Shown here piece after piece: positions 1-37,236 of a stretch of DNA of 37,236 nt. The stretch's first letter is position 1; each line of letters begins with the position of its first letter. The notes beneath the pieces are model-generated. The model saw only the letters and a program-made list of their open reading frames with translations, searched no databases and had not been told where the DNA came from. Source of the DNA: Metallosphaera yellowstonensis MK1. GTDB lineage: Archaea > Thermoproteota > Thermoprotei_A > Sulfolobales > Sulfolobaceae. Where the stretch lies: the NCBI RefSeq assembly GCF_000243315.1, contig NZ_JH597761.1, positions 110,604 to 147,839 of the forward strand, read 5' to 3'. The position numbers were made by a program, and so were the translations under genes.

Positions 1-164
1 TCACCGGTGCTCGAACACGTGGAACGGGAACATGAGCTCGTACCTGGTCACCACGTTCTCGTCATACTTGTGCCAATCCCTCTTGTACTTGCTCTTTCCC
101 ATGGGTAATACTTAACGGAATAATCTATAACTTTTTGTACAATTCTGAAGCAACCCACAAAGCA
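1..164 (-). mobile_element. IS5-like element, terminal part at window edge
   Basis: Only the first ~160 bp of the element lie in the window. The outer end (to 164) carries the terminal repeat TGCTTTGTGG on the minus strand, the same tip as the complete copy at 8737-9775. The transposase would start with ATG at 102 on the minus strand and reads MGKSKYKRDW, nearly identical to that copy. A TGA in frame at the very edge (1-3) replaces a TGG codon of the other copy, so this transposase is probably dead. The nine bases after the tip (165-173) resemble the target duplication of the other copy. Confidence 0.8.
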
Positions 165-251
165 ACATTAATAGAAATCTTTTTATATTCTTTTATTTAA
201 ACTGATTTTGTGGAGAGGTTATTGAGACCTAAGGAGGGCAGGAGCTCACCC

Positions 252-542
252 TCAGCTTTTACTGTCCTCCTCCCTGAACTCCGTAATCTCAGCCTCACTG
301 CCTAGCCTGAAGGAGAACACGTAACTTTTATCTCCGTTCCTGGCCACTCCCTTCCTCCCCCTATAGTTCCCCTCCAACTCCAGGGAGTCTAACCTGTCCC
401 ACCCAGTCCTCCTCAACACCTCTTGGATCACGTTCTTGTAACCCCTAGCACAGTGTTCACAGCAGAAGAACGTCCTCTTTCCCATTACTTCCTCCCAATG
501 GTTGCCCCAAGTGGAACCACAGAGGGCACATCCTTCAGCCAA
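252..542 (-). CDS. TA0938-like small zinc-binding protein
   Basis: A 96-aa protein. Its N-terminal half carries two close cysteine pairs, CALC at residues 5-8 and FCCEHC around residues 26-31, with the sequence GSTWGNHWEE between them. This matches the TA0938-type archaeal zinc domain (related to YHS/TRASH metal-binding folds). Its biochemical role is not established. The charged C-terminal half has no recognised motif. The gene is last in a minus-strand cluster and overlaps the TenA-like gene by 8 bp, so the two are probably co-translated. Family assignment is moderate; the zinc-binding prediction from the cysteines is stronger. Confidence 0.7.
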   Translation of the reverse strand: MAEGCALCGSTWGNHWEEVMGKRTFFCCEHCARGYKNVIQEVLRRTGWDRLDSLELEGNYRGRKGVARNGDKSYVFSFRLGSEAEITEFREEDSKS

Positions 543-1392
543 GAGACCTCGCCCTCTCCAACCTGGCCAGGAGGTAGGAATCGAAGGCCTCCCAGGCCTT
601 GAGCGCTCCGACTTTCAATTCGTGGGGATCAGCGTGTTCACTGGCCAACTCCAATGCATACTCCGAGTGTTTCACGTCCTCATCGTACCCCTCCCTCAAG
701 AACTCCACCACCTCCCTGGGATATCCGGACTTCAAGATGGATGGGTCGAAGTAAGTGTATTTGGCCCCGTAATCCCTCACTCCCCTGTGGGCTATGAGCT
801 CCAGGCTGTGCATGGCCCCGCTCACGGCCTCGGGCGATAACGTCCTGGAGAGTCTATCCAGTTCAGCTAAAGCGTCCCTGGTCCTCTTGAGGGGTGGAGT
901 GTTCACTATGTCCTCCCTCCTCATCCCTAGGGCTACCCCCATCCTGATCAGGAGTTCCAGGTGAGGTGGCCTCCCCTCACAACCCACGTATTCTTCAGTT
1001 ATGTTCTCGGCCTCCATACGTCTTATCTCCTCCACTTTAGTTCTGGAGATGACCGTGGAGAGGGAGATCACCCATTGTCTCAAGAAGTGTTGGTGTTCCA
1101 AAACGTAACCGAGCAATACCTCCCTGGTGGGCCTCTGCATCGCCTCCACGAAGGGGTGGGGAGGATCCCCGAAGAACCTCTCCACGAACCTCCTCATGAT
1201 CCACTCCTTGGGCTCTCCCCTGAAGAACTCCTCAAGCCTGACCCTAACTTCCTCCACTTCCATTCTCTTTTTTGAGATGTTCCTGTTGAGCCACATGACG
1301 TGTATCACGTCACTCCTGTAGGCCTCACGGACCATGTGTGAGGCCGTGGAGTCGTAGTCTCCCACTTCGTTCAAGCAGGCCGGACAGATCAT
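535..1392 (-). CDS. TenA/PqqC (haem-oxygenase-like) fold protein with N-terminal zinc finger
   Basis: A 285-aa protein. Residues 3-6 (CPAC) and following histidines form a short zinc-finger-like start. From about residue 75 the sequence is all-helical and carries HPFVEAMQRPTREVL and EHQHFLRQW, the pattern of the TenA/PqqC/haem-oxygenase-like superfamily. Members include thiaminase II, PQQ synthase C and non-haem di-iron oxygenases, so the substrate cannot be named. The C-terminal part has further His and Glu residues that could complete a metal site. It starts by an ATGA overlap with the upstream 75-aa gene and runs into the TA0938-like gene, so the three form one translation-coupled unit. 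A redox or cofactor-related role together with the nearby Rieske protein is inference. Confidence 0.65.
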   Translation of the reverse strand: MICPACLNEVGDYDSTASHMVREAYRSDVIHVMWLNRNISKKRMEVEEVRVRLEEFFRGEPKEWIMRRFVERFFGDPPHPFVEAMQRPTREVLLGYVLEHQHFLRQWVISLSTVISRTKVEEIRRMEAENITEEYVGCEGRPPHLELLIRMGVALGMRREDIVNTPPLKRTRDALAELDRLSRTLSPEAVSGAMHSLELIAHRGVRDYGAKYTYFDPSILKSGYPREVVEFLREGYDEDVKHSEYALELASEHADPHELKVGALKAWEAFDSYLLARLERARSLG

Positions 1393-1616
1393 AGCGGAAA
1401 CTCCTCCGGCAGTTGAGCCCTCAACCTCCTGTACCTTTCAGTGCTTCCGTACCTCTCCTTGAGAGAGAGGAGGACCCTCTTGGTGAACTCCGGGTCCAGC
1501 CCTCTGGCCTCACTTATCATTCTCACGGTACTCTCGAAGTCCTCCTTACAGGCGTTGTAGCACCTCACACACGCCTCGAGCAAGTAAAAGTAGTCTTCCA
1601 TGATTAGAAGTCGCAT
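1389..1616 (-). CDS. hypothetical 75-aa helical protein
   Basis: The protein is predicted to be mostly helical, with two cysteines in the motif CVRCYNACKED near residues 16-26. I do not recognise the family. Two starts are possible: ATG at 1616, or ATG at 1601, which gives MEDYFYLLEA. Its stop overlaps the start of the TenA-like gene by 4 bp (ATGA), so it is almost certainly expressed with it. The Cx2Cx3C spacing might bind a metal or [FeS] cluster, but that is speculative. Confidence 0.6.
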   Translation of the reverse strand: MRLLIMEDYFYLLEACVRCYNACKEDFESTVRMISEARGLDPEFTKRVLLSLKERYGSTERYRRLRAQLPEEFPL

Positions 1617-1660
1617 TCGGGGAAAAAAAACTCTTTCCTTTTTCTCTTTATTTTCCAGAG

Positions 1661-1990
1661 TTACACGTCAACCTCGATCCAACCGTTGTTGTCCCTGACC
1701 TGGTAGGTCTTGAGCCCCAGCTTCTCCTTGGGAGCGTCCTTGGCGACGTAAGGGGGCTCCAGCATGTTCCCGGTCCTGAGGTCGAAGACCGCATCGTGAC
1801 ATTTACACTTGACGGTCAGGGAGTCCTGGTCCAGGATTCCCAGGATGCACTTGGCGTGGGAGCAGACCGCATCTATGCCGTAAAACTTGTCCCCTACCTT
1901 GGCTATCAGGATCACCTTGTCCTCCACCTTAACTGATGCGTACATCGCCCTCTCCAGGGTCTTGGAACTTATGGTTCTCTTCCAGACCAT
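1661..1990 (-). CDS. Rieske [2Fe-2S] ferredoxin-like protein (sulredoxin type)
   Basis: A small soluble electron-transfer protein. The Rieske signature is visible as CSHAKC followed 14 residues later by CKCH, i.e. the two Cys-His pairs that hold the 2Fe-2S cluster, then AVFDLRTG as expected for the second cluster loop. There is no signal peptide or membrane anchor, so it is cytoplasmic, like Sulfolobus sulredoxin (about 110 aa). An upstream ATG at 2014 would add 8 residues. I prefer ATG 1990 because a TATA box (CTTTTATG, minus strand, 2012-2019) lies about 25 bp before it. The gene stands alone, 44 bp upstream of the 75-aa/TenA/TA0938 cluster, and may share its physiology. Confidence 0.88.
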   Translation of the reverse strand: MVWKRTISSKTLERAMYASVKVEDKVILIAKVGDKFYGIDAVCSHAKCILGILDQDSLTVKCKCHDAVFDLRTGNMLEPPYVAKDAPKEKLGLKTYQVRDNNGWIEVDV

Positions 1991-2011
1991 GAAGCTTCTG
2001 GGGTCTCTGTT

Positions 2012-2019
2012 CATAAAAG
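2012..2019 (-). promoter_or_regulatory. TATA box for the Rieske gene
   Basis: CTTTTATG on the minus strand, about 25 bp upstream of ATG 1990, the usual spacing for leaderless crenarchaeal transcripts. It decides the start choice against ATG 2014. Confidence 0.45.
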
Positions 2020-2299
2020 CGTTAAATTATACGGGAGAGGAACGGGTATGAGGGAAAGCTTATACCCTCAGGGAGTTAAAGGCTAGTCTAAACGAATTCC
2101 CTTCCACAGGTCATTCGACCGAGTCATCAGCGTTCAGGCTAACAACCTCGATCTTGGGACCAGTGATCTGCCTCAACTCTGGGGCCACGTGGGACGGACA
2201 CGACGAACCGGTACAGCCATCACGACCGGTACGGGACGAGATCCTTGAGACCCTCAGAAGGACGTTTAAGCTTCAGTTACGCATAATAAATGAGAGCTG

Positions 2300-2761
2300 A
2301 TGGGTTGGATCAGGTCCTTCAGGTTCGAGGACGGAAAGGTCTCCCTACGCTCCGGGGACATGGGGACTGAGACCTACTCCTTCACTCCCGGTGGAGTTCA
2401 CTTCATCAAGGTGTTCAAGGATTTCGTCTCCATGGGTTACCTCATCCCTGGGAAGGAGGCAGACGACCTCCTCTATGAGGAGTTCACCTACACTCCTCCG
2501 ATCCAGAGGCCCATACTCACCAGGAGGTTTTACGCCAGATCTAAGAAGTTGAGGGAGAGGTTGGCCACGTTGGACTCGGTGAAGGACTTGGACGAGCTCC
2601 TAGCCGAACTGGAGGAGGAGAGTCAGAGGAGAGAGGAATGTATCAAGGAGATGAGGGAGAGACTACCGAGAGGAGCCCCCGTAGACGAGGAGTGTGTGAT
2701 CCAGAAGTGTTTGAGGATGACTGCGTGGAGAGAAGCGTTTCAGGAGTGCCTGAGGGAATGA
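2300..2761 (+). CDS. hypothetical charged protein with C-terminal coiled coil
   Basis: A 153-aa protein I do not recognise. The first ~75 residues look like a compact alpha/beta segment (SFTPGGVHFIKVFKDF). Residues 80-150 are Glu/Arg-rich and helical with coiled-coil character and contain three cysteines. GC content and AGG/GAG codon use match the neighbouring chromosomal genes, which supports it being real. No partner gene is close on the same strand. A MITE begins 8 bp after the stop. Confidence 0.6.
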   Translation: MGWIRSFRFEDGKVSLRSGDMGTETYSFTPGGVHFIKVFKDFVSMGYLIPGKEADDLLYEEFTYTPPIQRPILTRRFYARSKKLRERLATLDSVKDLDELLAELEEESQRREECIKEMRERLPRGAPVDEECVIQKCLRMTAWREAFQECLRE

Positions 2762-2768
2762 TCAAGCT

Positions 2769-2832
2769 CAGCAGTTATGGGATTTTCCCTTGATTACCGC
2801 CCTGCAATCTAGGCGAATTCCAATAACTGCTG
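2769..2832. repeat. 64-bp MITE of the CAGCAGTTAT family
   Basis: The ends are inverted repeats: CAGCAGTTATGGG at the left and ATAACTGCTG at the right. They are flanked by TCAAGCT (2762-2768) and TCAATCT (2833-2839), which is a 7-bp target duplication with one change. The interior resembles the second MITE at 20955-21018 (both contain CCTTGATTAC). The tips match the 1066-bp transposon at 18794-19859, which probably mobilised it. The right target copy supplies the stop codon of the aldose-epimerase reading frame. Confidence 0.75.
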
Positions 2833-3362
2833 TCAATCTGTCAACCGCAACACCGTCACCTTGAACCAGAACCTGACCTCCTCCCCTGGGTTTAAGACCT
2901 TGAGACCGAGCCCGTTGTGATATGCGTCGGGTGCACCAGACATGGGCTCTATCGCAAGGGCACCGGGAACCCCAGTGAAGAGTTGCAGGAAGTCCATGTT
3001 CTCCCTCTCTATCCTGAGGGTGGAGTATGAGGAGGATAGGGTGAGCTCTCCTGGGAGGAAGAAACAGTCGTCGTACTCTCCGTTAAGTATGACGAAGTCC
3101 TCAGTCTCCCCCGTGGGGATCTTCTCCCTCGTGATACATCTCTTCCCTACGTTCGGGCTCAGGGACCAGTTCCCCCTGACAAGAAAGTAGGGATGGGTCC
3201 CGACCACCAGGGGAGCCCTCCTCTCTCCCTCGTTCCTCACTGAGGCCCTCCACGTCAGGGATTGCGGATCCAGGGAGTATTCTACCCTAATGAGGAGGGG
3301 GACAGGGTAACCCTCGTGCTCCAGGAGCAGGGATAACTCGGCTCTCTCGGGATCGACTCTCC

Positions 3363-3625
3363 GTTTGTCCCTACACTCTCATTTCAATCATTTTATGTTC
3401 ATTCATGATCGAGTGTAGGGACTTAGCCCTCAACCACCTACTTACGGTAGGTGGGTCATGGGACTCCTTTGAGCCCAACGGCACGGGGCTCACATCTCTG
3501 CAATCACTCCCACCCTTTTGGACATAGTCCACATCGGTGTGAGAGATCATTATTTATCAACAAAAATTTGTTATAAACAGATATAAAAAGATTTCTATTA
3601 ACGTGAGAAAGGATTCAGCCCACAG
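3363..3625 (-). mobile_element. 263-bp hairpin-rich non-autonomous element, copy A
   Basis: On the minus strand this runs from CTGTGGGCTGAATCC to GGGACAAACG. It is almost identical to a second copy that interrupts the MFS gene (8707-10017 after removal of an IS). It has no terminal inverted repeats and no target duplication. It contains an 8-bp hairpin (CCACCTAC with a CGYAA-type loop) and an 11-bp stem (GTCCCTACACT pairing with AGTGTAGGGAC) near its right end. It encodes no protein. Subterminal hairpins without TIR or TSD suggest a derivative of an IS200/IS605-type element, but no transposase is present to prove it. Confidence 0.7.
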
Positions 3626-3694
3626 TCCACTCCTTTTCCATGACCAGTCCGTGTATGGCGTTTCCCTCCTTGTTCCTGGGTAACTCGTAGGTGT

Positions 3695-3886
3695 TTACCC
3701 GTGGCGTAACTTTTCCTTTTTAATTACTTCTAATTCCACCACGGGCACCCCTCTTAAGGGATCATACACGGTCACCCTTAACTCATTGGGGCTAGTCGAG
3801 GGAAACACCACTACCCTCCCATCCACACTTTTATCACTCCCCAAACCTCGTGAGCAGTGCCCGTCATCAGTTAGGGGGATCATCAA
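3695..3886 (-). CDS. small ORF inside the insert that splits the epimerase gene
   Basis: A 63-aa reading frame starting MMIPLTDDGHCSRG. It lies entirely in a ~265-bp sequence foreign to the mutarotase. A TATA-like TTTATATA lies upstream (about 3907-3914) at a distance suited to a leaderless start. The translation (VVVFPSTSPNELRVTVYDPLRGVPVVELEV) looks protein-like, with alternating hydrophobic strands, but I recognise no family. It could be cargo of a small mobile element or the remains of another gene. Confidence 0.35.
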   Translation of the reverse strand: MMIPLTDDGHCSRGLGSDKSVDGRVVVFPSTSPNELRVTVYDPLRGVPVVELEVIKKEKLRHG

Positions 3887-4181
3887 TAAAAACTACTTCG
3901 GTGATACTATATAAACATTACTTGTCAAAACGATATTTAGAAGTGATTAAAAATAACGAGTAGTTACGTAGAAGCGTTACAGTCTTTCCGTCCCATTGGT
4001 AAGCCCCTCCCCTCACCCTGTTGGCGAAAGGGATAAGTAAGGCCATGCCTCCCCTAGTCTGTCTCTCGGCTCCTGGGAGGACGATGTCCTTGCCCTTAAA
4101 CCTGAAGTGGGTCAGGTACGCGCCTCTCTCCTGGATCTCAGCTTCGGTTGAGGTAGTGGTCACTCTTATCAACTGGATCAC

Positions 4182-4660
4182 CTGTTGATAGATACATTTA
4201 GGATTGAAGGGCTAGGCACTTATAAATATGAAGTTGGTAGAGGACCTCACATCCCTGAGACTTGGGAGGGATGGTCCCCCTCTGTCAAGGGTTAAGCTTT
4301 GAATCGCTTCATGCACCTCAATTTACACCACTACGATGAGGCCCAGATTAACTCGGGACCGTGTCTTGAACCTCAAGGAAACTTGGTGATCTCAACGCCC
4401 AGTCGAACCTCCCCATAAAGTCGATTAGGATTCCATATCCTCGATAATCTCCCGGTCGATTCCCGGCGAATATCGAGTGAAGGGTTAAACCTCAACTGAA
4501 CAGTTTCGCCCCGGCCTCTCCGCTTCATAAACCTTGACTTCCGCTGAGCTACTCATTAATCTAAGGGTCTCATCCCTGATTAGGAACAGGGGTACCCACT
4601 ACCACGGAGAATGAATATGTAAATAAAGTTTTTCAAAACATTGAGAACTATTCAGCAAAT
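4182..4660. other. intergenic region, no convincing gene
   Basis: About 480 bp between the broken epimerase start and the end of the ATPase gene. A TATA-like CTTATAAAT at about 4218-4226 precedes a 24-codon ORF (MKLVEDLTSL), but the start is only a few bases after the box. I see no tRNA, terminal inverted repeats or IS remnant. It may hold remains of a decayed gene. Confidence 0.4.
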
Positions 4661-5986
4661 TTAAGCTATCGCCTGTTCCCTTCCCTCCGACTTCCTCAAT
4701 TCCAGCATCGACCTCATCCTCTCCCTCAACAGGTCCAAGTCCCCCTGAAGTATCCTGGTGACCTCCATGGTACTGAGCAACAGCTTCGTCACACGTGGGG
4801 AGTCAAGGCTTGGGGAGTTGGTCACAAGTAACCTCCCTCCCACAGGGTACTCCCTCTTCTCGTGTTCCACCTTCTCGACCTTAGAGAGGACCTCCAGGTC
4901 CTGATCCTCCCTGGAACCATCGTTCTTGAGCTTCACCAATCCCACGTGTGCCACATCGTCCCTCAGAAAGAACAGTCCCACCACGGCGTACTTCCCGTCG
5001 ACCTCAACTCTCTTACCCCTGGGGTGTACATAACTTATCCCCAGGTCGTGGGACATGGCGTTGAGCTCGTCCCTCACCAACTTCTCCAATTTCCTGGAGT
5101 CCTCCTCTGGGTCCTTCAGCGTGTGAGATTTGAGGAACTCCTCCTTCACGCAACTCAAGTCCCCATTGCAGTTTGCCTCTGCCCTCTCCACCTCGCTCCT
5201 TATGAACTGCAGGATCGAGCTCACGGTGTTCAGTTCCCTCCCGTTCCAGAGCTCCAGAACCACGGGGAAAAGCTCCTCCCTGAGGGGGGAACAGTAGGTC
5301 TCCACTATCTCCCTTATGTCCTCCTCCGTGAGGGCACTGTCCAACGTTATCCTGCTCTCGTCCAACCTCCTCCTGATGGCCAGGTCCGTGACCCTGCTGT
5401 AGACCTCCGTGGGGATCGCCATGACGACCGGGACTCCCACGCCTGAGTTGATCAACCTGTGAATCTGGGGTACGTGGTTCTCCCTCACCTCGTCGACCAG
5501 GAGGGAGATCCCCAGCTCCTCCCTCGCGTCACTTAGGAACTTTAACATCCCGTCGAAGTCCTTGGAGTAGTTCATGCAGAATAGCCTGGCCCTAACGTCC
5601 TGGAACTTATGGCAGTTCCTCTCCATGTGTTCCCTGAAACTGACGCCCATCAACCTCTTGAGGAAACCGTACCCATACCTTCCCCTCTCCAGCCTCGGGA
5701 AAACTATTGACCTCACCTTTTCCGGCTCCACCTTGGCCCAGAACTCCTCCTCTAAACCGTTCTTTCCCGCGAGGTCCAGGAAGATCGCTGAGTCTCCCAA
5801 CTCCAGGGCCAGTCTCCTCAGGATGGTGGTCTTTCCCATCCCGGGTTGACCTATGATGGCGCTCACCTCCCTCCTGGAGAGGGACTCCCTCGCCTTCTCC
5901 AGATACTTCCTGTAGGTCGGGCCGGCCAGCTTTACCTCCCTGGAGGACCAGGTGGTCACGGCCACCTTAGGGATCTCACAGATCAA
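4661..5986 (-). CDS. P-loop (AAA-type) ATPase
   Basis: A 441-aa protein. Walker A is GQPGMGKTT at about residues 43-51 and Walker B is SLLVDEVRE at about residues 160-168, followed by a PTEVYSRV segment resembling sensor 1 of AAA+/STAND-like archaeal ATPases. The C-terminal third (from about 310) contains YAVVGLFFLRDDVAHVGLVK, possibly a nuclease-like or sensing beta domain, then a helical tail. The start overlaps the stop of the upstream winged-helix gene (ATGA), so the two proteins are likely made in equal amounts and may interact: DNA-binding protein plus ATPase motor. Substrate and pathway are unknown. Confidence 0.75.
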   Translation of the reverse strand: MICEIPKVAVTTWSSREVKLAGPTYRKYLEKARESLSRREVSAIIGQPGMGKTTILRRLALELGDSAIFLDLAGKNGLEEEFWAKVEPEKVRSIVFPRLERGRYGYGFLKRLMGVSFREHMERNCHKFQDVRARLFCMNYSKDFDGMLKFLSDAREELGISLLVDEVRENHVPQIHRLINSGVGVPVVMAIPTEVYSRVTDLAIRRRLDESRITLDSALTEEDIREIVETYCSPLREELFPVVLELWNGRELNTVSSILQFIRSEVERAEANCNGDLSCVKEEFLKSHTLKDPEEDSRKLEKLVRDELNAMSHDLGISYVHPRGKRVEVDGKYAVVGLFFLRDDVAHVGLVKLKNDGSREDQDLEVLSKVEKVEHEKREYPVGGRLLVTNSPSLDSPRVTKLLLSTMEVTRILQGDLDLLRERMRSMLELRKSEGREQAIA

Positions 5987-6486
5987 GACTTACCCCTCCT
6001 CTTCACTATACCGTACATGGAGCCCTTCCTCACCAGTCCTTCCTCCCCCCCTGCAATGAGGTCGTACTTCCCCTCCAGATGTTCCTCCAGTTTGGAGTAG
6101 AACTCTTCCCTGCTGAGCCCCATCTCCACCCTTATGTCAGAGAGCCTCGCGTAACCCAAACTGTCCTTGACCTTGGAGTAGACCTCATCGAACTTCTTGG
6201 GTTCAAAGCTCCTCCCCCTGACCACCTCCCAGACCTTCCTCATCTCCTCCCTGACCTCCAAAAGTTCCTTGTAGAGGCCCTCCACGGTGATCTTGGGCTG
6301 GGGCACGTAACCGGAGGTCCTTCCGTTCCTCTCGACCCTGATGAGACCTCTCTCCTCCAGCTCCCTTAGCACAGTCCTGATCTCGTCTCCCTCAACCTTG
6401 AGTTCCCTCCTCAGAGTTCCAAGAGTTACAGGTTTGCCCCTGTAGGCCCTGTTTAGGGCCTCCATCACTTCGCCCTCAGAGACCAT
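5983..6486 (-). CDS. winged-helix DNA-binding protein
   Basis: A 167-aa protein. Residues 5-55 form a helix-turn-helix/winged-helix (PVTLGTLRRELKVEGDEIRTVLRELEERGLIRVERNG), where the last strand pair is the wing. A second similar module lies at about 95-160 (LSDIRVEMGLSREEFYSKLEEHLEGKYDLI), so the protein may carry two winged helices joined by a coiled coil. It is the first gene of the two-gene unit with the ATPase. It could regulate that operon or recruit the ATPase to DNA. The family is not recognised more precisely. Confidence 0.7.
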   Translation of the reverse strand: MVSEGEVMEALNRAYRGKPVTLGTLRRELKVEGDEIRTVLRELEERGLIRVERNGRTSGYVPQPKITVEGLYKELLEVREEMRKVWEVVRGRSFEPKKFDEVYSKVKDSLGYARLSDIRVEMGLSREEFYSKLEEHLEGKYDLIAGGEEGLVRKGSMYGIVKRRGKS

Positions 6487-6558
6487 GTAACTTTGTTATA
6501 CTGTAACACTTAAAGGGGTCACTGCACGTAATACCAGGGACGACAAGGGGACCGAAAC

Positions 6559-6566
6559 GGTTATTT
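6559..6566 (+). promoter_or_regulatory. TATA box and purine-rich leader of proC
   Basis: GGTTATTT lies about 27 bp before ATG 6590. A GGAGGAG tract 4-10 bp before the ATG could act as a Shine-Dalgarno if the transcript starts earlier. Confidence 0.35.
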
Positions 6567-6589
6567 CCCCAAAGAGGGAGGAGGAGCCC

Positions 6590-7402
6590 ATGAGGATAGC
6601 GGTGCTAGGGAGTGGAACCATCGGGACCGCCCTGGTGAGGGCAGCCCTGTCCTCAGGTCACAGGGTGATTGGGACGGGTAGGAGCGAGAGAACCCTGGAG
6701 AGGGTCAAGTCCCTGGGGGCAGAGGCCACGAGGAACAACGAGGAGGCCATAGCGAGCTCGGAGCTGGTAGTTGTGAGCGTCAAGCCACAACACTTCCCCG
6801 AGATGGTGAGCTCAGTGAGCAGCGACCTCTGGATCGGGAGGACAGTGGTCTCGGTCATGGCCGGGGTGAGGCTGGAGACCCTCAGGAGGATCATGAGGGG
6901 GGCGGAGGTGTTCAGGGCAATGCCCAACGTCAACTCCACCGTGGGGAAGTCTGCCACCGCCCTCACCGGTGAGGGGGAGAGGAGGGGGGAGGTCGACTCC
7001 CTCTTCAGGACCGTGGGAGTGACCTATTGGGTACAGGAGGAACTCATGGACGTCTGGACTGCCCTGGTAGGCAGCGGGCCGGCCTTTGTATCCGAGCTAG
7101 TGGACGGACTGGTGTTAGGGGCTGTCGCCTCCGGGATGTCCAGGGAGCTCGCCTATTCTGCTGTGTTGGACATGTTGGAGGGGACGATAGCTAACCTGAG
7201 GGCCCACAGGGGGCATCCGTTGGAGCTCAGGGACAACGTGACCACTCCAGCAGGGACAACCATAGCGGGGCTAAAGGTCATGGAGAGGAGGTTGGTCAAG
7301 TCCGCCATGATGGAGACAATCGAGGCGGCCAGCAGGAGGGCCGCCAGGTTAGGTAAGGTCATAGATGAGAAGATCTCCAGGGAGATCTCGGAGAGGAAGT
7401 GA
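6590..7402 (+). CDS. proC: pyrroline-5-carboxylate reductase
   Basis: Catalyses the NAD(P)H-dependent last step of proline synthesis. The 270-aa length matches the family. The Rossmann start VLGSGTIGTAL is at residues 4-14. VVSVKPQHF at about 61-69, MPNVNSTVG at about 111-119 and the C-terminal TTPAGTTIAGL at about 221-231 are the hallmark ProC motifs. Nothing is missing, so it should be active. It is preceded by its own promoter and is not tightly linked to the following CAP-like gene (133 bp gap). Confidence 0.93.
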   Translation: MRIAVLGSGTIGTALVRAALSSGHRVIGTGRSERTLERVKSLGAEATRNNEEAIASSELVVVSVKPQHFPEMVSSVSSDLWIGRTVVSVMAGVRLETLRRIMRGAEVFRAMPNVNSTVGKSATALTGEGERRGEVDSLFRTVGVTYWVQEELMDVWTALVGSGPAFVSELVDGLVLGAVASGMSRELAYSAVLDMLEGTIANLRAHRGHPLELRDNVTTPAGTTIAGLKVMERRLVKSAMMETIEAASRRAARLGKVIDEKISREISERK

Positions 7403-7534
7403 AGTGTCGTCTAGCTCACTTCCACGAGAGCCGGGTGAAACCCAAAAACGCGATGGGTCTCTCCCCCTCCCGTCACTTCGCAGTCTCGAGGAGACGGGAC
7501 CTTGAACCGGGCCTAGAGAAGGCGGTAAGCTGGC

Positions 7535-8335
7535 TTGTCCCTGCCGAAAGCCCTCGTGGATTACCTGAACTCGCTCAGGAAGGAGAACGGGATACCCTCC
7601 GTGAATTACGCCAACTCCGGCACCTCGAACTTGAGGGCCCGATACATGCTCGACCACAACCTGTTCAGCCACTACGATTTGGAAGGGGTTCATCCAGGAT
7701 ACTACTTCACCAAGACCTCCAACTATTACGGAGGGGAGGAGTCCATAGGCATGACCTTCTACGGGAGACCCGTCCTGAGGGACGGAGTACAGGTCATGAG
7801 AGAGGCTAAGAGGATCCTCTACAGGATGCTGTATGAGGATGAGGAGAGCAACTGGGGACACAGGGACTCCCTCCTGGACCCCTGCTTCAATTACTCCGAT
7901 ATATCCGTGGCCTGGGACTCCAGGAGGATATTCGTGGTGGTCACCATGATCTCAGCCTGGGTTGACTGGGTGTTGACCCCCAGGTTACAGGGCAACGTCT
8001 TCAAGATGAGGGGCAAGGTCAGGGTGATGTCCCCCACCCACGTGTTGGTCCTGAGGGACGAGCCCCATCCCGGAAACGTCTCCAGGAGGTATTATACACT
8101 GGGGGAGGTCGTGGCGGGAGTTTCTCCTCAAGGAATCTACCAGGGCATAGAGACCATCAGGCCGACGAGATGGGAGTTGGGGAGAAATCTGGACGTGGAG
8201 TTCCCCCTGGACCTGGAGAAGGGACTGACCACGGTGTTGGTGTTGGGGAGAGACCCGAGGGGGATCAGCTGGAGTCCCCTGGGACAGAGGAGGCCCGGGG
8301 AGTGTAAGCTTCTCACGTACACCTTGAGGACCTGA
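7535..8335 (+). CDS. CAP/SCP-domain-like protein, no signal peptide
   Basis: A 266-aa protein. Residues 5-125 resemble a CAP (SCP/PR-1) fold: LNSLRKENGIPSV, RARYMLDHNLFSHYD, a conserved GEESIG-type glycine-glutamate segment, and WGHRDSLLDP with NYSDISVAW. The two histidines and glutamates of the CAP cavity appear present. The C-terminal half is a beta-rich extension I do not recognise. Most archaeal and bacterial CAP proteins are secreted, but no signal peptide is visible. The start is TTG 7535, with a stop codon two codons upstream; GTG 7556 is an alternative. A longer N-terminus lost by frameshift cannot be excluded. Confidence 0.65.
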   Translation: MSLPKALVDYLNSLRKENGIPSVNYANSGTSNLRARYMLDHNLFSHYDLEGVHPGYYFTKTSNYYGGEESIGMTFYGRPVLRDGVQVMREAKRILYRMLYEDEESNWGHRDSLLDPCFNYSDISVAWDSRRIFVVVTMISAWVDWVLTPRLQGNVFKMRGKVRVMSPTHVLVLRDEPHPGNVSRRYYTLGEVVAGVSPQGIYQGIETIRPTRWELGRNLDVEFPLDLEKGLTTVLVLGRDPRGISWSPLGQRRPGECKLLTYTLRT

Positions 8336-8736
8336 GGAGACCCCAGTGGGGAGAAGGCGAGTCACACGTCTCCTTGACCCTGGAGAGATCCTTCACTTTC
8401 ACTGCGTCTAGCAAGAAGTTTGTGGAGAGCTCCATAACCCGTAGAGGGCTCCATGTGATGTTGGGGTGGCTAGCTAATTATTTATTTTCTCCCTCTTCCC
8501 TTACACGCATGGCCAAGGAACTACGAACCTACACGATCCTCAAGGGGATAGCCAACAACTTGAGTCAGCCCTTCATCTCCTTCACCGCAGTCTCCTCTGG
8601 GATCCTCGGTGAGTACCTGGGTCTCATAAGCTCTGCCTCAACTTTCTTCACTGCCCTGGCCCAGTTCATCTCCGCACTGCTCCGCACCAGGGCTAAGTCC
8701 CTACTGCTGTGGGCTGAATCCTTTTTCCCGTTAATA

Positions 8737-9775
8737 TGCTTTGTGGGCCACTTCAGAATTATACAAAAATTTATAAATAATATATCGAGTATTACCCATG
8801 GGAAAGAGTGAGTACAAGAGGGATTGGCACAAGTACGACGAGAACGTCATAACGAGATACGAGCTAATGTTCCCCTTCTACGTCTTCCAACACTGGTGGG
8901 AATTACTAGCAGAGGAGAATAGGGATGCCAAGAAAACCTACAAGGCGCCAAAGGAGTTCAACGAGTTCCTAGCGTTCCTGCACTTGTTCCTACCCTACAG
9001 GGCAATGGAAGGGGTATTGAGAGCACTGGAGGGACTGAAGATCGTCCCGACAAGCCTAGACTACTCGACAATATGGGAAAGGGTGAGGAACATGGACATA
9101 ACGTTCCCGGAGGCAAACGACGAGCTAGAAGTAGCAGACGCGACGGGGATGAGCACAACAAGGGGAGGACAATACGTCGTTGCAAAGTGGGGTAAAACTA
9201 GGGACTCAAAATTCCTCAAGATAGAGATAGTAATGGATAAGGACGAGCTCAACGTGATAGACGCTGAGGTGACTAGCGACGAGGTCGAGACTGCAGTCAA
9301 GACTAAGGACTTACAAGACAGGGGAAGAAGGTCAGGAAGTTTTACGGGGATAAGGCTTACGACGCCAACGAGGTTTACAATACTGGGGTTGAGGTCGTCC
9401 CACCTGGGGAGAACGCCTCCACTAGACGCGGTCATCCCGCTAGGCTGTGAGGGAGTTCAAGGAGTTGGGTTACGATCGTTGGAGGGAGGAGAGGGGTTAC
9501 GGTGTTAGGTGGTTGGTTGAGTCCCTGTTCTCTGCCGTGAAGCGCACCTTTGGTGAATCTGTTGGGGCTACAAGTTTTCTAGGGCAAGTGGTTGAGGCTA
9601 AGCTCAAGTTCTGGGCCTACGCGTGGATGATGTACATGGCTAATTCTGTAGTCGGTAGAGCTCCGGGTGTTAGGATGTGAGCTTGCGAATAACGTTGAAA
9701 TAAATATTAATTACTGAAAAATTCTCAGTGTATTATATCACGCTTATGAAATAAATTGAAGTGACCCACAAAGCA
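8737..9775 (+). mobile_element. IS5-family-like insertion sequence, 1039 bp
   Basis: The terminal inverted repeats are TGCTTTGTGGGCCACTTCA at the left and its near-complement ending at 9775. They are flanked by a perfect 9-bp target duplication, CCGTTAATA (8728-8736 and 9776-9784). The interior encodes a DDE transposase with two frameshifts. The same tip is found at 164 and in the 129-bp MITE at 26706-26834. It resembles the Sulfolobus ISC1058 type, though I cannot confirm the exact name. Confidence 0.88.
8798..9680 (+). pseudogene. IS5-like transposase, frameshifted
   Basis: Frame one (from 8798) gives the N-terminal helical part and the first catalytic Asp in VADATGMSTTRGGQYVVAKWG. Near 9328 the sense shifts to the frame reading KKVRKFYGDKAYDANEV, which holds the second catalytic Asp. 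A second shift near 9446 leads to the C-terminal piece with RWLVESLFSAVKRTFGE, the catalytic Glu region. All three DDE residues survive but in different frames, so the copy is probably immobile unless supplied in trans. Confidence 0.85.
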
Positions 9776-10935
9776 CCGTTAATAGAAATCTTTTTATATC
9801 TGTTTATAACGAATTTTCGTTGATAAATAATGATCTCTCACACCGATGTGGGCTATGCCCAAAAGGGTGGGAGTGATTGCAGAGATGTGAGCCCCGTGCC
9901 GTTGGGCTCGAAGGAGTCCCATGACCCACCTACCGCAAGTAGGTGGTTGAGGGCTAAGTCCCTACACTCGATCATGAATGAACATAAAATGATTGAAATG
10001 AAAGTGTAGGGACAAACGGTAACTTTGTCTCCGGGGTGTCCTGGATAGTCCTAGCCCTCATACCTTTCCAAGGACCCCTGTACACCTTAACTTACTTCAC
10101 CGCTGAGCTAGGACTGGGCATCTCGCTGATGGGATGGAACCTGATCATGGAAAGGTTGAGTGCGACTGCCAGAGGAGTGACGTTGTCCCAATACACGGTC
10201 TACTCCACCCTCGGTCAACTGGTGTCCACGTTGCTGGCGGGAATATTCGTGGGGAGTTCCACCTCGTTAATAAGGATACCCTTCGCCCTGACTGGGGCGA
10301 TAACCCTCTCCTGTGCCTTCCTTGGGCAGAGGACGGACGTGGACGTTGAAGATCCAGCCAGGAGACCCAGGGTTTCGAGGAAGTTACTGAGGTTCTTCCT
10401 CATCTCCTTCCTGTTCACCGTGGTCTGGTCCTTCGCCTGGCCCCTCTTCCCCATGGCCCAGGTCTACATATTCCACATGACCTACTTCAACGTCGCAGTG
10501 ATAAGCGTGATAGGGGGAATCTCGACGCTATTCCTAAGGAACAGGGTGGGGAGACTCGTGGACAGGAACAGGAGGTTCTCCATGTTCCTGGGAAGGATAT
10601 TGTTGGCCACCTTTCCGCTGGCCTACGCCCTCGCACCTAACATTTTCGTGATATATGCTGTCGAGCCAGTGGCCGGCCTCACGTCGCTCCTGGGCTCCAC
10701 AGCCTACGTCAGCTACCTCTACGACTCCTCCACCAAGGAGGACGTGAAGATGAGTTTGGGCGTCTACTCCTTGGTACAGGGACTAGGGGCAGTGGTAGGA
10801 TCCTTGATATCGAGCGCCATATTCATGGGGGTAGAACCCATACTGGGACTGGAGAGGGGAGTGGAGTACCTCCTCTTGACCTCGGCCGTGCTGAGGATCA
10901 TGACCTCTTTCGGCTACCTGAAACTCAAGGTGTGA

Positions 10936-11086
10936 ACTTCTCGGCTCGCTTCAACTCGTTGAGTCCTGCTTCACGTTGCGGGGTTCACGGTTAGGGGTCA
11001 AGGCCTCATGGGTATACTCGTTTATCCTCATCCCTTTTCACATAGGAGGCTATCTTGCCTCCCGGCGGGACGATCCCCCCCCCCCC
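10936..11086. other. intergenic, ending in a run of 12 C
   Basis: No ORF or RNA gene recognised. A homopolymer of 12 C (about 11075-11086) marks the junction with a truncated IS copy. The full IS copy has only a short G run (CTCTGGGGG) at the corresponding position, so the tract expanded here or is an assembly artefact. Confidence 0.4.
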
Positions 11087-11352
11087 GAGGGATAACCTGA
11101 ACCCCCTCAGGAACCTGTACCTGGCGTACCTGGGGGAGGTCCTCTCCTCCTCCAGGACCCTCCTCTCCATCTCATTCATTTAATGGCGCGTCCTCCCCAA
11201 CTACCTCAAGGAGGAGCGCGGTCACCACGTGATTGTACACCTCATGGTATGGCCTAGCGCTCGTCCCCTTTTCATGTACTAATGTAGGATGAATTAAGTC
11301 ACTTTCATTCTATAGAAACAAATAGAAATGGCAAAGGAGCCCTGAATCGCCC
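11087..11352 (-). mobile_element. truncated IS256-like element (left end only)
   Basis: On the minus strand this begins with the terminal repeat GGGCGATTCAGGGCTCC (ending at 11352) and follows the first ~300 bp of the element at 21357-22512 with small deletions. It includes the start of the transposase gene (the GGGGACGAGCGCTAGG region). It stops at the poly-C tract, and no right end is present. It is a non-functional relic. Confidence 0.8.
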
Positions 11353-11436
11353 AGTAACGAAACTTGCTGTTCATACTTTCATTCAAGTCATATCATTTGA
11401 GCATAGAACTTTTTATCTATGATTCTATCTTTAAAT

Positions 11437-11793
11437 ATGGCAAAATGGTTTGAGAAGAGTGACAAGGATAAGGAAGTCGCATATCTTCTGCTGGAGAAGG
11501 GCTATTATCCTGAAGCTTGCTTTCACTCCGAGATGGCCGTAGAGCTGAAATTGAAAGGAATTTTAGTAGAGGCCTCAGGCGCTATTATTTACACTCATTC
11601 TATAAAGAGATTGTTAAAGGAGGTGGAGAAGGTTAAGAAAATTAATTTGAGTGATAAAATATTGGATTGTGCAGATTACTTATCTTTTATATACTTAGGC
11701 TCTAGGTATCCAGAGGAAGAAATTATTGAATTAGGAAGGAGTGAGGGTGAGAAGTGTGTCAGATGCATGGAAGAAATACTATCTATTCTCTGA
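11437..11793 (+). CDS. HEPN-domain protein (partner of MNT nucleotidyltransferase)
   Basis: About 118 aa from ATG 11437. ATG 11419 is also in frame, but a TATA box (CTTTTTATC, about 11409-11417) lies 25 bp before 11437. The all-helical sequence with YYPEACFHSEMAVELKLKGIL, THSIKRLLKE and GSRYPEEE fits HEPN domains. The catalytic RX4-6H motif of toxic HEPN RNases is not evident, so it may act as the non-nuclease member of the pair. The gene overlaps the following nucleotidyltransferase gene by about 50 bp. The AT-rich composition contrasts with both flanks and suggests transfer. Confidence 0.8.
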   Translation: MAKWFEKSDKDKEVAYLLLEKGYYPEACFHSEMAVELKLKGILVEASGAIIYTHSIKRLLKEVEKVKKINLSDKILDCADYLSFIYLGSRYPEEEIIELGRSEGEKCVRCMEEILSIL

Positions 11794-12166
11794 CCTTTTA
11801 CAGATTTACAAGGAAGAGGAAGAACAGTTCAAGGACTATGTTAATTTCCTATGCAGTAAAAATTTCACTGTGATATTATTCGGTTCCAGGGCAAGAGGAG
11901 ATTTCAAAATATACAGTGATTACGACCTTTTAGTCATAGGGAAAGATCTTCCGAAATTTCCTCCCACTGATGCAATACAACTCCACTTTTATAAAAAAGA
12001 AAAGGTTGATAAAGAGATAGAGGAATTTAATACAGTGATAATAGATGCCTTTTATGAAGGTAAATTATTATGCGATAAGCTGAATATTTATGAGGAAAAG
12101 AGGAGGAAAGTATTAGAGAGAATTAGAGGATTGAAACGCGTTAAGGATGGATGGATAAGGGAGTAA
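11741..12166 (+). CDS. minimal nucleotidyltransferase (MNT)
   Basis: A 141-aa protein of the DNA polymerase beta-like nucleotidyltransferase fold. The signature is ILFGSRARGD (about residues 47-56) followed by SDYDLLV, i.e. GSx10DxD with two metal-binding aspartates. In HEPN/MNT modules this enzyme usually neutralises the HEPN partner by adding AMP. The GTG start at 11741 overlaps the HEPN gene; GTG 11747 and GTG 11756 are equally possible and shorten the overlap. Confidence 0.82.
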   Translation: MRVRSVSDAWKKYYLFSDLLQIYKEEEEQFKDYVNFLCSKNFTVILFGSRARGDFKIYSDYDLLVIGKDLPKFPPTDAIQLHFYKKEKVDKEIEEFNTVIIDAFYEGKLLCDKLNIYEEKRRKVLERIRGLKRVKDGWIRE

Positions 12167-12308
12167 AGGAGATTGTGTTAAGTTGATCTGCTCTTTCACA
12201 ACATTCAAAGTTAGCAGTTATTAAGAATTATTTGTGGAAGTAACAAAACCTTCCCACACCTCCTCCAGGATTAGGCTTACATGGTGTGGGCCCGAAACTA
12301 CCCAGAGG

Positions 12309-12842
12309 TCACTCCACCTGGACGACAGCCCACCTCTCGTTCAGGGACTCTCCGCGCCTCAATACCTTAAAGTTGGACAGCACTCTCTCCCACTCCTCCC
12401 TCGAGAGTCCCCGTGGATCCCTGCCCTTGAACCTCGTCACCGACAAGTACGCCTTTCCTCCTTTGCGAAGAACCCTCCTCAACTCCCGGACTGCCCCCTC
12501 ATGGTCCAGGAGACAGCACAGAACCAGGTTGGAGAACACGAAGTCCAGGCTCCCGTCCCTAAGGGGGAGGAAGGAGGCCGAGGATTGGAAGACCAAAAGG
12601 TCCTCATCCCTCCCCTTCATCCTCTCCAGGGCCCTGATGTCGGGGTCGGTGATCAGTAGAACCCCATCCCCCTTGAGTTTGGACAGTGCTGGGACGAAGT
12701 ATCCGGGCCCGGACCCGAGATCCATGATCCTCCCTCCCTGTTGTACGAACTGGGAGAACCTGGACACTACCTTTCCCCTGGGATTCACCAGCGAGCGTAT
12801 CGGGTTGTTCAGGATTATCGGGTGGATGTATCTGTCGTTCAC
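12309..12842 (-). CDS. class I SAM-dependent methyltransferase
   Basis: A 177-aa protein. Motif I is IMDLGSGPGYFVPAL (about residues 38-52), the acidic end of strand 2 is in ITDPD, and motif IV is FVFSNLVLCCLL with RVLRKGGKAYLSVTR as motif VI. This is the UbiE/SAM-methyltransferase type 11 pattern. The substrate (quinone, lipid, small molecule or protein) cannot be read from the sequence. It is a single gene, divergent from the phosphatase/Ppx operon. Confidence 0.85.
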   Translation of the reverse strand: MNDRYIHPIILNNPIRSLVNPRGKVVSRFSQFVQQGGRIMDLGSGPGYFVPALSKLKGDGVLLITDPDIRALERMKGRDEDLLVFQSSASFLPLRDGSLDFVFSNLVLCCLLDHEGAVRELRRVLRKGGKAYLSVTRFKGRDPRGLSREEWERVLSNFKVLRRGESLNERWAVVQVE

Positions 12843-13007
12843 GTGCTTAGGAGGGAGTTGAGGCTATTTAACTTTTGTAACACTACTTTATGGATCACTT
12901 CAAATTTGCCCGAGGTTCCTCAACGGTCTCAACCAACCTGAGCTACGGGAACTCAGCGGAGTCAGGATAAGCGATGAACGCGCCCACGGGGCACGGTAAC
13001 GATCAAG

Positions 13008-13015
13008 CTTTTATG
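13008..13015 (+). promoter_or_regulatory. TATA box of the polyphosphate-related operon
   Basis: CTTTTATG lies 25 bp before ATG 13037 and favours that start over ATG 12974. All five following genes abut or overlap, so this is probably the single promoter. Confidence 0.5.
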
Positions 13016-13036
13016 CTCCCCTTCAATCTCACCCTC

Positions 13037-13510
13037 ATGACAACAATAGTGATCGTGAGACACGGCGAGGCCGAGCCCGAGGCCCCCGGAGTAGAGGACG
13101 ATAAGAGGGCCCTCGTGAAGAAGGGCCAGAAGCAGATGAGGAGGGTGGCCTCCTTCCTGGAGGAGATGGGCCTGGAGCCTGACGTAGTCCTCTCCAGTCC
13201 GATGCTCAGGGCCGTCCAATCAGCTGAGACCATCCTGGACGAGATGGGGCTGGAGGAACTCAAGGTGGAGACCCTGGATGAGTTGCTCCCCAACTCCGAC
13301 CCTTCTCCCCTGGTGGCCAAGCTCAAGGAACACCAGGGAGTCGCCCTGGTCGTGGGTCACATGCCCTCCCTCTCAGCCCTCGTGAAGGCTCTAACGGGAT
13401 CGGAAGTGGACGTAAAGAAGGGAGGAGTGGTGGTGGTGGAGCACGACCCCCTGGAGAACAGGACAAGCCTGGAGTTGTTGCTCAACCAGAAGGTGCTGAA
13501 GCTGATCTGA
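13037..13510 (+). CDS. histidine phosphatase (SixA-like)
   Basis: About 157 aa. The phosphohistidine-forming motif VRHGEAEPE is near residue 8, SSPMLRAVQSAE at about 55-66 gives the conserved Arg, and VVGHMPSL at about 110-117 holds the second active-site histidine. The short length fits the SixA branch, which removes phosphate from phosphohistidine proteins, but other small phosphomonoesters are possible substrates. ATG 12974 would add a 21-residue leader without homology. The next gene starts immediately after the stop. Confidence 0.85.
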   Translation: MTTIVIVRHGEAEPEAPGVEDDKRALVKKGQKQMRRVASFLEEMGLEPDVVLSSPMLRAVQSAETILDEMGLEELKVETLDELLPNSDPSPLVAKLKEHQGVALVVGHMPSLSALVKALTGSEVDVKKGGVVVVEHDPLENRTSLELLLNQKVLKLI

Positions 13511-14773
13511 ATGCCCTTCACTGCCGTGGTTGACCTAGGCTACAACTCCGTCAGGCTATCTCTATATCAGAGGTTCTCTCCCAACACCTTCAGGCTCCTG
13601 GGGAGCATAAAGAGGTTCGTGAGGTTGGGGGAGGGAGTGGACGAGGGCAAGCCCATAAGGGACGAGAAGGTGAAGCTGGCCGTCTCAGTGATGGGGGAGT
13701 TCAGGGAGGTTCTGAGGAGGAGGGGAGTGGACGAGGTCATCCCAGTGGGGACGAGTGCCTTCAGGTACGCCAGTAACGGGGAGGAGGTAGCCCAGGAGCT
13801 CTCCAGGGCACTGGGGAGGGAGGTGAAGATCATCTCGGGGGAGGACGAGGGGAGGTTGGCGGCACTCAGTGCGGTGAACTCCCTACCCATCTCCGAGGCG
13901 TTGGTTTTCGAGTTGGGCGGGGGGTCCCTCGAGGTGGTCTACGTCAGCAACAGGGAGTTGGAGAAGGTCTTTCACTTCCCCCTGGGAGGTCTTAGGCTCT
14001 CCAAGGCCTTCAGGGACCAGGGAGAGATCAGGAGGGAGATAAGGAACTACCTCTACTCCCTCCCCTCCAGGTTTCCCCCCGTCCTCGTGGGCTCAGGGGG
14101 GAACGTAAGGTCAATGGGAAGGTACGCCATGAAGATGAGAGGTCTGTCCTTCAACCACGTTCACGGTTTTAAGCTGGCCGTGGGTGAGGTGAACAAGATG
14201 GTCAAGAGGTTCTGGTCCCTCCCTCCTGAGGAGTTGGCCAAACTCCCGGGGATGGGGAAGGAGAGGGCCGTGACCATCCCGGCAGCCTCCCTGGTGGTGG
14301 AGGAGCTAGTGAACATGACCAACCCACAGTACATCTTCATCTCTGAAATGGGAATGAGGGAGGGGAAACTCATGAGTAAGGAGATGAACTCTACGGAGGA
14401 GATGAGGGACTCCTGGGTCGACGCCTTCACCAGGGGGTTCAACGTGGAGCCTCCCTGGGACGTGAAGCTGGAGGGAGAGAAGAGGACCGGGTCTACCTGG
14501 GCAGGTTACGCCTCCCTCCTGTCCCAGGTGATCATGTGGACCGGGAGGAGGAATCCCTTCAGGGAGTGCTTCGACATCCTACAGGAGGTACTCTTCCCCG
14601 GGTTCACCCAGGTGGAGATAGGACTCGTGGCCGGCATATGTAGGGCGGCGTCGGGCAAGGTGAAGGGAGAAGAACTCAGGAGGTTGGGAGTGGACATGGA
14701 CAAGGGGAGACTAAGGGAGACCGGGGAGGTAGTGAGGAAGTTGATTCAGGAGAACCCGCTGGGTGGTCACTGA
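13511..14773 (+). CDS. ppx: Ppx/GppA exopolyphosphatase-like phosphatase
   Basis: A 420-aa protein of the ASKHA (sugar kinase/actin) fold. [15 protein letters not shown] (residues 6-20) is the first phosphate-binding loop, [11 protein letters not shown] (about 78-88) is typical of Ppx/GppA, and [14 protein letters not shown] (about 136-149) is the second phosphate loop. The C-terminal 110 residues add a helical domain. The expected role is stepwise hydrolysis of inorganic polyphosphate (or pppGpp in bacteria, unlikely in archaea). Co-location with a CHAD protein, a polyphosphate-binding domain, supports the polyphosphate reading. It shares one base with the next start codon (TGATG). Confidence 0.88.
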
Positions 14774-15396
14774 TGCTCATAGCCTTCGAGGGGATAGATG
14801 GTTCAGGCAAGTCGAGCCAGGCCAGGCTCCTGAGGGACTGGCTATCCATGAGGGGTGACGCCTACCTGACCGAGTGGAACTCCTCGGAGTGGATCCACGA
14901 GGTCATCAAGGAGGCCAAGAAGAAGAACGCCCTGACCCCGCTCACCTTCAGCTTAATACACGCAACAGACTTCGCGGACAGGTACGAGAGGTTCATACAC
15001 CCCATGATCTCCTCGGGTTTCCACGTGGTGTCAGACAGGTACATATACACGGCTTACGCCAGGGATACGGTCAGGGGTGTGGACCTGAAGTGGGTGAAGG
15101 AACTGTACTCCTTCGCCGTGAGGCCCACGATCACCTTCTTCATAAGGGTCACCCCCCAGGTTGCACTGGCCAGGCTCAAGGCTGGGAGGAAGACGGTCAA
15201 ACCAGCGGAGGCAGGGGCGGACGTGTTCCCAGGGCTGGACCCGGAGGAGGGCTTCCTCAAGTATCAAGGTCTACTCCTGGAGGTATACGATAGGTTAGCC
15301 ACGGAGGAGGGGTTCGTGGTACTGGACGGAGAGAGGACACCCAGGGAGGTACAGATCGAGATAAGGAGGAGGGTAGGTGAGTTACTTGGTGGGTAA
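14773..15396 (+). CDS. tmk: thymidylate kinase family protein
   Basis: A 207-aa P-loop kinase (dTMP + ATP to dTDP). The P-loop [11 protein letters not shown] is at residues 4-14, the DRY motif ([13 protein letters not shown]) at about 83-95, and a lid region [15 protein letters not shown] at about 133-147. Length and motifs are normal. The location between ppx and a degenerate paralogue is unusual for a nucleotide-synthesis gene. Activity on another nucleotide or on a polyphosphate-linked reaction cannot be excluded. Confidence 0.85.
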
Positions 15397-16024
15397 GATA
15401 GTCGCGGTGGAGGGCGTAGAGGGCTCGGGGAGAACACTACACGCCGAGGGGATAAGGACTTACCTAGAGGAACAGGGCTACGGAGTTATAACCTTCGGGT
15501 TGGGTATGTCCAAGTTACTGGGCGAGGCCATAGCCAGGAAGAAGAGGGACGTGGTGTTTCAGAGGAGGACCCTGTTCCTAGCCTACGTGACCGACCTGGC
15601 GGACCAAGTCGAGAACCTGGTCAAACCGGCCGTGGAGTCTGGGTTCGTTGCGTTAGCCGACGGGTACGTTCTGACCCTGATGGCGTGGGGCCTGACCAGG
15701 GGACTGGAGAGGAACTGGATGGAGGGGGTGTTGAGGGCACTGCCGAGGCCTGAACTGACCCTAGCCCTAATCGCCCCGCCAGAGGAAATAATGAAGAGGA
15801 TCATAAGGAAGAAGGGAGTACTTGACCCCTTGAGCTCGGGAGTCGACCTCTGTGTGAACGGAGATCTGTACCAGGGGTTCAGGCAATACCTGGAGAGGTA
15901 TCTGAATAACATGAGGTCCCTCGCCTCGGACAAGGGAGGAGTCACCGTGGACACCGGGAGGGACTTCAAGGTGGTACAGGAGGAGATCAACTCACTGGTG
16001 GGGGGAGACCTAGGTGAGGCCTGA
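15377..16024 (+). CDS. thymidylate-kinase paralogue with altered active site (probable pseudokinase)
   Basis: A 215-aa protein that aligns with the preceding Tmk over its whole length. The P-loop reads [15 protein letters not shown], so the ATP-binding lysine is arginine. The DRY/DRH motif reads [13 protein letters not shown], so the substrate-binding arginine is glycine. Loss of both residues while the frame stays open argues for a retained non-catalytic or altered function, for example as a regulatory partner of Tmk. It starts with GTG 15377 inside the end of tmk (20-bp overlap); the in-frame TTG 15386 and GTG 15389 are alternatives. Its end overlaps the CHAD gene by 11 bp. Confidence 0.8.
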
Positions 16025-16646
16025 GGAGTACGCCAACACCCACCTCATGGAGTTCCGCAGGCTCACGGGGAGGAGCGAGGAGGAAGTTCACGACGCCAGG
16101 GTGGAGATAAGGAAGTACGTTGTGGTGGGGAGGGCACTCTACCGACTTCACGGAGACTGGGAGTCCCTGGACAGGGCCTCCAGGATAGCTCGCACTCTGG
16201 GCAAGGTCAGGGACGTGGATGTGTCTGGCTGCCCTGGGGACAGGGACAGGTTGCTCTATAGTGTTGAAGTCATGAGGGATCACGTGATGCCATTCCCTAG
16301 GTTACTGGGCTCGAGACTACTGGTGATGGAGAGCCTGGTCAGGGAGTACAGGTCCGTCCTCGCGGAGGAAGAATTCCACTCCCTCAGGAAGAGGCTGAGG
16401 AGGACGAGGATACTCGTGGAGAGCCTAGAGATGGACTCGGAGGAGATAAAGGAGTTAGTAAGGAGGATGGGGGACCTGAGGGACCAATGGCTCAGGTCCA
16501 GGTGTTCCGGAGAGGAATTTCAGATAGGCGGAGAGGTCACGAGGGAGTTCAAGGAGCAGGGGGTACAGATACTAAGAGACCTGTTGAGCTCAGGTCACGA
16601 GTTCCATCACTTGAGGAAGGTCTTGCAGTCAGGACAAGTCCTCTAG
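16014..16646 (+). CDS. CHAD-domain protein
   Basis: A 210-aa all-helical protein with the paired histidine/arginine helices of CHAD: EVHDARVEIRKYV, LGKVRDVDV, EFHSLRKRLRRTR, RMGDLRDQW and EFHHLRK. The many conserved basic residues form the polyphosphate-binding surface known from CHAD structures. There is no CYTH partner, so it is a stand-alone CHAD. The GTG start lies inside the preceding gene, so translation is coupled. It is last in the operon with ppx and probably anchors polyphosphate for processing or localises the complex to granules. Confidence 0.85.
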   Translation: MRPEEYANTHLMEFRRLTGRSEEEVHDARVEIRKYVVVGRALYRLHGDWESLDRASRIARTLGKVRDVDVSGCPGDRDRLLYSVEVMRDHVMPFPRLLGSRLLVMESLVREYRSVLAEEEFHSLRKRLRRTRILVESLEMDSEEIKELVRRMGDLRDQWLRSRCSGEEFQIGGEVTREFKEQGVQILRDLLSSGHEFHHLRKVLQSGQVL

Positions 16647-16731
16647 ACGCAGAGTTCCCTGCTGGCCTCAGCTGAGGGAACTCAGGACCTTAATCAAGGG
16701 GACTTTCCCTGGATATCGGGACTTAATTAAG

Positions 16732-16906
16732 ACAGCAGTTACGGGACTTTAACGACTTTAACGTAACTTAAAGATTTTCATCAGCCCCGGCGATCAGTTT
16801 GAACGACGCTCGAGAACCTCAGGAACGCCTCCACGCTCCTCAGGTTCAGCTCCCCCACCAGCTCCTTGACGACGTTGTGACGGTGAAGATCGTGAGGTAG
16901 CTTTCT
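16732..16906 (-). mobile_element. truncated end of the CAGCAGTTAT transposon
   Basis: This is an inverted copy of the last ~165 bp of the element at 18794-19859. It has the same terminal repeat (ACAGCAGTTA), the same CTTAAAGATTTTCATCAGCCC stretch and the 3' end of the transposase gene. A short duplication (GACTTTAAC) distinguishes it. It breaks off inside the vapC gene at about 16906. Confidence 0.75.
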
Positions 16907-16965
16907 CCTAAATCCGATCCTTCTAAAACCTCAACTAGTACTCCAGTATCAACTACTACCCTCAT
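16907..16965 (-). pseudogene. vapC: vapC (PIN toxin) start, cut off by transposon fragment
   Basis: ATG 16965 begins MRVVVDTGVLVEVLEGSD, the N-terminal strand of a PIN domain with its first metal-binding Asp. It overlaps the 3' end of the vapB gene, as is normal for VapBC pairs. After about 20 codons the sequence becomes the truncated transposon. The toxin is therefore absent. Confidence 0.7.
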
Positions 16966-17194
16966 CTTCTCTTCTCGACCTCTCTAATTCCTCTCTAATC
17001 CCTTTTGCAGAACCTAAAAGGGAAAACAGTAATTGAACATTCTTTTGAGATTTTTTATTCTCCTCATAAAAAGTTATTAAATATTCTACCGCATCATTTA
17101 AGTTAACTCTCTTACCCTTATTCAACTGCAGTTCAGCAGCAATCTTAACTAACTTCTCCTTCACATCTTTACTAACTCTAATAATTTCACTCAT
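16949..17194 (-). CDS. vapB: VapB-type antitoxin (ribbon-helix-helix-like), orphaned
   Basis: An 81-aa protein. IIRVSKDVKEKLVKIAAEL near the start has the strand-helix layout of ribbon-helix-helix antitoxins, followed by NLNDAVEYLITFYEE. The charged C-terminal tail would wrap the toxin. The partner vapC is destroyed just downstream, so this antitoxin has no cognate toxin here. A perfect palindrome in its promoter suggests it still represses itself. Confidence 0.75.
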   Translation of the reverse strand: MSEIIRVSKDVKEKLVKIAAELQLNKGKRVNLNDAVEYLITFYEENKKSQKNVQLLFSLLGSAKGIREELERSRREDEGSS

Positions 17195-17215
17195 AACGTA
17201 AGAATAGGAAAGTGT

Positions 17216-17239
17216 GTATATAAAGTTTACTTTATATAC
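17216..17239 (-). promoter_or_regulatory. palindromic operator overlapping the vapB TATA box
   Basis: A perfect inverted repeat with 11-bp arms (GTATATAAAGT and ACTTTATATAC) and a 2-bp centre. It contains the TATA element itself about 25 bp before the start at 17194. Binding of a VapB-type dimer here would block TBP. Confidence 0.65.
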
Positions 17240-17433
17240 TTTGAATATAGTGTTTATCTTATGTAAACAACACAGTTCTTGAGAGTAAGAATATGTTAGG
17301 TAAAAATGACATCTCCTAACCCAAAGGATAGACCTAATATGAAAGAAGTCAAAAAGATGTCACAAAAATTTGTGATATAAGTAGTCAGTACTAGTACCTT
17401 TGACACAATTAAGCGAAAACTGAAGAGGCCGTG

Positions 17434-18663
17434 TCATCTCAATAAAAACTTCCACAAGGGCTCTAACTCGATTTTCTTACCGTTATAATCCATTGTTTCC
17501 TCCACGTCCCACGTTACGATTTTAGGTTTGAAACCCAATGATGAGGAGGCTTTAGTTAAAGCACTTAACTCCCTCTCCTTTATCCCCTCCTCATCGTAAG
17601 TTACCTGTATTAACTCCCCTTTTTTCTCATCTAAAAAGTCTACTTCGTAGTCCTCTCCTTTAACGAAGTACACTCCCTTGTTCTGGTTTTTCCTAAGCAA
17701 ATGTATTGCGACTAAATTCTCCATCAATCTCCCCACATCCTTTTTTATAGAGACTCCTTGAATGATACCCATGTCAACTACGTAAACCTTCTTGTTTTCT
17801 GCAATTCTGCTCAACTTTCCGATATACCTTTCCACGGAGTAAATCAAGTAACTTGAAGTCAGACCGTAAAACCACTCGTCAACAGTTTTATAATCAATTC
17901 TGAGCATTCTAGCAATTCTATTTAGAGAAACCTCAGAAGAGTAAAGGGAAATTACCGCTGAGGAAAACTCCTTAAACTTGGATATCCTCTTTATCTTAAG
18001 CCTCTGTACTACGTCTTTGAATAGTATATCGTTATAAATGCTGTTTACTATTTGCCTACTGTTCAGTAGCAACGCCTCAGGAAAACCTCCTATGCTCATG
18101 TACTCCCTTAAGTAATTCTTGATCTCGGCCCTCTCCCTCGTCGTGAGAGGTTCGGAGTAAATAACTCCCTTAAACCTTAGAAACTCCTTGAAGGAAAAGG
18201 GGAAGAGCGTGAAGTCCACATGCCTCCCGGTTAGGCTTGTGGCCAGCTCGCCGGAAAGTAACTTAGAATTACTCCCTGTTAATATTATCCTTTTAGTCTT
18301 CCTCAGCCTGCTCACGAAGGGTTCCCAACCTTGAATGTTCTGTATTTCGTCAAACAGGATGTAATCCACGTTACCGTAAAGTTCGTAAATGGCTTGTTCA
18401 ACAATATGCAGATCCTCGGATTTTAAATTTCTCAACCTCTCGTCATCAAAGTCAACATAAGCGAAGTTTTTATCTTTTAATAATAGGAGTGATAGAGTAG
18501 ATTTCCCGCTCCTCCTAACTCCTAGTATTGCTAAAACGTTTGGGATTGATAGGTTTGCTAACAACTCCTCCTTAGGCACATCTCTGGGTATTGCCCTACT
18601 CATTAAGTTTACTGCGTCCTCTCTTTGTTCCTTCAGAACGCTTTTTATTTCCTCAACGTTCAC
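17434..18663 (-). CDS. AAA_14/DUF4143 ATPase
   Basis: A 409-aa protein. Walker A is GVRRSGKST (about residues 48-56), Walker B is YILFDEIQN (about 99-107), sensor-like ILTGSNSKLLSGELAT follows, and FSFKEFLRF (about 157-165) is typical of this family. The C-terminal DUF4143 part contains YEVDFLDEKKGELIQV, a nuclease-like D/E-x-K-type strand pair. The function of the family is unknown; members are common in archaea and mobile regions. Start GTG 18663 fits a TATA box (GTTTAAAAA) about 25 bp upstream. Two perfect palindromes lie just beyond the TATA box. It is AT-richer than the chromosomal genes to the left. Confidence 0.85.
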   Translation of the reverse strand: MNVEEIKSVLKEQREDAVNLMSRAIPRDVPKEELLANLSIPNVLAILGVRRSGKSTLSLLLLKDKNFAYVDFDDERLRNLKSEDLHIVEQAIYELYGNVDYILFDEIQNIQGWEPFVSRLRKTKRIILTGSNSKLLSGELATSLTGRHVDFTLFPFSFKEFLRFKGVIYSEPLTTRERAEIKNYLREYMSIGGFPEALLLNSRQIVNSIYNDILFKDVVQRLKIKRISKFKEFSSAVISLYSSEVSLNRIARMLRIDYKTVDEWFYGLTSSYLIYSVERYIGKLSRIAENKKVYVVDMGIIQGVSIKKDVGRLMENLVAIHLLRKNQNKGVYFVKGEDYEVDFLDEKKGELIQVTYDEEGIKERELSALTKASSSLGFKPKIVTWDVEETMDYNGKKIELEPLWKFLLR

Positions 18664-18694
18664 GCATAATAGGAGTTTTTTTGGATTTTTAAAC

Positions 18695-18758
18695 TTTTGG
18701 AGTATACTCCAAAACTCTTCCGATTAACTTATGGAGTACACTCTTGGAGTATACTCCA
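18695..18758 (-). promoter_or_regulatory. tandem GGAGTATACTCC palindromes upstream of the DUF4143 gene
   Basis: One site is a perfect 20-bp palindrome centred on GGAGTATACTCC (18695-18714). A second perfect 14-bp copy lies at 18745-18758, with an imperfect copy (GGAGTACACTC) at 18733-18743. Three repeated sites adjoining the TATA/BRE region look like cooperative operators. The binding protein is unknown. Confidence 0.6.
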
Positions 18759-18793
18759 CATAACTGAATCTGAAGAGTAGTTCTATTTAATAA

Positions 18794-19859
18794 ACAGCAG
18801 TTATGGGAATCTTAGGGAGGTAATACGGGGAAGTCGGTATTGCTGAGAAGTTTTTCGACGTCGTCTTACTGAAAAGGTGCGGAATGACTGATCGAGTTGG
18901 CTAGGGAGAGTCCGGTCGGGGAAGTCAACAGGCTGGGAGTGGTGAGGGGGAACGGGAGGAGCAGGAAGGTCGACTGGCACTGATCCTCATGGTCCTGACG
19001 GAGGGCCAGCGTGAGGAACGCGGCCGAGACGTTCGGGTTGGAACGTGAATTGATGGGGCGTTGGGAGAACTCGACGACGCGTGGAGGTCCTGTCAGACTT
19101 TGAAGGGTCAGGTCGTCATCGTGGACGACACCGTGGACCACGACGCTCTGGGTAGACGTGAGCCCCCGAGAACTACTGGACCTACTGCCACACCCACGGG
19201 AGGTTCGAGAGGGCCAAGCTCCTCACGGTCGTGATAGTGGACCTCGGGCAGGACGTTCACGGTTTCCCCTACGCCGTGAGGAAGATGTTGAATTTGTGAG
19301 GGTCACAGAGTTCAAGACCAAGATCGACTTGGCCAGACGTTGGACGTGCTCAAGGAGCGCCTCCGGTAGCCAAGGTCGTCTTCGACCCCAGAACTGTCCG
19401 AGAAGCTCGTGACGGACAACGTGGTGTCAAGGCTCGAGTCCAACCGAACTCAGGGTCGGCCCAGGGGACCCTCGGGGGCGCTTCCCAGTGGAATACCCCC
19501 GGAGTCTACTACGCCGACCTGACCCTGGGAGGCCGAGTGATCACGGTGAAGTTGCTCCGGAAACACGACTCCAGGACACACGTCAGGTACCTCTACACGA
19601 CCGACCTCTCGCTCAGCGGGGAGGAGGCCTGCCTGGCCGGAGATCGAGGACCTCAAAGGGACGTCAAGGCCCACTCCTCATTCTGGGGGGCTTCAGGGCT
19701 ACCTCACGATCTTCACCGTCAACAACGTCGTCAGGGAGCTGGTGGGGGAGCTTAACCTGAGGAGCGTGGAGGCGTTCCTCAGGTCCTCGAACGTCATTTA
19801 GGCGGACCACCTGGGCTGATGAAAATCTTTAAGTTACGTTAAAGTCCCATAACTGCTGT
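18794..19859 (+). mobile_element. decayed 1066-bp transposon with CAGCAGTTAT ends
   Basis: It runs from ACAGCAGTTATGGGA to TCCCATAACTGCTGT (terminal inverted repeats). The interior is GC-rich and holds pieces of a DDE-type transposase in shifting frames. One piece (about 19118-19150) reads VIVDDTVDHDALG, a likely first catalytic Asp region, and another (about 19170-19280) reads YCHTHGRFERAKLLTVV. No frame is open for more than ~100 codons. The IS family is uncertain. It is the probable parent of the MITEs at 2769-2832 and 20955-21018 and of the fragment at 16732-16906. Confidence 0.72.
18866..19800 (+). pseudogene. degenerate transposase
   Basis: Coding remnants of the transposon are spread over all three plus-strand frames, with several stop codons. 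The best-preserved end reads GYLTIFTVNNVVRELVGELNLRS-like sequence (about 19705-19770) and is also present in the inverted fragment at 16732-16906. It cannot make a functional protein. Confidence 0.55.
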
Positions 19860-19875
19860 ACATGTCTTACATATT

Positions 19876-19895
19876 CGTAAATCTTATAATTTACG
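19876..19895 (+). promoter_or_regulatory. inverted repeat around the vapBC TATA box
   Basis: CGTAAAT (19876-19882) and ATTTACG (19889-19895) flank CTTATA, which sits about 26 bp before ATG 19912. A repressor site over the TATA box fits autoregulation by the VapBC complex. Confidence 0.5.
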
Positions 19896-19911
19896 CCACT
19901 AATCATTAATT

Positions 19912-20178
19912 ATGCCAACAATAAGTATAAGGATTGATGAAAAGTTAAAGAGGAAAATGGATGAGCTAAGCTACATAAACTGGAGCGAAGTAATAAGGAG
20001 AAAAATAGAGGAAGTAGTTGAGGAAGAGGAAAAGAAAAGGAGAGAAGAGGGAAAGAAAAAGAAGGACCTTAAAAGGATTAACGATGCGTCATTGAGGTCT
20101 TATGAGTTCTTCCTTAATTACGGGGGTAAAAAATCTGAAGAGACCATTAGGGAATGGCGTGACAAGAATTGGCAGTAG
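19912..20178 (+). CDS. vapB: VapB-type antitoxin (ribbon-helix-helix)
   Basis: An 88-aa protein. TISIRIDEKLKRKMDEL at the N-terminus and NWSEVIRRKIEEVVEEEE give the strand plus two helices of an RHH DNA-binding dimer. The Lys/Glu-rich middle and C-terminal tail would occupy the toxin's active site. It overlaps vapC by 10 bp. The transcript is probably leaderless. Confidence 0.85.
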   Translation: MPTISIRIDEKLKRKMDELSYINWSEVIRRKIEEVVEEEEKKRREEGKKKKDLKRINDASLRSYEFFLNYGGKKSEETIREWRDKNWQ

Positions 20179-20594
20179 TTGACGCTTCAGTCGTTATAAA
20201 ATGGTTTGCTAATGAGCAAAACAGTGAAGAAGCTTTATTGCTCAAAGAGGCTTACGCAAAAGGTCTAGAAGATTTATCAGCACCGTGTATTTTACCTTTC
20301 GAGGTGTTGAATGGACTGAAGTACACATACAATCTGGGGGAGAAGGAACTTAAAGAAGTAAGTAAAATACTTTCTGACTTCCAGATAACACTTTACGATA
20401 TCGAAAGTATGCAAGATGAAATTGTGACGATTTCTCAAACTTACGGTATTTCAATCTACGATTCAGCTTACGTAGCTTTAGGTAAGGTATTAGGAGATAA
20501 AGTTTACACAGCTGATGAGAAACTACTGAGGAAGGTCAGGGAATTACCTTTTGTACTTCACATAAGGGATTTCAAGATACCAGTGAAATCGTAG
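20169..20594 (+). CDS. vapC: VapC toxin (PIN-domain RNase)
   Basis: A 141-aa PIN domain. VVDASVVIKWF (residues 3-13) has the first Asp, LPFEVLNGLKY (about 42-52) the Glu, YDSAYVALGK (about 97-106) the second Asp, and VYTADEKLL (about 114-122) the third Asp, so the acidic metal site is complete. It is expected to cleave RNA when released from VapB. The start is TTG 20169 within the vapB stop region. Confidence 0.88.
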   Translation: MAVVDASVVIKWFANEQNSEEALLLKEAYAKGLEDLSAPCILPFEVLNGLKYTYNLGEKELKEVSKILSDFQITLYDIESMQDEIVTISQTYGISIYDSAYVALGKVLGDKVYTADEKLLRKVRELPFVLHIRDFKIPVKS

Positions 20595-20898
20595 TTCGAG
20601 TTGTTAAGCATCTGCCATAATATATCAATTCTCTAAATTCACTGTGATAGTGAATGAATTCATTTATTAGTATGCTAGCTTGAAAATCTTTTAACATAGT
20701 TTTTGAGCTTCGTCATCAAAATAATTTAGTTTTTAAACCCTTACAGAGGATTTTCCGAAAGATATTTTGGTTAGTTTTTGTAACAAACTAATGACAATAT
20801 GCAATAGGAGAGGTGAGGATACGATATAACTGAAGAGTATACCGTTATATTCACTTTGGTTCTCGACAGTGAGAATAAACACTTTAATATTAACGTTT

Positions 20899-21066
20899 GG
20901 GCGATTCACGGATCCATTGCGATTTCAATTTGTTTCCCTAAAAATAGATAAGAGCAGCAGTTATCAGATTTTACCTTGATTACAGGGCGCTACCTAAGGA
21001 AAAATCCCACAACTGCTGTAAGAGTAATTGATCCTACACTTCAGGTAACACTAATAAGGGACGAGC
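20899..21066 (+). mobile_element. degenerate left end of an IS256-like element, interrupted by a MITE
   Basis: GGGCGATTCACGGATCC and the following CATTGCGATTTCAATTTG match the left tip of the element at 21357 with changes. After the MITE, sequence resembling its next section resumes (TTGATCCTACA, then GGGACGAGC). No coding capacity remains. Confidence 0.65.
20955..21018. repeat. 64-bp MITE of the CAGCAGTTAT family
   Basis: The tips CAGCAGTTAT and CAACTGCTG are flanked by a perfect 6-bp duplication, TAAGAG (20949-20954 and 21019-21024). It is the same size and has a similar interior (CCTTGATTAC) to the MITE at 2769-2832. It sits inside the degenerate IS256-like end, so it inserted later. Confidence 0.75.
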
Positions 21067-21356
21067 ATGAGGTAATATCATGGAGTTCCTGACTTCCTTA
21101 ATATAGAACATATTAGTCAGATCTGTATTACGCAGATCTGACTGGAGTGTAGGCCTTTGACTCCTCTAGGGGGCTTAAAGCTCGATGAGGAGCTTGCCAT
21201 CCTCTAACCGGAAGTTGGGCTTGAAGTCCGAATAAGGGCAAATTTAGAGGCCCCAGTTTTAGGAATAGATGTATAAAAAGATAAATTAACTGTACTCTAT
21301 AATAAACAGTTAAACGCTAGTGAGTAAAGCAGGTTTCATCACTTGCGTAAGTAGTG
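21067..21356. other. non-coding stretch with a strong hairpin
   Basis: The clearest structure is a perfect 11-bp stem at 21115-21143 (AGTCAGATCTG, loop TATTACG, CAGATCTGACT). No gene is visible. The stem could be a terminator, an element end or a structured RNA. The rest is unassigned. Confidence 0.4.
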
Positions 21357-22512
21357 GGGCGATTCAGGGCTCCATTGCGATTTCTATTTGTTTCTATAGA
21401 ATGAAAGTGACTTAATTGATCCTACATCAGTACACGAAAAGGGGACGAGCGCTAGGTCATACCATGAGACACTCATTCAATCACGTGGTGACCTCGCTCG
21501 TCCCCGAGTTACTTGGGAAGGACGCGCTATTAAATGAAATAGCTGAGATCGAGAGGAGGGCCCTGGAGGAGAGGAGGACCTCCCCCAGGTACGCCAGGGG
21601 GAAGGAGGTGAGGAGGAGGGGTTACGCCAGGTACAGGTTCTTGAAGGGGTTCAAGGTCTCCCTCTGGGGGTCGTGTACGGGCTGGAGTGGGTCACGGTGA
21701 GGTTGCCCGTGATGTACAGGGGAAGGGAGAGGGTGAGGACTGGAGTGGAGGAGTTGCTCAGGGAGGAGAGGCCGGTGCTCAGGTCCCTCCTCCTGCCCGT
21801 GTTGGGAGGGAAGTTGAACGCCGAGCTCTGGACCCAGGAGCTGGAGGTGAGGGGGACTTCAAGTACGTGGTCGTGGACGGGAAGTACGTGAAGTTGAGGG
21901 GAGGGAGGAGGGGGGTCCTCTTAATCGCGTTGGGACTCACTGACCACGGTGTGAGGGCCGTGCTGGACGTGGTCCCGACCGGGGAAGAGGACGTCGTGAG
22001 CTACTGGGACCTCCCGGTGAGGCTGTGGAGGAGGTACAACCTCACCCTGGTCGTAGCCGACGGGGTGAAGGCCCTAGACACGGCAATCTCCCGTTCCGGG
22101 ATCAAGGTCGCGAGGCAGACCTGCCCGGTCTACCTCAAACGGAGGGTGGACAGGAGGGTGAGGGTCTTGCTGGACCTCCTCCTCTCCTTCGCCGAGTCCG
22201 TCCCCATCCGTGGCTCTCCCCTCCTCTCCTACCTCCTCGCCCCCAGGGAGGCCCCTCCTCAGGTCGAACAACCTGGCCGAGTCCTTCAACTCCCTCCTGG
22301 GGAGTTCGGCAAGTGCCACTCCCCCTGGAGGACCGGATCGCCCGGGCCGTAGCAATCAACTACAACCTCTCGACCTGTTATCTCGCTCTTGTAATAATAT
22401 TACAGAGTCCTTATTTCTTCGTGAAACGGTCAAATATATTCAATAATTCCTCCATTGAATAAGTCCAAATCAACAGAGATATTACAATTTGCAAAGGAGC
22501 CCTGAATCGCCC
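21357..22512 (+). mobile_element. IS256-like insertion sequence, 1156 bp
   Basis: Its ends are GGGCGATTCAGGGCTCC (21357) and the inverted GGAGCCCTGAATCGCCC (ending 22512). It encodes a frameshifted transposase. It truncates the DUF499 gene on its right side. The bases flanking the two ends show no matching duplication, so the outer junctions were probably rearranged after insertion. An inverted copy starts at 36593. Confidence 0.82.
21416..22462 (+). pseudogene. IS256/mutator-type transposase, frameshifted
   Basis: Pieces in several frames: an N-terminal part from 21416; a central part reading VVVDGKYVKLRGGRRGVLLIALGL and VLDVVPTGEEDVVSYWDLP; VVADGVKALDTAISRSGIKVARQTC, with the second catalytic Asp; and a C-terminal SNNLAESFNSLL. 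The DG-x-Y/ALGL/SDG-like/QxC order fits IS256-family DDE transposases, though closer archaeal IS groups are possible. At least two frameshifts make it inactive. Confidence 0.75.
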
Positions 22513-23218
22513 TCCTTTACTCTTCTCCTCTATTTTTGCAGGAATTGTAACTAATAATACTACAGGCAAGTTAGATCCCAAAGAGGCTAAATTCTCAAAG
22601 AAGTACAGACATTGATTATAATAATTACCACCACTTAACCCCTTTAATCTTACTAAATAAGCAGCTATCTCATCTACTAAAATTAATACTCTTTCTCCCT
22701 TAAATAATTCCTCTAGTTTATCTTTCGTCGGTGACATGAGATCTTCGTCGTATTTCCTTACGACATCGTATTTCCTAATCTTTTGGCAATGTATCCCCAC
22801 AAAGTTTTTATCTTAATTCCGTCTTCCTCTATTGGATCTTCTGGGGAAGGTGCAGTTCTACTATCCTTACTTCCAATACCTATTACCTTAATATTTTCAG
22901 GGACTTCAAGACCGAATTCCCTTGCTACCGTAGGATTATTAAAAGCATGAAATAGTAAAAGTACAGTATGAGTTTTACCTCCTCCGAATAAAGAATATAA
23001 CGTCATACTTAGGCCTTTACCTTGAGTCAAAGCATTCGTTATTTCCCTAACTAAACTTTTCATAGAATCGGTAATGTACGTCGAAGAGAAGAATTCTCTG
23101 GAATCAAGATAAATTGATGGTGCGTTTTTAACTATTACGTCACTGAGCTCTGGAGCTACTTGATCGTCCAATTAAATACGTCTTCCCTAACCTTATTCTC
23201 GTAAATCAGATTACTCAT
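22513..23218 (-). pseudogene. DUF499 ATPase, frameshifted and cut off by an IS
   Basis: It starts at ATG 23218, overlapping the methylase stop (ATGA), and reads MSNLIYENKVREDVF. A frameshift near 23165 leads into LDDQVAPELSDVIVKNAP. The conserved DUF499 segment EFFSSTYITDSMKSL and Walker A LFGGGKTHTVLLLFH follow. A second shift near 22775 (one base short) leads to KYDVVRKYDEDLMSP and Walker B VLILVDEIAAYLVRLKG. After about 235 residues the gene ends in the IS at 22512; DUF499 proteins are normally around 1000 aa. DUF499 proteins are the usual partner of DUF1156 methylases in antiviral arrays. This copy cannot be functional unless the missing part lies elsewhere. Confidence 0.8.
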
Positions 23219-26010
23219 TGAACCCACTTTTCTATGTTTGTTTTTTCTCCAGATAAACGCTTAGAAGGTTCCTTTTCTACATCAGAATCATCTAATACTT
23301 TTGTCAAGATTCTAGCAATAGCTAAAGCCTCATCTACGAAACGTGTCCTTTCCTTAAGCTTGTTCACCTCTTCCTTTATCTTATCCGGGTTCTTTAATGA
23401 GATGTATTCGAGATAATGAAATGCTTCAACTGGGTTAGAGAAGTTATAGTCGCCTTGAATAGCCTTTCTTACGTCTGGAAGTTGCTCTAATGCCGAAATG
23501 AGACTAAGTTGATCCTTAGCAGCTTGATCTGGCTCAATAAGTGCAATAGAATCTTTATCTAAACTGATAATCCCATTATCTTGTAGACTTTTAACGTCTA
23601 TGTTTCCAGAAATATTCAAGTAAGTTAGAGAATTTCTAACTAATTTTCTCACTCCTCTTTTTGGAGTTGGAATTAAGAGTTTTACTAAAACGTAGTACGT
23701 TGAATTAGGATTAGAAATTGACACACCTGCACCTTTAGATAGTCCTTCAATTATTGACTGCGTAGTAGTAGGAAATATATACTTAGTAATAAGATCACTT
23801 ACAGCATTAACTCCTTCATCTCCCAATCCTACTAATTTCTCGTATTTTGTAAATACACTAATAACTTTTCCTAAAATTTCTATGTAAGTATCTAAGGAAA
23901 GCTTAAGCTTTCCCTTAGTTAACATGGTTGATATCCAATCTGAGACAGTTGAAATTGCCTCTTTCCTGACTTCTTGAACTAGTTTCTGTCCCTCTGCTCT
24001 TTTCCTCCATACTATAGCCATCGACTTATCTAACGAAATTGTAGTATTACGAGCCGTTATTCGCGTTTCGTCTTCCGTAGTTACCGTATATGTAGTGGTT
24101 ATTCTAAACTTTGAAGAATACCAACTAGCGTAAAGTAGAGAAATCCACGCGTCTGGAGAAGTATGATTATAGAATGTTATGAGTAATCCATCATCGTTTA
24201 AAGATTCGCTAAGCTTGTTAAATGCTTTGGCTAGTCTATCTCTAAAATAATCATAAGTACCAACACTATTATCGAACGTCTTAGTTCTCTTTTCGTCAAC
24301 TCCAATATCTTTTGGTACTAGTTCTTCCCATTGTGTATTATAAGAAAATGGAAAAACTCTTTTTAACCATACATAATAGAAATCACTTACTTCAGGGTAA
24401 GGGACATCGTCTGCATAAGGCGGATCTGTAACTATAAGGTCTATTTTATCGCTTAAATTTAATTCATTTACATCAGAATTAAGAATTTCGACTTGTGAAT
24501 TAGAATTAGTTAGTATCAAATATTCTAATCCTTCTTCTACATGTTCCAAACTTCTAGATAAGGAACCTATAATGTTAGCTAAAGGAGATATTTCAACCCA
24601 GTTCCATGTAAACGCAAATCTTCTAAATGACAATGCATGAGCAATAAATTTTCTGCTAGGTTCAACCGATGTTAAGAAGCAATTATGTCTTATATGATTT
24701 AAGAATGCTATAGTTAAATATGTTATTATAGCTTCTTTATATTTCTCATCTCCTCCAATCTTTTCTTTAAATTCGTTTAATTCGTCAATAATTCTACTAA
24801 AAATCACTAGCTGCCTAGCATCGAATAATTTAAAGAATTTATCTATACCCCATGCAGTAAATCTGAGAACACCGTATGAAGCAACATTCTCTGTAGGTAT
24901 TTTGCTTATATCAATTTCCCTTAATCTAGCAAATGATTCCCAGAATTTTTTCTCATCTTCTTCTGTAATCTCTTCAAAAGCTATGTCTTTCGATTCTCCA
25001 TTAAATTTTATGAGAAGTTTAGGTCTAGCTTTAGAATTACGTAAGTCTTCTAGGTTTATTTCTCCATTTAAAAATCTTTCATAATTCTTATTCCACTCTT
25101 TTATTGCTTCTTTTATGTACCATTTATCACCTTTACCGGGGAATACATTATTACAGTACAAACATCTGGCATTACTACTTTTAGCACTAAAGTTTCCCTC
25201 GGGTACGTCATAATCTTTTCCATCTACTATAATTTTATTCTTACTTACCTTAGCTGTTATACTTTGTTTATTAAACTCTTTATTTAGGTCTAAAACCTTT
25301 ATTCTAAGGTTACCTCCATTAATTTCTGGCTTCATAAAAACTATTCTCTTAAACTTTCCAGACTTAACTCCTTCTTCGTTTTCTCCTTCATTACTTTTCA
25401 TAGCCATTAGCCACCACTGCTTAGCCAAAGGAGTGTAATTACCGCAATGGGGGCATTTAACTTCCCATGTCCCCACAAACCCATTGTCTTCATACAATTC
25501 TTTTACATAGTTTTCTAAGCTCTTAAGGAGTTCATCCCCATATTTTTTAACGTCGTCTATAAGTTTCTTTCCATATTTAGGATATTCCAATACTGCCTTT
25601 AGAAATACGTAGGCAGTAGGTAAAAGTTCTGATGCAATAACTTTACCTATTCCTAATCTTTTAGCCTCTAACGGAATTGAACCGAAACCTGCAAAAGGAT
25701 CTAAAAGCGTAAAGCCCTTAAATCTACCGTTAGTTATAGGCTGAAGTTTATGAGGAATTTCAGTCTTTGGACCGTTATTTTGAAGTCTAATCATTCTTTT
25801 AAATTCGTCTAATGGAAAATCTTCAGGTAACAGTGCAGCAGCTGTGAAAGCTCTGGCTGAAATAAGAGGTTTTCTAGTCCACCAAAAAATCATTTCCCAA
25901 TAAGTTGGTCTTCCAGGACCTTTCTCTCTAGCTGCTTGTTTATCTATTTTAGGAATTAAAGTTGCGAAAGAATCACTTTCGATTAACCGTCTCCCATTAT
26001 TTATTGCCAT
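23215..26010 (-). CDS. DUF1156 DNA methyltransferase
   Basis: About 931 aa. MIFWWTRKPLISARAF (about residues 40-56) is the N-terminal DUF1156 signature. The SAM-binding motif LLDPFAGFGSIPLEAKR is at about 102-118 and the catalytic TDPPYADDVPYPEVSDFYYVW at about 528. Two zinc-type pairs, CPHCG (about 187) and CLYC (about 284), lie in a large insert that may recognise the target sequence. The DPPY motif indicates N6-adenine or N4-cytosine methylation. The C-terminal 230 residues are unassigned. I prefer ATG 26010 because a TATA box lies 25 bp upstream; a TTG at 26016 is two codons earlier. It is coupled to the broken DUF499 gene. Its expected role is to mark host DNA for the defence array. Confidence 0.88.
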   Translation of the reverse strand: MAINNGRRLIESDSFATLIPKIDKQAAREKGPGRPTYWEMIFWWTRKPLISARAFTAAALLPEDFPLDEFKRMIRLQNNGPKTEIPHKLQPITNGRFKGFTLLDPFAGFGSIPLEAKRLGIGKVIASELLPTAYVFLKAVLEYPKYGKKLIDDVKKYGDELLKSLENYVKELYEDNGFVGTWEVKCPHCGNYTPLAKQWWLMAMKSNEGENEEGVKSGKFKRIVFMKPEINGGNLRIKVLDLNKEFNKQSITAKVSKNKIIVDGKDYDVPEGNFSAKSSNARCLYCNNVFPGKGDKWYIKEAIKEWNKNYERFLNGEINLEDLRNSKARPKLLIKFNGESKDIAFEEITEEDEKKFWESFARLREIDISKIPTENVASYGVLRFTAWGIDKFFKLFDARQLVIFSRIIDELNEFKEKIGGDEKYKEAIITYLTIAFLNHIRHNCFLTSVEPSRKFIAHALSFRRFAFTWNWVEISPLANIIGSLSRSLEHVEEGLEYLILTNSNSQVEILNSDVNELNLSDKIDLIVTDPPYADDVPYPEVSDFYYVWLKRVFPFSYNTQWEELVPKDIGVDEKRTKTFDNSVGTYDYFRDRLAKAFNKLSESLNDDGLLITFYNHTSPDAWISLLYASWYSSKFRITTTYTVTTEDETRITARNTTISLDKSMAIVWRKRAEGQKLVQEVRKEAISTVSDWISTMLTKGKLKLSLDTYIEILGKVISVFTKYEKLVGLGDEGVNAVSDLITKYIFPTTTQSIIEGLSKGAGVSISNPNSTYYVLVKLLIPTPKRGVRKLVRNSLTYLNISGNIDVKSLQDNGIISLDKDSIALIEPDQAAKDQLSLISALEQLPDVRKAIQGDYNFSNPVEAFHYLEYISLKNPDKIKEEVNKLKERTRFVDEALAIARILTKVLDDSDVEKEPSKRLSGEKTNIEKWVQ

Positions 26011-26027
26011 ACGCAATAAGAAACTTC

Positions 26028-26037
26028 TATATATTTT
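26028..26037 (-). promoter_or_regulatory. TATA box of the DUF1156 gene
   Basis: AAAATATATA on the minus strand about 20-25 bp before ATG 26010, indicating a leaderless mRNA and an operon start independent of the nuclease-helicase. Confidence 0.5.
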
Positions 26038-26543
26038 AAGCTTTATTTATTGATGATCGAAAAGTTTTAACTTATTGTCTCATTATAATATGACTAATCA
26101 ACCTTGGAAACCATGAATCTATATATAGGATTGATAGTGCTATTGCAATAATATTAGCAAATCTATTCCTCCCAATACTGTTGCAACGAAACCTTAATAA
26201 GATATATCATACTGTTTAAGATTTATAAAAACTAATGCGGAAAGAATGTTGATTATGAAAATATCACGCTCTTTTCTAGTCTTTTTTAATATAGGATATC
26301 AATATGCCTAATTTAATGTTAAGTCTGATAACTTAGGTGAGATCATTATTACTACTCCCAAAATACAATATTTATCTTAAACTCTTGGAATATAGGCAAT
26401 AGAAAATATTTTCTATTACATGATAACAGCAATAATTATTATATATTATTAAAAAATCTTGGAATTTTACAAATTTTAAGTATCGTGATTCTATATAAAT
26501 TCAATAAAATTATATTATTAATAAATTAATTGAATAAAAATAC
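26038..26543. other. AT-rich intergenic region with a 20-bp palindrome
   Basis: About 500 bp with very low GC and no convincing ORF. A perfect palindrome, AATAGAAAATATTTTCTATT, lies at 26398-26417 and could be a regulator site or a hairpin. I see no IS remnant here. Confidence 0.45.
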
Positions 26544-26868
26544 TCATTGCTTATCGTTCTTTACGTCCTCGATTTCTTCGGGTTTTATCTCAGCGTCTTT
26601 AAGTACTTTATTCATTATATCCTCTGACGGAAAGACTATTATCATTCCTCTAATTTTCTTGACTATCATGCTATTTAACTTATTTGAAATTTGGAGTGAG
26701 TTATGTGCTTTGTGGATCTGTTCAATTTTTCTAAGAGACTACATTAAACTTACTTTTAATTCTACTACATATTTAGAATTTATACTGAAGAAGTGAGTTT
26801 AGAGCCTAAGAAAATTCAACTAGCCCACAAAGCAGTGAGTTATGTGAAAGTAAATATAGAAAAATCAT
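26544..26868 (-). pseudogene. 61-aa gene downstream of the nuclease-helicase, interrupted by a MITE
   Basis: Removing the MITE and one copy of its 10-bp target duplication (26706-26844) joins 8 codons from ATG 26868 to the rest. This gives one open frame of exactly 61 codons plus TGA (26544-26546), reading MIFLYLLSHNS, then GMIIVFPSEDIMNKVLKDAE. The restored start lies 18 bp after the stop of the nuclease-helicase gene, with GAGGA just before it, so it was the second gene of that operon. The family is not recognised. Translation could still begin at the internal ATG 26669, giving a 41-aa product. Confidence 0.65.
26706..26834. repeat. 129-bp MITE with IS5-like ends
   Basis: The tips TGCTTTGTGGATCTGTTCAA and the inverted TTGAATTTTC-side copy ending CCACAAAGCA match the ends of the IS5-like element at 8737-9775. 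A perfect 10-bp duplication, GTGAGTTATG, flanks it (26696-26705 and 26835-26844). It has no ORF of its own and was probably mobilised by the IS5-like transposase. Confidence 0.85.
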
Positions 26869-26886
26869 TACTAGTCCTCTTACACC

Positions 26887-28689
26887 TTATTGAACTAAAC
26901 CCTTTACAGCTTTAGCTGTTCCTATATCTTCAAAAAATACATATACCCCTCTTATACCCCTAGTCAGCATAATATAATATCTATTCTTAAGTAGCAATAG
27001 AGCTTTATCTCTTTTCTTAGGATTATTAGCTAACTTCTTTAGTGAAGACGACCCTCCCACGTAATCGGTTATAGGTCCAGGATTAACAATCCACTCTCCA
27101 TTATGCCATATTAAGTCTCTTCCCCATACTACTCCTACATAATCCGCCTCAAAACCTTGTGAACCGTAAACTGAAGAACAATATTTTAGAGAATCTAGTT
27201 CTCCTTTCCAATATCTAGGATATTCGGTTTCCTCATCCATTAACCATTTTACCTTTATTTCATTACCTTCATATTTCATTCCCTTATATAAGTCAAAGCC
27301 CGATTGCAAAGGATAACCTATCCTTATATTCTTTGTACTTTCCCAACTAGTTTTGTTGTTATTATCACCCTCAGATTCTGTGAAGGAACATATAAGAGCA
27401 GTTTTCATTCCATGATTTTTCTCGTTCTTTAACTCATTGAACATATCAGTAATGTTATCAAATATCTTAAAGTCAAAATCACCAGACTTAGCTTTTTCTC
27501 CTTGTAATATCTTTCTTACAAATTCCAAATATTGTTTAGGCTCACGAAATGGTGAAGATAATTTATACTCACTTACGTTTTGCAAATACTTGAGTAAGTT
27601 TTCCCTAGTTCCGGCCTCATTACCTATAAGAACTTGAGAATCATCATAAAAATATACGTTTATCTTTCCTTTAGGAGAATTTCTAATTACATTGTCGGTC
27701 ATTCTTTGAGCTTCGTCAAAGACTATTAAGTCTATATCAGTCTTACTCTCTTTACTCTTAATATGTTTAGAGAACCATTCATCAAACCCTTTTTCTCCTA
27801 TTCCTATATTACGTCCAGTGGAGTAAAACATTACTAATGAGGAAAGTTCCCTACCCAAAGCTTGTCTTACAGCATTTATAAGTCTGTTATTTTTATAGGC
27901 TAAGATTGCGAAATAACCTCGGCTTAAAGCCTCCAAATATAAGGTAATTGCGAGCAAACTTTTCCCAGAACCGCTTTCACCTTGTATGATAAAGTTTTTC
28001 CTTTCGCCCTTAGCCAGAGAGTCTAAAACGTCTTTTAAAACTCGCATTTGTTCTTCCGTTAAGCCGTAGCCAGTAGATAAAAGAACTTTGCTTACGTCTT
28101 TTAATCGTTTTTCTTTTACTTTTTTAACAAGTTCTATGAAAGTGTGTTTAAGCATTAGCTTACTATCTACAATTTTTCTTGCGTCGTTCAGATCGCCAGA
28201 AGGTAAATTTTTGAGCTCATTCCTTAGTTCTTCTATAGTTCTAAGCGTTTTACATTCTTCAGACGAATAATCCCTAGTATTGTAAAGGAAAAGCAGGCCT
28301 TTAAACTTTAGATTAGAAGAATGGAAAAAGTTTAACTTATATACATAATTATTGAGTTGGTAACAAGGATCCAAGTGAAGTTCTCCGTCTGCCTCTACTA
28401 CGTTATCTCCTAATTTCTTTACTGATCTCCAGCCCTTTGCCTCAACTACTACAGCCTTATCTTTATCTGCAAAAATAATGTCTGCTCTTTCTGTGAAAAT
28501 AGGGTATTCTAGGATAATTGGATGAGGAACGTTCAATTCCTGTAAGAGATCCAATAGTTTCTTCCACGCATTTTCTTGCTGAATAGAAGGCTTCTCGTTG
28601 TAAGTTTCAATATACTCATTCACTAAATTATTGTAGGCTTCGTCTGTTGCCGCTTTGAGTATTACTGGGAGCACACTACTAGTCACCAA
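26887..28689 (-). CDS. nuclease-helicase: PD-(D/E)XK-like N-terminus plus DUF2075 helicase
   Basis: A 600-aa protein. Residues 60-90 contain ERADIIFADKDKAVVVEAKG, the D...ExK pattern of a PD-(D/E)XK/NERD-type nuclease. From about 215 it is a DUF2075-type SF1 helicase: GESGSGKSLLAIT (Walker A, about 236-248), LIVFDEAQRM (Walker B, about 319-328), and YYIMLTRGIRGVYVFFED near the C-terminus (motif VI-like, about 570-587). It is likely a DNA- or RNA-degrading effector or processing enzyme. The listed start is TTG 28689. GTG 28674 is better spaced from the TATA box at 28691-28700. The second gene of its operon is the MITE-broken 61-aa ORF. Confidence 0.82.
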   Translation of the reverse strand: MVTSSVLPVILKAATDEAYNNLVNEYIETYNEKPSIQQENAWKKLLDLLQELNVPHPIILEYPIFTERADIIFADKDKAVVVEAKGWRSVKKLGDNVVEADGELHLDPCYQLNNYVYKLNFFHSSNLKFKGLLFLYNTRDYSSEECKTLRTIEELRNELKNLPSGDLNDARKIVDSKLMLKHTFIELVKKVKEKRLKDVSKVLLSTGYGLTEEQMRVLKDVLDSLAKGERKNFIIQGESGSGKSLLAITLYLEALSRGYFAILAYKNNRLINAVRQALGRELSSLVMFYSTGRNIGIGEKGFDEWFSKHIKSKESKTDIDLIVFDEAQRMTDNVIRNSPKGKINVYFYDDSQVLIGNEAGTRENLLKYLQNVSEYKLSSPFREPKQYLEFVRKILQGEKAKSGDFDFKIFDNITDMFNELKNEKNHGMKTALICSFTESEGDNNNKTSWESTKNIRIGYPLQSGFDLYKGMKYEGNEIKVKWLMDEETEYPRYWKGELDSLKYCSSVYGSQGFEADYVGVVWGRDLIWHNGEWIVNPGPITDYVGGSSSLKKLANNPKKRDKALLLLKNRYYIMLTRGIRGVYVFFEDIGTAKAVKGLVQ

Positions 28690-28690
28690 A

Positions 28691-28700
28691 ATAAATTATA
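28691..28700. promoter_or_regulatory. shared AT-rich promoter between nuclease-helicase and small gene
   Basis: AAATTATAAA reads as a TATA box on both strands. On the minus strand it is about 22 bp before GTG 28674. On the plus strand it lies about 45-50 bp before ATG 28745. The two genes may therefore be co-regulated. Confidence 0.4.
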
Positions 28701-28744
28701 AACTTTCGCTCAACTCTCTCTCTTTTAACATTCTAGATGGCAGC

Positions 28745-28987
28745 ATGGTAATCGAAATCCTATCTTGCATAGTTGAAACAACCAATTTCGATGTAATAAC
28801 ATATGAAGCTTTGAGAGGAAAATCAGGAGAAGTAAAGGCTAGTGAGAAGGAGCTATTAAAGAGAGGAATTACTAAGGAATATATTGAAGATTTCATAGAT
28901 GATGTTGAACATGCTGAGGGAGCAATCTGTGGAGAAATAAAGAGACTAAATGTGTATCTTGAAATATTGGACATTATAGGACTCTAA
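28745..28987 (+). CDS. hypothetical 80-aa acidic helical protein
   Basis: From ATG 28745 it reads MVIEILSCIVETTNFDVITYEAL, then EYIEDFIDDVEHAEGAICGEIKRL. Charged and helical; no family recognised. It is divergent from the nuclease-helicase with a shared promoter region, a position often taken by regulators or antitoxin-like proteins, but nothing in the sequence proves this. A competing minus-strand ORF (28696-28974) has a less protein-like composition. Confidence 0.5.
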   Translation: MVIEILSCIVETTNFDVITYEALRGKSGEVKASEKELLKRGITKEYIEDFIDDVEHAEGAICGEIKRLNVYLEILDIIGL

Positions 28988-29138
28988 TAATACTATGAAG
29001 GAATTGGATTGAAATAGTACTTCTTATTTCATGATTGAGTATAAAAGTTTCCATTAGCATAAAAACTTAAAGCAGATAATATTTTTATGTACTATAAACA
29101 ATAGTTAAGGTTTTATATTTGATATCATATATAGTCAT

Positions 29139-30215
29139 ATGTTAATGAGATATTGGGGCAGGAAACCGTTAGAGCTCATTGATAAAATAATGATTGATGT
29201 TCACGGTACCGTTATTGATCCATTTGGGGGTGGTGGTACAATAGTATTTTCAGCCTTAAGACATGATAATAAGGCTATATATTTAGATATTAATCCTTAT
29301 GCATGGTTAGTAACTTTTGTTAACGTAGTAAGTATTGATCCGAAAGAGTTTGAGGAGAAAAGTAAAGAAGTTTTGGAAAACGTTTATTTAGAATCTGTAT
29401 TTTCTCTTCATAATGATTATCTTTATTATCCTAATGGTAAATTTTTTTGGAAAAGAAGAAATGCTGATAGGATTACAGAGTTTTTCTCTAGAGAAAATTT
29501 CATAAAGCTATTTTCTATTTTAAAGAGTATTGACAAAGTTGAGAGTGAAACTGAGGTAAAAATAGCACTTTATGCTACATTTTGTTCTTCTCTTTTCACG
29601 TCTTCAAGAATGAAACGAAGAAACTCTGGTAGCTGGGGAGTACCTTCTTATTGGGTTCCAAAAGAACATGAAGAAGTGAATGCGGAAGAGGCTTTTAAAA
29701 TGTCTGTTAAACGTTTTTCGTCTTATTTTAGGAGAAATAAAGGTTATGAATTAAACGTAGATGTTAAACTTTTAATAGGTAACGCATTAGCTTTTAATTA
29801 CCCTGATCAGTCAATAGTTTTCACTGATCCACCGTATTTTGATGAAATACAATATATGGAATTATCCTTTTTCTATTGGGCCTGGTTAAGGGAAAGTAAT
29901 TTCAAAAAAGTAATTCGAGAAGTTTTAGGCTATGAACCCGAATTTAGAATTAGTGATGAGATAATTGTTAATCCTAATAGAGGAGTTACGTTTGACAAAT
30001 ATATGGAAACGCTAAAGGCGTTCATCACAAAGGTTTCTAAAGTAAACTCTAAGTATCTTCTCTTTCATTATGATAATGACAAGCTAAGAGAAAAGGTTAT
30101 TAAAATAGTCAAGGAAAATTGGACAAGGATAAAGGTTAATGATTTTGAAATAGTAAAACAAAGGAAAATTGGACCTAGAGGAGGTAAAAAATATTTGTTA
30201 GTTTCAAGTCCTTAA
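29139..30215 (+). CDS. DPPY-type DNA methyltransferase (DUF1156-related)
   Basis: A 358-aa protein. It opens with MRYWGRKPLELIDK, a shortened form of the DUF1156 WxRKPL signature. SAM motif VIDPFGGGGTIVFSALRH is at about 26-43, and catalytic motif FTDPPYFDEIQYMELSFFYWAW at about 228-249. It is much smaller than the DUF1156 protein at 23215-26010 and lacks its zinc-finger insert, so it should recognise a different target or form part of a two-subunit methylase. A TATA box (TTTTATATT, about 29110-29118) gives a leaderless start. It converges on the DUF1998-PLD gene with a 4-bp overlap of stop codons. Confidence 0.85.
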   Translation: MLMRYWGRKPLELIDKIMIDVHGTVIDPFGGGGTIVFSALRHDNKAIYLDINPYAWLVTFVNVVSIDPKEFEEKSKEVLENVYLESVFSLHNDYLYYPNGKFFWKRRNADRITEFFSRENFIKLFSILKSIDKVESETEVKIALYATFCSSLFTSSRMKRRNSGSWGVPSYWVPKEHEEVNAEEAFKMSVKRFSSYFRRNKGYELNVDVKLLIGNALAFNYPDQSIVFTDPPYFDEIQYMELSFFYWAWLRESNFKKVIREVLGYEPEFRISDEIIVNPNRGVTFDKYMETLKAFITKVSKVNSKYLLFHYDNDKLREKVIKIVKENWTRIKVNDFEIVKQRKIGPRGGKKYLLVSSP

Positions 30216-32335
30216 GTAGAATTGCTTTTATCTATTATTTCACTGAATTGATCTAAGAATTTTTTGACAGTATTCTCGTCTATACTTACTACTTCAGATT
30301 CTACGTTTTTTTGCAAACCGTTGATAGTAAAGTTTGCCGAACCGTGCATAGTTATAGAGTCATCTATTATCAACATCTTTGTATGCACAATTCCTTGAGA
30401 ATCGGCCTTAAGTTTTATTACCTTAATTTGGTTATTTTCTGCCAATTGTATTGCGTCTTTATTTTTATCGTCGTCTAATGTCACTATCGTAATATCTAGG
30501 TCTCTGTAGGCTTTAATATTAGTGAGATCGTCTATTATATCTTTTCCTATCCAAGGTGAAACAATCTTGATGTTTTTTTGAGCCAGTCTTATTAAATCAA
30601 TAAATATGTTATATAAGCCTTTAGTAATTATGAACTTTGCTTCTCCCATCCAATCCTTATATGTGCTCAAGAATTCACTTACTAACTCTCTACTTACAAG
30701 AAACGGCTGATCGTAAGGACCAAACATACAGCCTTTATCCATACCTACACAAGAATTGCAGCCATCCCAACATAGCGGTAAAGATGATACTACGTCTTTA
30801 AACGTTTGCCTAGTATTGGAATCTTTATTAATTTCCTTTCTTTTAACCTTTCCTACATAATTTCTTACAGCTAAGTGTAAAGGATGAGTGTATTGATATT
30901 GCGAACTCCATTCATTATAGACGTCATAAAGTATATCTAATATACTTTTATCTATTTTACTATTGAAATTATAAATGGTATTCTTCATGTTATTTAAGGA
31001 ACTGTTGAATCTTTTTTCATGATTTGGAAAGTCTAAGGTTAATATGTCAGTTATAAGATTTAGTAAGTTTGTATCTCTCTTTCCTATCATATTAGCTATA
31101 GCCCTAATGTATCCTAGTCCTCCATAAACACTTTCAATAATATATACTGCTGATAAATTTGCGAGCTTATTATTGCCCATTAAGTTACGCAAAATAGGAT
31201 GAGTTATAAAATATGTTATGTCATTAAGTACAGAAGATGATGGGGTAATAGGTATTATTATCTTGCTAATGATCATGTGAGCCAAAGTATGTAATAATAT
31301 AAAGCTGCCAAATTCTGCAAGGTCTTCAATGTCACAATCATTTTTCTGCTGATTTCCTTTACGTAAATCGTCAAATTCTTTTTCAAATCTTTTCATGGCA
31401 TTAAACCCTGCATTACTATTATTTAGATTGACGTAAAGCCTTTTTTTAGAACCGAAGTATATCTTCTTTTTAACGCAAAGCCATGCTCTTAGTTTAGAAT
31501 TATTATCAAGCAAATATTTTATATAATCTCGTAAAGTATATATACTGAATTTAATTATTATTCCATTTAATTTTCTAAGTCTAAAGCCTATTCCTTCTTT
31601 ATAGCTTACCCATAGAAAATCTTTATACATAAGGTCAGCATACTTTGAGTAAAAGATTGAAGCATCGGCAAAAGCATGTAATTTTATCGTATCGCTAAAC
31701 TCTATCTTTCCTATTATTCTCTCAACGTTATTAATTTTAACGGTAATTAAAGAAATTATTTTTCCTTTTTTCCCTATTTCTCCTTCTTCTTCTGCGAATC
31801 TTACGATATGTGGAACAACAGTGTATAATCTCTCGTAAGAAACTGGTCCATAATAATATTTACAAGCATTTTTTCCTTCGAATGCCTCACATTTGTTCAT
31901 TAATGGACATTGTCGTTTATCATTAAGGAGTACGAAGCCATATTTACAATAATATCCATGAATCAGAGAATCATAGTTAAAATTCATTAATTTAGGAAAT
32001 ATTGATATAACATCAGTCTTAGAAATTTTGTTTCTATTTTTCAAATTCATATCCTCGTATTTTATGCTGGTTTTATTGTTCTCGTTGAATAATGTTGCAT
32101 TAATTGTTGAAGGTAATATAACCTTAAAGTTTTCTCTGCTATAGAAAAAGGGCGTGTAACTATCTACTATGCCGTTATTCCAATTTAGATTTCCAGGTGT
32201 TGAATTTAAATATGTTATAGGTACTAAAATTATTGCATATTTTCTCCTACCGAATAATTGTTTAAATGGCGTAAACGTATAAAGTGACTGAATTCCACTT
32301 TTTTGAGTTCCAGAAAATTCACTCATCATTATCAC
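30212..32335 (-). CDS. DUF1998 protein fused to a C-terminal PLD nuclease domain (DrmB-DrmC-like)
   Basis: A 707-aa protein. CPLMNKCEAFEGKNACKYYYG (about 137-157) is a cysteine cluster. LHTLAHMIISK (about 335-345) with YIIESVYGGLGYIRA (about 398-412) is the DUF1998 core, and the cysteine-rich CWDGCNSCVGMDKGC (about 521-535) matches the zinc/iron site of DUF1998 proteins. The C-terminus (about 560-705) is a phospholipase-D-like domain with HTKMLIIDDSITMHGSANFT (about 652-671), an HxKx4Dx6GSxN motif. In DISARM, DrmB (DUF1998) and DrmC (PLD) are separate; here they are one chain. One HKD motif suggests it works as a dimer. Start GTG 32335 or ATG 32329; overlaps the helicase by 17 bp. Confidence 0.85.
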   Translation of the reverse strand: MIMMSEFSGTQKSGIQSLYTFTPFKQLFGRRKYAIILVPITYLNSTPGNLNWNNGIVDSYTPFFYSRENFKVILPSTINATLFNENNKTSIKYEDMNLKNRNKISKTDVISIFPKLMNFNYDSLIHGYYCKYGFVLLNDKRQCPLMNKCEAFEGKNACKYYYGPVSYERLYTVVPHIVRFAEEEGEIGKKGKIISLITVKINNVERIIGKIEFSDTIKLHAFADASIFYSKYADLMYKDFLWVSYKEGIGFRLRKLNGIIIKFSIYTLRDYIKYLLDNNSKLRAWLCVKKKIYFGSKKRLYVNLNNSNAGFNAMKRFEKEFDDLRKGNQQKNDCDIEDLAEFGSFILLHTLAHMIISKIIIPITPSSSVLNDITYFITHPILRNLMGNNKLANLSAVYIIESVYGGLGYIRAIANMIGKRDTNLLNLITDILTLDFPNHEKRFNSSLNNMKNTIYNFNSKIDKSILDILYDVYNEWSSQYQYTHPLHLAVRNYVGKVKRKEINKDSNTRQTFKDVVSSLPLCWDGCNSCVGMDKGCMFGPYDQPFLVSRELVSEFLSTYKDWMGEAKFIITKGLYNIFIDLIRLAQKNIKIVSPWIGKDIIDDLTNIKAYRDLDITIVTLDDDKNKDAIQLAENNQIKVIKLKADSQGIVHTKMLIIDDSITMHGSANFTINGLQKNVESEVVSIDENTVKKFLDQFSEIIDKSNST

Positions 32336-35201
32336 TCTCGTCTACGTCTACAAGTAGGTTAATATTTGGCGAAGGTGGGAGCATTAATAAACTAAAGAAA
32401 ACATAATTTGCAAATATCTTATCTAAAAGTGTAAACACATCTACATGGTTTGATTGCGTAATTAATGTTTTATTAAAACTAGAGATAAATCCTATAAATC
32501 TTAAATACTTCTCATAACCTTGATCTAATGCAGCATTAATTATTTCAACTAAATCACTAGTTTTCTCAAGGGCTTTTTTAACGCTATCTTTTATATCCGA
32601 TAGAAGATCACTTTTTTCTTTTTCATTGATAATATCTAGCAGATTATTTGAGGAATTGGATATTTTTATGTTATCTAATTTTTTATTAAAATTCTCAAGA
32701 TTTTTCAATTTTATGTTTAAGTTTTGTATAAGAGATTTAAGGCTATTATTACTAGCTGTACCAGAATATAAGCTATCTTGAATTTCTTTTACTATTTCAA
32801 AGCTTTTATTTAATATATAAATAATTTCTTTCTTATCAAATATCTTGAGTTCATCAGTATTTTGTTCTTCTATAAAATTTGCCGCCTCTGATATAGAATT
32901 GAGAGTATTATTTATGTATTCGTCTATTTTCTGACTAATTTCCATATTATTATTTTTATTGTCAATAATAATTTCCATATCATTATTAAGCTGCATTAAA
33001 GTATCTTTTAAGGTCTGTTTTAGTTCTTCGTCTGAAAGGTCTAGGCATAGTTGCTTCTTCAATTCTTTCGTAGTATCTTCTGAAGCCAAGGCATTAATAG
33101 ATTGAGAGATTAATTGCCTAGCTATATCTTTGCACTCATCATATTTATTTCCATCATCTACACAAGTACTAATACCTTTAACTGCCCATTTTAAAAGAAT
33201 GTATGAAAAGATATGCTGTAGTGTAATTTCAATATTCATAGAATTAGTTGTAATGAAACGTAATTTTGAATTTAGGTTAGTTAATGTATTTCTGAGATCA
33301 TCGTTATAGATATATAGTGACGCATAGGGTGTAGATTGTAATGTTAATATACCAGTAGCTATTCTGTAATTATTTTCGTTCCTTCCCGCTCTTCCTATTC
33401 TTTGAATAAAACTCTCTTTTGACAATGGCAATTTATGTTGAATTACTAATGCTACATCTCCTATATCGATACCTAACTCCAATGTAGATGTAGAAAATAG
33501 AAGTAATTTTGTTTTATCTTTCTTGAAGCTTTCTTCTATTTCTGATCTTTTTTCAGGAGACAAGAGAGAATAATGTTCATCTATTCCATTTTTTATATTC
33601 TCGGCGAAATTTCTCAGTTCGTCGTCGTCTCCACATATCTTGCTATAGGCTGCTAGGAAAGGCCAATAGTACTCGTCTTTACAACATAAATTTTTAGGAT
33701 CTTTGTAACAAAGATGATCCCTTATTTCTCTACCTTGTCTTCCTCCTAGAATCGTATTCCAAAAATATTTGTAGAAAGTATCTACTCCCGACACGCTATC
33801 AGCAAAAAGTATACCTTTGCGATTGTACTCCTTAAGCCAAGTTAATGCCAACTGAGTTACCTCCTCAGTTAGTGTTTCAACTCCTCTTTCTATGTTAGGA
33901 AAAAGAAATTCGTATAATATTATTCTCTCCTTTTTATTTTCTAAATGCTGATTTTTATAATAATCTTCTAATGATAAAATTTCTGGTATGCAATTTTCAT
34001 TCTCGCAGCAAGCTATTTTAGTTAGAAAATTTTTATAATCTGGAATAGTTGCAGATGAAAATATTATTTTATCAATATAATCTTTTTCTGTAAGATTCTT
34101 CAATGACTCAAGTAATCTTAAGATAAATTTCAAGTGTTGAGTATATATACCGTCGTAGGCATGAATTTCATCAAGCACGATATACCTAATGTTTTTAAAA
34201 CTCTGTACTGTTTCTCTATTGAGAAGTCTCCTATAGAGTATCCATAAATTAGTAACTAAAATATTTGAGTACTCTTTATGGATATCTTCTCTAGTTGCAA
34301 TAAGGTAATCGTATTTATGCCCACACTTTTTACATTCTATTTTTCTATTATTATATATGAGATCTCCTCCGCATTTTACACATTTTAGTCCTCTATACGC
34401 ATCACCGTTCCTTATTTCATATGCCTTTGGTGTATCTCCATCTTCTAATGCAATTGTAACCATTTTATTATATTTTTTCAATTCATCGTTAATTATAGAA
34501 ACATATTTAAGAAGTCTAAAGATTTGATCTTTTGCCAAAGCCTTTCTTGGATATATAAATACTACATTGATTGGTTCTTCTCCTCTAATTACGCTTTCTA
34601 ACAAATATACAAGCCCAGGTAAAGTAAATGCTAATGTCTTTCCACTAGCAGTAGGAGCTACTAATGGTATATACTTATAATCAGTAGAGAGAATTTGCTC
34701 AATTATATACAATTGATAACTCGATATACTTTTTATTTTGGGATCATATTCGTTTAATATTCTCTTAATAATTTTCATTATAAGGATAACATCATCTTTG
34801 GATACTCGATCTCTGACTAATTTATCTTGAATAATTTTAAGTATTTCATTAAAACTATGCGCTTCAAAATCTGGAAATGGTTCTTCTTTTAACTCAATAT
34901 CATATTCTAAAGCGTAAGGCGAATCGTTTTTATAAGCTCTTACATGAGCGGCCTTTGCTAGAAGAGTCATATGGGCTGTCCTATATTTACCACATAAATT
35001 TATAATCATTTTATTATTTATCAATCCTGTAAGTAATTGATTTCCATTATTTAAATTTAAATTTGATATAATATTATTTAACTCGTTGGCATCAAGAAAA
35101 GTTGTAGCAAAGTCTTTATTTTTCTTAAATTTATCAACCTCATACTTTAAAATCGCTTGATATAGTCTAATTTCATCTTCAGTAGGTATTTTGACAGCCA
35201 T
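32319..35201 (-). CDS. SF2 helicase with inserted zinc ribbon (DrmA-like)
   Basis: A 960-aa protein. VAPTASGKTLAFTLPG (motif I, about 181-196), a zinc ribbon CVKCGG...CKKCGH (about 272-293), YIVLDEIHAYDG (motif II, about 339-350), FSSATIP (motif III, about 380), LGIDIGDVALVIQ (about 570-582) and FIQRIGRAGR (motif VI, about 597-606). The C-terminal ~320 residues are coiled-coil-rich and lysine/asparagine-rich. Helicases of this kind pair with DUF1998 proteins (MrfA-type fusions, or DrmA-DrmB in DISARM). It is the middle gene of a three-gene operon, 5 bp after the 418-aa gene. It probably translocates on invading DNA and feeds the PLD domain. Confidence 0.87.
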   Translation of the reverse strand: MAVKIPTEDEIRLYQAILKYEVDKFKKNKDFATTFLDANELNNIISNLNLNNGNQLLTGLINNKMIINLCGKYRTAHMTLLAKAAHVRAYKNDSPYALEYDIELKEEPFPDFEAHSFNEILKIIQDKLVRDRVSKDDVILIMKIIKRILNEYDPKIKSISSYQLYIIEQILSTDYKYIPLVAPTASGKTLAFTLPGLVYLLESVIRGEEPINVVFIYPRKALAKDQIFRLLKYVSIINDELKKYNKMVTIALEDGDTPKAYEIRNGDAYRGLKCVKCGGDLIYNNRKIECKKCGHKYDYLIATREDIHKEYSNILVTNLWILYRRLLNRETVQSFKNIRYIVLDEIHAYDGIYTQHLKFILRLLESLKNLTEKDYIDKIIFSSATIPDYKNFLTKIACCENENCIPEILSLEDYYKNQHLENKKERIILYEFLFPNIERGVETLTEEVTQLALTWLKEYNRKGILFADSVSGVDTFYKYFWNTILGGRQGREIRDHLCYKDPKNLCCKDEYYWPFLAAYSKICGDDDELRNFAENIKNGIDEHYSLLSPEKRSEIEESFKKDKTKLLLFSTSTLELGIDIGDVALVIQHKLPLSKESFIQRIGRAGRNENNYRIATGILTLQSTPYASLYIYNDDLRNTLTNLNSKLRFITTNSMNIEITLQHIFSYILLKWAVKGISTCVDDGNKYDECKDIARQLISQSINALASEDTTKELKKQLCLDLSDEELKQTLKDTLMQLNNDMEIIIDNKNNNMEISQKIDEYINNTLNSISEAANFIEEQNTDELKIFDKKEIIYILNKSFEIVKEIQDSLYSGTASNNSLKSLIQNLNIKLKNLENFNKKLDNIKISNSSNNLLDIINEKEKSDLLSDIKDSVKKALEKTSDLVEIINAALDQGYEKYLRFIGFISSFNKTLITQSNHVDVFTLLDKIFANYVFFSLLMLPPSPNINLLVDVDESDNDE

Positions 35202-35206
35202 AATAT

Positions 35207-36463
35207 CTACACCTTATTTAATAATCTTGAAGTATAAATTCTTTTTAGCTTTTGAATTATCTCTGTTATAGTTTTATATTCAATATTATAATCATTAATT
35301 ATTTTAATTAATTCTTCTTTTTTATTAACTATATTTTTAGTATTATCTCTAAATAGATTCAAAAGTTTCTTTCTTTTAATCTCATCTTTTAAAATATTAT
35401 TGACTAACAAAGTATATAATTGTTCATTCTCAAAAGCAATGGAAGTTAGTTCCGGATGCACAAATATTATATTATTTCTATTATCAACAACAAAAATCCT
35501 TATTTTAAAGTCGTTATAATTAAAAGAAAACATCTCTTCTATATCATTTCCAGATTGTATGTAAATATTCATTTTTATTGGCGAACTATTTACCTTTTGT
35601 ATAAATTTAGAGAATTTTTCAATTATATTTTTGAATTCCTGAAAACTACATATTTTAAGAAAATCATCATTATCTAACTTAGTTACATATATACTTCTAA
35701 GTATCATTAGGATAATCCTTGATTTTATATCTAATTTATTATAATATCCTCCTTTTTCGTTATTATACTCTATAAGGAAGTTATTATTGCTTATTTTACA
35801 TTTATCCTCTCCTGTTCTCTCTATAATAATCCTCTTAACTAATAGATACGTCAATAAATTTTTCTCTATGTTATTATCTAAATTAATATTTCTAAAATTT
35901 AAATTTATATCCAAGTATTTACCATTAGTATCTATACTAGCATAAGTATGATAAATTTTGAATATAGTTAGGTGTCTTTGTCTAACATATATGTAAATGT
36001 TTCCACGAAATATGTTATTCTCGTTAAATGGTAGACTCAAAGAAAATAGCCAATATGTACCATAAGTATCCAATAACTTATCATTAGATAAAACATTTCC
36101 GTTATGACTTTTATTGTAATCGCAAATACCACAAGAATGACATATTAAACTCTTGTCATATTTAACTATCTTATTAGAAAATTCTCTGAAAAAATCTTTG
36201 TGCTGTCCCCAATATTTATAAGTCATTATCCTATCCTGAGTTAAAACATATATTGGCAGAAACATACCCGTATTGAATACGTTCCCTTTCCAAAGAAAAA
36301 TTCGTTTGACAGTGATTGGACCTACTAGATTACCTAAATTAAAAAAGTATACATGGGTACCACCGTAAGCATAGTCCCGAATGCTATTATATTGTTGCTC
36401 GTATTTATTGCAACCACGAAGAAGGAATTTTACGTGTTCCTCATGATCGGACTTATCCGCCAT
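35207..36463 (-). CDS. unrecognised 418-aa protein heading the helicase operon
   Basis: A 418-aa protein without a motif I know. A cysteine triplet, CHSCGIC (about residues 108-114), could hold zinc. It is rich in Asn, Ile, Tyr and Lys, as AT-rich genes are, with many beta-strand-like stretches in the first 200 residues and a helical C-terminal 80 residues. It is the first gene of the operon with the helicase and DUF1998-PLD protein, so it is likely a core or recognition subunit of the same complex, in the position where DISARM variants carry drmD, drmE or other variable genes. Start ATG 36463 fits a TATA box about 30 bp upstream. Confidence 0.75.
   Translation of the reverse strand: MADKSDHEEHVKFLLRGCNKYEQQYNSIRDYAYGGTHVYFFNLGNLVGPITVKRIFLWKGNVFNTGMFLPIYVLTQDRIMTYKYWGQHKDFFREFSNKIVKYDKSLICHSCGICDYNKSHNGNVLSNDKLLDTYGTYWLFSLSLPFNENNIFRGNIYIYVRQRHLTIFKIYHTYASIDTNGKYLDINLNFRNINLDNNIEKNLLTYLLVKRIIIERTGEDKCKISNNNFLIEYNNEKGGYYNKLDIKSRIILMILRSIYVTKLDNDDFLKICSFQEFKNIIEKFSKFIQKVNSSPIKMNIYIQSGNDIEEMFSFNYNDFKIRIFVVDNRNNIIFVHPELTSIAFENEQLYTLLVNNILKDEIKRKKLLNLFRDNTKNIVNKKEELIKIINDYNIEYKTITEIIQKLKRIYTSRLLNKV
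36234..36320. repeat. 87-bp direct repeat, copy 1 (inside the 418-aa gene)
   Basis: Identical base for base to 36506-36592. It covers codons about 48-76 of the 418-aa gene. Confidence 0.9.
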
Positions 36464-36491
36464 TTGAATCTCATTCTACTTTGTTATAATG

Positions 36492-36503
36492 TGGTATATA
36501 ATT
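36492..36503 (-). promoter_or_regulatory. TATA box of the helicase operon
   Basis: AAATTATATACC on the minus strand about 30-40 bp before ATG 36463. The duplicated 87-bp block begins directly upstream (36506), so promoter elements further out have been replaced. Confidence 0.5.
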
Positions 36504-36505
36504 TT

Positions 36506-36592
36506 TCCTGAGTTAAAACATATATTGGCAGAAACATACCCGTATTGAATACGTTCCCTTTCCAAAGAAAAATTCGTTTGACAGTGATTGGA
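36506..36592. repeat. 87-bp direct repeat, copy 2 (between promoter and IS)
   Basis: A perfect copy of 36234-36320, lying upstream of the gene it came from and touching the IS end at 36593. It contains no start and is a displaced gene fragment. Confidence 0.9.
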
Positions 36593-37236
36593 GGGCGATT
36601 CAGGGCTCCTTTGCGAATTGTAATATCTCTGTTGATTTGGACTTATTCAATGGAGGAATTATTGGATATATTTGACCATTTCACGAAGAAATAAGGAACC
36701 TTGTAATATTATTACAAGAGCGAGATAACAGGTCGAGAGGTTGTAGTTGAGGGCTATGGCCTGGGCGATCTGGAGTATCCTCCAGGGAGAGTGGCACTTC
36801 CCGAACCTCCTCCTCTCCAGGAGGGAGTTGAAGGACTCGGCCAGGTTGTTCGACCTGAGGAGGGGCCAGAGCTCCCTGGGGGCGAGGAGGTAGGAGGGGA
36901 GAGCCACGGGTGGGGACGGACTCGGCGAGGGAGAGGAGGAGGTCCAGCAAGACCCTCACCCTCCTGTCCACCCTCCGTTTGAGGTGGACCAGGCAGGTCT
37001 GCCTCGCGACCTTGATCCCGGAGCGGGAGATTGCCGTGTCTAGGGCCTTCACCCCGTCGGCTACGACCAGGGTGAGGTTGTACCTCCTCCACAGCCTCAC
37101 CGGGAGGTCCCAGTAGCTCACGACGTCCTCCTCCCTGGTCGGGACCACGTCAAGCACGGCCCTCACACCGTGGTCAGTGAGTCCCAACGCGATTAAGAGG
37201 ACCCCCCTCCTCCCTCCCCTCAACTTCACGTACTTC
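36593..37236 (-). mobile_element. IS256-like element, inverted copy at window edge
   Basis: It begins with GGGCGATTCAGGGCTCC and matches, in reverse, the right half of the element at 21357-22512 with scattered differences. On the minus strand it encodes LRGGRRGVLLIALGL, VVADGVKALDTAISRSG and a C-terminal LLRSNNLAESFNSLLERRRFG in a shifted frame. The rest lies beyond the window. With the left copy it brackets the whole defence island. Confidence 0.82.
36659..37236 (-). pseudogene. IS256-like transposase, C-terminal part, frameshifted
   Basis: The central catalytic region runs in one frame until about 36900. It then continues only in a second frame (from about 36907) that reads ALPSYLLAPRELWPLLRSNN and FGKCHSPWRILQIAQAIALN. 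The frame change shows this copy is also defective, though its C-terminal end is better preserved than in the copy at 21416-22462. Confidence 0.7.

Follow-up and report, generated by a model that had tools for sequence, protein, structure and literature searches.

The three-gene operon described here likely belongs to a DNA-targeting, restriction-like antiviral system, which represents a rare archaeal branch of the YprA-helicase family. The operon encodes a 418-aa protein (U418), an SF2 helicase (HEL) and a 707-aa protein (canopy-PLD), in which a predicted DUF1998 canopy is fused to a PLD-type nuclease, and it is adjoined by a DNA methylase gene. Direct support comes from the domains and their intact motifs, the operon structure, its recurrence, the linkage to a methylase, and the placement of the helicase outside the MrfA and BRIGADE branches. 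An antiviral role of the set is probable by analogy with related systems. The set is most suitably placed as a rare archaeal branch of its own within the YprA-helicase defence family. The term DISARM-like probably describes how it works, but membership in DISARM itself fails on the features tested.

The window, i.e., the whole 37,236 nt stretch that was analysed (G000:C10:110604-147839), is part of a 2.8-Mb genome. The G+C content is mostly about 0.50-0.59 in the left of the window and 0.21-0.35 over most of 22.8-36.5 kb. Two inverted IS256/Mutator-family copies bound the AT-rich stretch that holds the operon (Table 1). From left to right this island contains the DUF499 remnant, the DUF1156 methylase, the Schlafen-type helicase, the DPPY methylase (plus strand) and the three-gene operon (minus strand). 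The IS copies flank the island in the fashion of a composite transposon, and the left copy adjoins the truncated DUF499 gene. An exact 87-nt direct repeat is present at positions 36234-36320 and 36506-36592. It represents a piece of the 418-aa gene (approximately codons 48-76); the second copy is just upstream of the promoter region of this gene and abuts the end of the right IS copy.

Table 1. Positions of the operon, its motifs and neighbouring features in the window
Feature	Position	Strand	Remarks
U418, 418-aa protein, operon gene 1	35207-36463	-	ORF intact
HEL, YprA-family SF2 helicase, 960 aa, operon gene 2	32319-35201	-	ORF intact
Canopy-nuclease protein (canopy-PLD), 707 aa, operon gene 3	30212-32335	-	Predicted CON-like beta-rich sheet, DUF1998/MZB, PLD
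DNA methyltransferase, 358 aa	29139-30215	+	DPPY motif; convergent with operon
Walker A of HEL	34635-34658	-	Residues 182-189, TASGKT
Zinc ribbon in RecA1 of HEL	34323-34382	-	C274, C277, C290, C293
DEIH box of HEL	34161-34172	-	Residues 344-347
Motif VI of HEL	33381-33404	-	QRIGRAGR, residues 600-607
Predicted DUF1998/MZB region of canopy-PLD	30716-31318	-	Residues 340-540; HTLAH, GGLGY, C522/C526/C529/C536
PLD-type nuclease domain of canopy-PLD	30236-30601	-	Residues 579-700; single HKD motif
Catalytic HKD of canopy-PLD	30332-30385	-	H651-x-K653-x4-D658...G665-S666-x-N668
Schlafen-group-3-type helicase	26887-28689	-	Weak N-terminal NERD match; neighbour, outside the assigned core
DUF1156 methyltransferase	23215-26016	-	Part of neighbouring DUF499-centred (BR/Hma-type) system
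DUF499 ATPase remnant, 137 aa	22758-23171	-	Cut short near IS copy
Left IS256/Mutator-family transposase copy	21881-22515	+	Inverted relative to right copy
Right IS256/Mutator-family transposase copy	36590-37236	-	93-98% identical to left copy

The gap between the 418-aa gene and the helicase gene is 5 nt. The helicase and 707-aa genes overlap by 17 nt if the listed GTG start is used, and by ATGAGTGA if the aligned ATG near 32326 is used, which is likely the true start. An overlap between the helicase stop codon and the beginning of the canopy-PLD gene is also seen in genomes G357 and G540. At its 3' end the 707-aa gene overlaps the methylase gene by 4 nt, tail to tail. A first-pass annotation of this DNA had described three tightly spaced minus-strand genes at 30212-36463, encoding an unrecognised 418-aa protein, an SF2 helicase with a zinc ribbon and a DUF1998-PLD fusion, with a DPPY methylase facing them. 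It had also described the gene content as DISARM-like, with drmB-like and drmC-like domains on one chain. This description holds in all of these points; the ORFs are intact and the methylase is convergent with the 707-aa gene.

HEL has Pfam matches to DEAD (8.9e-19) and Helicase_C (1.1e-16), and Walker A, DEIH, motif V and motif VI are all intact. Its best solved-structure relative is YprA/MrfA (7e-42), and the closest defence profiles are DpdJ, SngC, BrxH and DrmA. The hallmark of the YprA family, an SF2 core with a CON-DUF1998/MZB module, is found in the set, and both parts are in a single chain in genomes G062 and G238. The N-terminal domain of HEL does not align with the N-termini of DrmA or BRIGADE when compared by hhalign (0.07 for DrmA), whereas the comparison with DpdJ gives 1.4e-4 over 123 columns. 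HEL and DpdJ also have the Cys pairs of the RecA1 zinc ribbon in common. The spacing from DExH to motif VI is 256 residues in HEL, compared with 203 in DrmA, 177 in MrfA and about 860 in BRIGADE-like helicases.

In the 707-aa protein Pfam detects PLDc_2 (6.7e-17), and the HKD motif is complete. The protein does not itself reach the Pfam MZB model; MZB is found in four of 12 aligned family members (best E 5.6e-6). The Cys cluster LCWDGCNSCVGMDKGC of this protein aligns with CEDGCPKCIYDPYC of the MrfA-like helicase from the same genome, and profile alignment of the 707-aa family with the C-termini of DrmB and Dpd proteins gives E values of 3-4e-4, compared with 0.07-0.5 for Lhr controls. A second conserved Cys cluster is N-terminal (C130, C143, C149). 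The structure model displays a long-stranded beta-sheet and a helical region at residues 170-545 and leaves the N-terminal 170 residues without resolved structure. Because the best 50 Foldseek matches listed are all PLD-type, the identification of a CON/DUF1998 canopy is sequence-based. With this assignment, the zinc-binding lid of the helicase is predicted to be made as a separate protein that is fused to the nuclease.

Recurrence was determined by single-sequence, profile and helicase-profile searches over the archaeal phylum and class. Pairs of helicase and canopy-PLD genes are found at 12 loci of one archaeal phylum, i.e., in the window and at 11 further loci (L020-L026, L028, L059, L090 and L091; genomes G357, G540, G133, G208, G135, G395, G183, G310, G485, G072 and G337). 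The archaeal assignment of these genomes is based on named controls and on their gene content. Two additional loci encode helicase, canopy and PLD in one chain: a 1677-aa protein in G238, which is from the same family as the window genome, and a 1593-aa protein in G062 with DEAD, Helicase_C and PLDc_2 matches in that order. The PLD part of the G238 protein has a partly degenerate look. Separate helicase and canopy genes, a DISARM-type feature, are thus present at 12 of the 14 loci, window included. Catalytic motifs are intact across family proteins that are mostly 18-30% identical. The helicase clade is present in 12 of 398 sampled genomes of the phylum, and this patchy spread is as expected for horizontally moved defence genes. 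A scan of 84,980 species genomes with narrow patterns from the 707-aa protein and a four-sequence alignment gave no confirmed relative. Viral contigs searched with the 418-aa and 707-aa families, and plasmids searched with the 707-aa protein, gave no match; plasmids searched with the helicase gave only Dpd-type, haloarchaeal BRIGADE-like and a few other helicases.

A methylase that matches the profile of the window methylase adjoins 12 of the 14 loci, including both one-chain forms, and is among the most conserved partners, so that its treatment as a bystander is not sustained. It probably marks the cell's own DNA against self-attack. The PADLOC search with the window methylase gave no DrmM model among the matches listed. 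The methylase is absent beside the set in the close relatives G310 and G485, where an EVE-like ORF is found instead. EVE-type proteins, readers of modified bases, are encoded beside the set at L025:1476-1901 (confirmed by Pfam) and, as sequence look-alikes, at L028:8591-9061 and L059:11386-11856; L028 and L059 have the EVE-like ORF and are missing the methylase.

Searches of Pfam, PADLOC, NCBIfam and PHROGs with U418 gave no convincing match. Homologs are present only in G540 (56% identical) and G357 (38%), in the same cluster, which limits the protein to three genomes of one family and makes it the least conserved part of the operon. The first-pass annotation had proposed a survey for the three-gene order: the pair of helicase and canopy-PLD recurs at the 11 further loci and its order is conserved in other genomes, but the leading 418-aa gene is confined to these three genomes. 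An AlphaFold2 model of the 418-aa protein alone, also proposed there, has a pLDDT of 51, too weak to interpret, and gave no Foldseek match below 0.001. DpdI has an equivalent place before the helicase in Dpd, and no similarity to U418 was found. Orphan ORFs encoding 424-473 aa without recognised domains are present within the cluster in G133, G062, G238, G072 and G337 and are like U418 in place or size. Their coordinates, not in the order of these genomes, are L090:12437-13849, L091:15239-16513, L058:6873-8270, L057:14534-15895 and L022:3982-5403. As candidate homologs they show no significant similarity to U418. Weak collinear matches come from G133 only (E 0.007 and 0.016), are near the level of unrelated controls, and homology is not claimed.

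Phylogenetic trees were constructed with PMSF from core RecA1/RecA2 columns and include 11 split and two one-chain helicases. The HEL-type helicases cluster together, with bootstrap/SH-aLRT values of 87/93 (90/92 for an earlier set) and with one-chain and split forms intermixed, apart from Dpd (100/97), haloarchaeal BRIGADE-like helicases and DISARM DrmA. In AU tests a union with the MrfA-like helicase is rejected (p 0.01), as is a union with BRIGADE (p 0.022). A union with Dpd has a p of 0.20; a union with DrmA, represented by one sequence, has a p of 0.28 and is not found in the best tree. The tree leaves both DISARM and Dpd as candidates for the nearest sister, because the columns come from a profile of the HEL family itself and only one DrmA is included (G129, L063, same phylum).

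Bell et al. 2025 list DISARM, Dpd, ARMADA, BRIGADE, TALON and Druantia as the YprA defence family (PMC12458937), and the available portion of the main text has no description of a canopy-PLD fusion in trans to the helicase. It is possible, if tentative at somewhat less than an even chance, that the set represents a separate class of YprA immunity, characterised by a canopy-PLD fusion that acts in trans with the split helicase and by a dedicated methylase, with fast-evolving, lineage-specific accessories of 420-470 aa that may act as sensors or specificity factors. Such a class would be distinct from all six systems.

The resemblance to Dpd is the closest in profile scores. In PADLOC the best match of HEL is DpdJ (1.7e-38; DrmA is weaker at 2.3e-26), and the best profile match of the nuclease part is DpdK. 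The helicase N-terminal domain, the RecA1 zinc ribbon and a PLD without an extra helical bundle are common to both. The set could then be a derived Dpd type, i.e., a DpdJ/DpdK effector module that has lost base modification and gained a methylase, and the tree, with the p value given above, is compatible with this. This derivation is judged unlikely. The scores are far under the Dpd equivalog cut-offs (HEL 112 bits vs 800 for DpdJ; 707-aa protein 38.5 bits vs 100 for DpdK), and neither the window nor any related locus has a match to DpdA, B, D, G or H, a methylase being present in place of the 7-deazaguanine genes. The helicase is split from its canopy, Dpd is a supported group of its own, and the DUF1998 cysteines are retained, although Bell et al. 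mention deeper-branching Dpd-like systems that also retain them (PMC12458937).

An origin as a true DISARM, in the form of a divergent archaeal class with a secondary drmB-drmC fusion, is still less probable. The likeness is one of organisation, with the same four activities (helicase, DUF1998, single-HKD PLD nuclease and DNA methylase) in a defence island and with separate genes for helicase and canopy, an arrangement that is consistent only in DISARM according to Bell et al. (PMC12458937). The AU test also tolerates a union with DrmA. The first-pass annotation had suggested a distinct archaeal branch of DISARM and a comparison with DrmA, DrmB and DrmC profiles. All three scores are far under the cut-offs: 16 bits vs 999 for HEL with NF038326 (DrmA), and 13 vs 240 and 36 vs 133 for the 707-aa protein with NF038324 (DrmB) and NF038319 (DrmC). 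The canopy is fused to the nuclease and not separate, and only approximately 40 residues lie between the DUF1998 cysteines and the PLD, so that the N-terminal helical bundle usual in DrmC would not fit. HEL is without the long N-terminal extension of DrmA (Walker A at residue 182 vs 427), its N-terminus is DpdJ-like, and one-chain relatives exist. The set behaves as a distinct archaeal branch, as suggested, but its assignment to DISARM is not supported.

Other members of the family also differ. Druantia III DruE is similar in that a PLD is fused after the DUF1998/MZB module in a single polypeptide, but it is one chain of about 2,000 aa with two PLD domains and large RecA1-RecA2 insertions, and the system has DruH as partner and no methylase (PMC12458937, PMC13192584). 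ARMADA, BRIGADE and TALON have YprA-family defence helicases as well. However, the large BrxA-like and other RecA1-RecA2 insertions of ARMADA, BRIGADE and Druantia are absent from HEL, BRIGADE has the much longer DExH-motif VI spacing, and ARMADA has Vsr nucleases and a BrxHII partner (PMC12458937).

DUF1156/DUF499 genes, which belong to BR/Hma systems (PMC12839542, PMC8565338), adjoin five of the 14 loci, including all three with U418. The two also have a related methylase type and a helicase-plus-nuclease logic in common. Their side-by-side location would fit the set as the effector arm of this neighbouring system, but nine of the 14 loci are without DUF1156/DUF499 in the stretch read and this relationship is very improbable. 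The complete DUF1156-DUF499-SNF2 module beside the operon in G357 and G135 has its own helicase, which is SNF2 and not YprA, lacks DUF1998 and is centred on a DUF499 ATPase, as expected of a separate module; G540 shares the gene order, and in both G540 and G357 the set and this module lie in opposite arrangement. Least credible of all is an MrfAB-like DNA-repair helicase-nuclease with the methylase as bystander, which the structural match to YprA/MrfA would favour, since the helicase is outside the MrfA-type repair branch, which the first-pass annotation had named as a non-defence branch, its partner is a PLD protein and not an MrfB exonuclease, a compact YprA-like helicase is already present elsewhere in the window's genome (L064), and the set is patchily distributed, is carried in an island and adjoins a methylase.

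For the proposed separate YprA-family branch, a mechanism can be modelled on the DrmAB structures (PMC9142583) and Druantia III DruE (PMC13192584); we infer complex formation, dimerisation, substrate, self-methylation, antiviral activity and the role of U418 from these models. DrmAB is an autoinhibited helicase-canopy complex that is activated by 5'-overhang DNA and repressed by methylation (PMC9142583). HEL, with its RecA1/RecA2 motor and Dpd-like N-terminal domain, would pair with canopy-PLD, and the CON/DUF1998 part of the latter would clamp the motor as DrmB clamps DrmA. Each PLD has a single HKD motif and should therefore act as a dimer, so a 2:2 complex is the probable active unit. Invader DNA that is single-stranded or carries an overhang would serve as the loading site of the helicase, and ATP-driven movement of the helicase, relayed via DUF1998, would bring two PLD domains together for cutting. 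Self-attack would be prevented through marking of the host DNA by the neighbouring methylase, and U418 may be a lineage-specific accessory such as a sensor, regulator or specificity factor. The separate nuclease of DISARM is reported to be dispensable (PMC9142583), so the present set may link its helicase to cutting in another way; the PLD of DruE, fused after the Zn module, is required for defence (PMC13192584).

The set bridges three systems that are currently regarded as separate: DISARM, in which helicase and canopy are split and the nuclease is free; Dpd, with a single chain and base modification; and Druantia III, in which the nuclease is fused. The presence of split and one-chain forms in one clade provides a natural comparison for how DUF1998 relays the helicase state to the nuclease, a question that also arises in DISARM, whose nuclease is reported to be dispensable. 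With nuclease and canopy on one chain, a single active-site substitution would suffice to probe whether the nuclease is needed. The set also adds a probable antiviral system to the archaeal repertoire, of which the part other than CRISPR has been little explored.

Several further features were noted in the window and in related genomes. The full-length DUF499 gene encodes 1094 aa in G357 and G540, compared with the truncated copy in the window. At L020:1-4690 in G357 there are two facing copies of the DUF1156 methylase; one is apparently complete (with L088) and the other is split into several ORFs. An Eco57I-type restriction-modification system adjoins the set in G395 and G183. The Schlafen-group-3-type helicase family of the window is also found near the one-chain relative in G238 (L057:6146-7666). 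In G129, from the same phylum, L063:10525-15922 contains a DISARM core, with a DrmA of 2659 bits followed by DrmB- and DrmC-like genes.

What the first reader, a model, noticed from the sequence alone, without database searches (positions are those of the whole stretch)
35207..36463. Unknown 418-aa protein is the first gene of the defence operon
It precedes the helicase by 5 bp and has a CHSCGIC cluster but no familiar domain. Operon position suggests an essential subunit such as an invader-recognition factor.
Basis: partly seen in the sequence, partly recalled or inferred. Interest (0 to 1): 0.6.

Follow-up and report, generated by a model that had tools for sequence, protein, structure and literature searches.

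The report
Unknown partner of archaeal defence helicase
This gene belongs to a small, so far unmodelled archaeal protein family found beside a DNA-helicase, nuclease and methylase defence cluster, where it is most likely an exchangeable partner that helps decide when or where the machinery acts.

Summary
The 418-aa ORF (here X) is real, on the minus strand, at the stated coordinates, 5 bp before the helicase. X matches no Pfam, NCBIfam or PADLOC family at a curated level and no PDB sequence. Genome searches with X alone found three full-length homologues (56, 38 and 18% identity). All four loci, window included, carry the helicase and a DUF1998 gene; three of four have the PLD fusion. Three of its claims are weakened: the CHSCGIC cluster is not conserved; first-gene position is not general; and X was found in only 4 of 11 helicase/DUF1998 loci examined (a fifth doubtful), so it is a subtype-specific subunit, not a universal one. 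New here: X groups window with G030, whereas helicase, DUF1998-PLD and methylase group G030 with G024 (5000/5000 against 0/5000 bootstraps), so X was exchanged or accelerated separately from its operon. That fits an activating or recognition partner, like DruH for DruE, but no structure could be predicted (pLDDT 41 and 33), so the biochemical role stays inferred.

The parts
35207..36463 (-). X: 418-aa protein of an unmodelled family, first gene of the cluster here
32319..35201 (-). SF2 helicase without its own DUF1998 domain, 960 aa; Walker A GKT, DE.H, SAT and QR.GRAGR kept in 4 of 4 aligned homologues; Cys pairs inside RecA1
30212..32335 (-). DUF1998-like (Cys-rich) protein fused to a C-terminal PLD nuclease domain, 707 aa; overlaps the helicase gene by 17 bp; HxK...D and GSxN kept in 4 of 4
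   Evidence: the DUF1998 name rests on Cys spacing and context, no Pfam DUF1998 hit
29139..30215 (+). convergent D12/N6-N4-type DNA methyltransferase, 358 aa (DPFGGGG and DPPY)
36506..36592 (-). exact 87-bp copy of X codons about 48-76, remnant upstream of the intact gene
36593..37236 (-). insertion sequence with 39 further matches of its end in this genome; its terminal repeat abuts the 87-bp remnant; runs off the window

Best explanation
X is a subtype-specific, non-catalytic partner of an archaeal YprA/DISARM-like restriction machine. Proposed working: the convergent methyltransferase marks host DNA; the SF2 helicase and the separate DUF1998 subunit form the translocating core (as DrmA and DrmB do); the PLD domain fused to DUF1998 cuts DNA. 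X binds that core and senses an invader (a viral protein or DNA structure) or brings the core to its target, so that the nuclease acts only then. Shown here: gene, family, co-localisation, conserved catalytic motifs in the neighbours, separate history of X. Inferred: complex formation, sensing, cutting and protection.
For: All 4 full-length X genes lie in a helicase/DUF1998 cluster; in the 60 nearest relatives X, helicase and DUF1998-PLD coincide in G024 and G030, while G052 has the latter two without X. Tight packing: 5-bp gap in the window, 11-bp overlap with the helicase in G024, 4-bp overlap with the methylase in G084. Neighbours keep helicase, PLD and methylase motifs in 4 of 4 rows. X shows no enzyme motif that I recognise among its invariant columns. 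X history differs from partners: G000-G030 closest in X (57 against 40% for G030-G024), G030-G024 closest in helicase (62), DUF1998-PLD (66) and methylase (73); 5000/5000 bootstraps for X against 0/5000 for each partner; AU test rejects the partner topology for X, p 0.013. Analogue: in Druantia III the partner-specific DruH is the likely sensor for the YprA-family helicase DruE and diverges more than DruE (PMC13192584, passages); DruH-DruE interaction is needed for defence (PMC13316683, abstract).
Against: No fold: AF2 pLDDT 41.1 and 33.3, no PDB fold match at E<=0.001. X was not found in 6 of 11 loci with helicase plus DUF1998, so the core may work without it. In G030 an 885-bp stretch without ORFs of 40 aa separates X from the helicase. 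Only four members: the incongruence could be acceleration in G024 rather than exchange, and the AU rejection rests on a very distant outgroup (G084) with which helicase and DUF1998 trees are themselves undecided.
Confidence: 0.5

Rival explanations
1. X is a scaffold or assembly subunit that holds helicase and DUF1998-PLD together; it does not sense anything.
For: Close packing with the helicase gene in the window and G024; mixed alpha/beta with a helical C terminus in the (low-confidence) model.
Against: 6 of 11 loci carry the split helicase/DUF1998 pair with no X found; X does not track the history of its supposed binding partners.
Confidence: 0.22
2. X is a specificity or accessory subunit of the neighbouring DNA methyltransferase (self-marking side rather than attack side).
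For: In G084 the X stop overlaps the start of a methylase gene; a methylase is near in all four X loci.
Against: In the window, G030 and G024 the methylase is convergent and at the far end, and its similarity pattern follows the helicase and DUF1998-PLD, not X; the methylase also occurs without X (G052, L062).
Confidence: 0.13
3. X is an independent cargo gene of a mobile defence island, associated by shared transfer only.
For: Island is AT-rich (X 25% GC; first 23 kb of window 51%) and bordered by an insertion sequence; a fragment of X lies away from such a cluster in G333.
Against: Association holds at 18% identity in another family with a different gene order; genes abut or overlap.
Confidence: 0.1

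Closest known systems
Druantia III, DruH with DruE (PMC13192584, PMC13316683)
   Same: A subtype-specific partner protein beside a YprA-family helicase; partner diverges differently from the helicase.
   Different: X is 418 aa against more than 1000 residues for DruH (R1064 and K1067 are named in the passages seen); no PADLOC match for any X member; here DUF1998 is a separate PLD-fused gene and a methylase is present.
DISARM DrmA-DrmB-DrmC (PMC9142583)
   Same: Helicase and DUF1998 in separate genes, PLD nuclease and DNA methylase in one locus.
   Different: PLD fused to DUF1998; helicase scores better to DpdJ (130 bits) than to DrmA (90 bits); DrmB_fam only 13.3 bits against a 240 cut-off; no DrmE or DrmD match for X.
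Dpd (DpdJ helicase, DpdK PLD)
   Same: Best helicase match and a PLD match; Cys pairs inside RecA1.
   Different: DpdJ is not split from its C-terminal module (PMC12458937); no 7-deazaguanine genes among the six cluster proteins scanned.
BR (DUF499-centred) / HMA systems (PMC12839542)
   Same: DUF1156 methylase and DUF499 ATPase lie next to the X cluster in the window and G030.
   Different: Separate machinery: in the window DUF499 is broken and in G024 DUF1156 is in pieces while the X genes are intact.

Membership tests
DISARM | helicase and DUF1998 subunit encoded by separate adjacent genes | tested here: met
DISARM | DrmB-family DUF1998 protein | tested here: not met
   NCBIfam DrmB_fam 13.3 bits, cut-off 240; no PADLOC DrmB among hits
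DISARM | separate PLD nuclease gene DrmC | tested here: not met
   PLD is the C terminus of the DUF1998 protein; similarity to DrmC only over that domain
DISARM | class genes DrmD or DrmE, here X as DrmE | tested here: not met
   0 of 6 members of A6 match any PADLOC model at E<=10
Dpd | DpdA and 7-deazaguanine genes | not tested
   only six cluster proteins were scanned
ARMADA | YprA helicase with fused DUF1998 and Vsr nuclease, with BrxHII helicase and PglX methylase | tested here: not met
   helicase ends without DUF1998 or nuclease domain; definition from PMC12458937
DruH (YjiT family) | sequence match to a DruH model | tested here: inconclusive
   no PADLOC match and no significant Pfam match for any X member; that PADLOC holds a DruH model is recalled
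Zinc-finger protein | conserved Cys/His ligand set | tested here: not met
   only 2 Cys of the cluster kept in 3 of 4 members, none in the fourth

The most novel reading that the evidence does not exclude
X is a swappable invader-recognition subunit of an undescribed archaeal restriction class in which a common helicase, DUF1998-nuclease and methylase core accepts different lineage-specific sensors, as type I restriction enzymes accept different specificity subunits.
Probability: 0.25. Interest if true: 0.75.

Novelty: new variant of a known kind. Interest (0 to 1): 0.48.

Why it matters
How YprA-family defence helicases are told that a virus is present is open; in Druantia III the answer appears to be a partner protein. 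If X is the partner in an archaeal relative, that idea would extend across domains of life and give a small (418 aa) sensor to study. The separate history of X suggests that sensing and cutting evolve as modules.

Tried and rejected
Zinc-finger reading of CHSCGIC: rejected by the alignment. ERp29_N (Pfam E 0.05, 14.2 bits, cut-off 20.7) and phrog hits (best 0.0043 for one of 6 members) taken as chance.

Weak X hits dropped from the count: G006 (E 0.004, frame of 150 aa in a region of metabolic genes), G160 (E 0.006), G396 and G406 (E 5.7e-4 and 0.002, SMC-like coiled coils by eye), L016 6445-6894 (RidA-like by eye, E 0.001). G333 carries only an N-terminal fragment of X (E 1.1e-6; 4.8e-35 once it is part of the profile) with no such cluster on the 12 kb read: one homologous remnant away from helicase/DUF1998 genes.

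G327 ORF L053:3982-5403, 473 aa, divergent beside the helicase: not found by HMM profiles (1.7 bits, shuffles reach 9.2); hhalign 25.68 with 0 of 150 column shuffles as high (best 25.2), top of the 74 non-X ORFs among 77 tested. One search read the wrong column for its shuffles and its null is void; one search repeats it. Left as doubtful.

No X in viral contigs, plasmids or genome contigs (140 pattern matches, none confirmed). Papers: six searches listed none whose title or abstract start describes an X-like protein; PMC12458937 was read in parts 1-3 of 8 and by term search, PMC12839542, PMC13192584 and PMC9142583 by passages, PMC13316683 abstract and outline.

Full report
What is there. The ORF at 35207-36463 is read on the minus strand, starts with ATG and encodes 418 aa; the helicase starts 5 bp later and the helicase and DUF1998-PLD genes overlap by 17 bp. 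The methyltransferase at 29139-30215 runs convergently. The cluster is AT-rich (X 25.2, helicase 28.9, DUF1998-PLD 30.1, methylase 31.2% GC) against 51.4% for bases 1-23000.

Family. X has no Pfam or NCBIfam match at a curated cut-off and no PADLOC match at all, and its profile finds nothing convincing in PDB sequences (best E 0.41). Searching 60 relatives with X alone gave G030 (56%) and G024 (38%) at full length. The three-sequence profile searched in all 214 held genomes of the order found 4 genomes (own, G030, G024, G084), and the four-sequence profile in 229 of the class the same 4. In a 398-genome phylum draw it added only a fragment in G333 and chance hits. G084 is 17.5-22.2% identical to the others over the full length; E 1.8e-7 before inclusion, hhalign 5.8e-7.

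Context. Window, G030 and G024 share the order X, helicase, DUF1998-PLD, with the methylase convergent. G030 has an 885-bp stretch without a 40-aa ORF between X and the helicase. G084 has a PD-(D/E)XK Cas4-like nuclease (Pfam PDDEXK_1 E 9e-7), helicase, a DUF1998-type protein without PLD, X, methylase; a Piwi-domain Argonaute lies 4.4 kb beyond the methylase. I examined 11 loci with helicase plus DUF1998: window, G030, G024, G084 with X; G327 with a doubtful X; G052, G160, G329, G539, G369 and a Vulcanisaeta contig (L062) with none by HMM on ORFs or six frames. G159, which also has the fusion, was not examined. Full-length DUF1998-PLD fusions occur in 6 of 214 genomes of the order, X in 3 of those 6.

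Cys cluster. Cys108 and 114 are kept in G030 and G024, Cys111 is not; G084 has no Cys in the region and one in all. It cannot be a family-wide metal site.

History. In helicase, DUF1998-PLD and methylase, G030 and G024 are closest (62.2, 65.4, 73.1% identity) and the window sequence is the outlier (49-61%). In X the window and G030 are closest (55.6%) and G024 is the outlier (38-41%). Resampling gap-free columns, window-G030 was closer than G030-G024 in 5000 of 5000 for X and 0 of 5000 for each partner; the order holds in all 9 windows along X. Four-taxon AU tests: for X with G084, the G030+G024 grouping is rejected (p 0.013) while G000+G024 is not (p 0.061). For DUF1998-PLD with G327, both alternatives to G030+G024 are rejected (p 0.002). 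The other seven tests (helicase with G084, G327, G052; DUF1998-PLD with G084, G052; methylase with G052, L062) do not reject at 0.05, and the two of them with G084 lean to G000+G030. So exchange of X, or acceleration in G024, is supported by similarity; the topology proof is modest.

Mechanism. What follows from known families: in DISARM the helicase DrmA and DUF1998 protein DrmB form an autoinhibited core that opens on DNA with a 5' overhang, and methylation lowers its ATPase activity (PMC9142583, passages). In Druantia III the YprA-family DruE is the helicase-nuclease and DruH the likely sensor; the authors say that subtype-specific partners determine how the DruE core is activated (PMC13192584, passages). 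X fits the same logical place: not universal, subtype-bound, no catalytic motif recognised, with a history of its own. That X senses or recruits is inference; I give about 0.85 to 'subunit or regulator of this machinery' and about 0.5 to the sensing or targeting role.

Classification. The cluster is a YprA/DISARM/Dpd-like system. It keeps the split helicase/DUF1998 layout of DISARM but fails the DrmB and DrmC tests, and its helicase is nearer DpdJ in PADLOC (130 against 90 bits). The authors of the YprA survey say that the split is sporadically seen in other lineages (PMC12458937). I do not file it as DISARM. X itself is a new family as far as the libraries used show.

Upstream scar. An exact 87-bp copy of X codons about 48-76 lies between the X promoter region and the end of an insertion sequence. 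The end of the same element has 39 further matches in this genome (43 matches, less the query itself, the 87-bp copy and two short ones). The element begins exactly where the copy stops, and its other end (L017:8862) abuts other DNA with no matching target duplication; a 100-N gap lies inside it. Likely a second X copy or allele was hit by the element and then mostly deleted; an assembly error cannot be excluded. The intact gene downstream keeps full length.

Noticed in passing
window 36506-36592 and 36234-36320; L017 7197-8862: Exact 87-bp remnant of X abutting an insertion sequence whose end has 39 further matches in the genome; no target duplication at the other end; assembly gap inside the element.
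   Followed up: yes
window 21357-23190 and 23215-26016: DUF1156 methylase intact, but the neighbouring DUF499 ATPase gene is frameshifted and interrupted by the same insertion-sequence family; a decaying BR/HMA system beside an intact X cluster. In G024 the DUF1156 gene is in pieces.
   Followed up: partly
window 26887-28689: 600-aa Schlafen group 3 helicase with a weak N-terminal NERD match between the two systems.
   Followed up: no
L024 3139-3687 and L062 11076-11705: Where DUF1998 lacks the fused PLD, a separate small nuclease-like gene (PD-(D/E)XK/Cas4-like in L024; similar by eye in L062) lies in the locus, as if nucleases were swapped.
   Followed up: partly
L024 16486-18975; L052 1158-3350: Piwi-domain Argonaute beside the G084 X cluster; a 730-aa protein beside the G160 cluster looked Argonaute-like by eye but has no Pfam Piwi hit.
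   Followed up: partly
L018 4010-5583: Unknown 314-aa and 179-aa ORFs stand upstream of the helicase in G052, where X stands in the window; no detectable similarity to X.
   Followed up: partly
L063 886-1275; L090 9907-10452: Remnants: an N-terminal X fragment in G333 and a broken relative of the G327 ORF in G233 next to a helicase fragment (SNF2-like by eye).
   Followed up: partly
L014 7896-8779: 885-bp AT-rich stretch without ORFs of 40 aa between X and the helicase in G030.
   Followed up: no
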